Assembly: GCF_002563895.1 (NCBI RefSeq)
Contig: NZ_PDJB01000001.1
Location: forward strand, 3,703,501 to 3,767,500
Source: Pseudomonas lurida
GTDB lineage: Bacteria > Pseudomonadota > Gammaproteobacteria > Pseudomonadales > Pseudomonadaceae
DNA length: 64,000 bases
Direction of reading: 5' to 3'
Part shown: piece after piece, positions 1-64,000 of the stretch
How the letters are laid out: each line of letters opens with the position of its first letter
How positions within the stretch are numbered: the first letter of the stretch is position 1
Program-made: the position numbers and the translations under genes
The notes under the pieces: model-generated
Databases searched by the model: none
What the model saw: the letters and a program-made list of their open reading frames with translations, nothing else
What the model was told of the DNA's origin: nothing

Positions 1-98
1 GTGGTGACGACAAAAAACAGCAGCAGGATAAACACCACGTCGATCAGCGACGCGAGGTTGATATCGACATTTTCCCGTTGCTTGCGGCGAAATTTCAC
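1..98 (-). CDS. exbD: ExbD/TolR-type biopolymer transport protein, N-terminal part (cut by window edge)
   Basis: Only the first 32 codons are in the window; the gene continues beyond base 1. The visible start is a short basic cytoplasmic stretch (KFRRKQRENVDINLASLID) followed by a hydrophobic helix. In ExbD/TolR this is the single N-terminal membrane anchor carrying the proton-path Asp, here in the LASLIDVVF segment. The GTG start overlaps the TGA stop of exbB by 4 bases (GTGA), so the two are translationally coupled. ExbD would work with ExbB as a proton-driven motor in the inner membrane that energises TonB- or Tol-type transport. Which system it serves cannot be read from this fragment. 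Confidence 0.85.
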   Translation of the reverse strand, partial: MKFRRKQRENVDINLASLIDVVFILLLFFVVT

Positions 99-730
99 GC
101 TTTGCCCCCAACCAGGTCCACGTCACGGTCGCCCTGTACCACTTCCACCAACTTGATGGCTTCCTGTTCCATGCCCACCACCAGTTCATCAATGCGACGC
201 TGCAGGAAACGGTGGAAGAACACCGAAGGAATACCCACCATCAGGCCCGCCGCCGTGGTGATCAGCGCCTTGGAGATCCCCCCGGCCAACACCGCCGCGT
301 TGGTGGTCATGCCCGAGCCCATGAACGAGCTGAAAATATCGATCATGCCCAGCACCGTGCCCAGCAAGCCGAGCAATGGCGCCATGGCGGCGATGGTGCC
401 GAGGGCGTTGATGTAGCGCTCCAGTTCATGGATGACGCGGGCGGCGGCTTCTTCGATACACTCCTTCATGATCTCGCGACCATGCTTGGAGTTGGCCAGG
501 CCCGCAGCAAGGATTTCACCCAGCGGGGAGTTGGCGCGCAGTTCCTTGAGTTTGTCCTTGTCCAGTTGCTTGTTCTTGATCCAGCTCCAGACCTGCCCCA
601 GCAGATGCTCGGGGGTGACGCGACTGGCGCGCAGGGTCCACAGGCGTTCGGCGACGATGCCGAGTGCGGCGATAGAGCTCATGATGATCGGCAACATCAT
701 CCAGCCGCCGGATTTGACCAATTCCCACAC
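95..730 (-). CDS. exbB: ExbB/TolQ-family proton channel protein
   Basis: A 211-residue MotA/TolQ/ExbB inner-membrane protein. The first membrane helix (WMMLPIIMSSIAALGIV) lies near the N-terminus. A long cytoplasmic region follows, then two further helices in the second half: AAMAPLLGLLGTVLGMIDIF, the conserved ExbB signature, and ALITTAAGLMVGIPSVFF. The frame is open further upstream, but the GTG at 730 is preferred because GAGGGGA stands 8 bases before it and the protein then begins MWELVKSGGW, as family members do. It is the stator partner of the adjoining exbD. The upstream neighbour comEC is about 97 bases away on the same strand. Confidence 0.9.
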   Translation of the reverse strand: MWELVKSGGWMMLPIIMSSIAALGIVAERLWTLRASRVTPEHLLGQVWSWIKNKQLDKDKLKELRANSPLGEILAAGLANSKHGREIMKECIEEAAARVIHELERYINALGTIAAMAPLLGLLGTVLGMIDIFSSFMGSGMTTNAAVLAGGISKALITTAAGLMVGIPSVFFHRFLQRRIDELVVGMEQEAIKLVEVVQGDRDVDLVGGKA

Positions 731-826
731 AGTGAATGTCCCCTCGAAAAAGTGCGCCACTTTACCATATAGGTTCGGCGGCGGGGTTCGTCGACCACCG
801 CCTCCATCGGCCATGACCACTCGCCC

Positions 827-3052
827 CTACGGTAACCGCTCGCGCCAGAACCTGCGTTGACTGCGCGCAACAACTGGCGGCGCGAAAGCCCCGAGTTGCA
901 GGCGCACGGCCCCGTGCTCGGCACTGTCATACACCTGGCTGCCCAACCGCTGGTAACGCGCCATCACCTGCGGATGGGGATGGCCGAACGCATTGCCCCG
1001 CCCCCGTGAAATAAGCACGGACTGCGGGGCAAGGCGCTCCAGGAACGCCCAGGATGAAGAACTGCGACTGCCATGGTGTGGCGCCTGCAACCAATGAGTG
1101 GGCACCGCCAGCGGTGAACCGAGCATGGCCTCTTCGGCGGCGCGGTCAATGTCACCGGTCAGCAACAAGCGCTCGCCATTGGCCTGCACCTGCAACACGC
1201 AGGACTTCGGGTTACCGGTGATAGCACCAGGCCATTGCCAGAGTTCGAACGTGACACCGTCCCAGGTCCAGCGCTCGCCACTGATACACGGCTGGGTGCC
1301 GAGCAGCGCCGGCAGACCCTCGGTTTCCCCGCCCACCACGCGTTTGATCGGCAGGCCCTTGGCTATCGCCGTCGCGCCGCCGGCATGATCGGCGTCGGCA
1401 TGGCTGAGCAGCATCAGGTCCAAGGCCCCTACCCCAAGTTTTCGCAGCGACGGCAGCACCACGCGAGCGCCCAGGTCAAAGGTTCCGGAGCGCGGGCCGG
1501 CGTCATACAGCAAGGCATGGTGACGGGTACGCAAGATCAACGCCTGCCCCTGCCCTACATCCAATTGCACCACGTCTACCTGGCCATGGGGAACCAGTTC
1601 GCGTGGCGCAAACACGGCCAGCATCAGCATCGGCCAGCCCAGCACGCGAAACGGCACGCCCTTGGGCAGCAGGAGCAACACGGCACCGAACAGGCTCACC
1701 AACCAATAGCCCATCGGCACTTCGGCCGGGATCCAGGCCGGCACCTGCGCGGCCAGCCACGCCAAGCCCTCGAACAAACCCTCCAGCGCACCGCCCGCCA
1801 GCCAGAGCAATCCTTCCCCCACAAACGGCAACGGCAGCAACGCCGTCCCCAGCAACGCCAGTGGCAACACCACCAGGCTGATCCACGGCACCGCCACAAG
1901 GTTAGCGAACGGCGCGCTCAGGCTGATAGGCAGCCCCAGCACCAGCAACACTGGAAACAACCCAATGGCAATCAACCACTGCGGCCGGGTCCACGCCTGC
2001 CACAGGCTCCATGGCCCCAGTCGTCCACCGAACGCTAGGATCAATACCGCTACCGCCGCAAATGACAGCCAGAAGCCCGGCTGCAGGCTGGCCAAGGGTT
2101 CCAGGACCAGCACCCCATTGAGTGCCAGCAGCAGCGGCCACCAGAGCCCCAGATGCCGGAAGCGCAACCGCCACAACAACACCAGGCCGACCATCACGCA
2201 GGCACGCTGCACCGGCACGCCAAACCCTGCCAGCAAGCCGTAGCCCAGCGCGGCGCTGAATGCCAGGCCACACGCCCATGGCAGCCACGGCCAGGTTCGG
2301 GGCCAGCAGCCGTAGCGTGCCAGCCCGGCGATCAACCCATAGATCAAGCCCGCCAACAAACCGATGTGCTGGCCGGAGATGACCAGCAGATGCACGGTGC
2401 CCGTGTCCTGCAACACCTGCCAATCGGCAGCGGCCAACCCGGAGCCATCCCCCAGCACCAGGGCAATCAGGCCGGCTTCCCGGCCCTGGGCATCCACCGC
2501 CATCAGGCGCTGGCGCACACTGTCGCGCCAGGCGTTGTGGGCCGGTGCCAGGCGCTCGCCGTCCTTCACCGAGCCGGTGGCGCCGATGCGCTGGGCCAGC
2601 AGCCAGGCTTCCTGGTCAAATCCGTGAAAATTCAACAGCCCGGCCGGTTGCTTGAGGGTGATTGCCAGGCGCCAGCGCTCACCACTGCGGACCGGTGGCC
2701 CGCCTCGCCAGGACACCCGGATGCGTTTGGGCAACCGGGCATTACGCGACCGGCTGTCGGTCAGGACAAAACGCACGCCCTCACCCGTCTGTTGCGGCAG
2801 CCCGGTGACCCGCCCTTCCACCCAACGTGTCTGGCCATCCAGTGCCGGCCTCAGGCGATCATCCAACGCCCACTGCGCGCTGATGCAGGCCCAACTCAGC
2901 CCCAGCAGGAAAAACGCCAACGGGTAAGTGCGAAACGGCAACAGCATCAATGCCAGCACCAATAAGGCGATCAGCCAGCCGGTAGCCGGCAATGCCGGTA
3001 AAAAGCGCAGGGTCAGCAACCCCAGCGCCAGCGCGACCATCCCTGTCCTCAT
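827..3052 (-). CDS. comEC: DNA internalization-related competence protein ComEC/Rec2
   Basis: A 741-residue polytopic inner-membrane protein thought to form the channel that takes single-stranded DNA into the cytoplasm. Residues 1-60 hold two or three membrane helices, followed by a soluble DUF4131/OB-like region (about 70-180). The Competence domain spans about 195-470 and includes the motif HLLVISGQHIGLLAG at 221-235. A metallo-beta-lactamase-like domain covers about 490-730, with the metal motif SHADADHAGG around His551. The length is typical of gammaproteobacterial ComEC. The ATG at 3052 has AAGGA upstream. An alternative ATG four codons later has AGGACAGGG just before it, so the start is slightly uncertain. 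No type IV pilus genes are nearby. Confidence 0.93.
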   Translation of the reverse strand: MRTGMVALALGLLTLRFLPALPATGWLIALLVLALMLLPFRTYPLAFFLLGLSWACISAQWALDDRLRPALDGQTRWVEGRVTGLPQQTGEGVRFVLTDSRSRNARLPKRIRVSWRGGPPVRSGERWRLAITLKQPAGLLNFHGFDQEAWLLAQRIGATGSVKDGERLAPAHNAWRDSVRQRLMAVDAQGREAGLIALVLGDGSGLAAADWQVLQDTGTVHLLVISGQHIGLLAGLIYGLIAGLARYGCWPRTWPWLPWACGLAFSAALGYGLLAGFGVPVQRACVMVGLVLLWRLRFRHLGLWWPLLLALNGVLVLEPLASLQPGFWLSFAAVAVLILAFGGRLGPWSLWQAWTRPQWLIAIGLFPVLLVLGLPISLSAPFANLVAVPWISLVVLPLALLGTALLPLPFVGEGLLWLAGGALEGLFEGLAWLAAQVPAWIPAEVPMGYWLVSLFGAVLLLLPKGVPFRVLGWPMLMLAVFAPRELVPHGQVDVVQLDVGQGQALILRTRHHALLYDAGPRSGTFDLGARVVLPSLRKLGVGALDLMLLSHADADHAGGATAIAKGLPIKRVVGGETEGLPALLGTQPCISGERWTWDGVTFELWQWPGAITGNPKSCVLQVQANGERLLLTGDIDRAAEEAMLGSPLAVPTHWLQAPHHGSRSSSSWAFLERLAPQSVLISRGRGNAFGHPHPQVMARYQRLGSQVYDSAEHGAVRLQLGAFAPPVVARSQRRFWRERLP

Positions 3053-3187
3053 GAATCATCCTTTTCAAGTGATCCACTCAGTCTTAGCCGGCTGCCCAGC
3101 AGTGCCTATGATGTTTTGTCACAAAGTCTGAATTTTCTGTTTATAGAATGCGGGCATACTTGCCCCTCGAACTGACCTGGACCCCTT

Positions 3188-3703
3188 ATGCCCCGGCGCC
3201 TATTCAAACGGTACATGCCCGACCCCAGCAGTATCCGGGAACACAAGTCATTACAGTTTCTCGGTACGTTGCTGCATGACCCGAACCTCTGGCACCTCAA
3301 CCGGCACTCGGTCGCACGCGCCATGGCCGTGGGGTTGTTCGCGGCTTTTATTCCGATTCCGTTGCAGATGCTGCTGGCGGCGGTCCTGGCGATCACAGTG
3401 CGCGGCAACATGCCCATCGCGGTCAGCCTGGTGTGGCTGACCAACCCGATTACCATGCCGGTGGTCTTCATCTGTACCTACATGACCGGCGCCTGGCTGA
3501 TGAATGTGCCACCTCGCAGCCTGCCCGATGACCTGACCTGGGAATGGATCAGCGGCCAACTCAGCACGGTATGGCAGCCATTCCTGCTGGGGTCGGTGGT
3601 GTTGGGGCTGGTGCTGGGCGCACTCGCCTACTGCCTGACCATGGGCTATTGGCGCTGGTGGGTGGCCCACCAGTGGAAAAAACGCAAACAGCGGCGCGCT
3701 TAG
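3188..3703 (+). CDS. DUF2062 domain-containing membrane protein
   Basis: 171 residues with a basic N-terminus (PRRLFKRYMPDP) and about three hydrophobic segments: AVGLFAAFIPIPLQMLLAAVL, ITMPVVFICTYMTGAW and LLGSVVLGLVLGALAYCL. The tail is strongly basic (KKRKQRRA). The pattern and the TNPITMPVV motif match DUF2062 proteins, which have no established function and are often linked to comEC in pseudomonads. It is divergent from comEC, sharing a 135-base promoter region. It converges on the downstream kinase gene so tightly that the two stop codons overlap (TAG at 3701-3703, the opposite TAA at 3700-3702). Confidence 0.85.
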   Translation: MPRRLFKRYMPDPSSIREHKSLQFLGTLLHDPNLWHLNRHSVARAMAVGLFAAFIPIPLQMLLAAVLAITVRGNMPIAVSLVWLTNPITMPVVFICTYMTGAWLMNVPPRSLPDDLTWEWISGQLSTVWQPFLLGSVVLGLVLGALAYCLTMGYWRWWVAHQWKKRKQRRA

Positions 3704-5070
3704 CAGGCCCGCAAGCGCAGGTGCACGCGCAAACCTTGCCCGGTATTTTCCGCCCACAGGCTGCCGTCCTGGCGTTGCACCGCATTGCGGGCGATGCTCA
3801 GGCCCAGGCCGAAGCCGCCATCGCCGGGGCGTGAACCGTCCAGGCGGGTGAAGGGCGCGAAGATCCGCTCCAGGTCGCCCTCATCGATCCCACCGCCCTG
3901 GTCCTCCAGCCACACATGCCAATAGTCCCCCTCGCGACGCCCATCCAGGCTGACCACGCCGCCCGCCGGCGAATGGCGGATGGCGTTGCGCAGGATGTTT
4001 TCCAGGGCCTGGGCCAACGCATTCAGGTTGCCGCGCACCCAGCACTCTGCGCCCAGCAGGCAGGGCAAGCGCGAGAACGGCCAATCGCTTTCGAAGCATG
4101 CGTTTTCGCGCAGCATGTCCCATAACGCCTGCAGCTGGATGTTTTCCTGGGGCAACGGCGCCCGCTCAGTGTCCAGCCAGGCCAGTTGCAGGCTGTCCTC
4201 CACCAGGCGCTGCATGGCGTCGATCTCACGGCCCAGCCGCTCGCGCAACTGCGCCAGGTCTTGCTCGCTGTCACAGGCCACTCGCAAGCGGCTAAGGGGT
4301 GTGCGCAGTTCATGGGACATGTCCCGCAGCAGTTGCTGCTGCAATACCACGGTGCCCTGCAGACGCTCAGACATATGGTCGAACGCCCGGCCCAGCTCGC
4401 CCAGTTCATCCTGGCGACTGGTGGCGTCGTGGGACATCCGTGTATTCAACTGGTCGGCGCGCCAGGCGTTGGCCTGCTCGCGCAATTGATTGAGGGGCAT
4501 GATCAGCAATCGATACAAGCCGATGCACAGCAGCAGGGTAAACAGGCCGGGGATCACCCCATTGGTCACCACCCGCCAGAACAGTTGATAGCGTCCCGGC
4601 ATGAAGCGCTGCGGCAACTCGATCACCAGCGAACCCGCATCGGGGTCAGCAGGAAACGGGATCTTCAGCCACGGCAGGCCTTTGACATGCCGGCTCACCG
4701 GCCAGTCCAGGCCACGCAGAAAGGTCAGGCGCTGGCTTTCCTTGTCGGTCAGCGGGTAGCTGCTCAACGACTGCAGGTCGTTGCCGATCACGCCTATCCA
4801 GGTGGTTTCACGCTTGCCCATCGCCTCCAACCACGCCTCGACGCCTGCGCTACCGCCGCGGTTCCAGGCCTGTTCGGCGCCAACCGCGTACCCCCTCAAG
4901 GTGTTACGCGCCTCGTCGGACAAGTAGGCGTTCTGCTGCTCCATGTACCGGCCCCACGACCAACTGAGCCAGATCATCAGCAGACAGAAGGCGATCAGCA
5001 GGCATGCCAGCTTCCAGAATAACGAGTGCTTGCCCGGCAGCCGTTTCAGGGGGCGCTCAAAGGCTGTCAT
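3700..5070 (-). CDS. Two-component sensor histidine kinase (HAMP-HisKA-HATPase)
   Basis: A 456-residue inner-membrane kinase. The first membrane helix is at about 19-37, a periplasmic sensor region at 40-165, the second helix at about 170-191 and HAMP at about 192-245. The HisKA phosphoacceptor is His253 in DMSHELRTPLSR. The ATPase domain has the N-box ENILRNAIRHS (357-367) and the glycine boxes DQGGGID and GFGLGLSIA. All catalytic motifs are intact. It follows the regulator gene with a 14-base overlap, the usual arrangement for a cognate pair. The short periplasmic domain resembles RstB/CpxA-like sensors, but the stimulus cannot be inferred and no symbol is given. Confidence 0.92.
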   Translation of the reverse strand: MTAFERPLKRLPGKHSLFWKLACLLIAFCLLMIWLSWSWGRYMEQQNAYLSDEARNTLRGYAVGAEQAWNRGGSAGVEAWLEAMGKRETTWIGVIGNDLQSLSSYPLTDKESQRLTFLRGLDWPVSRHVKGLPWLKIPFPADPDAGSLVIELPQRFMPGRYQLFWRVVTNGVIPGLFTLLLCIGLYRLLIMPLNQLREQANAWRADQLNTRMSHDATSRQDELGELGRAFDHMSERLQGTVVLQQQLLRDMSHELRTPLSRLRVACDSEQDLAQLRERLGREIDAMQRLVEDSLQLAWLDTERAPLPQENIQLQALWDMLRENACFESDWPFSRLPCLLGAECWVRGNLNALAQALENILRNAIRHSPAGGVVSLDGRREGDYWHVWLEDQGGGIDEGDLERIFAPFTRLDGSRPGDGGFGLGLSIARNAVQRQDGSLWAENTGQGLRVHLRLRAC

Positions 5071-5785
5071 CGAGACCGCTCAGCACATAGCCTTTGCCCC
5101 ACACTGTGCGGACTTCGCGCTCGGTGTAGCCGATGGCCTTGAGCTTGCGGCGGATCTGGCTGATGTGCATGTCGAGGCTGCGGTCATGGGGGGCATAACC
5201 GCGTTGCAACACATGCTGGTAAAGAAAGGCTTTGCTGAGGACTTCTTCGCTGTTGCGATGCAGGGTTTCCAACAGGCGGTATTCGCTGCGGGTCAGGCCG
5301 GCCCAGTGCCCCAGGTGGAAAACATCGCACAGTTCATCGTCGAAGCGCAGGGTGCGGGCGTCGTCGCGCACCGGTGCCAGGGTCGGCACCGGGCGCCGGT
5401 CGAGGGCCACCCGGCGCAGGATGGCTTCAATGCGCACACGCAATTCGATCATGCTGAACGGTTTGGGCAGGTAGTCATCGGCGCCCAGGCGAAAACCACT
5501 GATGCGATCGGCCTCGGCGCCGAGCGCGGACATCAGGATCACCGGGATCGAATGGCTCTGGCGCAGATGAGTGAGGATCGACAGGCCATCCATCCCCGGC
5601 AGCAAAATATCCATCAGCACCACGTCGAACGCTTGGTCGCGCGCCATCTGCAGGCCTTGCTGGCCGTTCTGGCACCAGGTGACATGGAAACCACAGCGGC
5701 CCAGGTGCTCATGGACATAGGCGCCCAGCACGGGGTCATCTTCGATGGTCAGGATACTGGGTAGGCCGATTGCTGCGGGATTCAT
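5057..5785 (-). CDS. OmpR-family response regulator
   Basis: A 242-residue regulator with a receiver domain (about 11-125) and a C-terminal winged-helix DNA-binding domain (about 145-238). The acidic pair is EDD at 15-17, the phosphoacceptor is Asp59 in VVLMDILLPGMDG, and the conserved Lys is in LPKPFSM. The C-terminal domain contains SEYRLLETLHRNSEEVLSK and ends with the wing strand VRTVWGKGYVL. It probably receives phosphate from the kinase encoded immediately downstream. The frame opens at a TTG 12 bases earlier, but the ATG at 5785 is the better start because the receiver fold begins soon after it. It is divergent from gacS across about 205 bases. Confidence 0.92.
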   Translation of the reverse strand: MNPAAIGLPSILTIEDDPVLGAYVHEHLGRCGFHVTWCQNGQQGLQMARDQAFDVVLMDILLPGMDGLSILTHLRQSHSIPVILMSALGAEADRISGFRLGADDYLPKPFSMIELRVRIEAILRRVALDRRPVPTLAPVRDDARTLRFDDELCDVFHLGHWAGLTRSEYRLLETLHRNSEEVLSKAFLYQHVLQRGYAPHDRSLDMHISQIRRKLKAIGYTEREVRTVWGKGYVLSGLDDSL

Positions 5786-5990
5786 TAGTATCTGCAAGTC
5801 ATTCTCAATGGCTGATTATTCAAGATTACCCCGCCGCAGGCAATCGCCACCGGGCGCCAAAGGGCGCGAAGATTGCCGTGTGTCATTAATTTGCAAGATT
5901 CCATGCCGCGCAAATGGCTACACTGCGCAGGTGCGCGGGCCGGATGCCCGAGCAATTCCGTAGATATCAATGTGGTAGCAGGAGAGTGGC

Positions 5991-8744
5991 GTGCTGACAA
6001 GAATGGGGATAAAAGGCCGCGTACTGTTGCTGACCTTATTACCGACCAGCCTGATGGCCTCGTTGCTGGGCGGCTACTTCACCTGGATGCAGCTCTCCGA
6101 ACTGCAGTCCCAATTGCTGCAACGTGGTGAGATGATCGCCGAACAGTTGGCACCGCTGGTGGCTCCCGCCCTGAGCGCGCGCAACACCGACCTGCTGGAG
6201 CGCATTGCCACCCAGTCCCTGGAACAGCCGGACGTTCGCGCCGTGTCGTTCCTCAGCCCGGACCGTGCATCCCTCGCCCACGCCGGCCCGACCATGCTCA
6301 ACCAGCCGCCCATCGGCAACAGCTCGCACCTGCTGCAGCGCACCGGCAACGACGCCACCCGTTACCTGCTGCCCGTGTTTGGCCGCCATCGCAACCTCGC
6401 CGGCGACCTGATCCCGGATGAAGCCGACCGCTTGCTGGGCTGGGTCGAGGTGGAACTGTCCCACAACGGCATGTTGCTGCGCGGCTACCGCAGCCTGTTC
6501 GCCAGCCTCTTGCTGATTGCCATCGGCCTGATCTGCACCGCGGCCCTGGCGTTACGCATCAGCCGCACGATCAATTCGCCGATCGGCCAGATCAAGCAAG
6601 CCGTGGCCCAACTCAAGGACGGCAATCTGGAAACCCGCCTTCCGCCCCTGGGCAGCCAGGAACTGGACCAGCTCGCCTCTGGCATCAACCGCATGGCCGA
6701 GACCTTGCAGAACGCCTAGGAAGAACTGCAGCACAGCATCGACCAGGCCACCGAAGACGTGCGCCAGAACCTGGAAACCATCGAGATCCAGAACATCGAG
6801 CTGGACCTGGCGCGCAAGGAGGCCCTGGAGGCCAGCCGCATCAAGTCCGAATTCCTGGCCAACATGAGCCACGAAATCCGCACGCCACTCAACGGTATCC
6901 TCGGCTTTACCCATTTGCTGCAAAAGAGCGAGCTGACCCCGCGTCAACTCGACTACCTGGGCACCATCGAAAAATCCGCCGACAACCTGCTGGGCATCAT
7001 CAACGAGATCCTCGACTTCTCGAAAATCGAAGCCGGCAAGTTGGTGCTCGACAGCATCCCGTTCAACCTGCGGGACTTGCTGCAAGACACCCTGACCATC
7101 CTCGCTCCTGCCGCGCATGCCAAGCAGTTGGAACTGGTAAGCCTGGTCTACCGTGACACGCCGCTGGCACTGGTGGGTGACCCGCTGCGCCTCAAGCAGA
7201 TCCTCACCAACCTGATCAGCAACGCGATCAAGTTCACCCGCGAAGGCACCATCGTGGCCCGGGCAATGATCGAGGACGAGCAGGAAGACAGCGTGCAATT
7301 GCGCATCAGCGTGCAGGACACCGGCATCGGCCTGTCCAGCCAGGATGTGCGCGCCCTGTTCCAGGCCTTCAGCCAGGCCGACAACTCACTGTCGCGCCAA
7401 CCCGGGGGCACAGGGTTGGGCCTGGTGATCTCCAAGCGTTTGATCGAGCAGATGGGCGGTGAAATCGGTGTCGAAAGTACGCCGGGCGAAGGCTCGGAGT
7501 TCTGGATCAGCCTGAACCTGCCCAAGACCCGTGACGATGTCGAAGACCTGCCCTCCGCGCCCCTGTTGGGCCATCGCGTGGCCGTGCTGGAAAACCACGA
7601 GCTGGCCCGCCAGGCGTTGCAACATCAACTGGAAGACTGCGGCCTGGAAGTCACGCCGTTCACCAGCCTGGAAAGCTTGACCAATGGCATCACCAGTGCC
7701 CACCAGACCGATCAGGCCATAGACCTCGCGGTCCTCGGCGTGACCGCCAATGACATCCCGCCCGAGCGCCTCAACCAGCACCTGTGGGACCTTGAGCACT
7801 TGGGCTGCAAGGTGCTGGTGCTATGCCCCACCACCGAACAGATGCTGTTCAACCAGTCGGTCCCCAACCCCAACAGCCAGTTGCAGGCCAAGCCGGCGTG
7901 TACGCGCAAACTGCGCCGGGCGCTGTCCGACCTGATCAGCCCGCGCCCGTCGCGCAGCGAACCGGGCGAGCCATTGTCCAGCCGGGCACCGCGCGTGCTG
8001 TGCGTGGACGACAACCCGGCAAACCTGCTGCTGGTACAAACCCTGCTGGAAGACATGGGCGCACGGGTGCGCGCCGTGGAAAGCGGTTATGCGGCCGTCG
8101 ACGCGGTAAAACAGGACACTTTCGACCTGGTGCTGATGGACGTGCAGATGCCCGGCATGGACGGCCGCCAGAGCACCGAGGCGATCCGCCAGTGGGAGAG
8201 CGAACGCAGCGGTACGCCACTGCCGGTCGTCGCCCTCACCGCCCACGCCATGGCGAACGAAAAACGCGCCTTGCTGCAAAGCGGCATGGACGACTACCTG
8301 ACCAAACCCATCAGCGAACGGCAACTGGCCCAAGTGGTGCTGAAGTGGACCGGCCTGGCCCTGCGCAACCAAGGCCCGGAACGCGCCACCGACGGCCTCG
8401 GCCCCGGCGTGCAGCTTCCGGTGCTCGACCACGAGGAGGGGCTGCGCCTGGCGGCCGGCAAGGCAGACCTGGCAGCGGATATGCTAGCGATGCTACTGGC
8501 TTCCCTGGAGGCCGATCGCCTGGCCATCACCCTCGCCCGTGATGCCAAAGACAACAACGCCCTGATCGAGCGCGTGCACCGCCTGCATGGTGCGACCCGT
8601 TACTGCGGCGTGCCGCAATTGCGGGCCGCCTGCCACCGCGCCGAAACCCTGCTCAAGCAGGACGACGCCAAGGCCGTGCAGGCGCTGGACGAACTGGACA
8701 TGGCCATTGCCCGACTCGCCAGTGAAGCGCGGGTCAACGCCTAA
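5991..8744 (+). pseudogene. gacS: GacS hybrid sensor kinase gene, interrupted by an in-frame amber codon
   Basis: The 918-codon frame encodes the global sensor kinase of the Gac/Rsm pathway, which phosphorylates GacA and so drives RsmY/RsmZ-type small RNAs. The GTG start at 5991 has AGGAG 7 bases upstream. Domains by codon: first membrane helix 11-31, periplasmic loop to about 165, second helix 168-189, HAMP 190-242, HisKA His294 (MSHEIRTPLNG), ATPase about 340-510, receiver Asp717 and HPt His863. These numbers equal those known for fluorescent Pseudomonas GacS. Codon 243 is TAG, where relatives read Gln (CAG). Everything downstream stays in frame without other damage. The following ldhA gene is the expected neighbour. 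Translation should yield a 242-residue membrane stub without kinase activity. Confidence 0.93.
6717..6719 (+). other. Premature amber codon inside gacS
   Basis: The reading frame runs ATG GCC GAG ACC TTG CAG AAC GCC TAG GAA GAA CTG. The normal family sequence in this linker after HAMP is QNAQEELQHSIDQA, so one C-to-T transition in CAG accounts for the stop. The change creates the hexamer CCTAGG at 6715-6720. Confidence 0.9.
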
Positions 8745-8864
8745 TTTTGCACAGGAACAGGCTCCTGCGGCGCGCCGGCGTGTCAGGTCACCGCATCGCG
8801 CGCCAAGCACGCCCGCTCATCACAAGCGCCTGTTCCTTCATGAGTAATTGCAGGGAGCCTTTCA

Positions 8865-9854
8865 ATGCGCGTCATTCTTTTCAGCAGCCAGGCCTACGAC
8901 CGCGACAGCTTTCTCGGCGAGCCGCTACCGCCGGGCCTGGCGCTGCAATTCCAGCCCGCCCGCCTCAACCTCGACACCGTCGCCTTGGCGGAACATCACG
9001 AGGTGGTCTGTGCCTTCATCAACGACGACCTCAGTGCCCCGGTGCTGGAACAGTTGGCCAAGGGCGGTACGCGGCTGATCGCCCTGCGCTCGGCGGGCTA
9101 CAACCACGTCGACCTGGTCGCCGCCAAGCGCCTGGGCTTGACCATTGTGCGCGTGCCGGCCTATTCGCCCCACGCGGTGGCCGAACATGCGGTGGCGCTG
9201 ATTCTCGCCCTCAACCGTCGCCTGCACCGCGCCTACAACCGCACCCGTGACGGCGATTTCAGCCTGCATGGCCTCACCGGTTTCGACTTGGTAGGCAAGA
9301 CCGTCGGCGTGGTCGGTACCGGACAAATCGGCGCCACGTTCGCCAAGATCATGGCCGGCTTCGGTTGCCAGTTGCTCGCTTACGATCCCTTCCCCAACCC
9401 GCAGGTGCAGGCATTGGGCGCGCATTACGTGAGCCTGCCCGAATTGCTGGCCCAGGCGCAGATCATCAGCCTGCACTGCCCGCTGACCGCCGACAGCAAG
9501 CATTTGATCAACGCCCACTCCCTGGCGCAGATGCAGCCCGGGGCGATGCTGATCAACACGGGCCGTGGGGGGCTGGTCGACACTCCGGCGCTGATAGAGG
9601 CACTCAAGGACGGCCAGCTCGGCTACCTGGGGCTGGATGTGTATGAGGAAGAAGCGCAGCTGTTTTTCGAGGACCGCTCCGACTTGCCCCTGCAGGATGA
9701 CGTCCTCGCGCGCCTGCTGACCTTCCCCAATGTGATCATCACCGCCCACCAGGCGTTCCTGACGCGCGAAGCACTGGCGGCCATCGCTGGCACCACCCTG
9801 GCCAACATTGCCGCCTGGGCCGAAGGCCGGGCGCAGAACCTTGTCGAAGGATGA
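8865..9854 (+). CDS. ldhA: D-lactate dehydrogenase / 2-hydroxyacid dehydrogenase
   Basis: A 329-residue cytoplasmic enzyme of the D-isomer-specific 2-hydroxyacid dehydrogenase family, interconverting pyruvate and D-lactate with NADH. The Rossmann motif GVVGTGQIG lies near residue 148. The catalytic Arg234 (NTGRGG), the Glu in LDVYEEE and the acid-base His295 (AHQAF) are all present. Features typical of fermentative LdhA are the SAGYNHVDL substrate-domain motif and the LFFEDRSD loop. GGGAG stands just upstream of the ATG. Linkage to gacS is conserved in Pseudomonas. The 120-base spacer after gacS holds a 10-base inverted repeat (8753-8762 and 8828-8837). Confidence 0.93.
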   Translation: MRVILFSSQAYDRDSFLGEPLPPGLALQFQPARLNLDTVALAEHHEVVCAFINDDLSAPVLEQLAKGGTRLIALRSAGYNHVDLVAAKRLGLTIVRVPAYSPHAVAEHAVALILALNRRLHRAYNRTRDGDFSLHGLTGFDLVGKTVGVVGTGQIGATFAKIMAGFGCQLLAYDPFPNPQVQALGAHYVSLPELLAQAQIISLHCPLTADSKHLINAHSLAQMQPGAMLINTGRGGLVDTPALIEALKDGQLGYLGLDVYEEEAQLFFEDRSDLPLQDDVLARLLTFPNVIITAHQAFLTREALAAIAGTTLANIAAWAEGRAQNLVEG

Positions 9855-9925
9855 TCAGCGGTCACATACCAGGCTCATGATGAGCCAGCACCCGTGATAG
9901 GATGCCGCGCCTATTTGGAGGATCC

Positions 9926-10366
9926 ATGGCCGAACACGATTTCCGCTTCAGTTTGCTGAGCCCGCAACACACCCTGATCGAATGCCGCGCCCTGGTGCCG
10001 GGCCGTTACCAGGTCACTGGCAACGGTGGTTCGATCAAGCATGGCGACGTGCTGATCGTCACCCTGCGCGGCAGTAAAACCCTGTCGATGCGCCTCACCG
10101 TCGAAGGTGACGCGCGCTACTCCATCCGTCCGGCAGGCCAGTGGGTCGCCATGGCCCAGGGGCCGAAATTCGGCGAGTTGGAGATTCACACCTGGAAGGT
10201 CAATTGCGACAGCTGCGACAGCGTGCTGGGGTTTGAATTCGCGGTGGAAACCAAGCTGACCAAAGCGCCGCTGCAACCCGCGGCCAACGCGCGAATCGCC
10301 GAGCTGGGCTGGGCCAGCGAGGGCGACAAGCATCGCTGCCCGAAATGCCAGAAGGCCGCGCAATGA
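9926..10366 (+). CDS. Conserved hypothetical protein with two CxxC pairs
   Basis: A 146-residue soluble protein with no signal peptide. The first 90 residues look all-beta, with short alternating strands such as GDVLIVTLRGSKTLSMRLTV. Two cysteine pairs, Cys94/Cys97 (NCDSC) and Cys138/Cys141 (RCPKC), could together bind one zinc ion although they are 40 residues apart. The start is the ATG at 9926, preceded by GGAGGATCC; the longer upstream frame has no ribosome site. It overlaps the next gene by 4 bases and follows ldhA by 71 bases. Homologues occur at this position in other pseudomonads. The function is not known to me. Confidence 0.8.
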   Translation: MAEHDFRFSLLSPQHTLIECRALVPGRYQVTGNGGSIKHGDVLIVTLRGSKTLSMRLTVEGDARYSIRPAGQWVAMAQGPKFGELEIHTWKVNCDSCDSVLGFEFAVETKLTKAPLQPAANARIAELGWASEGDKHRCPKCQKAAQ

Positions 10367-10767
10367 GAGGCCTGCTTCTGCTCGCCGCCATCGGTGCGGC
10401 CGTGACGGGCTGCGCCGACAATTCGGTCAAGCTCAAGCAGGATCACAGCTACGTGGTGGAATGGATTGGCGAACGGCCGCTGATGGATTACGCCCACCTC
10501 ACCGTGACCCTCGGTGCCGATGGCCGCGCCTACGGCAATGGCGGTTGCAACCATTGGTTTGCGCCGTACACCGTCGACGGCGACACGCTCAGCTTCGGCA
10601 AGATTGGCAGCACCCGCAAGCTGTGCGCCGAGGCACTGATGGAGCAGGAACATCGCTTCTTCCAGGCCCTGCAAGGCGTGCAGCGCTGGGACATCTCGCC
10701 AATCGAACAGACGCGGTTCTGGCCGGCCGAGGGCAAGCCGATTCGTTTGTGGCTGGAAGAAGGCTAA
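10363..10767 (+). CDS. META-domain (HslJ-like) lipoprotein
   Basis: A 134-residue exported protein. The signal peptide MRGLLLLAAIGAAVTGC ends in a lipobox (VTGC), so Cys17 should be lipidated. The mature part has the META/HslJ fold signature: LTVTLGADGRAYGNGGCNHWFAPYT, then KIGSTRKLC, where the two Cys could pair. META proteins are envelope proteins with poorly defined roles, for example HslJ in novobiocin tolerance. The ATG overlaps the TGA of the preceding gene (ATGA), indicating coupling. The product probably sits in the outer or inner membrane facing the periplasm. Confidence 0.85.
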   Translation: MRGLLLLAAIGAAVTGCADNSVKLKQDHSYVVEWIGERPLMDYAHLTVTLGADGRAYGNGGCNHWFAPYTVDGDTLSFGKIGSTRKLCAEALMEQEHRFFQALQGVQRWDISPIEQTRFWPAEGKPIRLWLEEG

Positions 10768-10785
10768 CCCTAGCCTCTCGCGATC

Positions 10786-10821
10786 CAACGGTGGGAGCAA
10801 GCTTGCTCCCACCGTTGTTTT
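10786..10821. terminator. Perfect 32-base palindrome acting as a bidirectional terminator (REP-like core)
   Basis: Bases 10786-10817 form a perfect palindrome centred on AAGCTT, with arms CAACGGTGGGAGCAAG and its complement, followed by TTTT. It lies between convergent genes (the META lipoprotein and the TlpA-like gene). The GTGGGAGCAAGCTTGC core resembles Pseudomonas REP sequences. Confidence 0.8.
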
Positions 10822-10832
10822 GAGCGGTTGCT

Positions 10833-11294
10833 TTAGCCGCGCAGGGCCTTGAGCTTCGCCAACACGCCTTCGGCGGTCTGCTCACCCAGCAACTGTTCGC
10901 GCACCTTGCCCTTGTCATCGATGATGTAGGTCACCGGCAACGCTTCGCTGCGCGGAATATCGAAGATCTCTTCCGGGTTCTGCGCCAAGACGGTGAACTT
11001 GATCCCCAGCTTCTCACTGGCGGCCTTCAGTTCCTCACCTTGCACATTGTCGAAATTGACCCCGAACACGCCGACGTTCTGCGCCTTCAACTGCTCGGCC
11101 AAGGCATTGAGCTCAGGAATTTCCGTGCGGCACGGGCCACACCATTCAGCCCAGTAATTGACCACCAGCCACTGCTTGTCCAAGCGTTCGGCCGCCACTT
11201 TCTGGCCATATTGGTCAACGCCGTAATCGTTACCGCAGCCGCTGAGCAGCAGGGTTGTGATGATCGCCACTGCACCGATCAGTCGCCTTGTCAT
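10833..11294 (-). CDS. TlpA-family thioredoxin-like lipoprotein
   Basis: 153 residues: a signal peptide with lipobox LLSGC (Cys20 lipidated) followed by a thioredoxin/AhpC-TSA fold. The redox motif WCGPC is at residues 50-54 in YWAEWCGPCRTEIPELN, and the cis-Pro site is in EALPVTYIID. It should act in the periplasm, anchored to a membrane, as a thiol-disulfide reductase for cytochrome c maturation or another client. No partner genes are nearby, so the client is unknown. It converges on the META lipoprotein gene and is divergent from arsC. Confidence 0.88.
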   Translation of the reverse strand: MTRRLIGAVAIITTLLLSGCGNDYGVDQYGQKVAAERLDKQWLVVNYWAEWCGPCRTEIPELNALAEQLKAQNVGVFGVNFDNVQGEELKAASEKLGIKFTVLAQNPEEIFDIPRSEALPVTYIIDDKGKVREQLLGEQTAEGVLAKLKALRG

Positions 11295-11409
11295 GGGGTA
11301 ATCCTTCGCAAAAATGAACGTTGGCTGCGACCTATCGCCTCTTACGGTTTAAGGACAGGTCGCTGCGCAGGTAGAATAACCGCCACCTTACGCAAGATGC
11401 GACCCGCAC

Positions 11410-12765
<1,356 letters not shown>

Positions 12766-12787
12766 TAGCGAGTGGGCGCCTGTTAGT

Positions 12788-12856
12788 CCTCGCGGGTAAG
12801 CCCGCTCCCACATTTGGACTGCATTCCCCTGTGGGAGCGGGCTTGCCCGCGAAACC
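12788..12856. repeat. REPIN: two inverted REP sequences
   Basis: Left unit 12788-12811 (complementary orientation, ending CCCGCTCCCAC) and right unit 12831-12856 (GTGGGAGCGGGCTTGCCCGC) face each other across a 19-base spacer. The GTGGG ends point inward. It lies between the convergent DUF2069 and Tag-like genes. Confidence 0.88.
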
Positions 12857-12868
12857 ATCAACGCGGTC

Positions 12869-13540
12869 TCAATGATTCACCGTATACGCCAGCATCATCG
12901 ACAACTGGCACATCGGCCGGCCACTCTCGGCATGCCATTGGTTGAACGCGCCCTGCACCGTCGCCAGGTCGCGAAGGCTGGTCGGTGCCTTGTCGACGAT
13001 CTTCTGTGCGTTCAGCGCGGCCACCACGTCATCGCTCGGCACAAACGTATCCTTGCCGACCATGCGCAAGAAGCGCGGCGCGGACAACCCGCCGAGTTGA
13101 TGGCCGTGCTTGCTCAGGTACTTCCACAGCCCGACGATATCGGTCACCGGCCAATCGGCGACAAACGCGCCGAAACTGCCTTTTTCCTGCTCGATGTCGA
13201 GGATCATCTGCGCATTGCGCGGCACGCTCTTGAGCTTGCCCAGGTGGCGGATGATCCGCGTGTCCTGCATCAGCCGCTCCAGGTGCTCAGCCCCCATCAG
13301 CACGACCTTTTCCGGGTCGAAGCCAAAAAAAACCTGCTCGAACGCCGGCCACTTGGCGTCCACCACACTGTGCTTCAAGCCCGCACGAAACACGCGCAGC
13401 GCCAGGGTCGACAGGTAGCGATCATCGCTGATCTTGCGCAACTGCGCCGGGGTCTTGGGAACCGGTAGATGGGCTTCCAGCTTGGCCGCCGAACCGAAGC
13501 GGTTCAGACAATATTCGTGCAGCCACTTGTAATCGCGCAT
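12869..13540 (-). CDS. Divergent DNA-3-methyladenine glycosylase I (Tag)-family protein
   Basis: A 223-residue protein of the adenine-glycosylase (Tag) family. The alignable core is FRAGLKHSVVDAKWPAF, FFGFDPEKVVLM and DTRIIRHLGKLKSV, which parallel Tag segments AGLSW, FDPVKVAAM and IIRHRGKI. The enzyme family removes 3-methyladenine from DNA. Several active features of E. coli Tag seem absent: the N-terminal zinc Cys, the Glu before QQAGLSW (Arg here) and the C-terminal His/Cys zinc pair (SDDVV here). The sequence is also longer than Tag (187). It is transcribed with ttcA, 67 bases downstream of a shared upstream region. Activity is therefore doubtful. Confidence 0.75.
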   Translation of the reverse strand: MRDYKWLHEYCLNRFGSAAKLEAHLPVPKTPAQLRKISDDRYLSTLALRVFRAGLKHSVVDAKWPAFEQVFFGFDPEKVVLMGAEHLERLMQDTRIIRHLGKLKSVPRNAQMILDIEQEKGSFGAFVADWPVTDIVGLWKYLSKHGHQLGGLSAPRFLRMVGKDTFVPSDDVVAALNAQKIVDKAPTSLRDLATVQGAFNQWHAESGRPMCQLSMMLAYTVNH

Positions 13541-13561
13541 GCCCTCTCCTGGCAGTTGAAT

Positions 13562-13586
13562 TGAAAACGGCGCCCGCGAGCGCCGT
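13562..13586 (-). terminator. Rho-independent terminator after ttcA
   Basis: On the minus strand a 7-base stem ACGGCGC/GCGCCGT with a six-base loop is followed by TTTTCAA, 22 bases past the ttcA stop. The Tag-like gene begins just beyond, so readthrough would be needed for co-transcription. Confidence 0.65.
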
Positions 13587-13607
13587 GTGTCAGAGCGATG
13601 AATAGGC

Positions 13608-14432
13608 TCAGAGGTTCACAACATTGACGAAGCGCGAGGCGGCGGTCTCGTCAATCTTGAGGCTGGTGAAGTCGAACAGGTTGCGGTCAGCCAGCTGCGA
13701 GGGGATCACGTTTTGCAGGCTGCGGAAGATGCTTTCGGTACGGCCGGGGGTCTTGCGCTCCCAGTCCACCAGCATCTCCTTGACCACCTGGCGCTGCAGG
13801 TTTTCCTGGGAGCCGCACAGGTTGCACGGGATGATCGGGAACTGCTTGAAGTCGGAGTAGGCCTGGATGTCCTTCTCGTTGCAATACGCCAAGGGGCGAA
13901 TCACCACGTTGCGCCCGTCATCGGCACGCAGCTTGGGCGGCATGGCCTTGAGCGAGCCGTTGAAGAACATATTGAGGAAAAAGGTCTCGACGATGTCGTC
14001 GCGGTGATGACCGAGGGCCATCTTGGTCGCGCCGATCTCATCGGCAAAGGTGTACAACGTGCCACGGCGCAGTCGCGAGCACAGCGAGCAGGTGGTCTTG
14101 CCCTCCGGGATCAGTTCCTTGACCACCGAATAAGTGTCTTTTTCGACGATGTGGTACTCGACGCCCAGCTCTTTGAGGTAGGCCGGCAGCACGTGCTCGG
14201 GGAAACCCGGTTGTTTCTGGTCCATGTTGACGGCCACGATCTCGAACTTGATCGGCGCGACCTTTTGCAGGTGCAGCAGCACGTCGAGCATGGTGTAGCT
14301 GTCTTTACCGCCAGAGAGGCAGACCATGACCTTGTCGCCGTCCTCGATCATGTTGAAATCGGCGACCGCTTCACCGGCCAGGCGACGCAGGCGTTTTTGC
14401 AGTTTGTTCTGGTTAACCGTAAGAGTGCCCAT
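13608..14432 (-). CDS. ttcA: tRNA cytidine(32) 2-sulfurtransferase TtcA
   Basis: A 274-residue PP-loop ATPase that installs 2-thiocytidine at position 32 of tRNA using an oxygen-sensitive [4Fe-4S] cluster. The PP-loop SGGKDS is at 40-45. The CxxC motifs are in [10 protein letters not shown] and [11 protein letters not shown]. The frame is open 48 codons further upstream, but the ATG at 14432 ([10 protein letters not shown]) matches the family start and length. Sulfur for this reaction comes from a cysteine desulfurase, not from the Tus relay, which serves the wobble position. Confidence 0.95.
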
Positions 14433-14504
14433 GGCGCTTGGATCCGCTAGAGGTGTGTGACGAAAAGCCGGGTATTTTAGCGTCATGAGCGACCGAGTTC
14501 CAAT

Positions 14505-14530
14505 GTGGGGGCGAGCACGCCCGCTCCCAC
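14505..14530. repeat. Single REP sequence
   Basis: GTGGGGGCG and CGCTCCCAC arms flank an AGCACGCC centre. It lies in the 303-base stretch between ttcA and the Yip1 gene, which are divergent. The rest of that stretch (14433-14504 and 14531-14735) should hold both promoters, but no convincing promoter boxes were seen. Confidence 0.75.
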
Positions 14531-14735
14531 ACCCGAGCGCATTACCCTTTACAGACCCCGCCGCGATTAGGGCCAACGTTTACAGCGCAATTTGCTCTAA
14601 AGGCCCTACAGTTATTCAGGTCATCCCTTCCTATACTGCGACTAGAGGTCGCACAGCTATCCAGGACCTTTGAGGCCATTTGGCCCGTGGGCGCTCCGAT
14701 GGGGGGCGATGGCAATAACGACAGGAGTGAATGGC

Positions 14736-15338
14736 ATGATCCATCACGTCGTGGGGCTTTTTACCCATCCCGACCAGGAATGGCGGGAAATTCGTGGCGA
14801 TAAAGAAGAAAGCATCGGCCACATGTACCTCACCCATACCTTGATTCTCGCGGCGATCCCCGCCGTATCCGCCTTTATCGGTACTACCCAGGTCGGCTGG
14901 GTCATCGGCAACCGCGCGCCGGTGATGCTGACCCAGGAAAGCGCACTGTGGATGACCCTCATGTCCTACGCCGCCATGCTCGGCGGCGTGGCGGTGATGG
15001 GCGCGTTCATTCACTGGATGGCGCGCACCTACGATGCCAACCCCAGCATGGCGCGCTGCGTGGCGTTTGCCACCTACACCGCCACACCGCTGTTCATCGG
15101 CGGGCTGGCTGCGCTCTACCCACATATGTGGCTGGGCATGGTCGTGGGCACGGCGGCGATCTGCTACACGGTTTACCTGCTGTATGTGGGGCTGCCCACG
15201 TTCATGAGTATCGACCCGGATGAGGGCTTCCTGTTTTCCAGCTCGGTACTGGCCGTGGGCCTGGTGGTACTGGTGGCGATCATGGCGTTTACCGTAATCG
15301 TCTGGGGCCTGGGCGTTGGCCCGATCTACACTAACTGA
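14736..15338 (+). CDS. Yip1-family inner-membrane protein
   Basis: A 200-residue protein beginning MIHHVVGLFTHPDQEW, the conserved Yip1-domain N-terminus of gammaproteobacteria. About five membrane helices follow: LTHTLILAAIPAVSAFIG, TLMSYAAMLGGVAVMGAFIHWM, PLFIGGLAALYPHMWLGMV, AICYTVYLLYVGLPTFM and a last one at VLAVGLVVLVAIMAFTVIVW. The ATG at 14736 has AGGAG 8 bases upstream; the longer open frame has no ribosome site. Bacterial Yip1 proteins have no settled function. It is monocistronic. Confidence 0.85.
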   Translation: MIHHVVGLFTHPDQEWREIRGDKEESIGHMYLTHTLILAAIPAVSAFIGTTQVGWVIGNRAPVMLTQESALWMTLMSYAAMLGGVAVMGAFIHWMARTYDANPSMARCVAFATYTATPLFIGGLAALYPHMWLGMVVGTAAICYTVYLLYVGLPTFMSIDPDEGFLFSSSVLAVGLVVLVAIMAFTVIVWGLGVGPIYTN

Positions 15339-15353
15339 CCGTTTAAAACCGTA

Positions 15354-15381
15354 GGCAAGGCCACCGCAAGGTGGCTTTGTG
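15354..15381 (+). terminator. Possible terminator after the Yip1 gene
   Basis: A hairpin with stem AAGGCCACC/GGTGGCTTT and a GCAA tetraloop lies about 16 bases past the stop. The run of T after it is short (TTTGTG), so termination may be weak. Confidence 0.5.
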
Positions 15382-15466
15382 CGTTATGCATGACCATTCG
15401 GCGCCTGACAGATTCGGAAACACGCAGCTTTGCGGCATACTGGACGTCTCTGGAGATATGTACAGC

Positions 15467-15961
15467 ATGCCCGAGCAACTCAATACCCGCGTCGAAGATT
15501 GTTTCCTGCAAGCCGAATCCTTTTTCAAACGAAGCTTCAAACGCCCCCAGGTCAGCCTCAAGCTGCGGGGCCAGAAGGCCGGTGTCGCGCATTTGCACGA
15601 GAACCTGCTGCGCTTTAACCCACAGTTGTACCGTGAAAACAGCCAACACTTCCTGAAACAGACCGTGGCCCATGAAGTGGCGCATTTGATTGCCCACCAA
15701 TTGTTTGGCGAACGCATCCAGCCCCATGGCGAGGAATGGCAATTGATCATGCGCGGGGTCTACGAACTGCCGCCAGACCGTTGCCACACCTATGAGGTCA
15801 AGCGCCGCCAGGTGACCCGCTACATCTACCGCTGCCCATGTGCCGACAGCGACTTTCCGTTCTCGCCACAGCGCCATGGCATGGTGGCTCAGGGACGGCG
15901 CTATTTGTGTCGGCGGTGTCGGCAGACGTTGGTATTCACTGGGGAAACCCGCGTGGAGTAA
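15467..15961 (+). CDS. sprT: SprT family zinc-dependent metalloprotease-like protein
   Basis: A 164-residue protein with the metal-binding motif HEVAH at residues 69-73 (TVAHEVAHLIAHQLFG). The third ligand candidate is in PHGEEW. A C-terminal zinc ribbon has YRCPCAD and YLCRRCRQ. This is the bacterial SprT/Spartan-like arrangement. The cellular substrate of bacterial SprT is not established, though eukaryotic Spartan digests DNA-protein crosslinks. The ATG at 15467 (MPEQLNTRVED) is chosen over in-frame ATGs at 15458 and upstream because it gives the family length and has GGAG at a workable distance. Confidence 0.88.
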   Translation: MPEQLNTRVEDCFLQAESFFKRSFKRPQVSLKLRGQKAGVAHLHENLLRFNPQLYRENSQHFLKQTVAHEVAHLIAHQLFGERIQPHGEEWQLIMRGVYELPPDRCHTYEVKRRQVTRYIYRCPCADSDFPFSPQRHGMVAQGRRYLCRRCRQTLVFTGETRVE

Positions 15962-15982
15962 GGGCCGCGGCGCGGTCAACCT

Positions 15983-16005
15983 GTGGGCGCTGGCTTGCCT
16001 GCGAT
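15983..16005 (+). repeat. Solitary REP-like sequence
   Basis: GTGGGCGCTGGCTTGCCTGC matches the REP core with a few changes. It lies between the convergent sprT and CoA-transferase genes. No inverted partner was seen within 100 bases. Confidence 0.6.
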
Positions 16006-16020
16006 AAGGCCGCCCAGCCC

Positions 16021-17202
16021 CTACCCAACTATCTTGGCCTTGCGCAAATCCGCGATGTGCTGAGAGCTGAACCCCAACGCCACCAACACCTCATCGGTGT
16101 GTGCCCCCACCGCCACACCGATGTGCCTGGGCGCCGGCAACCCGTCGGAGAACTTCAGTGGGCAAGCCAGTTGCGCCTGGGTCGAACCATCCCCCCTCGG
16201 CACCTGGCTGACCAGTTCCCGCGCCTTCAACTGCGGATGCTCGACTGCTTCGCTGAGGCTCAATACCGGTTCCACACAGGCATCCACCTCGGCGAACAAT
16301 GCACACAGCTCATCGAAGCTGCGCTTCTCAAATTCGACTTGCAGCGCCTGCTTCAGGGCTTTTTGCTGGTCCGGATTGGGCGACAAGCCCTGCGCTGCCA
16401 GTTCCGGGCGCCCCAACGCTGTGCAAAGTGACTGCATGAACCCAGGCTCCAGGCTGCCGACTGACAGCCAGCGCCCGTCCCGCGAGCGGTAATAGTCGTA
16501 GAAACTGCCACCATTGAGCACATGGTTCTCCCACTCCGGCTCTACCCCGCATGCCAGGTACCCCGCGCCGGCCATGGCGTTCAGGCTGAACGAGCAATCG
16601 GTCATGCTCACGTCCAGGTATTGGCCAACCCCGCTGTGCTGCCGGGCGACAACCGCCGCGAGCAGCCCCACCACCGCATGCAGCGAGCCCCCGCCCACGT
16701 CCGCCAGCTGCACGCCGAGGGGCAGCGGGCCGCTGCCCTGGCGCCCGGTGTAACTGGCCACCCCGGCCAGGGCCAGGTAATTGATGTCGTGCCCGGCGCG
16801 ATCCTTGTAGGGCCCGGTCTGGCCGTAACCGGTGATCGACACATAAATCAGCCGGGGGTTGATCGCCTTCAATGCCTCATACCCCAGGCCCAGGCGCTCC
16901 ATGACCCCGGGCCGGAACTGTTCGAGCACTATGTCGTACTCCTTCACCAGCGCCCGCACGATCTCCAGCGCCTCGGCCTGCTTGAGGTCCAGCGCCAGGC
17001 TGCGCTTGTTGCGGTTGAGGTAGGCGTGGCTGGCCGACGTGCCCTGGTCGAGAGGTGGCAGTACGCGCAACAGGTCCATGCGCGTGGGCGATTCGATGCG
17101 CAATACCTCGGCGCCCATGTCCGCCAGCATCAACGAGGCGAAAGGGCCAGGCAGCAAGGTAGAGAAATCCAGCACTTTGAGGGACGCCAAGGGACCTGAC
17201 AT
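16021..17202 (-). CDS. CaiB/BaiF family III CoA-transferase
   Basis: 393 residues beginning MSGPLASLKVLDFSTLLPGPF, the usual start of family III CoA-transferases and alpha-methylacyl-CoA racemases. Other signatures are LADMGAEVLRIE, RNKRSLALDLK, EQFRPGVMERLGLG and GYGQTGPYKDRAGHDINYLAL, whose Asp is the expected catalytic residue that forms the acyl anhydride. The ATG at 17202 has GGAG 7 bases upstream. It is monocistronic with no catabolic partners adjacent, so the acyl substrate cannot be named. A racemase role (Amacr type) is as likely as CoA transfer. Confidence 0.88.
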   Translation of the reverse strand: MSGPLASLKVLDFSTLLPGPFASLMLADMGAEVLRIESPTRMDLLRVLPPLDQGTSASHAYLNRNKRSLALDLKQAEALEIVRALVKEYDIVLEQFRPGVMERLGLGYEALKAINPRLIYVSITGYGQTGPYKDRAGHDINYLALAGVASYTGRQGSGPLPLGVQLADVGGGSLHAVVGLLAAVVARQHSGVGQYLDVSMTDCSFSLNAMAGAGYLACGVEPEWENHVLNGGSFYDYYRSRDGRWLSVGSLEPGFMQSLCTALGRPELAAQGLSPNPDQQKALKQALQVEFEKRSFDELCALFAEVDACVEPVLSLSEAVEHPQLKARELVSQVPRGDGSTQAQLACPLKFSDGLPAPRHIGVAVGAHTDEVLVALGFSSQHIADLRKAKIVG

Positions 17203-17359
17203 GAGCACTCCGTTTCCGTTTTCGATGCCCACAGACTAGGCAGCCTTGCGCCAACCGGCAATCGCCGGAACGGTCACCGACAGTGACTGTTTTGATCACG
17301 GCGGGCTTTTTCGTGGCGGCGGCTTTATCATTGCCCCACGTTTGCTTGCAGAGTGTTCC

Positions 17360-17752
17360 ATGAAGTTCGCGATTGCACTGTTTTGCGCCGCCCACGCGCC
17401 CTCCTCGCGCCGTGCCCTGCTGTTCGCCCAGGCGGCACTGGCCGGCGGGCATGAGATTGTGCGGCTGTTTTTCTATCAGGACGGCGTCTACAGCGCCTCC
17501 AATGCCATCGTTGCGCCTCAGGATGAGCAGGACATCGCCCGCCAATGGCGTGAGTTTGTCAGCGCGCACCAGCTCGATAGCGTGGTATGCATCGCCGCCG
17601 CGTTGCGCCGGGGTGTGCTCAACCAGGATGAAGCCACGCGCTATCAACGCAGCGCGGTCAACCTCGAGGCGCCGTGGGAGCTGTCGGGCCTGGGGCAATT
17701 GCACGATGCCGCCCAGGCCGCCGACCGCCTGATTTGTTTTGGAGGGCCGTGA
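17360..17752 (+). CDS. tusD: Sulfurtransferase complex subunit TusD
   Basis: A 130-residue DsrE-fold protein, the catalytic subunit of the TusBCD complex. This complex passes persulfide sulfur from TusA to TusE for 2-thiouridine formation at the tRNA wobble base. The DsrE pattern is FAIALFCAAHAPSSRRALLFAQAAL and HEIVRLFFYQDGVY. The candidate sulfur-carrying Cys is in LDSVVCIAAALRRGV. The ATG at 17360 gives the normal N-terminus. It is the first gene of the tusD-C-B-E-trpD2 chain, one base from tusC. Confidence 0.92.
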   Translation: MKFAIALFCAAHAPSSRRALLFAQAALAGGHEIVRLFFYQDGVYSASNAIVAPQDEQDIARQWREFVSAHQLDSVVCIAAALRRGVLNQDEATRYQRSAVNLEAPWELSGLGQLHDAAQAADRLICFGGP

Positions 17753-17753
17753 T

Positions 17754-18104
17754 ATGTCCAAGTCCCTATTGGTTATTAGCCGCCAGGCACCTTGGTCTGG
17801 CCCGAGCGCGCGCGAAGCGCTGGACATCGTGCTGGCCGGCGGCGCGTTCGATCTGCCGATCGGCTTGCTGTTCCTCGATGACGGCGTGTTCCAGCTGGCG
17901 CCGCACCAGGACGCCAAGGCCGTGCAGCAAAAGGACCTGAGCGCCAACCTGCAGGCGCTGGGCCTGTTCGGTATCGATGATGTGTTCGCCTGCCGCCACA
18001 GCCTGGCCGAGCGCGGCCTCACGACGCCTGCGAGTGCGCAGCCGCTGGACAGTGCCGCGATCTGCGCGCTGATTGACCGTTACGACCAGGTGATTACCCT
18101 CTGA
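17754..18104 (+). CDS. tusC: Sulfurtransferase complex subunit TusC
   Basis: A 116-residue DsrF-like subunit of TusBCD. The fold signature runs SKSLLVISRQAPWSGPSAREALDIVLAGG and then LPIGLLFLDDGVFQL. It carries no obvious catalytic Cys apart from FACRHSLAERG, in line with a structural role beside TusD. The ATG at 17754 follows the tusD stop by one base (TGATATG), and its stop overlaps the tusB start by one base. Confidence 0.92.
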   Translation: MSKSLLVISRQAPWSGPSAREALDIVLAGGAFDLPIGLLFLDDGVFQLAPHQDAKAVQQKDLSANLQALGLFGIDDVFACRHSLAERGLTTPASAQPLDSAAICALIDRYDQVITL

Positions 18105-18382
18105 TGTCGACTCTCCATGTGATATCTCACTCCCCGTTTACCGACAGCCGCCTCGACAGCTGCCTGCGTATCTGCGGCGCCGAAGATGCCATCCTGCTCT
18201 GTGGCGATGGCGCCTACGGGCTGCACAACCCGGCCCTGCACACCAAGGGCGTGAAGGTCTTTGTGCTGGCCGAAGACATGCAGGCGCGCAACTTGCCGCT
18301 TCCAGACTGGGCCGACAGCGTCGATTACCCAGGTTTTGTGCAATTGTCGATTGACTACGACAAGGTCAACAGCTGGCTATGA
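18104..18382 (+). CDS. tusB: Sulfurtransferase complex subunit TusB
   Basis: A 92-residue DsrH-like protein, the smallest TusBCD subunit. Typical segments are STLHVISHSPFTDSRLDSCLRIC, DAILLCGDGAYGL and a C-terminal YPGFVQLSIDYDKVNSWL, which is the conserved DsrH ending. The start codon overlaps the tusC stop (TGATG) and the stop overlaps tusE by 4 bases, so subunits should be made in balanced amounts. Confidence 0.92.
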   Translation: MSTLHVISHSPFTDSRLDSCLRICGAEDAILLCGDGAYGLHNPALHTKGVKVFVLAEDMQARNLPLPDWADSVDYPGFVQLSIDYDKVNSWL

Positions 18383-18714
18383 ACACCCTGACCGTAGGCG
18401 CACGCACCCTGGAACTGGACAAAGACGGCTACCTCGTAGACCTCAATGAATGGTCCGATGAGGTGGCCAACGCCCTGGCCGCCGCCGAGCCCCTGGCGTT
18501 GACCGCGGACCACTGGGAAATCCTCACCCTGCTGCGCCAGTTCTATGCCGAATTCCAGCTGTCCCCCGCTACACGCCCATTGATCAAGTACACCGCCTTG
18601 AAGCTGGGTCCGGAAAAGGGCAACAGCCTGCACCTCAACAAATTGTTCAACGGCACTCCCGCCAAACTCGCCGCCAAGCTGGCGGGCCTGCCCAGGCCAA
18701 CGAACTGCTTATGA
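18379..18714 (+). CDS. tusE: TusE/DsrC family sulfur carrier
   Basis: A 111-residue DsrC-fold protein that accepts sulfur from TusBCD and hands it to MnmA, also encoded in this window. Typical segments are LELDKDGYLVDLNEWSDEVA, DHWEILTLLRQFYAEFQLSP and NKLFNGTPAKLAAKLAGLPRP. The invariant persulfide Cys is the second-last residue (TNCL, Cys110), as in functional TusE/DsrC. The DsrC Cys ten residues before it is missing, which fits the tRNA-thiolation type rather than the sulfite-reductase type. Confidence 0.93.
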   Translation: MNTLTVGARTLELDKDGYLVDLNEWSDEVANALAAAEPLALTADHWEILTLLRQFYAEFQLSPATRPLIKYTALKLGPEKGNSLHLNKLFNGTPAKLAAKLAGLPRPTNCL

Positions 18715-19712
18715 CCGACTTTGCCCCGCTGACCCTTGAAACCCCCGCCGAGCATCCGTTTGCGCAGTTCGTGCGCATCCTGGGCAAAGGCAAGCGCGGT
18801 GCGCGCAACCTCACCCGCGAAGAGGCCCGCGAAGCCATGGGCATGCTGCTCGACGAAAAAGTCGAGGACACCCAACTCGGCGCCTTCCTGATGCTGTTGC
18901 GCCACAAGGAAGAAAGCCCGGAAGAACTCGCCGGTTTCACCGAAGCGGTGCGCGAGCGCCTGGATGGCCCGGCGCTGAACGTGGACATCGACTGGCCAAC
19001 CTACGCCGGCAAGAAGCGTCACCTGCCCTGGTACCTGCTGGCGGCCAAGTGCCTGGCGCAGAACGGCGTGCGCATCCTGATGCACGGCGGTGGCGCGCAC
19101 ACGGCAGGCCGGCTGTACACCGAGCAATTGCTGGAAGGTTTGCAGATTCCGCTGTGCCGTAACTGGCAGCAAGTCGAGGCCGCGTATGAACAAGGCGACC
19201 TCGCGTTTATCCCACTGGGTGATTGGGCGCCGCAACTGCAGCGCATGATCGACCTGCGCAACACGCTGGGACTGCGCTCGCCGATCCACTCCCTGGCGCG
19301 CCTGCTCAACCCACTGAATGCACGTCTTGGCCTGCAAAGCATTTTCCATCCGGGTTACCAGGGCGTGCACCGCGACGCCAGCGGCCTGCTCGGCGACAAT
19401 GTGATCGTGGTAAAGGGTGACGGTGGCGAGGTCGAGATCAACCCCGACACCCTCAGCCATCTGTACGGCACCACCGCTGGCGAAAGCTGGGACGAAGAAT
19501 GGCCCGCCCTCTCCGCCCAGCGCCACGTCAAGCCGGCCGCACTCGACCCCGAACACCTGAAGGCGGTGTGGCGCGGCGATGTCGAAGACAGCTACCCGCA
19601 ACTGGCGCTGATCGCCACCATGGCCCTGGCGTTGCGCGGCCTGGGCCACCCACGGGAACAGGCCTTTGAATTGGCCCAGCAATACTGGACCGCACGAGAC
19701 AAATCGATTTAA
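18711..19712 (+). CDS. TrpD2/YbiB-like glycosyltransferase-family protein
   Basis: A 333-residue homologue of anthranilate phosphoribosyltransferase in its TrpD2 (YbiB) branch. The N-terminal helical domain contains LTREEAREAMGMLLDEKVEDTQLGAFLMLLRHKEES. The later catalytic-like domain has LMHGGGAHTAGRLYTEQLLEGL and FHPGYQGVHRDA. The true TrpD phosphate motif GTGGD is replaced, so tryptophan synthesis is unlikely. E. coli YbiB is reported to bind nucleic acids. The ATGA overlap with tusE places it in the tRNA-thiolation operon. Its partner there is unknown. Confidence 0.85.
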   Translation: MTDFAPLTLETPAEHPFAQFVRILGKGKRGARNLTREEAREAMGMLLDEKVEDTQLGAFLMLLRHKEESPEELAGFTEAVRERLDGPALNVDIDWPTYAGKKRHLPWYLLAAKCLAQNGVRILMHGGGAHTAGRLYTEQLLEGLQIPLCRNWQQVEAAYEQGDLAFIPLGDWAPQLQRMIDLRNTLGLRSPIHSLARLLNPLNARLGLQSIFHPGYQGVHRDASGLLGDNVIVVKGDGGEVEINPDTLSHLYGTTAGESWDEEWPALSAQRHVKPAALDPEHLKAVWRGDVEDSYPQLALIATMALALRGLGHPREQAFELAQQYWTARDKSI

Positions 19713-19800
19713 TCGATCATTCACGCCCGGTCTTTGCGCTTTTAGTTCGAACTCATCCCTTTAGACTGGGCTCCAACGCTTATTAGCCAAGGAGCCAGTC

Positions 19801-20796
19801 ATGGGTTTGCTGATCGAAGGACACTGGAAAGACCAGTGGTACGAAAGTAGCGCAGATGGCGCTTTCCAGCGCGAACAGGCGCAACGCCGCAATTGGGTAA
19901 CCGCTGACGGCTCGCCTGGCCCAAGTGGCCAAGGCGGCTTCAAGGCCGAGGCCGGTCGCTACCACCTCTATGTGTCCCTCGCCTGCCCGTGGGCCCATCG
20001 CACGCTGATCCTGCGCAAGCTCAAGGGCCTGGAAAGTTTGATTGAGGTGTCCGTGGTCAGTTGGCTGATGCTGGAAAACGGCTGGACCTTCGACAAGTCC
20101 CACGGTTCTACCGGCGACCAGCTCGACGACTTTGCCTTCATGCACCAGCGATACACCGCCGACACTGCCGATTACACCGGGCGCGTCACCGTACCGGTGC
20201 TGTGGGACAAAAAGCTGCAGCGCATCGTCAGCAATGAATCGGCGGAAATCATCCGCATGTTCAACAGCGCCTTCAATGAACTGACCGGCAACACGCTGGA
20301 CTTCTACCCCGAGCCACTGCGCGTGACCATCGATGCGCTGAACGATCGGATCTACCCGGCCGTGAACAACGGCGTGTATCGCGCAGGCTTCGCCACCTCA
20401 CAGCAGGCGTATGAACGTGCGTTTGATGATGTGTTTGCCGAGCTGGATTACCTGGAACAGCACTTGAGCGACCATCGCTACCTGGCGGGCGAGTTCCTCA
20501 CCGAAGCGGATGTACGGTTGTTCACCACACTGATTCGCTTTGATGCGGTGTATTACAGTCACTTCAAATGCAACCTGCGCAGGATCGCGGACTATCCGAA
20601 CCTGTCGAATTGGTTGAGGGAAATGTATCAGTGGCCGGGCGTGGCCGAGACGGTGGATTTTGCCCACATCAAGGGGCACTACTATGCCAGTCACCGCACG
20701 ATCAACCCGACGGGCATTGTGCCGAAAGGCCCCTCGCAACGGTTTGATGGCCAGCATGATCGGCAGCGGTTGATTGCCAAGGGCGTGTGGGACTGA
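19801..20796 (+). CDS. yqjG: Glutathionyl-hydroquinone reductase (Xi-class GST, YqjG/EcM4 family)
   Basis: A 331-residue member of the Xi-class glutathione transferases, which reduce glutathionyl-hydroquinones to free hydroquinones. The catalytic Cys62 is in SLACPWAHRTLILRKLKGLE. The following SVVSWLMLENGWTF, VPVLWDKKLQRIVSNESAEIIRMFN and the helical C-terminal half with LTEADVRLFTTLIRFDAVYYSHFKCN are class signatures. It has its own upstream region after the tus operon and is probably monocistronic. It converges on cysG with a REPIN between them. Confidence 0.92.
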   Translation: MGLLIEGHWKDQWYESSADGAFQREQAQRRNWVTADGSPGPSGQGGFKAEAGRYHLYVSLACPWAHRTLILRKLKGLESLIEVSVVSWLMLENGWTFDKSHGSTGDQLDDFAFMHQRYTADTADYTGRVTVPVLWDKKLQRIVSNESAEIIRMFNSAFNELTGNTLDFYPEPLRVTIDALNDRIYPAVNNGVYRAGFATSQQAYERAFDDVFAELDYLEQHLSDHRYLAGEFLTEADVRLFTTLIRFDAVYYSHFKCNLRRIADYPNLSNWLREMYQWPGVAETVDFAHIKGHYYASHRTINPTGIVPKGPSQRFDGQHDRQRLIAKGVWD

Positions 20797-20826
20797 TCCA
20801 AAGCATTGACTGGCTTTTAGGGCCTC

Positions 20827-20890
20827 ATCGCGGGCAAGCCCGCTCCCACAGGGGATTGTATTCCCATGCGGGAGCGGGCTTGCTCGCGAT
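20827..20890. repeat. REPIN: two inverted REP sequences
   Basis: The units at 20827-20849 (ATCGCGGGCAAGCCCGCTCC and on) and 20868-20890 (GCGGGAGCGGGCTTGCTCGC and on) are inverted with the GGG-rich ends inward and an 18-base spacer. It lies between two convergent genes and may help end both transcripts. Confidence 0.88.
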
Positions 20891-20901
20891 GCTCCCAAGG
20901 C

Positions 20902-22296
20902 TTACACCTGGGATTGCGCGCCTTCAAACCACTTCAGCTTCTCGCGCAACACCACCACCTCACCGACGATCACCAGTGTCGGCGCATGCACTTCATGCTC
21001 CGCCACCATGCGTGGCAAATCCGCCAGCGTGCCGGTAAACACCCGCTGGTTGGACGTGGTGCCTTGCTGGATCAACGCCGCCGGGGTATCCGCCGCCCGC
21101 CCATGCTTGATCAGTTGCTCGCAGATGATCGGCAAGCCAATCAAGCCCATGTAGAAGACCAGGGTTTGCGAAGGCGCCACGAGATCACTCCAGGGCAGGT
21201 CCGAAGTCCCGTTCTTTAAGTGCCCAGTGATGAAGCGTACAGACTGCGCGTAGTCGCGGTGGGTCAGCGGAATTCCGGCATAGGCCGCGCAACCGCTGGC
21301 CGCCGTGATTCCCGGTACCACCTGGAATGGGATGCCATGGGCCGCCAATTCCTCGATCTCTTCGCCACCGCGGCCAAAAATGAACGGATCGCCACCCTTG
21401 AGCCGCAGCACGCGCTTGCCCTGCTTGGCCAGGTCCACCAATTGCTGGTTGATCTGCTCCTGAGGCACCGCGTGGTCGGCGCGTCGCTTGCCGACGTAGA
21501 TACGCTCGGCATCGCGGCGGCACAGTTCGAGAATCGCCGGCGCGACCAGGCGGTCGTACAGCACCACGTCGGCTTGCTGCATCAGGCGCAGGGCGCGGAA
21601 GGTCACCAGGTCAGGATCACCCGGACCTGCGCCCACCAGGTAAACTTCGCCCGGTGCGTTAGGGGGCGCGCCATTGACCTTCTCGATCAACAGCCGCTCG
21701 GCTTCATCGCCCTGCCCGGCCAACTGGCGGTCGGCAATCGGCCCCTGGAAAACCTCTTCCCAGAACGCACGACGCTGTTGCACATTCGGGTATAAGCCTT
21801 TGACCTGGGCACGAAAACGCGCGGCCAGGCCGGCCAGTTGACCGTAAGTGGACGGAATCCACGTTTCCAGCTTGGCGCGGATCAAGCGCGCCAGCACAGG
21901 TGCATCACCGCCGCTGGAGACGGCGATCACCAACGGTGAACGATCGACAATCGCCGGGAAGATCACACTGCACAAGGCCGGCGCATCCACCACATTGACC
22001 GGTACGCAACGGCGCTTGGCGTCGCTGGACACTTGCGCGTTCAGCGGCTCGTCGTCGGTTGCCGCGATAATCAGGGTGCAACCATCGAGGTCGGCCTCCT
22101 GGTAACCGCGCAACACCAGTTCCCCGCCACTGCCCAGCACCAGTTCACGCAACTGGTCTTCGATCTGGGGAGCAACCACCCGCAGCAACGCACCGGCATC
22201 GGCCAGCAGGCGGGATTTGCGCAAGGCAATCTCCCCGCCACCGACGACCAACACACGACTGCCGCGCAGGTTATGAAACAGCGGCAGAAATTCCAT
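20902..22296 (-). CDS. cysG: Siroheme synthase CysG (trifunctional)
   Basis: A 464-residue fusion of precorrin-2 dehydrogenase/sirohydrochlorin ferrochelatase (about 1-205) and uroporphyrinogen-III C-methyltransferase (about 215-455). The first half has the NAD motif [15 protein letters not shown] and [14 protein letters not shown]. The second half has [35 protein letters not shown] and [20 protein letters not shown]. It makes siroheme for sulfite and nitrite reductases. The ATG follows directly on the serS stop codon (TAAATG), so the two are read from one transcript with coupled translation. Confidence 0.96.
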
Positions 22297-23967
<1,671 letters not shown>

Positions 23968-23968
<1 letters not shown>

Positions 23969-25290
23969 TACTTTCTCCGCTGTCTGGGGCTGAGTCGATC
24001 GAGTTGCGCGAGGTGATTGAGCTTTTCGCCGATCTTCAGCTCCAGTCCACGGGGCACCGGCTGGTAGAGCGGCAGCGGCTCAAGCTCATCGGGAAAATAG
24101 TCCTCACCGGCCGCATAGGCATCCGGCTCATCGTGGGCATAACGGTATTCATCACCGTAACCCAGTTGCTTCATCAACTTGGTTGGCGCGTTGCGCAAGT
24201 GCATCGGCACTTCGAGGGAGCCATATTCGGCGGCGGCGCGCAGTGCGGACTTGAAGCCCATGTACACCGCATTGCTCTTAGGCGCACACGCCAGGTAAGT
24301 GATGGCCTGGGCCACGGCCAACTCGCCTTCCGGGCTGCCGAGTCGCTCCTGCACGTCCCAGGCCGCAAGGCACAGGCTCAGTGCCCGGGGGTCGGCGTTG
24401 CCGATGTCTTCGCTGGCCATGCGCACCACCCGGCGCGCGAGATAAAGCGGGTCGCAACCGCCGTCGATCATGCGTGCAAACCAGTAGAGCGCGCCGTCCG
24501 GGTTGGAGCCGCGCACAGATTTGTGCAGCGCCGAGATCTGGTCGTAGAAGGCCTCGCCGCCCTTGTCGAAGCGCCGGCGTGTATCGCCGAGCAGGCTTTG
24601 CAGCAGGTCGACGCCAATCTCACCGCCGTCATCAGCCAGGTCGGAGGCGTTCTCCAGCAGGTTGAGGAAGCGGCGGCCGTCGCCGTCGGCGGCGGTCAGC
24701 AGGATCTTGAAACCCTCTTCGCTCACGCTGAGTTGCCGCTTGCCCAACCCTTTGTCTTCGTTCAAGGCGCGGTGCAGCAGCTTCTGCATGGCCGCCTCGT
24801 CCAGGCTTTTGAGCACATAGACCCGTGCTCGCGACAGCAAGGCGTTGTTCAATTCAAACGAAGGGTTTTCGGTGGTGGCGCCGATAAAGATCAGCGTGCC
24901 GTCCTCGACATAGGGCAGGAACGCATCCTGCTGCGACTTGTTGAAGCGATGCACTTCGTCGACGAACAGGATGGTGCGCTTACCGTATTGCCCGGCCTGC
25001 TGCTTGGCGACCTCCACTGCCTGACGGATCTCCTTGACCCCGGCCAGCACCGCCGAGACCGTTTCGAAGTGCGCATCCGAGACCTTCGCCAAGAGCCGCG
25101 CCAGGGTGGTCTTGCCCACCCCAGGCGGCCCCCAGAAGATCATCGAGTGCAGCGCACCCTGCTCCAGCGCTTCACGCAAAGGCTTGCCACGAGCGAGCAG
25201 GTGTTCCTGACCGACGTACTCATCCAGGTTGGTCGAACGCAAGCGCGCGGCCAGTGGCTGGGCAATCGGGTCACTTCGAAACAGATCCAT
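23968..25290 (-). CDS. rarA: Replication-associated recombination protein RarA (MgsA)
   Basis: A 440-residue clamp-loader-like AAA+ ATPase acting at stalled replication forks. Walker A GPPGVGKT is at 54-61, Walker [21 protein letters not shown] follows, and the sensor motif is [13 protein letters not shown]. The C-terminal helical part (about 250-430) mediates tetramer formation and SSB contact and contains [22 protein letters not shown]. Length is normal. It is in the order lolA-rarA-crcB-serS, which is conserved in gammaproteobacteria. Confidence 0.96.
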
Positions 25291-25313
25291 GGGCAGCGTT
25301 TGAAACCTCTAGA

Positions 25314-25937
25314 TTATTCCTGGATCACGTCGGCACCCTTGGGGATGTCGAACTTGAACTTGGATGCGGGAACCGGCTGGTTAGCCTTGACCCCGGAGAA
25401 CAGGATATCGGTGCGCTGGCCGACGCTGTCGACCAGGCGCATGTTGTTGATCACGCCGTTGCCAAACGACAGGGACAGTGTGTCAAACAGCGTGTCCTTG
25501 GATTTCGGCTTGAGGGTGAACTCGATCACGTTGCTGGTCTGCTTGGACGTGATATCGAAGCTGTCGTTGATTTTCGACACATCACCCGACAACAGCAGCG
25601 CCGGAGTCTGGTTCAGGCGCGGGTCAAGCTTCTTGATGGTCGCCTGCTCCAGGTCCGGGTCCCACAGGGTGACCTTCTGGCCATCGGAAACGATGGTCTG
25701 CTCAGCCTTGCCCTCGGTGTGCCAGTAGAACAGGCCAGGGCGCTGCACGGCCATTTCGCCTGCAGTTTCCTGCAGTTGGGTGCCGCCGGCATCCAGGGTC
25801 AGCTGGGAAAAGCGCGCGGTCAGGGTCTGGGATTTGTCCAGCAGGTTTTTCAGGCTGGCGACGGAGGCCGGGTCAGCGTGGGCCGAAACAGCGGTCAGGG
25901 CCAGTGCCGGCAACAACAGCATGCGGATAAGACGCAT
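25314..25937 (-). CDS. lolA: Outer-membrane lipoprotein carrier protein LolA
   Basis: A 207-residue periplasmic chaperone that shuttles lipoproteins from LolCDE to LolB. The signal peptide [21 protein letters not shown] ends at AHA, followed by the mature start [18 protein letters not shown]. The later [10 protein letters not shown] and [10 protein letters not shown] belong to the hydrophobic-cavity beta sheet. An in-frame ATG occurs 4 codons earlier (25949) but has no ribosome site, whereas GAGGA lies just before 25937. It is 54 bases downstream of ftsK; a 7-base hairpin at 25966-25985 sits in that gap. Confidence 0.95.
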
Positions 25938-25991
25938 GGGAGTCCTCATTGAGTAGTCAGGGCGTGCCGCGTGCTGCCACGCGGCGCGGGA

Positions 25992-28400
25992 TCAGTCGCG
26001 CATCTGCCCGGGGGCAATGACTTCGCGCGAGCCGTTGGTGTTCATTGCGGTAACGACGCCGGCCATTTCCATCGCTTCGATCATGCGGGCGGCGCGGTTG
26101 TAGCCGATTTTCAGCTTGCGCTGCACAGCAGAGATCGAGGCGCGACGGCTTTCCAGTACGAAGGCCACGGCTTCGTCATACAGCGCGTCGGTCTCGGCGT
26201 CATCGTCGCCACCGCTGCTGCCGCCGTCGAAGCCACTGCCGGCCTCTTCCACACCGGCGAGGATATCGTCGTTGTATTCCGGTGCGCCACGCAGTTTCCA
26301 AGCCTCTACCACGCGGTGGACTTCATCGTCGGAAACAAAGGCGCCATGCACCCGGATCGGCAGGCTGGTGCCCGGCGGCATATAGAGCATGTCACCGTGG
26401 CCGAGCAGTTGTTCGGCGCCGCCCTGGTCGATGATGGTCCGCGAGTCGATCTTGCTCGACACCTGGAACGCCATACGGGTCGGGATGTTGGCCTTGATCA
26501 GGCCCGTGATCACGTCAACCGACGGCCGCTGGGTCGCGAGGATCAAGTGAATACCGGCCGCACGGGCCTTCTGGGCGATACGTGCAATCAGCTCTTCAAC
26601 CTTCTTGCCGACGATCATCATCATGTCGGCGAATTCGTCGACCACCACCACGATGGTCGGCAGCTTGCTCAGCAGTGGCGCTTCGTCGTGGATGCTTTCG
26701 CGCTTGTACAGCGGGTCGGTGAGCGGCGTGCCGGCCTCCTGGGCTTCCTTGACCTTGGCGTTGAAGCCAGAGAGGTTACGCACGCCCATCTTCGCCATCA
26801 GCTTGTAGCGGCGTTCCATCTCGGCAACGCTCCAGCGTAGGGCGTTGGCGGCGTCCTTCATGTCAGTAACCACCGGACACAGCAGGTGCGGGATGCCTTC
26901 GTAGATCGACAACTCCAGCATCTTCGGGTCGATCATGATCAGCTTGGCGTCTTCCGGGCCGGACTTGAACAGGATCGACAGGATCATCGCGTTCACACCC
27001 ACCGACTTACCGGAGCCGGTGGTACCGGCCACCAGCAGGTGAGGCATCTTCGCCAGGTCGGTGATGACCGGCTTGCCACCGATATCGTGGCCCAGGGCCA
27101 GGGTAACCGGCGACTTGAAGTTGTCGTACTCGGGGGTCGACAGCACTTCGGAGAAGCGCACGATCTGGCGGTCTTCGTTGGGAATCTCGATACCCACGGT
27201 GGTCTTGCCAGGGATGACTTCCACCACGCGCACACTGGTCACGGCCAGGGAACGGGCCAGGTCTTTCGCCAGGTTGGCGATACGGCTGACCTTCACGCCG
27301 GCAGCCGGCTGGATTTCGTAACGGGTGATCACCGGGCCGGGGTGGATGGAGTCCACCGACACTTCGACGCCGAACTCCTTGAGCTTGATTTCCAGCAAGT
27401 GGCCGACGGCCGCCAGGGATTCCGGTGAATAGTTGAGTTGTTTCTTTTCGGCCGGATCGAGGATCGAGATCGGCGGCAAGGTGCCCTCGACCGCGCTGTC
27501 GACGAACAGCGGTGCCTGCTTCTCTTTCTGCACACGATGGCTCGGTTCCGCCGGCTTCGGCGGCGCTGGGGCAATCACGGGCGGCACCTGCTTCTCGCGG
27601 TCCGACATGTGTTTGCTCAGGGCCTGCTCGCGCTCGATCAAGCGCTCCTTGACCTTGGCCTGCTCGCGCCGGTCCGGCGTGCTCGGGGCCACGACTTCAT
27701 TGACGCGGGTGTCCACCTCACGCAATTGGGCCACCATGCGCTTGCGGTCGACGCGCGCCGCCCACCAGCGGTTCGCGGCACCCTGGAACAGTTCCAGCAG
27801 GTCGAGGGTGATCTTGCCGGTCACGTCCATCACCTTGAACCATGACAGGTCGGTGAACACAGTAAGGCCGAACAGGAACAGCGCAATGAACATCAGGGTG
27901 CTGCCCTGGATGTTCAGGGACTTGCGCGCCAGGTCGCCGAGGCTTTCGCCCAGCGCACCGCCCGCGCCCGCCGGCAGGCCAGTGGGTGCATGGAAGTGGA
28001 TATGGGCCAGGGCCGCGCCGGACAGCACCAGGAACACCAGCCCGATCAGGCGCCAGGAGAACAGCCAACCGCTCCACTGCCATGGCTCGTGACGCTGGCG
28101 GAAGATCTGCCAGGTCTTGATCGCCAGCAGCAGCGGGAAGATATAGGCGAAGTAACCCAGCACCATGAACAGGATATCGGCGCTGTAGGAACCGGCAGGC
28201 CCACCGAAGTTCTGCACGTCTTCGATCTTGCTGTTGTGGCTCCAGCCCGGATCGTCCTTGCCATAGGTCAGCAAGGCCATCATCAGGAACAGGCACAGGG
28301 CGCCGATAGCGATCAGCGCGCCTTCCTTGAGGCGATAATGCAGGTGCTGGCGCCAGGCTGGCACCACGGCTGCTTTAGGTGTTGCGGCGGATTTCTTCAA
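25992..28400 (-). CDS. ftsK: DNA translocase FtsK
   Basis: An 802-residue septal DNA pump that aligns chromosome dimers at division and activates XerCD. Four membrane helices lie in residues 27-215. A short proline/charged linker follows (about 230-320; much shorter than in E. coli FtsK). The RecA-like motor (about 330-730) has Walker A GTTGSGKS at 459-466 and Walker [15 protein letters not shown]. The C-terminal gamma winged helix ([23 protein letters not shown]) reads KOPS. It is the first gene of the ftsK-lolA-rarA-crcB-serS-cysG string, with a gene-free 497 bases upstream. Confidence 0.96.
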
Positions 28401-28897
28401 AACGGGTCTATTCCTGCGCCTTTAGCGCGTCCATCTGTTGAATGACTGCAAATACTGCCCAATCCGAGCAGCTGAAAAATGAACGAGCGTCGTTGAATCT
28501 ACTTTTAACACTGGGCGATTGCTGGATGAAGTGGCGATAACGCCACAATCGCCGCATTGTACGGGTTTGTGCCCCTGATGCCACGCCACTTGGCGATCTT
28601 CAAGCAGCATAGCCAATTGCGTGTCACAAGATGTTCAATTTGAGCATGCATTGTCTTTGCTGACAAAGGCTTATGGGCTGTTTTTACTAATCCAGGCAAG
28701 CTTGGCAAAAGGCCTGCACGGGCCAGACCCGATTACGACCACGCCTTGCGCAGGGAGTTGCAGAAACACCCGCTCACGCTAATACACGCCAATAGCCGAT
28801 TCGGGCTGGCCCCAGAGCGCTGTGTCGACAATAATCACCTCTTCGGGGCACGCACCACACCTGCCCACTCCCCTCCCCTTCCGCAAGCCTGGATGCC
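28401..28897. other. Gene-free region between divergent ftsK and aat
   Basis: No open frame of coding character is present. It must hold both promoters. A compound hairpin occupies 28514-28553: outer arms GGCGATT/AATCGCC and inner arms GTGGCG/CGCCAC with an ATAA loop, with a 10-base one-sided bulge. The 5' half is less GC-rich than the surroundings. In P. aeruginosa a thioredoxin reductase gene occupies this position (from memory); no remnant of it is recognisable here. Confidence 0.6.
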
Positions 28898-29578
28898 ATG
28901 CTGACCTGGTTACAACGCGACACCCTGACGTTCCCACCGCTGGCCAAAGCCATGCGCGAACCCAATGGCCTGCTCGCTGCCGGCGGCGACTTGTCCGCCG
29001 AGCGACTGATCAAGGCATACCGCCACGGCTGCTTCCCGTGGTTCTCGGAAGGCCAACCGATCCTCTGGTGGTCGCCCGACCCACGCACCGTGATATTCCC
29101 CGACGAGCTGCACGTCTCGCGCAGCCTGGGCAAACTGTTGCGCCAGAAGCGCTACACCGTGACCTTCGACCAGGACTTCGCCGCAGTCATCCAGGCCTGT
29201 GCCGCACCGCGCGCCTATGCGGAGGGTACGTGGATCACCGAGAGCATCCAGAGCGCCTACCTGGAGTTGCACCAGCGCGGTTATGCCCACTCGGTGGAGG
29301 TCTGGGACAACGGTGAACTGGTCGGCGGCCTGTATGGCCTGGCGATGGGCCAGCTATTTTTTGGCGAGTCCATGTTCAGCCGCGCCGACAACGCCTCGAA
29401 ATTCGGCTTCGCCACGCTGACCCGTCAACTGCAGGCTTGGGGTTTTGTGCTGATCGACTGCCAGATGCCCAACGATCACCTGCACAGCCTGGGCGCCCGC
29501 GCCATATCCCGCAGCGACTTCGCAGGTTTCCTGCGCGATCATCTGGACCAACCCAGCTCTGGACCGTGGGTTTCCTAG
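28898..29578 (+). CDS. aat: Leucyl/phenylalanyl-tRNA--protein transferase
   Basis: A 226-residue cytoplasmic enzyme that adds Leu or Phe to proteins beginning with Lys or Arg (Met in some cases), making N-degrons. Typical segments are [50 protein letters not shown] and [19 protein letters not shown], which builds the aminoacyl pocket. The product feeds the ClpS/ClpAP route encoded about 2 kb downstream. It is followed by the second transferase gene bpt after 55 bases, probably in one transcript. Confidence 0.96.
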
Positions 29579-29633
29579 GCGACTTTCGCACTCCTGGCTT
29601 ACACTTATTTCAAAGCTTATCCGAGGGTTGATC

Positions 29634-30341
29634 ATGACCGAGTTGGCGCGCTTGAAGTTTTATGCCACTCAACCCCACTCTTGCAGCTATCTGCCCGACG
29701 AGCAGGCCACCACACTGTTCCTCGACCCCAGCCAGCCTATGGACGTGCATGTGTATGCCGACCTGTCGGAGATGGGCTTTCGGCGCAGTGGCGATCATCT
29801 CTACCGGCCGCACTGCCAGAATTGCAATGCCTGTGTACCGGCGCGCATCCCCGTGGCCCAGTTCATGCCGGACCGTAACCAGAAACGCATCCTCAAGCGC
29901 AACGCCGACCTGACGGTGACGGCGACCAAGCCACGTTTCACCGAAGAGTACTTCGACCTTTACCAGCGCTATATCGAGGAACGGCACGCTGATGGCGATA
30001 TGTTCCCGCCCAGTCGCGACCAGTTTTCCACGTTCCTGGTGCGTGACCTGCCCTTCTCGCGCTTCTACGAGTTTCGTGCAGACGGCCGACTGGTGGCGGT
30101 TGCCGTGACCGATCTGTTGCCCAATGGCCTGTCAGCGGTCTACACCTTCTATGAACCTGCCGAAGAACGTCGCAGCCTGGGACGCTTCGCGATCCTCTGG
30201 CAGATCGGTGAAGCACTGCGCCAGGAACTGGAGGCGGTGTACCTCGGATACTGGATCAAGAACTGCAAAAAGATGAACTACAAGACCCAATATCGGCCCA
30301 TAGAACTGCTGATTAATCAAAGATGGGTCACGCTTAACTAG
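29634..30341 (+). CDS. bpt: Aspartate/glutamate leucyltransferase (Bpt; arginyltransferase-like)
   Basis: A 235-residue ATE-fold enzyme. Bacterial Bpt adds Leu to N-terminal Asp or Glu, complementing Aat in the N-degron pathway. The N-terminal ATE domain begins [21 protein letters not shown]. The Cys-rich site [15 protein letters not shown] is characteristic, and the C-terminal domain includes [20 protein letters not shown]. The ATG at 29634 is used rather than the ATG two codons earlier, as GAGGG stands at a better distance. infA follows after about 100 bases. Confidence 0.94.
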
Positions 30342-30441
30342 AACCCCTTGGCTTGAACACCCTTTTTCGGGCACAATGCACGCCGCTTTTGCCTGGCGCA
30401 GTTGCACCGGGCCATTCACTGGATACCGAGGGCTTTACTGC

Positions 30442-30660
30442 ATGTCGAAAGAAGACAGCTTCGAAATGGAAGGCACTGTCGTCGACACCCTGCCCAACAC
30501 CATGTTTCGTGTGGAGTTGGAAAATGGGCACGTCGTAACCGCGCATATCTCCGGCAAGATGCGCAAGAACTACATTCGTATTCTTACCGGTGACAAAGTG
30601 CGCGTCGAGCTGACGCCCTATGACTTGAGCAAAGGGCGCATCACTTACCGCGCTCGTTAA
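30442..30660 (+). CDS. infA: Translation initiation factor IF-1
   Basis: A 72-residue S1/OB-fold protein that occupies the ribosomal A site during initiation. The sequence [19 protein letters not shown] is the standard N-terminus. [20 protein letters not shown] carries the OB core, and the end is KGRITYRAR. An in-frame upstream extension is open but not used by the family. A strong terminator follows 14 bases after the stop codon. Confidence 0.97.
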
Positions 30661-30673
30661 GCAAGTCAATACA

Positions 30674-30700
30674 AGACGCCCGGTTATGCCGGGCGTTTTT
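30674..30700 (+). terminator. Terminator after infA
   Basis: Stem ACGCCCGG/CCGGGCGT with a TTATG loop, followed by TTTTTG. Confidence 0.9.
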
Positions 30701-30755
30701 GTGTGTGCGCTATTTAACTATCGCCACTTGACCCCACAGCTGACACGCAGGCAGC

Positions 30756-30783
30756 AAAAAGGCGCCTTGGGGCGCCTTTTTGT
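30756..30783. terminator. Bidirectional terminator between infA and clpA
   Basis: Stem AAAAAGGCGCC/GGCGCCTTTTT with a TTGG loop. The T runs on both strands let it end clpA transcripts as well as readthrough from infA. Confidence 0.9.
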
Positions 30784-30799
30784 TGTGTCGCGACCGCTA

Positions 30800-33070
30800 T
30801 CAGGCCATTTCAGCCGTGGTCTCGAACTCGAAGGTCAGCTCGCCGTCCTTCAGGTCGATATGCACCACGCCACCATGGTCGGAGAGTTCGCCAAACAGGA
30901 TCTCCTCGGCCAATGGCCGCTTGATCTTGTCCTGGATCAGACGCGCCATTGGGCGAGCGCCCATTGATGCATCGTAACCACCCTCCGCCAGCCAGTTGCG
31001 CGCCGCGTCCGTCACATCCAGCTGCACGCGCTTGTCTTCCAGCTGCGCCTGGAGCTCGGTGAGGAACTTGTCCACCACGCTCTTGATAACCTCATGGCTG
31101 AGGCGACCAAACTGGATAATGGTGTCCAGGCGGTTGCGGAACTCCGGCGTGAAGCTCTTCTTGATCACTTCCATCGCATCGGAGGAGTGATCCTGATGCG
31201 TGAAGCCGATCGAAGCCCGCGCGGCCGTTTCAGCGCCGGCGTTGGTGGTCATGATCACGATCACGTTGCGGAAGTCCGCCTTGCGGCCGTTGTTGTCGGT
31301 CAGGGTCCCGTGGTCCATCACTTGCAGCAGCAAGTTGAAGACTTCGGGGTGGGCCTTCTCGATTTCATCGAGCAGCAATACGCAATGCGGCTGCTTGGTG
31401 ATCGCTTCGGTCAACAGACCACCCTGGTCGAAGCCGACATAGCCCGGAGGCGCACCGATCAGGCGCGAGACAGTATGGCGCTCCATGTACTCGGACATGT
31501 CGAACCGCACCAGCTCAATACCCATGGCCTTGGCCAACTGCCGTGCCGCTTCGGTCTTGCCGACGCCGGTCGGGCCAGCAAACAGGAACGAGCCCACCGG
31601 CTTGTCAGGCGACTTGAGGCCCGCACGCGACAGCTTGATCGCCGTTGAGAGCGCGTCGATGGCTGCATCCTGGCCGAACACGGTGAGCTTGAGGTCACGC
31701 TCCAGGTTACGCAGCAGCTCCTTGTCAGAACTGTTGACGTGCTTAGGCGGAATCCGCGCGATCTTCGCCACGATGTCCTCGACCTGAGGCACGTCGATGC
31801 GTTTGACACGCTTCTCGACCGGCTGCAGGCGCTGGTAGGCACCCGCCTCGTCGATCACGTCGATGGCCTTGTCGGGCATATGCCGGTCATTGATATAGCG
31901 CGACGCCAGCTCAGCCGCCGAGCGCAGCGCTTCATCGGTGTACTCGATGCCGTGGTGCGCTTCGAAACGCCCCTTGAGCCCGCGCAGGATGCCGATGGTG
32001 TCTTCAACCGAAGGCTCGGACACGTCGACCTTCTGGAAGCGACGCGCCAAGGCACGGTCTTTCTCGAAGATGCCGCGGAATTCCTGGAACGTGGTCGAAC
32101 CGATGCAGCGGATATCACCCGACGACAGCAGCGGCTTGAGGAGGTTGGAGGCATCCATCACCCCACCGGATGCAGCGCCCGCACCAATGATGGTGTGGAT
32201 TTCATCGATGAACAGGATCGCCTGTGGACGTTTTTTCAGCTCACCGAGCAACGCCTTGAAGCGCTTCTCGAAATCGCCACGGTACTTGGTCCCGGCGAGT
32301 AGCGCGCCCAGGTCAAGGGAGTAGACGACGCTGTTCGCCAGCAGGTCCGGTACCTGGTTGTCCACGATGCGCTTGGCCAGGCCTTCGGCAATCGCGGTTT
32401 TACCCACGCCAGCCTCACCCACCAGCAACGGGTTGTTCTTGCGTCGACGCGCCAGGATCTGCGCGACGCGCTCAACCTCGAGTTCACGACCCACCAGCGG
32501 ATCGATCCGCCCCTGGCGCGCCAGTTCGTTGAGGTTGCTGGCATAGGCATCCAGTGGATTGCCCGAAGAGGAAGACTCACCGCCCTCATCGTCCTGCATA
32601 TCCTGTTCACCCTCGGAATGATCGCCGTGCCCAGGCACCTTGGAGATACCGTGGGCGATGTAGTTGACGACATCGATACGGGCAACGCTCTGCTGTTTCA
32701 GCAGGAACACTGCCTGGCTTTCCTGTTCGCTGAAAATCGCCACCAGCACATTGGCGCCTGTGACTTCACGCTTACCGGAGCTCTGAACGTGGAAAACAGC
32801 ACGCTGCAATACCCGCTGGAAGCCCAGGGTTGGCTGGGTCTCACGGTCCTCGTCATGTACGGGGATCAGTGGCGTGGTGGAGTCGATAAACTCCTGCAGG
32901 TCGTGCTTGAGTTTGTCGAGGTTGGCGCCGCACGCACGCAGAACGGTGGCGGCAGCTTCGTTATCCAAAAGTGCCAGCAGCAGGTGCTCGACGGTCATGA
33001 ATTCATGACGCTTCGAACGGGCCTCCTTGAAGGCAAGATTGAGGGTGACTTCGAGCTCGCGGTTTAACAT
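30800..33070 (-). CDS. clpA: ATP-dependent Clp protease ATP-binding subunit ClpA
   Basis: A 756-residue AAA+ unfoldase that forms hexamers with ClpP and degrades SsrA-tagged and N-degron substrates. The N-domain (about 1-150) binds ClpS. The first AAA module has Walker A GEAGVGKT at 218-225 and the second has GPTGVGKT at 499-506. The Walker B motifs are [14 protein letters not shown] and [15 protein letters not shown]. The linker after the N-domain is acidic ([15 protein letters not shown]). clpS lies 29 bases upstream on the same strand. Length matches E. coli ClpA (758). Confidence 0.97.
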
Positions 33071-33099
33071 AGCTTCACCTCATACCCAAGTGGTCGGCG

Positions 33100-33468
33100 T
33101 TAACCGTCCTTCTCGATTTCACAGAGTAGCGGATGCTGGCTTTCCCTGGCGTACTGGTTGACCTGCATGGCCTTTGTCTCGGCGATGTCGCGGGTAAACA
33201 CTCCACATACTGCCCGTCCTTCTGTGTGAACGGCCAGCATTACCTTGGTCGCCAACTCGCGGTTCAGGTTAAAAAACACCTCGAGCACTTCGACCACGAA
33301 ATCCATCGGTGTGTAGTCATCATTGAACAAAACCACCTTGTACATCGGCGGCGCCTGTAGAGCAGGCTTGGCCTCCTGAACAGCAATGCCTGCAGAACCG
33401 TCGTCATCATGTTCCTGATCCGGTCGATCCTGATTGAATGTTAGTCGAATCTGGCTGTTTGCATGCAT
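33100..33468 (-). CDS. clpS: ATP-dependent Clp protease adaptor ClpS
   Basis: A 122-residue adaptor that recognises N-terminal Leu, Phe, Trp and Tyr and hands substrates to ClpA. The core is [24 protein letters not shown], whose NDD and Met line the N-degron pocket, followed by [23 protein letters not shown]. The 40-residue acidic N-terminal tail ([11 protein letters not shown]) is the disordered extension that engages the ClpA pore. It is divergent from cspD across 225 bases. Confidence 0.96.
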
Positions 33469-33693
33469 GGAAAGAAAGGTTCGTCAGTGGTTCAAATACA
33501 GTGGTGGGGGCGACCTGTCAGAATTTCAACTGCTGACCGGCCGGTCGCCTTGACTATCGGCGAAACGGTGTTACAACCAATAGAACCCACAGTGGGTAAA
33601 AAAGGTCCGCGCAGTCAACCTTATTTATTCGGGTTAGGACGGATAAACTGGATGATACTCCAGTGATGGAGTCTGGTGCAGAGGGATATGGGT

Positions 33694-33972
33694 ATGTCTG
33701 GCGTCAAGATCAGTGGCAAGGTCAAGTGGTTCAACAATGCCAAGGGATATGGCTTTATCAATGAGGAAGGGAAAACAGAGGACCTTTTTGCGCACTATTC
33801 AGCGATCATCATGGACGGGTACAAGACGCTGAAAGCGGGACAAGCAGTCACCTTTGAGATCATTCAAGGCCCAAAAGGGCTACACGCCGTGAATATCGAC
33901 ACAGCCAAGGCAGACGTTCTTGCCAGCCCCGCAGCACACGCGAGCGAAACAGAAAAGAAACAAACGGCCTGA
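33694..33972 (+). CDS. cspD: Cold-shock-domain protein CspD
   Basis: A 92-residue single-stranded nucleic-acid-binding protein. The cold-shock domain includes RNP1 (KGYGFI) and RNP2-like DLFAHYSAI, followed by [12 protein letters not shown] 25-residue Ala/Lys-rich tail extends past the fold. Placement next to clpS identifies it as the CspD type, which in E. coli inhibits replication in stationary phase and is degraded by Lon. Three nearby in-frame starts exist (33676, 33688, 33694). The last is chosen because AGAGGGA lies at proper spacing. Confidence 0.9.
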
Positions 33973-34000
33973 TCCGCCGCCGAGCGCGCAGCGCGCGATA

Positions 34001-34040
34001 AAAAAACGGCCAACCCATCAATCTGGAATGGCCGTTTTTT
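34001..34040. terminator. Bidirectional terminator between cspD and icd
   Basis: AAAAAACGGCCA and TGGCCGTTTTTT arms flank a loop of about 16 bases, with poly-A/T on both sides, between convergent genes. Confidence 0.88.
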
Positions 34041-34053
34041 ATGCCCGCCTGCT

Positions 34054-35310
34054 TTACATGTGCGAGATCAACGCATCACCAAACCCAGACGACGACACCA
34101 GCTTCGCACCTTCCATCAGGCGCTCGAAGTCATAGGTCACGGTCTTGGCCGAAATCGCACCATTGGTGCCCTTGATGATCAAGTCGGCCGCCTCGGTCCA
34201 GCCCATGTGCCGTAGCATCATTTCCGCCGACAGAATCAAGGAACCCGGGTTGACCTGGTCCTTGCCCGCGTATTTGGGCGCGGTGCCGTGGGTCGCCTCG
34301 AACATCGCCACGGTATCCGACAGGTTTGCACCGGGCGCAATACCAATGCCCCCCACTTCCGCTGCCAGGGCATCGGAGAGGTAGTCGCCGTTCAGGTTGA
34401 GGGTGGCGATCACATCATACTCGGCCGGGCGCAGCAGGATCTGCTGGAGCATGGCGTCGGCAATGGCGTCCTTGACCACCACGTTCTTGCCGGTCTTCGG
34501 GTTCTTGAACTGCATCCACGGGCCGCCGTCGAGCAGCGTGGCACCGAATTCTTCGGCGGCCACTTCATACGCCCACTCCTTGAAGGCACCTTCGGTGAAC
34601 TTCATGATGTTGCCTTTGTGCACGATGGTCAGCGAGTCGCGGTCGTTATCCACTACATATTGCAGGGCTTTACGCGCCAGACGCTGAGTCCCCTCCTTCG
34701 AGACCGGCTTCACGCCAATCCCGCAATCCTGATCAAAACGGATCTTGGTGACGCCCATTTCCTCCTTGAGGAATTTGATCACCTTGATCGCCTCCGGCGA
34801 ACCCGCCTTCCACTCGATCCCGGCATAAATATCTTCGGAGTTTTCACGGAAGATGGTCATGTCCACGTCGCCAGGCTTCTTCACCGGGCTGGGCACACCT
34901 TCGAACCAGCGCACCGGGCGCAGGCATACATAAAGGTCGAGTTGCTGACGCAGCGCCACGTTCAACGAACGGATACCACCCCCGACCGGCGTGGTCAGCG
35001 GGCCCTTGATGGACACCACGTAATCCTTGACCGCATCCAGGGTTTCCTGGGGCAGCCAGGTGTCCTGGTCGTAGACTTGAGTTGCTTTCTCACCGGCGTA
35101 AACCTCCATCCACGAGATTTTTCGCTTGCCGCCGTAGGCCTTTTCAACAGCTGCGTCGACCACCTTGATCATCACCGGGCTGATGTCGACGCCGATACCG
35201 TCACCTTCGATGTAAGGGATGATCGGTTGGTCAGGAACATTGAGAGAATGGTCTGCATTGACGGTGATTTTGTCGCCGACTGCCGGAACCTGAATCTTCT
35301 TGTATCCCAT
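34054..35310 (-). CDS. icd: Isocitrate dehydrogenase (NADP+), homodimeric type
   Basis: A 418-residue TCA-cycle enzyme converting isocitrate to 2-oxoglutarate. The N-terminus is [18 protein letters not shown]. The substrate and phosphorylation loop is [13 protein letters not shown], in which the Ser is the site that AceK phosphorylates in E. coli. The metal-binding region lies in [20 protein letters not shown], and [19 protein letters not shown] belongs to the NADP site. GGAG lies 8 bases before the ATG at 35310; a second ATG 4 codons earlier has no such site. It is divergent from idh, the unrelated monomeric isoenzyme. Confidence 0.96.
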
Positions 35311-38029
<2,719 letters not shown>

Positions 38030-38046
38030 GTTGTAAGGCAATATCG

Positions 38047-38075
38047 CAAACCCCGGCCAAGTGCCGGGGTTTGTG
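38047..38075 (+). terminator. Terminator after idh
   Basis: Stem CAAACCCCGG/CCGGGGTTTG with a CCAAGTG loop, followed by TGTTTTC. Confidence 0.85.
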
Positions 38076-38206
38076 TTTTCAAGCCCCAAGCAAGCGCAAC
38101 AATTGCGAAAGAATCTAATGAACTGTCAGTTCTGACAGGTGACTTGCCCCGCCCCTGAACACCATCATTCTCCCGTAACGACTGAGCCAAAACGGGAGGA
38201 CTTACA

Positions 38207-38614
38207 ATGTCGCGCACCAACTGCCTATTAGCCCTGGGCGCTTTCCTCCTGACGTTGCTGCCCTTGGCGAACGCCGGCCAAAACGTTCAGATGACGTATT
38301 TCCTCAGCGCAAGTTTTACCTGCCTGAACGGCAACACAACGCCTGGGTACAGCGTTTATGTAGTCGGCTCACACCGTGAGATCGGGGAATGGAAAACGGA
38401 AAACGCGGTGTTACTCACCACGACACGCGCGGATTATCCGAAATGGACTGGGCAGGTGCGATTTTCGGGCGTCCAACTCGATGAGAAGGTGCAATGGAAG
38501 TGCATTATCCGCAACGAAGCCCCCCCATACGATGTCAAGGAATGGCAGCCCGACCCAAACAGCGAGGTGATATTGAAATTCTCCCCGCAAGCGCAGGCCA
38601 CCGCTTCGTTCTGA
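38207..38614 (+). CDS. Secreted free-standing CBM20 (starch-binding) domain protein
   Basis: 135 residues: a signal peptide ending at ANA (residues 21-23), then a single CBM20-like beta-sandwich of about 105 residues. CBM20 features are GYSVYVVGSHREIGEWKTENAVLL, where the buried Gly and Trp of site 1 lie, the later PKWTGQVRF, and VQWKCIIRN with a Trp/Lys pair. Cys39 and Cys99 could form a disulfide. No catalytic domain is attached or adjacent. The product should be periplasmic or exported and could bind alpha-glucans. AACGGGAGGA stands upstream of the ATG. It is monocistronic. Confidence 0.8.
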   Translation: MSRTNCLLALGAFLLTLLPLANAGQNVQMTYFLSASFTCLNGNTTPGYSVYVVGSHREIGEWKTENAVLLTTTRADYPKWTGQVRFSGVQLDEKVQWKCIIRNEAPPYDVKEWQPDPNSEVILKFSPQAQATASF

Positions 38615-38682
38615 GCAACACAGGCGCCCGGGGGGGTATCATGCAGGTTGCCTGAACAACGACCTGCATTCGAGAGCCACAT

Positions 38683-39129
38683 ATGACCTGGCAACCCCAC
38701 ATTACCGTCGCCACCATCGTCGAAGACAACGGCCGCTTCCTGATGGTCGAAGAACTCAAGGGCGGCCGCGCCGTACTCAACCAGCCTGCCGGCCACCTCG
38801 ACCCGCACGAAACCCTTACCCAAGCCGCCGTACGCGAGACCCTCGAGGAGACCGGCTGGGACGTCGAGGCCACCGGCATAGTCGGCATCTACCTGTACAC
38901 CGCCCCGAGCAACGGCGTGACCTACCAGCGTGTGTGCTTCATCGCCAAGGCCCTGAAACACCATCCCGACTATCAGCTCGACGAAGGCATCGTGCGCGCC
39001 CGCTGGCTCACTCGCGACGAACTGATGGACCTGCGCGAGGACTGGCGCAGCGAGCTGATCATTCGCTGTATCGACGATTATCTGGCCGGCCACTGCCACA
39101 GTCTCGAATTGATCCGCCCTTCTCTTTAG
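38683..39129 (+). CDS. Nudix hydrolase (NudJ-like phosphatase)
   Basis: A 148-residue hydrolase. The Nudix box spans about 37-59: GHLDPHETLTQAAVRETLEETGW, with the expected REXXEE metal ligands. The start MTWQPHITVATIVEDNGRFLMVEE and C-terminal ARWLTRDELMDLREDWRS match NudJ/YmfB, which removes phosphate from HMP-PP and nucleotides. It lies 59 bases upstream of mnmA and is probably co-transcribed, as in other gammaproteobacteria. Confidence 0.9.
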   Translation: MTWQPHITVATIVEDNGRFLMVEELKGGRAVLNQPAGHLDPHETLTQAAVRETLEETGWDVEATGIVGIYLYTAPSNGVTYQRVCFIAKALKHHPDYQLDEGIVRARWLTRDELMDLREDWRSELIIRCIDDYLAGHCHSLELIRPSL

Positions 39130-39188
39130 CCTTGAAGGCTTGAGCCTGATAGAATCGCGTCCTTTTTCAAGACACCCGTTGAAACCCT

Positions 39189-40313
39189 ATGCGTGATCCA
39201 GCCCCTTCTGACACACAAAAGAAGCGCGTCATCGTCGGCATGTCCGGCGGCGTGGACTCTTCCGTTTCCGCCGTTCTGCTCATGGAGCAGGGTTATGAGG
39301 TGGAAGGCCTGTTCATGAAGAACTGGGAAGAAGACGATGGAACGGAATATTGCACCGCCATGGACGACCTGGCAGACGCCCAGGCCGTGTGTGACAAAAT
39401 TGGCATCAAGCTGCACACCGCCAACTTCGCCGCCGAGTACTGGGACAACGTGTTCGAACACTTCCTGGCCGAATACAAGGCCGGCCGCACGCCGAACCCG
39501 GACATCCTGTGCAACCGCGAGATCAAGTTCAAGGCGTTCCTCGACTACGCCATGATGCTCGGCGCCGACCTGATCGCCACTGGCCATTACGTGCGTCGCC
39601 GCGATATCGACGGCCGCACCGAACTGCTCAAGGGCCTGGACCCGAACAAGGACCAGAGTTACTTCCTGCACGCCGTCGGCGGCGAACAGATCGCCAAGAC
39701 CCTGTTCCCGGTGGGCGAGCTGGAAAAACCCGAAGTGCGCAAGATCGCCGAGAAGCACGGCCTGGCCACCGCCAAGAAGAAGGATTCCACCGGAATCTGC
39801 TTTATTGGCGAGCGCCGCTTCAGCGACTTCCTCAAGCAGTACCTGCCGGCGCAACCGGGTGAAATCAAGACCACTGACGGTGAAGTGATCGGCCGCCACC
39901 ATGGCCTGATGTACCACACCATCGGCCAGCGCCAGGGCCTGGGCATTGGCGGCTTGAAAGACGCCGGCGAAGAGCCGTGGTACGTGCTGGTCAAGGACCT
40001 GGAGCACAACGTGTTGATCGTTGGCCAGGGCAACGAACACCCGCTGCTGTTCTCCGGCGCCCTGCTCGCCTCCGAGATCTATTGGGTCAACCCGATCGAC
40101 TTGAGCACGCCACGCCGCCTGACCGCCAAAGTGCGCTATCGCCAGAGCGACCAGCCATGCACCCTGGAAAAAACCGCCACCGGCTACCGCGCCACCTTCG
40201 ATGACCCGCAACGCGCGGTCACCCCAGGCCAGTCCGTGGTGTTCTATGACGGCGAAATTTGCCTGGGCGGCGGCGTGATTGAAGTCGCAGAAGCCTGGAG
40301 CAACCCGGCATGA
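39189..40313 (+). CDS. mnmA: tRNA-specific 2-thiouridylase MnmA
   Basis: A 374-residue PP-loop enzyme that thiolates U34 of Lys, Glu and Gln tRNAs using sulfur received from TusE (encoded at 18.4 kb). The PP-loop is GMSGGVDSS at 17-25. The catalytic Cys108 ([12 protein letters not shown]) and the sulfur-accepting Cys204 ([12 protein letters not shown]) are both present. The C-terminal beta-barrel contains [18 protein letters not shown]. It overlaps hflD by 4 bases. Confidence 0.96.
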
Positions 40314-40933
40314 GCCCGACCCAGGAGCAATTGACGGCACTCGGCGGGGTTTTCCTCGCAGCGGTGCTGGTCGACAAGATCGCCAAGACCGGCCAAGTCA
40401 CCGAGGCGGGCCTGACCTGCATGCTCGGCAGCCTGCTGATCCGTGACCCCAAGGACACCCTGGAAGTCTACGGCGGCGATGACCTGGCGCTGCGCGAAGG
40501 CTATCGCGCCCTGATCGGCGCGCTGGAACGCGACCCCAGCACCCTGCAGCGCGAGCCGCTGCGCTATGCCCTGTCGATGCTTGGCCTTGAGCGTCAACTG
40601 GCCAAGCGCGATGACCTGCTGGAGACCATCGGCAAGCGCCTGCCGCAGATCCAGTCGCAGGTGGAACACTTTGGCCCGGCCCATGAAAACGTGATCGCGG
40701 CCTGTGGCGCGCTGTACCAGGACACCTTGAGCACCTTGCGCCAGCGGATCCAGGTTCACGGCGACATGCGCAACCTGCAGCAACCGAACAACGCCTCGAA
40801 AATCCGCGCCCTGCTCCTGGCCGGTATTCGTTCGGCGCGGTTGTGGCGCCAGTTGGGCGGTCATCGTTGGCAGTTGGTGATCAGCCGGCGCAAATTGCTC
40901 AAAGAGCTTTACCCGTTGATGCGCAACGAATAA
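40310..40933 (+). CDS. hflD: High frequency lysogenization protein HflD homologue
   Basis: A 207-residue mostly helical protein. HflD in E. coli is a membrane-peripheral factor that binds phage lambda CII. The family start [23 protein letters not shown] and the segments [29 protein letters not shown] and [21 protein letters not shown] are recognisable. The bacterial role outside phage infection is unclear. The mnmA-hflD-purB order is conserved. Its ATG overlaps the mnmA stop. Confidence 0.92.
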
Positions 40934-40971
40934 GTCGCAGCAGCAGGCCTTTTTCAAGCCGTTACGCGTAA

Positions 40972-42429
<1,458 letters not shown>

Positions 42430-42448
42430 TCCAAGCAAGACCCTTTGA

Positions 42449-42477
42449 GACGCCCGGCCGCGCCGGGCGTTTTTATT
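42449..42477 (+). terminator. Terminator after purB
   Basis: Stem ACGCCCGG/CCGGGCGT with a CCGCG loop, followed by TTTTATT. Confidence 0.9.
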
Positions 42478-42513
42478 CCAGTCTGAAAAGTGCTTTTTTT
42501 CAATAGGTTACAC

Positions 42514-43680
42514 ATGAATCCTGATATCCCTCTTCAACTTTTGGGCGGCATCACAGCCCGGGAATTCCTGCGCGACTACTGGCAGAAAAAACCGTTGCTG
42601 ATCCGCCAGGCCATCCCTGATTTCGAAAGCCCGATCGATGCCGACGAACTGGCCGGCCTGGCACTGGAAGAAGAAGTCGAGTCGCGCCTGGTGATCGAGC
42701 ACGGCGAGCGTCCGTGGGAGCTGCGTCGCGGCCCGTTCGCTGAAGACGCGTTCAGCACGCTGCCCGAGCGCGAGTGGACCCTGCTGGTGCAGGCGGTCGA
42801 CCAGTTCGTGCCGGAAGTCGCCGAGCTGCTGGAGCACTTTCGCTTCCTGCCAAGCTGGCGCATCGACGATGTGATGATCAGCTTTGCTGCCCCGGGTGGC
42901 AGCGTCGGCCCGCACTTCGATAACTATGATGTGTTCCTGCTGCAGGCCCAAGGCAAGCGCAACTGGAAAATCGGCCAGATGTGCAACTCCGAAAGCCCGC
43001 TGTTGCAGCACGCCGACCTGCGCATCCTCGCCGAATTCGAAGAAAGCGCCGAATGGGTGCTGGAACCGGGCGACATGCTGTACCTGCCGCCGCGCCTGGC
43101 GCACTTCGGCATCGCCGAAGATGACTGCATGACCTACTCCGTAGGTTTCCGTGCACCGAGCGCCGCCGAAGTGCTGACCCACTTTACCGACTTCCTCAGC
43201 CAGTACCTGACTGACGAAGAGCGCTACACCGATGCCGACGCCCAGCCGGCCAGCGACCCGCACCAGATCCAAGGCGACGCGCTGGACCGACTCAAGAGCC
43301 TGCTGGCCGAGCACATGAGCGACGAGCGCATGCTGCTGACCTGGTTCGGCCAGTTCATGACCGAGCCGCGCTACCCCGAACTGGTGGCCGGTGAAGAACT
43401 GGGCGAAGAAGATTTCATCAGCAGCCTGCAAGACGGCGCAATCCTGGTGCGCAACCCAAGCGCGCGCCTGGCCTGGTCGGAAGTGGACGACGACGTCCTG
43501 CTGTTCGCCAGCGGCCAGAGCCGCTACCTGCCGGGCAAGCTGCGCGAGCTGTTGAAGCTGGTGTGCTCGGCCGATGCACTGCACAGCGAGAACCTGGGCG
43601 AGTGGCTGGCGGACGAAGACGGCCGCGACCTGCTGTGCGAATTGGTCAAGCAAGGAAGCCTGGGATTTGCCGATGAATAA
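42514..43680 (+). CDS. roxA: Ribosomal protein uL16 arginine hydroxylase RoxA (YcfD, JmjC/cupin oxygenase)
   Basis: A 388-residue 2-oxoglutarate/Fe(II) oxygenase that hydroxylates an arginine of ribosomal protein uL16. The iron ligands are His134 and Asp136 (GPHFDNYDVF) and His197 (RLAHFGIA). The JmjC core spans about 95-225. A helical dimerisation region and C-terminal winged helix (about 230-388) follow, as in YcfD. The ATG at 42514 (MNPDIPLQLLGG) is chosen over an in-frame ATG 8 codons earlier. It overlaps the GNAT gene by 8 bases. Confidence 0.93.
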   Translation: MNPDIPLQLLGGITAREFLRDYWQKKPLLIRQAIPDFESPIDADELAGLALEEEVESRLVIEHGERPWELRRGPFAEDAFSTLPEREWTLLVQAVDQFVPEVAELLEHFRFLPSWRIDDVMISFAAPGGSVGPHFDNYDVFLLQAQGKRNWKIGQMCNSESPLLQHADLRILAEFEESAEWVLEPGDMLYLPPRLAHFGIAEDDCMTYSVGFRAPSAAEVLTHFTDFLSQYLTDEERYTDADAQPASDPHQIQGDALDRLKSLLAEHMSDERMLLTWFGQFMTEPRYPELVAGEELGEEDFISSLQDGAILVRNPSARLAWSEVDDDVLLFASGQSRYLPGKLRELLKLVCSADALHSENLGEWLADEDGRDLLCELVKQGSLGFADE

Positions 43681-44095
43681 GATTCACGTAAGTGTCGCGG
43701 ACTGGCGAAAGGATATCGACGAGATTCGGCGCATTCGTGAAACGGTATTTGTCGCCGAACAGTCGGTTCCACCCGAACTGGAGTGGGACGCGGACGACGC
43801 CGGCGCAGTGCATTTCCTTGCCTTCGAAGGCGACTTCCCAATCGGTACCGCGCGCCTGCTGCCCAGCGGCGAGATCGGGCGCGTGTCGGTCCTCAAGGAC
43901 TGGCGCGGGCTCAAAGTCGGCGACAAGCTGATGGAAGCAGTGATTGGCGTGGCCGAACAACGCGGCCAGACCAGGCAGTTCCTGAGTGCACAGGTGTATG
44001 CGGCGCCCTTCTATGAGCGGCTGGGCTTCAAGATCGTCAGCGACGAGTTCCTTGAGGTCGGGATTCCGCACGTGGATATGGTGCGCGAAGGCTGA
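43673..44095 (+). CDS. GNAT-family N-acetyltransferase
   Basis: A 140-residue acetyltransferase of the ElaA/YjcF-like GNAT group. The acetyl-CoA loop is in GEIGRVSVLKDWRGLKVGDKLMEAV, with the pyrophosphate-binding pattern R-G-x-K-V-G. The C-terminal QVYAAPFYERLGFKIVSDEFLEVGIPHVDM is characteristic of this subgroup. The acceptor substrate is unknown. Its start lies inside the last codons of roxA (8-base overlap), indicating co-translation. Confidence 0.88.
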   Translation: MNKIHVSVADWRKDIDEIRRIRETVFVAEQSVPPELEWDADDAGAVHFLAFEGDFPIGTARLLPSGEIGRVSVLKDWRGLKVGDKLMEAVIGVAEQRGQTRQFLSAQVYAAPFYERLGFKIVSDEFLEVGIPHVDMVREG

Positions 44096-44116
44096 TCCAA
44101 GACCGAGGCGCTCCAA

Positions 44117-44180
44117 TCGCAGGCAAGCCAGCTCCCACACGTGGAATGTATGCTCCCAGGGCAGCTGGGTTGCCTGCGAT
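44117..44180. repeat. REPIN-like inverted pair
   Basis: Units at 44117-44139 (ATCGCAGGCAAGCCAGCTCC and on) and 44159-44180 (CAGCTGGGTTGCCTGCGAT) are inverted. The sequence is a diverged REP type with CAGGC in place of CGGGC, like the solitary unit at 15983. Confidence 0.75.
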
Positions 44181-44198
44181 AGCCGTATCAGCAATACC

Positions 44199-44236
44199 AA
44201 AAAGGCCCTGTCATCCACCGATGCCAGGGCCTTTTA
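44199..44236 (+). terminator. Terminator after the roxA-GNAT pair
   Basis: AAAAGGCCCTG and CAGGGCCTTTT arms separated by about 14 bases, ending in TTTTA. Confidence 0.8.
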
Positions 44237-44314
44237 CCGTCTACGATTCAACTTGCGACCCGACGGGCCGACAAACTGGCACTATCACGCCTTTGACTCG
44301 CAGAGATAACGGAC

Positions 44315-45052
44315 ATGTCCCTACGCACCCTGCTCACCGCTCTTCTCCTGACCGCCAGCCTCTCGGCCGTGGCCGACACCGAAGTCGTCAACCTGAGCAA
44401 CCGCACCAGCGCCGACCTGCTCCCCGTGGCGCAGAACTTTCTCGGCAAGGACGGCACCGTCAGCGCCTACGGCAACCAGTTGATCGTGAATGCCGACCCG
44501 GCCAAGATCCAGGACCTGCGCGCCCTGCTCTCCCAGCTGGACACACCCGCCAAACGCTTGCTGATCACTGTCGACACCAACGAAAACAACCAGCAGAACA
44601 GCGGTGACAGCCAGACCCGCATCATCAGCTACGGCACCACCAGCCGCGATGGCGGGGTCCAGCAGATCCAGGCCAGCGAAGGCGTGCCCGCGCTGATCCA
44701 GGTCGGCCAGAGCGTGCCTTTGACCACCACCCAGCAGGACAGCTACGGCCGACTGCAGAACCAGACCCAGTATCGCAACGTGACCCAGGGTTTCTACGTG
44801 ACCGCCAGCGTCACCGGCGAGACCGTGCACCTGGCGATCAGTACCAACCGTGACCGCATGAGCCAGGAGCGTCCGGATGTAGTGAACTTGCAAAGCACCG
44901 ACACAACCGTCAGCGGGCGCCTGGGCGAATGGATCACCCTGGCCGGCATCAACCGCGAGACCCAGGCCGACAAATCCTCTACAACCCGCAGCTACTCTAC
45001 TCAGGGCCGCGATGACCTGACGGTGCGGGTCAAGGTCGATACCCTGAACTGA
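44315..45052 (+). CDS. Periplasmic protein with secretin-like domains
   Basis: 245 residues with a signal peptide ending AVA (residue 20). Residues 21-80 form an N-domain of the secretin/TonB short type: VVNLSNRTSADLLPVAQNFLGKDGTVSAYGNQLIV. Residues 80-245 resemble part of a secretin beta domain (VPALIQVGQSVPLTTTQQ, GFYVTASVTGETVHLAIS, VSGRLGEWITLAGI). It lacks the length and membrane lip of a real secretin and no secretion genes are nearby, so it is a soluble or surface relative. Similar genes occur at this locus in other pseudomonads. Function unknown. Confidence 0.82.
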   Translation: MSLRTLLTALLLTASLSAVADTEVVNLSNRTSADLLPVAQNFLGKDGTVSAYGNQLIVNADPAKIQDLRALLSQLDTPAKRLLITVDTNENNQQNSGDSQTRIISYGTTSRDGGVQQIQASEGVPALIQVGQSVPLTTTQQDSYGRLQNQTQYRNVTQGFYVTASVTGETVHLAISTNRDRMSQERPDVVNLQSTDTTVSGRLGEWITLAGINRETQADKSSTTRSYSTQGRDDLTVRVKVDTLN

Positions 45053-45543
45053 AGCACCAAAAACTGACTGGCGAGTCGTATTAGACTAAAGATGTAGTGC
45101 TTGAAAAAAAGCACTACAAACCATTTGACGATCCAAAAAAGCATGGGCATGATGGCCTCGCTCCCGCTAATCAGGGGCCCTGGCAAGGGCCTTCGGATCG
45201 TCGCTCTAAGCTACCCACCTGAGCCGATTCGTGTCTGTACTGCCCACAAGGCGTGTTTGACGAGGTTGCGACTGGAACGAAGTTGTCCCGAGGGACGGAA
45301 GCTAACCAGGTAACCCGGCTACACGCTGTTGAACATCCGAGGGCCCACGACGCCTGAAGACCGTTCTCGGTCCGCCTGTACCTACTCCACCCTCTCGCCA
45401 ATCGTTCATCCCGTCGCATTCCCCGCCATACCCGACATGACCGCCTAAGCTTCTGGTCAGCGAGCAGCCCTGCCCACGCATCTGAATGCAGGGCTGGCAA
45501 ATGGATTTTTCCACCACAAGAAGACGCGACGAGGTTTACTTCC
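45053..45543. other. Gene-free region upstream of aceA
   Basis: 491 bases without a coding frame. A 9-base inverted repeat at 45094-45117 (GTAGTGCTT, six-base loop, AAGCACTAC) lies 42 bases past the previous stop and has no T run on the plus strand. On the minus strand a run of T falls in its loop. The remainder presumably holds the aceA promoter and a long leader; no clear promoter boxes were identified. GAGG precedes the aceA ATG. Confidence 0.5.
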
Positions 45544-46869
<1,326 letters not shown>

Positions 46870-46931
46870 GCACCGCGTACACGGCCACTGCGGCCCCAAG
46901 GAAGACCTAACCGCAGTGCCGCACAACAATC

Positions 46932-46960
46932 ACGCCCCGACTGGTTCGGGGCGTTTTTTT
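46932..46960 (+). terminator. Terminator after aceA
   Basis: Stem ACGCCCCGA/TTCGGGGCGT with a CTGG loop, followed by a run of seven T. Confidence 0.9.
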
Positions 46961-46999
46961 GCCCCCGCACAAATCCCCTGCCCCAACACAACCCAAACT

Positions 47000-47086
47000 G
47001 TGGGAGCGGGCTTGCCCGCGAAAGCGTCGGCCCGGCTGGAACACCTTTGGCTGCCACACCGCCATCGCGGGCAAGCCCGCTTCAAC
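47000..47086. repeat. REP pair in the opposite arrangement to the other REPINs
   Basis: First unit 47000-47022 (GTGGGAGCGGGCTTGCCCGC and on) and second unit 47064-47086 (ATCGCGGGCAAGCCCGCTTC and on), spacer about 41 bases. Here the GTGGG ends point outward and the CGCG ends inward, the reverse of the pairs at 12.8 and 20.8 kb. Confidence 0.85.
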
Positions 47087-47253
47087 AGGAAAATGCCGCA
47101 AGCCTGGAGATTTTGCGCAAAACATTGACCCAGAGCGGTATTGGCACGATTCAAATCGGTTAAAAGATCTGTTCCAGCAACTAGCGGTAATCAAAGCAAG
47201 TAACGGCAACTTCCCCCGCCACACGAGAAACATTCGCTTAAACCCTACGCAAA

Positions 47254-47268
47254 CAATATTCATTATCA
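47254..47268 (-). promoter_or_regulatory. Fur-box-like sequence upstream of nuo
   Basis: The minus strand reads TGATAATGAATATTG. The first heptamer matches the Fur consensus half-site TGATAAT fully, and four of seven positions match in the second half. It is about 260 bases before nuoA. This is a sequence match only. Confidence 0.25.
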
Positions 47269-47525
47269 TTTAGCGCATGAAAACTTCGTTACCGGTTAAA
47301 CAAAACAGATTTGATCAAATGCCCGCTAATGCCCACCCTGCAAGGGCTGCAGCCCCACAAAGGTGCACTATGTGCTTATTCCATCGAATAATTTCGCTAT
47401 AGGAATTTTACTTGCCCGGTGTTTAGCCATAAAATCACCGCGATTGATTGCAGTGCGACATATCGTCACTGCATCGTTACTTTTTCGAGCTCAGAGACCT
47501 TTGCTCTCTGTTAAGGATTTCCAGC

Positions 47526-47939
47526 ATGACCGAAGCGACAGGACTCATGGCCCACAACTGGGGCTTTGCCATTTTCCTCCTCGGTGTTGTCGGCCTCTGC
47601 GCCTTCATGCTCGGTGTTTCCAGCCTCCTCGGGTCAAAAGCCTGGGGCCGCAGCAAAAATGAACCGTTCGAGTCCGGCATGCTGCCTACAGGTGGCGCCC
47701 GCTTGCGGCTCTCAGCCAAATTCTATCTGGTCGCGATGCTGTTCGTGATCTTCGATATCGAAGCCCTCTTTCTCTTTGCCTGGTCTGTGTCCGTCCGCGA
47801 AAGCGGCTGGACCGGATTCGTCGAAGCCCTCGTTTTCATAGCAATTCTGTTGGCAGGCCTTGTCTACCTATTCCGAGTGGGCGCCCTTGACTGGGCTCCG
47901 GAAGCTCGTCGTAAGCGGCAAGCGAAGCTGAAACAATGA
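47526..47939 (+). CDS. nuoA: NADH-quinone oxidoreductase subunit A
   Basis: A 137-residue membrane subunit of complex I with three helices: [43 protein letters not shown] and [19 protein letters not shown]. The loop [21 protein letters not shown] after the first helix is the conserved NuoA loop near the quinone entrance; the DIEALFLF acidic residues are also conserved. The ATG at 47526 has AAGGA upstream. It is the first gene of the 13-gene operon. Confidence 0.95.
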
Positions 47940-47949
47940 GGCTTTGGCG

Positions 47950-48624
47950 ATGCAATACAATCTCACCAGGATCGACCCGGATGCTCCTAACGAGCAGTAC
48001 CCCATCGGCGAACGGGAAACCGTTTCCGACCCGTTAGAAGACCAAGTCCACAAAAACATCTACATGGGCAAGCTGGAAGACGTGCTGAGTGGCGCGGTCA
48101 ACTGGGGACGTAAGAACTCCCTGTGGCCGTACAACTTCGGTCTGTCCTGCTGCTACGTGGAAATGACCACCGCCTTCACGGCGCCCCACGACATCGCGCG
48201 CTTTGGCGCCGAAGTTATCCGGGCATCGCCGCGCCAGGCGGATTTCATGGTTATCGCCGGAACCTGCTTTATCAAGATGGCGCCGATCATTCAGCGTCTC
48301 TACGAGCAAATGCTCGAGCCAAAGTGGGTTATCTCCATGGGTTCGTGCGCCAACTCCGGTGGCATGTACGACATCTACTCCGTGGTTCAGGGAGTGGACA
48401 AGTTCCTGCCCGTGGACGTCTACGTGCCTGGCTGCCCGCCCCGACCTGAAGCATTCCTGCAAGGCTTGATGCTGTTGCAGGAGTCGATTGGCAAGGAGCG
48501 TCGCCCGCTTTCCTGGGTCGTCGGCGATCAAGGCGTGTACCGCGCCGAGATGCCGTCGCAAAAGGAACAGCGCCGCGAACAGCGAATCGCAGTCACCAAC
48601 CTGCGCAGCCCCGACGAAGTCTGA
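47950..48624 (+). CDS. nuoB: NADH-quinone oxidoreductase subunit B
   Basis: A 224-residue peripheral-arm subunit holding the terminal [4Fe-4S] cluster N2 that reduces quinone. The ligands are Cys67 and Cys68 (LSCCYVEM), Cys133 (GSCANSGG) and Cys162 ([10 protein letters not shown]). The start is the ATG at 47950; a TTG two codons earlier is in frame. It lies 10 bases after nuoA. Confidence 0.96.
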
Positions 48625-48696
48625 TCCAGCACCGCTTCTTTTATAGAACGAAAACCTGGCTTCATTCTTTACGTTGACCGAAAGCGATAAAAAACC

Positions 48697-50481
48697 ATGA
48701 CTACAGGCAGTGCTCTGTACATCCCGCCTTATAAGGCAGACGACCAGGATGTGGTCGTCGAACTCAATAACCGTTTTGGCCCTGACGCCTTCACCGCCCA
48801 GGCCACACGCACCGGTATGCCGGTGCTGTGGGTGGCGCGGGCCAAGCTTGTCGAAGTCCTGACCTTCCTGCGCAACCTGCCCAAGCCGTACGTCATGCTC
48901 TATGACCTGCATGGCGTGGACGAGCGTCTGCGCACCAAGCGCCAAGGGCTGCCGAGCGGTGCCGATTTCACCGTGTTCTATCACCTGCTGTCGATCGAAC
49001 GTAACAGCGACGTGATGATCAAGGTCGCGCTGTCCGAAAGCGACCTGAGCGTGCCGACCGTGACCGGTATCTGGCCGAACGCCAGCTGGTACGAGCGCGA
49101 AGTCTGGGACATGTTCGGGATCGACTTCCCGGGCCACCCACACCTGACGCGCATCATGATGCCGCCGACCTGGGAAGGTCACCCGCTGCGCAAGGACTTC
49201 CCTGCCCGCGCCACCGAATTCGACCCGTTCAGCCTCAACCTCGCCAAGCAACAGCTTGAAGAAGAGGCCGCACGCTTCCGTCCGGAAGACTGGGGCATGA
49301 AGCGCTCCGGCACCAACGAGGACTACATGTTCCTCAACCTGGGCCCGAACCACCCTTCGGCTCACGGTGCCTTCCGTATCATCCTGCAGCTGGACGGCGA
49401 AGAAATCGTCGACTGCGTACCGGACATCGGCTACCACCACCGTGGTGCCGAGAAAATGGCCGAGCGTCAGTCGTGGCACAGCTTCATCCCGTACACCGAC
49501 CGTATCGACTACCTCGGCGGCGTGATGAACAACCTGCCGTACGTACTCTCGGTCGAGAAGCTGGCTGGCATCAAGGTGCCGGACCGGGTCGACACCATCC
49601 GCATCATGATGGCCGAGTTCTTCCGGATCACCAGCCACCTGCTGTTCCTGGGTACCTATATCCAGGACGTTGGCGCCATGACCCCGGTGTTCTTCACCTT
49701 CACCGACCGTCAGCGCGCCTACAAGGTCATCGAAGCCATCACCGGCTTCCGCCTGCACCCGGCCTGGTACCGCATCGGTGGCGTAGCCCACGACCTGCCC
49801 AATGGCTGGGAGCGCCTGGTCAAGGAGTTCATCGACTGGATGCCCAAGCGTCTGGACGAGTACCAAAAAGCCGCCCTGGACAACAGCATCCTCAAGGGCC
49901 GGACCATCGGCGTCGCGCAGTACAACACCAAGGAAGCCCTGGAATGGGGTGTCACCGGTGCCGGCCTGCGTTCCACCGGTTGCGATTTCGACCTGCGCAA
50001 GGCGCGCCCGTACTCCGGCTACGAGAACTTCGAGTTCGAAGTGCCGCTGGCCGCCAATGGCGATGCCTACGACCGTTGCATCGTGCGCGTCGAAGAAATG
50101 CGCCAGAGCCTGAAGATCATCGAGCAGTGCATGCGCAACATGCCAGCCGGCCCGTACAAGGCGGATCACCCGCTGACCACGCCGCCGCCGAAAGAGCGCA
50201 CGCTGCAGCACATCGAAACCCTGATCACGCACTTCCTGCAGGTTTCGTGGGGCCCGGTCATGCCGGCCAACGAGTCCTTCCAGATGATCGAAGCGACCAA
50301 GGGTATCAACAGTTATTACCTGACGAGCGATGGCGGCACCATGAGCTACCGCACCCGGATCCGTACCCCCAGCTTCGCCCACTTGCAGCAGATCCCTTCG
50401 GTGATCAAAGGCGAGATGGTCGCGGACTTGATTGCGTACCTGGGTAGTATCGATTTCGTTATGGCCGACGTGGACCGCTAA
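48697..50481 (+). CDS. nuoC: NADH-quinone oxidoreductase, fused subunits C and D
   Basis: A 594-residue fusion (NuoCD). The NuoC part (about 1-190) ends around [22 protein letters not shown]. The NuoD part (about 205-594) begins [20 protein letters not shown], with the quinone-pocket His of NHPSAHG, and contains [31 protein letters not shown] and the C-terminal [12 protein letters not shown]. The fusion is normal for gammaproteobacteria. A 72-base gap after nuoB has no strong ribosome site (only GAAAGCGA), so initiation may be weak. Confidence 0.96.
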
Positions 50482-50483
50482 GC

Positions 50484-50981
50484 ATGAACAGCACGCTTAT
50501 CCAGACAGACCGTTTCACCCTGAGTGAAACCGAGCGCTCGGCCATCGAGCACGAGCTGCATCACTACGAAGACCCGCGCGCGGCGTCGATCGAAGCCCTG
50601 AAGATCGTCCAGAAGGAACGTGGCTGGGTGCCGGACGGCGCCCTCTACGCCATCGGCGAGATCCTCGGCATCCCTGCCAGCGACGTTGAAGGCGTGGCCA
50701 CGTTCTACAGCCAGATCTTCCGCCAGCCGGTCGGCCGTCACATCATTCGCGTGTGCGACAGCATGGTCTGCTACATCGGAGGCCACGAATCGGTGGTCAG
50801 CGAAATCCAGAACAAGCTGGGCATCGGCCTCGGCCAGACCACCCCGGACGGCCGCTTCACGCTGCTGCCGGTGTGCTGCCTGGGCAACTGCGACAAGGCG
50901 CCGGCGTTGATGATCGACGACGACACATTCGGTGACGTGCAGCCCGCTGGCGTGACCCAATTGCTCGAGGGCTACCCATGA
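50484..50981 (+). CDS. nuoE: NADH-quinone oxidoreductase subunit E
   Basis: A 165-residue thioredoxin-fold subunit binding [2Fe-2S] cluster N1a. The ligands are Cys91 and Cys96 (CDSMVC) and Cys132 and Cys136 (CLGNC). It is part of the NADH-oxidising module with NuoF and NuoG. Its start is 2 bases after nuoCD and its stop overlaps nuoF by 4 bases. Confidence 0.95.
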
Positions 50982-52333
50982 CCCTGACCTCTTTCGGCCC
51001 GGCGAACCTGATCAAGCGTTCGCCTGAAACCCATCCGCTGACCTGGCGCCTGCGGGACGATGCCGAACCCGTATGGTTCGACGAATACCAGGCCAAGAAC
51101 GGTTACGCCGCTGCGCGCAAAGCCTTCGCCGACATGGCCCAGGACGACATCGTCCAGACCGTGAAAGACGCCGGCCTCAAAGGTCGCGGTGGTGCAGGCT
51201 TCCCCACTGGCGTGAAGTGGGGCCTGATGCCCAAGGACGAATCCATCAACATCCGCTACCTGCTGTGCAACGCGGATGAAATGGAACCCAACACCTGGAA
51301 AGACCGCATGCTGATGGAGCAACTGCCCCATCTGCTGATCGAAGGCATGCTGATCAGCGCCCGCGCGCTGAAAACCTACCGTGGCTACATCTTCCTGCGT
51401 GGCGAGTACACCACCGCCGCCAAGCACCTCAACCGTGCCGTGGAAGAAGCCAAGGCCGCAGGCCTGTTGGGCAAGAACATCCTCGGTTCCGGTTTCGACT
51501 TCGAACTGTTCGTGCACACTGGCGCCGGGCGTTACATCTGCGGTGAAGAAACCGCACTGATCAACTCCCTCGAAGGTCGCCGTGCCAACCCGCGCTCCAA
51601 GCCGCCCTTCCCTGCCGCCGTTGGCGTGTGGGGCAAGCCGACTTGCGTGAACAACGTCGAGACCCTGTGCAACGTGCCGGCGATCATTGCCGACGGCGTT
51701 GACTGGTACAAATCGTTGGCCCGCGAAGGCAGCGAAGACATGGGCACCAAGCTCATGGGCTTCTCCGGCAAGGTCAAGAACCCTGGTCTGTGGGAGCTGC
51801 CGTTCGGCGTGACCGCACGCGAGTTGTTCGAGGACTACGCCGGCGGCATGCGCGACGGTTACACCCTCAAGGCCTGGCAGCCAGGCGGCGCCGGTACTGG
51901 CTTCCTGCTGCCCGAGCACCTCGACGCACAAATGTATGCCGGCGGCATCGGCAAGGTGGGCACCCGGATGGGTACCGGCCTGGCCATGGCGGTCGACAAC
52001 ACCGTGAACATGGTGTCCTTGCTGCGCAACATGGAGCAGTTCTTTGCCCGCGAATCCTGCGGCTTCTGCACCCCATGCCGCGACGGCCTGCCTTGGAGCG
52101 TCAAGCTGCTGATGGCCCTGGAAAACGGCGAAGGCCGTGAGGGTGACATCGAGACCCTGCTGGGTCTGGTCGGTTTCCTTGGCCCGGGCAAGACCTTCTG
52201 TGCTCACGCACCGGGCGCCGTGGAGCCATTGGGCAGCGCAATCAAATACTTCCGCTCGGAGTTCGAAGCCGGCATCGCGCCTACCAGCGCCGCCGTCCCG
52301 CCTCTGGCAAGGCCGATCGTAGTCGGCGCGTAA
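50978..52333 (+). CDS. nuoF: NADH-quinone oxidoreductase subunit F
   Basis: A 451-residue NADH- and FMN-binding subunit. The glycine-rich FMN/NADH motif is [16 protein letters not shown]. The N3 [4Fe-4S] ligands are Cys361, Cys364 and Cys367 ([12 protein letters not shown]) and Cys408 (KTFCAHAPG). The ATGA overlap with nuoE indicates coupling. Unlike its neighbours it is followed by a 135-base gap with a strong hairpin before nuoG. Confidence 0.96.
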
Positions 52334-52341
52334 CGCTTTAA

Positions 52342-52369
52342 AAGGCGAAGGGTCCGTGCCCTTCGCCTT
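52342..52369 (+). other. Strong intercistronic hairpin between nuoF and nuoG
   Basis: A perfect 11-base stem AAGGCGAAGGG/CCCTTCGCCTT with a TCCGTG loop begins 9 bases after the nuoF stop. CTCATGGGG follows, so there is no T run. It looks more like an RNA-stability or processing element than a terminator. Confidence 0.7.
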
Positions 52370-52468
52370 CTCATGGGGTGACGCCGTAAAGGCTGTGTTG
52401 AGGCCCATGAATAACAAGATTCCATTAGCCACGCCCGCTGACAACGGGCCAACGAAGAACTTTGAACC

Positions 52469-55183
52469 ATGGCCACTATCCACGTAGACGGCAAAGCGCT
52501 CGAAGTCGATGGGGCGGACAACCTGTTACAGGCATGTCTGTCACTAGGCCTCGACATCCCGTATTTCTGCTGGCACCCCGCGCTTGGTAGCGTCGGTGCC
52601 TGTCGCCAGTGCGCGGTCAAGCAGTACACCGACGAGAACGACACCCGTGGTCGTATCGTCATGTCCTGCATGACGCCAGCCACCGACAACACCTGGATCT
52701 CCATCGACGATGAAGAATCCAAGGCGTTCCGCGCCAGTGTCGTCGAGTGGCTGATGACCAACCACCCTCACGACTGCCCGGTCTGTGAGGAAGGTGGTCA
52801 CTGCCACCTGCAAGACATGACGGTGATGACCGGCCACAACGAGCGCCGTTATCGCTTCACCAAGCGTACCCACCAGAACCAGGACCTCGGCCCGTTCATT
52901 TCCCACGAAATGAACCGCTGCATCGCCTGCTATCGCTGCGTGCGCTTCTATAAAGACTACGCCGGCGGCACCGACCTCGGCGTATTCGGCGCCCACGACA
53001 ACGTGTACTTCGGTCGCGTTGAAGACGGCGTGCTCGAAAGCGAGTTCTCCGGCAACCTCACCGAGGTCTGCCCGACCGGTGTGTTCACCGACAAGACTCA
53101 CTCCGAGCGCTACAACCGTAAATGGGACATGCAGTTCTCGCCGAGCATCTGCCATGGCTGCTCCAGCGGTTGCAACATCTCCCCGGGCGAGCGCTACGGC
53201 GAATTGCGTCGGATCGAAAACCGCTTCAACGGTTCGGTCAACCAGTACTTCCTGTGCGACCGTGGCCGTTTCGGCTATGGCTACGTCAACCGCGAAGACC
53301 GTCCCCGCCAGCCGCTGCTGGCCGATGGCGCCAAGCTGAGCCTGGACGACGCGCTGGATAAAGCCGCCGACCTGCTGCGCGGCCGCAACATCGTCGGGAT
53401 CGGTTCGCCCCGTGCCAGCCTCGAAAGCAACTACGCGTTGCGCGAACTGGTCGGCGCCGAGCACTTCTACTCCGGCATCGAAGCCGGTGAGCTGGAGCGC
53501 ATCCGCCTAGTCCTGCAAGTGCTGAACGACAGCCCGCTGCCGGTGCCGAACATGCGCGACATCGAAGACCACGACGCCATCTTCGTGCTCGGTGAAGACC
53601 TGACCCAGACCGCCGCCCGCATCGCCCTGTCGCTGCGCCAGTCGGTCAAAGGCAAGGCCGAAGACATGGCCGACGCCATGCGCGTCCAGCCTTGGCTCGA
53701 CGCCGCGGTGAAAAACATCGGCCAGCACGCGCTGAACCCGCTGTTTATTGCAAGCCTGGCTGAAACCAAGCTCGACGACATCGCCGAAGAATGCGTCCAC
53801 GCGGCACCGGACGACCTGGCGCGCATCGGTTTTGCCGTGGCCCACGCCCTCGACGCCAGCGCACCAGCCGTCGAAGGCCTGGACACTGAAGCCGGTGAAC
53901 TGGCCCAGCGCATTGCCGACGCCCTGCTGGCGGCCAAGCGCCCATTGATCATTGCCGGCACCTCGTTGGGTTCCAAGGCATTGATCGAGGCGGCGGCGAA
54001 TATTGCGAAAGCCCTGAAGCTGCGCGACAAGAACGGTTCGATCAGCCTGGTCGTGCCGGAAGCCAACAGCCTTGGCCTGGCCATGCTCGGTGGCGAGTCC
54101 CTGGACGCGGCCCTGCAAGCAGTGACCGATGGCAACGCTGACGCCATCGTGGTGCTGGAAAACGACCTGTACACCCGCACCGATGCCGCCAAGGTCGACG
54201 CTGCGCTGAACGCCGCGAAGGTCCTGATCGTCGCCGACCACCAGAAGACCGCCACCAGCGATCGCGCCCACCTGGTGCTGCCAGCCGCCACCTTCGCCGA
54301 AGGCGACGGTACCCTGGTCAGCCAGGAAGGCCGCGCCCAGCGCTTCTTCCAGGTGTTCGATCCGAAGTACATGGACGCCAGCATCCTGGTTCACGAAGGC
54401 TGGCGCTGGCTGCATGCCCTGCGCGCGACCCTGCTGAACCAGCCGATCGACTGGACCCAGCTCGACCACGTGACCGCCGCCTGCGCCGCAAGCGCACCGC
54501 AACTGGCACGTATCGTCGACGCCGCACCGTCCGCCGCGTTCCGCATCAAGGGCATGAAACTGGCCCGTGAACCGCTGCGTTACTCCGGTCGTACCGCCAT
54601 GCGCGCCAACATCAGCGTGCACGAACCGCGTACGCCGCAAGACCCCGACACCGCGTTCGCCTTCTCCATGGAAGGTTACTCGGGTTCGGTCGAGCCGCGT
54701 CAGCAGGTGCCATTCGCCTGGTCGCCGGGCTGGAACTCGCCACAGGCCTGGAACAAGTTCCAGGACGAAGTCGGTGGTCATATCCGCGCTGGCGACCCAG
54801 GCACTCGCCTGATCGAAAGCCAAGGTGACGCGCTGAACTGGTTCGCTGCCGTACCGCGTCCGTTCAACCCGGCCCAGGGCACCTGGCAGGTTGTGCCGTT
54901 CTTCCACCTGTTCGGCAGCGAAGAGAACTCTTCCAAGGCCGCGCCGGTTCAAGAACGCATCCCGCAAGCCTATGTATCGGTGGCCAAGTCCGAAGCTGAC
55001 CGCCTGGGCGTCAACGACGGTGCCCTGCTCAGCCTGAACGTGGCTGGCCAGACCTTGCGCCTGCCGCTGCGCATCAATGATCAATTGGGTGCTGGCCTGG
55101 TTGCACTGCCCAAAGGCCTCGCCGGTATTCCACCGGCGATCTTTGGCAAAACCGTTGACGGTCTGCAGGAGGCAGCGCAATGA
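52469..55183 (+). CDS. nuoG: NADH-quinone oxidoreductase subunit G
   Basis: A 904-residue iron-sulfur subunit. The N-terminal ferredoxin-like domain has Cys34, Cys45, Cys48 and Cys67 for a [2Fe-2S] cluster. [17 protein letters not shown] gives the His/Cys ligands of N5, and [10 protein letters not shown] with CPTGVF belongs to N4. [10 protein letters not shown] (Cys228, 231, 235) is the extra N7 cluster site of some bacteria. The rest is a molybdopterin-oxidoreductase-like fold without cofactor. No good ribosome site precedes the ATG, which lies within a short ORF at 52407-52487. Confidence 0.95.
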
Positions 55184-56187
55184 CCTGGTTCACCCCTGAA
55201 GTGATCGACGTGATCATCTCGGTCGTCAAGGCCATCGTGATCCTGTTGGCCGTGGTCGTCGCGGGCGCCCTGCTCAGCTTCGTGGAGCGTCGCCTGCTGG
55301 GCTGGTGGCAGGACCGTTACGGTCCGAACCGCGTTGGCCCGTTTGGTATGTTCCAGATCGCCGCCGACATGCTGAAAATGTTCTTCAAGGAAGACTGGAC
55401 CCCGCCGTTTGCCGACAAGGTGATCTTCACCCTGGCACCGGTCGTGGCCATGAGCGCCTTGCTGATCGCCTTTGCGATCATCCCGATCACCCCGACCTGG
55501 GGCGTGGCGGACCTGAACATCGGCTTGCTGTTCTTCTTCGCCATGGCCGGCCTGTCGGTGTACGCGGTGCTGTTCGCCGGTTGGTCGAGCAACAACAAGT
55601 TCGCCCTGCTGGGCAGCTTGCGGGCGTCGGCCCAGACCGTGTCCTACGAAGTGTTCATGGGCCTCGCGCTGATGGGCATCGTGGTGCAGGTGGGCTCGTT
55701 CAACATGCGCGACATCGTCGAGTACCAGGCACAGAACCTGTGGTTCATCATTCCGCAGTTCTTCGGCTTCTGTACCTTCTTCATCGCTGGCGTCGCCGTG
55801 ACTCACCGTCACCCGTTCGACCAGCCGGAAGCGGAACAGGAACTGGCCGACGGTTACCACATCGAATACGCCGGCATGAAATGGGGCATGTTCTTCGTCG
55901 GTGAGTACATCGGCATCATCTTGATCTCGGCCCTGCTGGTCACGCTGTTCTTCGGCGGCTGGCACGGTCCATTCGGCATCCTGCCGCAGTTGGCGTTCTT
56001 CTGGTTCTTCCTGAAGACCGCGTTCTTCATCATGTTGTTTATCCTGCTGCGCGCTTCCATTCCGCGTCCACGATACGACCAGGTGATGGATTTCAGCTGG
56101 CGCTTCTGCCTGCCGCTGACCCTGATCAATTTGCTGGTGACTGCTGCCGTTGTGTTGTTGAACACGCCAGCGGGCGCGGTTCAGTGA
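55180..56187 (+). CDS. nuoH: NADH-quinone oxidoreductase subunit H
   Basis: A 335-residue membrane subunit with eight helices that forms much of the quinone tunnel. Signatures are [24 protein letters not shown] in the first loop, [15 protein letters not shown], and [31 protein letters not shown], which holds the acidic residues that couple quinone reduction to proton transfer. It overlaps nuoG by 4 bases. Confidence 0.96.
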
Positions 56188-56198
56188 GGATTTGACCC

Positions 56199-56747
56199 AT
56201 GTTCAAATATATTGGTGACATCGTTAAGGGTACCGGTACCCAGTTGCGAAGCCTGGTGATGGTGTTCGGTCACGGCTTCCGCAAACGCGACACCCTGCAA
56301 TACCCGGAAGAAGCGGTATACCTGCCGCCGCGCTATCGCGGCCGCATCGTGCTGACCCGCGACCCCGATGGCGAAGAGCGCTGCGTAGCCTGCAACCTCT
56401 GCGCCGTGGCATGCCCTGTGGGTTGCATCTCCCTGCAGAAAGCTGAAACCGAAGACGGTCGCTGGTACCCGGACTTCTTCCGCATCAACTTCTCGCGCTG
56501 CATTTTCTGCGGCCTCTGCGAGGAAGCTTGCCCGACCACCGCAATCCAGCTGACACCGGATTTCGAGATGGCCGAGTTCAAACGTCAGGACCTGGTGTAC
56601 GAGAAAGAAGATCTGCTGATCTCTGGTCCCGGTAAAAACCCTGATTACAACTTCTATCGTGTTGCAGGTATGGCCGTTGCCGGTAAGCCGAAGGGCGCCG
56701 CACAAAACGAAGCCGAGCCGATCAACGTGAAGAGCTTGCTGCCTTAA
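56199..56747 (+). CDS. nuoI: NADH-quinone oxidoreductase subunit I
   Basis: A 182-residue ferredoxin-type subunit with clusters N6a and N6b. The two motifs are Cys62, 65, 68, 72 ([11 protein letters not shown]) and Cys101, 104, 107, 111 ([11 protein letters not shown]), each ending with its CP. The N-terminal amphipathic part ([21 protein letters not shown]) sits on the membrane arm. It lies 11 bases after nuoH. Confidence 0.96.
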
Positions 56748-56756
56748 GGAAGAAAG

Positions 56757-57260
56757 ATGGAATTCGCTTTCTATTTCGCATCGGGTATCGCGGTTGTGTC
56801 CACGCTTCGCGTGATCACCAACACCAATCCCGTGCACGCCCTGCTCTACCTGATCATTTCGCTGATCGCCGTGGCCATGACCTTCTTCAGCCTCGGCGCA
56901 CCGTTCGCCGGTGTGCTGGAAGTGATCGCCTACGCCGGCGCCATCATGGTGCTGTTCGTGTTTGTGGTGATGATGCTCAACCTGGGGCCGGCCTCGGTCG
57001 CCCAGGAACGCGTCTGGCTCAAGCCTGGCATCTGGCTCGGCCCGGTGATCCTGGCAGCCCTGCTGCTGGCTGAACTGCTGTATGTGCTGTTCGCTCACCA
57101 GAGCGGCCAGGCCATCGGCCACACCACCGTGGACGCGAAAGCCGTGGGCATCAGCCTGTTCGGCCCGTACCTGCTGGTGGTCGAACTGGCGTCGATGCTG
57201 CTGCTCGCCGCAGCCATCACTGCCTTCCACTTGGGCCGTAACGAAGCCAAGGAGCAATGA
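56757..57260 (+). CDS. nuoJ: NADH-quinone oxidoreductase subunit J
   Basis: A 167-residue membrane subunit with five helices. Helix 3 carries the conserved [22 protein letters not shown], whose pi-bulge links the quinone site to the proton pumps. AAGGAAG stands before the ATG, 9 bases after nuoI. It ends with a basic tail (RNEAKEQ). Confidence 0.95.
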
Positions 57261-57262
57261 CG

Positions 57263-57571
57263 ATGCCTGCTATCCCTTTGGAGCATGGTCTGGCGGTCGC
57301 CGGCATCCTGTTCTGCCTTGGCCTGGTCGGCCTGATGGTCCGCCGTAACATTCTGTTCGTGTTGATGAGCCTGGAAATCATGATGAACGCCGCGGCACTG
57401 GCGTTCATTGTTGCGGGTGCACGTTGGGGCCAGCCGGATGGACAAGTCATGTTCATCCTGGTGATCAGCCTGGCAGCCGCCGAGGCCAGTATTGGCCTGG
57501 CGATCCTGCTGCAACTGTATCGTCGCTTCCACACGCTTGATATCGACGCTGCCAGTGAGATGCGCGGATGA
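57263..57571 (+). CDS. nuoK: NADH-quinone oxidoreductase subunit K
   Basis: A 102-residue subunit with three helices and two conserved membrane Glu residues, in [13 protein letters not shown] and [13 protein letters not shown], used for proton transfer. Two ATGs occur (57257 and 57263). The second is taken because GGAG is then 8 bases away and the length becomes the family norm. It overlaps nuoL by 4 bases. Confidence 0.95.
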
Positions 57572-59421
57572 ACATGATCTTTCTGACTTTCGTATTCCCC
57601 CTGATCGGTTTCCTGCTGCTGTCGTTCTCCCGTGGACGCTGGTCGGAAAACGTTTCTGCCCTGGTGGGTGTGGGTTCCATTGGCCTGTCGGCGATTGTTG
57701 CCGCCTATGTCATCTGGCAATTCAACGTGGCGCCGCCGGAAGGCGGTCACTACACCCTGGTGCTGTGGCAGTGGATGTCGGTGGAGGGCTTCAAGCCCAA
57801 CTTCGCCCTCTACGTCGACGGCCTGTCGATCACCATGCTCGGCGTGGTGGTCGGCGTGGGCTTCCTGATCCACCTGTTCGCGTCCTGGTACATGCGCGGT
57901 GAAGCCGGTTACTCGCGCTTCTTCTCGTACACCAACCTGTTTATCGCCAGCATGCTGTTCCTGGTGCTGGGCGATAACCTGTTGTTCCTGTACTTCGGCT
58001 GGGAAGGCGTGGGCCTGTGCTCGTACCTGTTGATCGGTTTCTACTACAGCAACCGCAACAACGGCAACGCGGCACTCAAGGCCTTCATCGTTACCCGGAT
58101 CGGCGACGTGTTCATGGCCATCGGCCTGTTCATCCTGTTCCAACAAGTGGGCACGCTGAACATCCAGGAACTGCTGGTGCTGGCACCGCAGAAATTCCAG
58201 GTCGGTGACTTCTGGATCACCCTGGCCACCCTGATGTTGCTGGGCGGTGCCGTGGGTAAATCCGCGCAACTGCCACTGCAAACCTGGCTGGCGGACGCGA
58301 TGGCCGGCCCTACCCCGGTTTCCGCACTGATTCACGCGGCAACCATGGTGACTGCGGGTGTCTACCTGATCGCCCGTACCCACGGCCTGTTCACCCTGGC
58401 GCCGGACATCCTGCACCTGGTGGGCATCGTCGGTGGCGTGACCCTGGTACTGGCCGGCTTCGCCGCGCTGGTGCAGACCGACATCAAGCGGATTCTCGCC
58501 TACTCGACCATGAGCCAGATCGGCTACATGTTCCTGGCCCTGGGCGTCGGTGCCTGGGACGCGGCGATCTTCCACCTGATGACCCACGCGTTCTTCAAGG
58601 CCCTGTTGTTCCTGGCGTCCGGTGCGGTGATCGTTGCCTGCCACCACGAGCAGAACATCTTCAAGATGGGCGGCCTGTGGAAGAAACTGCCACTGGCCTA
58701 CGCCAGCTTCATCGTCGGTGGTGCCGCACTCGCCGCCCTGCCACTGGTGACCGCTGGTTTCTACTCGAAAGACGAAATCCTCTGGGAAGCCTTTGCCAGC
58801 GGTAACCAGAACCTGCTGTACGCAGGCCTGGTGGGTGCGTTCATGACCTCGCTGTACACCTTCCGCCTGATCTTCATCACTTTCCACGGTGAAGCCAAGA
58901 CCGAAGCACACGCAGGCCACGGCGTCTCGCACTGGCTGCCATTGTCGGTACTGATCATCCTGTCGACGTTCATCGGCGCCATGATCACCCCGCCTCTGCA
59001 CGGTGTACTGCCACAAAGCGTCGGCCACGCCGGCGGCGAAGCCAAGCACAGCCTGGAGATCGCCTCGGGTGCCATCGCCATTGCCGGTATCCTGCTGGCG
59101 GCCCTGCTGTTCCTCGGCAAGCGCCGCTTCGTGACCGCCGTTGCCAACAGTGGCATTGGCCGCTTCCTCTCGGCCTGGTGGTTCGCTGCCTGGGGCTTCG
59201 ACTGGATCTACGACAAACTGTTCGTCAAGCCTTACCTGGCTATCAGCCACATTCTGCGTAAAGACCCGCTCGACCAGACCATCGGTTTGATCCCGCGTGC
59301 CGCCAAGGCCGGCCACACCGCCCTGAGCCGCAGCGAGACGGGCCAATTGCGTTGGTATGCAGCTTCCATGGCGGCGGGTGCCGTGCTGGTGATCGGCGCC
59401 ATCGTAGTGGTAGCGGTCTGA
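57568..59421 (+). CDS. nuoL: NADH-quinone oxidoreductase subunit L
   Basis: A 617-residue antiporter-like proton pump with about 16 helices and the long lateral helix HL near the C-terminus. Key residues are the Glu in [20 protein letters not shown], the Lys in [40 protein letters not shown], and the Lys in [17 protein letters not shown]. All are intact. A 39-base gap precedes nuoM. Confidence 0.97.
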
Positions 59422-59460
59422 TATGAACTTTGCGAACTTGCGAAAGGAAACGAGCCCGTC

Positions 59461-60993
59461 ATGATTCTGCCCTGGCTAATCCTGATCCCCTTTATCGGCG
59501 GCCTGCTCTGCTGGATGGGTGAACGCTTCGGCGCCACCCTCCCCCGCTGGATTGCGTTGCTGACCATGTCCCTGGAACTCGCGCTCGGCCTCTGGCTGTG
59601 GGCCCATGGCGACTATTCATTTGCTCCGGCACCGGGTGTCGATCCCACCTTCGCGCTTGAATTCAAGCACGTGTGGATCCAGCGCTTCGGCATCAACGTG
59701 CACCTGGCCCTCGACGGCCTGTCGCTGTTGATGATCCTGCTGACCGGCCTGCTGGGTATCCTCTCGGTACTCTGCTCCTGGAAAGAGATCCAGCGTCACG
59801 TGGGCTTCTTCCACCTGAACCTGATGTGGATCCTGGGCGGTGTTGTCGGCGTGTTCCTCGCCCTCGACCTGTTCATGTTCTTCTTCTTCTGGGAAATGAT
59901 GCTGGTGCCGATGTACTTCCTCATCGCGCTCTGGGGTCACAGTTCTTCGGACGGCAAGAAAACCCGGATCTACGCAGCGACCAAGTTCTTCATCTTCACC
60001 CAGGCTTCCGGCCTGATCATGTTGGTGGCGATCCTGGGCCTGGTACTGGTCAACTTCAACAACACCGGCGTGATTACCTTCAACTACGCCGACCTGTTGA
60101 AGACCAAGATGTCCCTGACCACCGAGTACATCCTGATGCTGGGCTTCTTCATCGCCTTCGCGGTGAAGCTGCCGGTGGTGCCGTTCCACTCCTGGCTGCC
60201 TGACGCTCACGCCCAGGCGCCGACCGCAGGTTCCGTGGACCTGGCCGGTATCCTGTTGAAGACAGCTGCCTACGGCCTGCTGCGTTTCGCGCTTCCGCTG
60301 TTCCCGAATGCCTCGGCCGAGTTCGCGCCGATCGCCATGACCCTGGGTCTGATCGGGATCTTCTACGGTGCGTTCCTGGCGTTCGCGCAAACCGACATCA
60401 AGCGTCTGATTGCCTTCTCGTCCGTTTCCCACATGGGTTTCGTACTGATCGGCATCTATTCCGGCAGCCAACTGGCACTGCAAGGCGCAGTGATCCAAAT
60501 GCTGGCCCACGGTGTTTCGGCTGCGGCGCTGTTTATCCTGAGCGGTCAGCTGTACGAGCGCCTGCACACCCGTGACATGCGTGAAATGGGTGGCGTGTGG
60601 TCGCGCATCGCGTACCTGCCAGCGATCAGCCTGTTCTTCGCCGCTGCGTCCCTGGGCTTGCCAGGCACCGGTAACTTCATCGGTGAGTTCCTGATCCTGA
60701 TGGGTGCCTTCGTGCAGACGCCGTGGATCAGCGCCATTGCCACTTCCGGCCTGGTGTTCGGTTCGGTCTACTCGCTGATCATGATCCACCGCGCCTACTT
60801 CGGCCCGGCCAAGTCCGACACCGTCCTGCAAGGGATGGATGCGCGCGAACTGATCATGGTGCTCGGCCTTGCGGTACTGCTGATCTACATCGGCGTGTAC
60901 CCGCAACCGTTCCTGGACACTTCTGCCGCAACGATGCATGGCGTGCAGCAGTGGTTCGGCACCGCCTTCTCTCAACTCGCTTCGGCCCGGTAA
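59461..60993 (+). CDS. nuoM: NADH-quinone oxidoreductase subunit M
   Basis: A 510-residue antiporter-like proton pump with about 14 helices. The functional Glu is in [19 protein letters not shown]. The pump Lys lies in [31 protein letters not shown], and [17 protein letters not shown] follows. The upstream AAAGGAAA sits about 12 bases before the ATG, a loose spacing. Confidence 0.97.
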
Positions 60994-61000
60994 GAGCGCT

Positions 61001-62464
61001 ATGGAATTCACGATCCAACACTTTATCGCGCTTGCGCCGCTGCTGATCACCAGCCTCACCATCGTGGTGGTGATGCTGGCGATCGCCTGGCGCCGCAATC
61101 ACTCGCAAACGTTCCTGCTGTCCTGTGCCGGTCTGAACCTGGCCCTGCTGTCGATCATCCCGGCCCTCAAGGTCGCGCCACTGGCGGTCACGCCATTGAT
61201 GATGGTCGATGACTTCGCGTTGCTGTACATCGCGCTGATCCTGGTCGCGACCCTGGCCTGCGTCACCCTCGCCCACGCTTACCTCGGCGAAGGCGGCACC
61301 GGCTACCCAGGCAACCGCGAAGAGCTGTACCTGCTGATCCTGCTGGCTGCGGCCGGTGGCATCGTGCTGGTCAGCGCACAGCACCTGGCGGGCCTGTTCA
61401 TCGGCCTGGAACTGCTGTCGATCCCGACATACGGCCTGGTGGCCTACGCCTTCTTCAACAAGCGCTCCCTGGAAGCCGGCATCAAGTACATGGTGCTGTC
61501 GGCGGCCGGTTCCGCGTTCCTGTTGTTCGGTATGGCCCTGCTCTACGCCGAAGCCGGCAACCTGAGCTTCACCGGTATCGGTCACGCCCTCGCGGCCACC
61601 AGCATGCCTGCGCCGATTGCCCAACTGGGCCTGGCCATGATGCTGATCGGCCTGGCGTTCAAGCTGTCGCTGGTGCCGTTCCACCTGTGGACCCCGGACG
61701 TGTACGAAGGCGCCCCGGCGCCAGTGGCTGCGTTCCTGGCCACCGCGTCGAAAGTGGCTGTGTTTGCGGTGATGGTACGTCTGTTCCAGATCTCCCCTGC
61801 CGCCAACACCGGTGTGCTGAGCACTGTACTGACCGTGATCGCCATCGCATCGATCCTGTTCGGTAACCTGCTGGCCCTGACCCAGAACAACCTCAAGCGC
61901 CTGCTGGGTTACTCGTCCATCGCCCACTTCGGCTACCTGCTGATCGCCCTGGTGGCGAGCAAAGGCCTGGCCGTTGAAGCCATGGGTGTGTACCTGGTCA
62001 CCTACGTGATCACCAGCCTCGGCGCGTTCGGCGTGATTACCCTGATGTCCTCGCCGTTCAAAGGCCGTGACGCCGACGCCCTGTACGAGTATCGCGGCCT
62101 GTTCTGGCGCCGCCCGTACCTGACCGCCGTACTGACCGTGATGATGCTGTCCCTGGCCGGTATCCCGCTCACTGCCGGCTTTATTGGCAAGTTCTACATC
62201 GTCGCCACCGGCGTTGAAGCTCACGAGTGGTGGTTGGTAGCTTCCCTGGTCCTGGGCAGCGCCATCGGCGTGTTCTACTACCTGCGCGTGATGGTCACCC
62301 TGTACCTGATCGAGCCAAACCTGCGCCGCGTGGATGCCGAGTTGCATTGGGAACAGAAGGCAGGCGGTGTAATGCTGCTGGCCATCGCCCTGCTCGCGTT
62401 CTTCCTGGGCGTGTACCCGCAACCGTTGCTCACCCTGGTGCAGCACGCGGTGCTGGGCGTTTGA
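61001..62464 (+). CDS. nuoN: NADH-quinone oxidoreductase subunit N
   Basis: A 487-residue antiporter-like subunit with about 14 helices. Characteristic segments are [50 protein letters not shown] and [20 protein letters not shown]. The ATG at 61001 follows the nuoM stop by 7 bases with TAAGAG as a weak ribosome site. It is the last gene of the operon and is followed by a strong terminator. Confidence 0.97.
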
Positions 62465-62487
62465 TCGCTTAGCGGGATGCAGTAAAC

Positions 62488-62515
62488 AAAAACGGCGCCT
62501 TAGGGCGCCGTTTTT
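62488..62515. terminator. Bidirectional terminator at the end of nuo
   Basis: AAAAACGGCGCC and GGCGCCGTTTTT arms with a TTAG loop, between the convergent nuoN and the outer-membrane protein gene. Confidence 0.92.
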
Positions 62516-62562
62516 GCGTTATGGGGAACAGTCAGGACACCGCAGCGCGGTGAATCGACGCG

Positions 62563-63315
62563 TTAAAACGCGATACCGACCTTGAACCCGTACTCATTAC
62601 GCTTGAGCTTGGTGTTGTCGGCCACTTCGGAATCACCGTCGAGCTTGTACTCGGTGCGGGTGTAGTACAGGCCCGCGACCACCGGCAGGTCACCCTTCTG
62701 GTTCATCAGCAGGCTGACTTCGGCGTAGGGATTGGTGCGGTCCTTGAGGTCCACGGTGTCGCTGCCAAAGTCATCCACCTTGAGCTTGGTGCGGCCATCG
62801 ATGGTACGACGGGCGCCGGCTTCGACACGCAGGGTCATATCGTCGAACTGGTGGTTGTAGCCCAAGGCCGCCTTGGCGAACGGGGACTTGTTGGTGAGTT
62901 TCACATCGAGGTCGTTGATTTCTGGCTCGTAGCGGGTCCAGGTGTAGCCACCGCCCACGATCACGTCGACAAAATTGCGCGCATCCAGCGCGGCTCGCCA
63001 GCCGAGATCCAGGTCGGCCTGGCCTTCCTTGAGCTTGTTGTCGCTCTTCTCGCCGTACTTGGCTTCAATGCCGGCCTGGTAGATAAAGCCGGACTCCGCG
63101 GTGAGCTTGTTACCGAAGTTGTAGAACAGGCCCGCTTCGGGCATGTGGCTCTTGTCGCTTTGGCTGCCGCCTTCGAATTTGAAATCGTTGTAGCTGCCCA
63201 GGATCCCGAAGGTGGAAATCGGGTCGGTGGACGGTGCGGCGAACACCGCAGCAGGCGCAGCGACCAGCGCCAGCAGCGAGGAACCCTTGAGGAATTTTCC
63301 GAATAGCTTGGACAT
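62563..63315 (-). CDS. Outer-membrane beta-barrel protein
   Basis: 250 residues with a signal peptide ending VFA (about residue 26). The mature part alternates polar and hydrophobic residues in about 8-10 strands such as GWRAALDARNFVDVIVGGGYTWTRYE, PFAKAALGYNHQF and PVVAGLYYTRTEY. It ends in Phe (EYGFKVGIAF), the BAM recognition signal. Size and strand count suggest a small monomeric barrel of the OmpA/OmpW-like size class, but I do not recognise the exact family. AAGGAGAT stands before the ATG. Ligand or role unknown. Confidence 0.82.
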   Translation of the reverse strand: MSKLFGKFLKGSSLLALVAAPAAVFAAPSTDPISTFGILGSYNDFKFEGGSQSDKSHMPEAGLFYNFGNKLTAESGFIYQAGIEAKYGEKSDNKLKEGQADLDLGWRAALDARNFVDVIVGGGYTWTRYEPEINDLDVKLTNKSPFAKAALGYNHQFDDMTLRVEAGARRTIDGRTKLKVDDFGSDTVDLKDRTNPYAEVSLLMNQKGDLPVVAGLYYTRTEYKLDGDSEVADNTKLKRNEYGFKVGIAF

Positions 63316-63447
63316 CGTTTACATCTCCTTGTCTGGTGAGCAAATTATTCAGGAACCGCTTCGAACCCCGCCTTGCACGAAAGGTTCGAATTAATTTGCA
63401 CCGACTTGAAGATAAAACGGTTCAGCGAAGGCTCTAGCTCAATATTC

Positions 63448-64000
63448 TCAAGCGACAGGCAATACAAGACGATCAAGCGCTTGGCGAAGCGTGGCTGAAA
63501 CCGGCACCCGAACTCCAAAGGTCGCAGTCAGCAAGTCCAACAGCTCATCGGCGCTTTCGAGCGTGCGTTTTTCACTCGGCCGATCCAGGTAATGCACCGC
63601 ATAACTGGCGTTGTTCAGGGTATGCCGCTTGCCTGGCGCCAAGCGCGCAACTTTCAGTTGACCCACAAAAGGCGAATCCGGGTGTGTGGAGACGTACCAG
63701 TTGCCGATCTCGTAGTCGATGGCCGCCTGCACTTGCAAGTCGAACACATACAGCCCGCGCCACTCCCCTGCCACCTGCGCCCACAGCGTGTAGCTGCCCT
63801 GCCCGTCGAAGGTCAAGCGGTAGGGTTCATGCGCCGTGGCCTGTACCGTGTCGGTATCCAGCTGCAACGGGCTGCTGGGCACCATGCCGCCAAAGCCGAC
63901 GTCGCTGATGTAACGCACACCCTCCAGCGTCACCAGGCTCAACCGATGGGTGCGCGCGGTGTGTGCCTCCGGCGGCCCGCCCATCACTACCCGACCGGTA
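63448..64000 (-). CDS. nat: Arylamine N-acetyltransferase, C-terminal part (cut by window edge)
   Basis: 184 codons are visible and the frame remains open to base 64000, so the N-terminal part with the catalytic Cys lies outside. The visible sequence has the other two members of the Cys-His-Asp triad: His in ARTHRLSLVTLEG and Asp in YISDVGFGG. NWYVSTHPDSPFVGQLKVAR is also typical. NAT transfers acetyl from acetyl-CoA to arylamines and hydrazines. It is upstream of, and on the same strand as, the barrel gene, with 132 bases between. Confidence 0.88.
   Translation of the reverse strand, partial: TGRVVMGGPPEAHTARTHRLSLVTLEGVRYISDVGFGGMVPSSPLQLDTDTVQATAHEPYRLTFDGQGSYTLWAQVAGEWRGLYVFDLQVQAAIDYEIGNWYVSTHPDSPFVGQLKVARLAPGKRHTLNNASYAVHYLDRPSEKRTLESADELLDLLTATFGVRVPVSATLRQALDRLVLPVA

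What the first reader, a model, noticed from the sequence alone, without database searches (positions are those of the whole stretch)
5991..8744. gacS carries an in-frame amber codon at position 243, predicting a Gac-negative strain
Seen: the 918-codon GacS frame is intact except for TAG at 6717-6719, exactly after HAMP. His294, Asp717 and His863 all lie in frame downstream. Known: relatives have Gln here (QNAQEELQHS), and spontaneous gacS/gacA mutants arise often in fluorescent Pseudomonas in culture or on roots. Inference: one C-to-T transition abolished the kinase. Expected effects are low RsmY/RsmZ-type RNA levels and loss of GacA-dependent exoenzymes, siderophore balance and antibiotics. 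A sequencing error is possible, since it is a single base.
Basis: partly seen in the sequence, partly recalled or inferred. Interest (0 to 1): 0.85.

Follow-up and report, generated by a model that had tools for sequence, protein, structure and literature searches.

The report
Broken gacS regulator gene in Pseudomonas
A soil- or plant-type Pseudomonas carries a stop signal in the middle of its only GacS sensor gene, which most likely switches off a master regulator; this is a well-known kind of loss mutation, so the case is probably real but ordinary.

Summary
gacS (5991-8744, +) has an in-frame TAG at 6717-6719, just after HAMP; the frame is open on both sides, and His294, Asp717 and His863 lie downstream. 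No second GacS was found in the complete one-contig genome, and none of 64 tRNA places reads amber. All 80 named relatives, and all 28 assessable unnamed ones (partly the same genomes), have a sense codon there. A database protein identical to the window on both sides of the site, except for a six-residue tail, has no stop. GacA, RsmY, RsmZ, three CsrA-family genes, two 7TMR-DISM kinases and RpoS are present and open. No clear sign of relaxed selection, so the stop is probably recent.

Best explanation: a spontaneous loss mutation giving a Gac-negative strain. The kind is known: sequenced Pf0-1 has a gacA mutation, and four other Pseudomonas genomes seen here carry their own gacS stops. A sequencing error cannot be excluded without reads. 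Re-initiation of a soluble kinase, which could give the opposite phenotype, is unlikely at the usual start codons but not excluded. Interest is low to moderate.

The parts
5991..6719 (+). gacS 5' part: 242 codons (sCache_4 sensor, HAMP) ending at the internal TAG
6717..6719 (+). in-frame TAG, codon 243 of gacS
   Evidence: sense in 80 of 80 named loci and 28 of 28 assessable unnamed loci, sets that overlap
6720..8744 (+). gacS 3' part: open frame with HisKA (His294), HATPase_c, receiver (Asp717), Hpt (His863)
6759..6761 (+). GTG, first usual start codon in frame after the stop; weak ribosome-binding context
6825..6827 (+). CTG in frame with a strong Shine-Dalgarno-like stretch just before it; only a rare kind of start codon
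5057..5797 (-). divergent response regulator next to gacS, open
   Evidence: ORF list; role judged by eye
3700..5070 (-). histidine kinase next to that regulator, open
   Evidence: ORF list; role judged by eye
8865..9854 (+). ldhA-like dehydrogenase downstream, open
   Evidence: ORF list; name recalled

Best explanation
A recent spontaneous nonsense mutation in the single gacS gene. Translation ends after the sensor and HAMP domains. The kinase, receiver and Hpt domains are then not made in useful amounts, GacA is not phosphorylated through GacS, RsmY and RsmZ stay low, and RsmA/RsmE-type proteins keep their targets repressed. Shown here: the stop, its position, no second copy found, sense codon in relatives, pathway genes present, no amber-reading tRNA found. 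Inferred: loss of kinase, low sRNAs, phenotype, recency, and whether it arose in culture or on a plant.
For: TAG with open frame on both sides. One GacS in one complete contig of 6,311,648 bases. P0042 is identical over 120 of 120 residues before the site and 199 of 205 after it, the six differences being its tail, and has no stop. GacA open. RsmZ and RsmY over cut-off with GacA-type boxes upstream. No CTA anticodon at the 64 tRNA places found. Low dN/dS in both pieces, and unique changes within the range of 28 relatives. Precedents: a gacA mutation in sequenced Pf0-1 (PMC3390384, passages); gac mutations selected on Arabidopsis roots (PMC8219802, passages).
Against: No reads, no other isolate of known identity, no phenotype. 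The window's C-piece dN/dS against its three nearest usable relatives (0.0145-0.0189) is about two to four times that of two control pairs (0.0043, 0.0066), though below the third (0.0264). Re-initiation or low readthrough is not excluded; a CTG at 6825 has strong Shine-Dalgarno-like pairing. Missense changes in other pathway genes, which might offset the loss, were not tested.
Confidence: 0.8

Rival explanations
1. A consensus error in the assembly, or a mixed culture in which only some cells carry the stop.
For: Single base; no reads at hand. [quoted passage not shown]
Against: One complete contig, 100% complete, 0.16% contamination. Genes recognised by eye next to gacS look full-length in the ORF list (not compared systematically with relatives). 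Errors left in finished genomes are more often indels than substitutions (recalled).
Confidence: 0.1
2. Split kinase: ribosomes re-initiate after the stop (GTG 6759, or CTG 6825) and make a soluble GacS without sensor and HAMP, which is signal-blind and may be constitutively active, so the strain would be Gac-on.
For: The C piece keeps all three phosphorelay residues. A review says that deleting the HAMP domain gives strong signal-independent activation (PMC7695008, passages). CTG 6825, ahead of HisKA, follows a strong Shine-Dalgarno-like stretch (-7.3 kcal/mol). Four of the 120 listed proteins are 661 residues long with only the C part (P0132, P0156, P0188, P0201); they may be gene-caller products or contig edges and were not fetched.
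Against: GTG 6759 pairs weakly: -2.5 against -7.4 kcal/mol at the true start, which is the median of 71 other in-frame internal ATG/GTG/TTG codons; 34 of those 71 are stronger. ATG 6864 is weaker still (-1.5). CTG is a rare start (recalled). GTG stands at 6759 in 53 of 80 relatives. The fragment would lose the membrane anchor and HAMP. Caveat: several start codons taken from the ORF list in the same window also pair weakly, so weak pairing alone does not decide.
Confidence: 0.06
3. The stop is read through by a suppressor tRNA or natural leakiness, leaving enough GacS.
For: A constrained C-terminal frame is expected, and seen.
Against: No amber-reading anticodon at the 64 tRNA places found; one tRNA-Gln only. 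The same constraint is expected for any recent stop.
Confidence: 0.03

Closest known systems
Spontaneous gacS/gacA mutants of fluorescent Pseudomonas (P. protegens evolved on roots, PMC8219802; gacA mutation in sequenced P. fluorescens Pf0-1, PMC3390384; passages seen)
   Same: Lesion in the GacS/GacA pair of a strain whose other pathway genes are present
   Different: Here gacS, a nonsense codon right after HAMP; no phenotype known; strain unnamed
Other gacS in-frame stops met here: G031 (L184, codon 654), G098 (L185, codon 436), G206 (L186, about codon 52), P. vranovensis DSM 16006 (L076, about codon 771)
   Same: In-frame stop with matching sequence in the same frame on both sides
   Different: Other positions; independent events
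GacS/BarA/LetS family (NCBIfam NF008318, NF045901)
   Same: Both pieces match BarA over the expected profile ranges
   Different: Reading frame interrupted

Membership tests
GacS (BarA-type tripartite sensor kinase) | sensor (sCache_4), HAMP, HisKA, HATPase_c, receiver, Hpt in this order | tested here: met
   pieces scanned apart
GacS (BarA-type tripartite sensor kinase) | one uninterrupted reading frame | tested here: not met
   TAG 6717-6719: a broken gacS, not a working member
Spontaneous gac loss mutant | lesion absent from close relatives | tested here: met
   80 of 80 and 28 of 28, overlapping sets; P0042. No named isolate of the same species was available
Spontaneous gac loss mutant | rest of the pathway (GacA, Rsm RNAs, CsrA proteins) present | tested here: met
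   RsmX only below cut-off
Spontaneous gac loss mutant | Gac-negative phenotype | not testable with these tools
   needs cultures
Old pseudogene | relaxed selection or further lesions | tested here: not met
   no second stop before the natural end; few unique changes; dN/dS low but above two of three control pairs in the C piece

The most novel reading that the evidence does not exclude
A natural split GacS: the stop separates a membrane sensor-HAMP piece from a soluble kinase-receiver-Hpt piece made by re-initiation, giving a signal-blind Gac-on strain instead of a Gac-negative one.
Probability: 0.05. Interest if true: 0.6.

Novelty: new member of a known kind. Interest (0 to 1): 0.27.

Why it matters
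Anyone using this genome as a reference should treat the strain as probably Gac-negative: missing exoenzymes, metabolites or siderophore changes may come from one regulatory lesion and not from gene content. It also adds to a visible frequency of gacS stops in Pseudomonas reference genomes (four others met here).

Tried and rejected
Old pseudogene: not supported. Of the 14 relatives compared, five rows (L101, L104, L106, L111, L112) were meaningless because minus-strand loci had not been turned, and likewise three of six control pairs. These were dropped and their dN/dS was not recomputed. The unique-change count was redone with 28 turned loci (L115 left out, contig end).

A second gacS copy: none found (150 of 167 candidates scored). 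An amber suppressor tRNA: none found (64 places, 150 of 166 candidates scored). RsmX: two hits below cut-off, one of them RsmY itself; the only box-like match near the other has 3 mismatches, where 74 of 200 shuffles have at least one match.

G223 also starts at a contig edge (position; one search finds only the last 87 N-piece residues). G206 is a stop about codon 52 in an assembly of 1150 contigs. G376 changes frame inside gacS; assembly error not excluded. G384 (96% complete) and G316 (78% complete) have no match at 1e-90; not followed.

'stops_inside' of the genome search also counts a gene's own terminal stop (L094), so G031 and G098 were checked by sequence.

My first background for ribosome-binding energy took its N-part codons out of frame and counted 6759 itself. 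One search repeated it without 6759 but with the same frame fault; one search mended it and is the one cited.

Paper searches listed nothing that I recognised as this allele; as the strain is unnamed this is weak. I saw passages of four papers (PMC7695008, PMC3390384, PMC8219802, PMC5924801) and the outline and abstract of one (PMC11841057). PMC5770548 is not held.

Full report
What is there. The frame starting with GTG at 5991 runs 242 codons to TAG at 6717-6719 and goes on open from 6720 to the TAA ending at 8744. The first piece holds sCache_4 (residues 35-168) and HAMP (190-240); the second holds HisKA, HATPase_c, receiver and Hpt. BarA is the best NCBIfam hit of each. The stop separates the sensing half from the whole phosphorelay half.

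Is it the only copy? No other was found. In the own genome (one contig, 6,311,648 bases, 100% complete) the C piece matches itself. The next match by score is 35% identical over residues 15-544, the next after it 48% over 13-300, and one short piece reaches 51% over 181-252. The 35% match lies in the 950-codon frame that also carries a 7TMR-DISM domain, so it looks like RetS (inference).

Relatives. Of 80 named GTDB loci, 80 have a sense codon at the site. Of 29 unnamed relatives fetched, 28 were assessable and all 28 are sense. The frame is open in 78 of the 80 named loci; L021 ends at a contig edge, and L076 (P. vranovensis DSM 16006) has an in-frame stop about codon 771. Protein P0042, whose source is not shown, equals the window over 120 of 120 residues before the site and 199 of 205 after it (only its last six differ) and has no stop there. 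P0109, also without a shown source, is a 907-residue GacS-type protein covering the whole C piece at 98%. So intact copies exist near this strain.

How often does gacS break? Of 398 genus genomes, 395 match the C piece at 1e-200, one match each, and the 150 best are listed, the own genome among them. Of the other 149, three have in-frame stops in gacS: G031 at codon 654, G098 at 436 and G206 about codon 52. The rate is a lower bound, since 245 matches were not listed and stops in the N part were looked for only through the listed frame lengths. G376 shows frame changes. The search with the N piece found 108 shorter relatives; many are marked partial or lie on short contigs, so this is loose support.

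Age. Against the three nearest usable relatives by C-piece score (L100, L102, L103) dN/dS is 0.009, 0.029 and 0.016 in the N piece and 0.0145, 0.0147 and 0.0189 in the C piece. Over all nine usable rows of 14 the ranges are 0.009-0.044 (N) and 0.0145-0.042 (C). Three usable control pairs of six give 0.021, 0.023 and 0.046 (N) and 0.0043, 0.0066 and 0.0264 (C). The window's C value is above two of three controls, a point against a perfectly clean record. In the 29-way comparison the window has one unique residue change and three unique synonymous ones in the C piece, and none and one in the N piece; the 28 others have 0-4 and 0-3 unique residue changes. This shows no long decay, but it cannot date the stop within the species.

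Pathway. GacA is over its cut-off and open. RsmZ and RsmY are over cut-off. An exact GacA-type box lies about 60 bases upstream of RsmY and one with one mismatch about 170 bases upstream of RsmZ; at up to three mismatches 78 of 200 shuffles of that locus have at least one match, so the second box rests on its place and quality. RsmX is not supported. Three CsrA-family genes, two 7TMR-DISM kinases and RpoS are open. No null suppressor among these is visible; missense changes were not tested.

Rescue routes. None of the 64 tRNA places found has anticodon CTA, and there is one tRNA-Gln. The first usual start after the stop, GTG 6759, has a pairing energy of -2.5 against -7.4 kcal/mol at the true start; that is the median of 71 other in-frame internal ATG/GTG/TTG codons, 34 of which are stronger. 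ATG 6864 has -1.5. Against my reading, CTG 6825, just ahead of HisKA, has -7.3, and several start codons taken from the ORF list in this window pair weakly too. Re-initiation is thus unlikely but not excluded. It matters because a review on GacS reports strong signal-independent activation when HAMP is deleted (PMC7695008, passages), so a soluble fragment could give the opposite phenotype.

Known context. PMC3390384 (passages) reports that sequenced Pf0-1 has a gacA mutation with Gac-negative traits, and that one cannot know whether it arose before isolation or in storage. PMC8219802 (passages) found mutations in the GacS/GacA genes in 8 of 10 mutualist isolates evolved on roots. PMC11841057 (outline and abstract) reports inactive type VI secretion and altered volatile emission in a gacS deletion of P. 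fluorescens MFE01. The present allele fits this known kind.

Verdict. The lesion is in the sequence as described and is probably a recent, strain-level loss of GacS. The kind is well known; only the allele is new, unless the split-kinase reading proves true.

Noticed in passing
window 45170-45381 (+): Rfam match to SrbA, an sRNA regulator of biofilms (94.4 bits, cut-off 69)
   Followed up: no
L184 (G031), L185 (G098), L186 (G206), L076 (P. vranovensis DSM 16006): In-frame stops in gacS of other Pseudomonas reference genomes, at codons 654, 436, about 52 and about 771
   Followed up: partly
L188, L189 (G376 C25:80748-82302); G384: gacS of G376 falls into several frames; G384, 96% complete, has no GacS match at 1e-90
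   Followed up: partly
P0132, P0156, P0188, P0201: Four listed database proteins of exactly 661 residues hold only the C half of GacS, the length that GTG 6759 would give; they may be gene-caller products of other broken or cut gacS genes
   Followed up: no
P0027: A protein named as Nematostella vectensis is a Pseudomonas-type GacS fragment (67% identical), probably contamination of that genome
   Followed up: no
P0120, P0126: Two P. tolaasii GacS-type entries of 706 and 909 residues; the short one lacks the sensor domain and may reflect known variation at that locus (recalled)
   Followed up: no
L009 and L013: Two GTDB species genomes are both titled P. marginalis ICMP 3553 (or 3553_3) yet differ in identity to the window (91.7% and 85.9%), so one label may be wrong
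   Followed up: no
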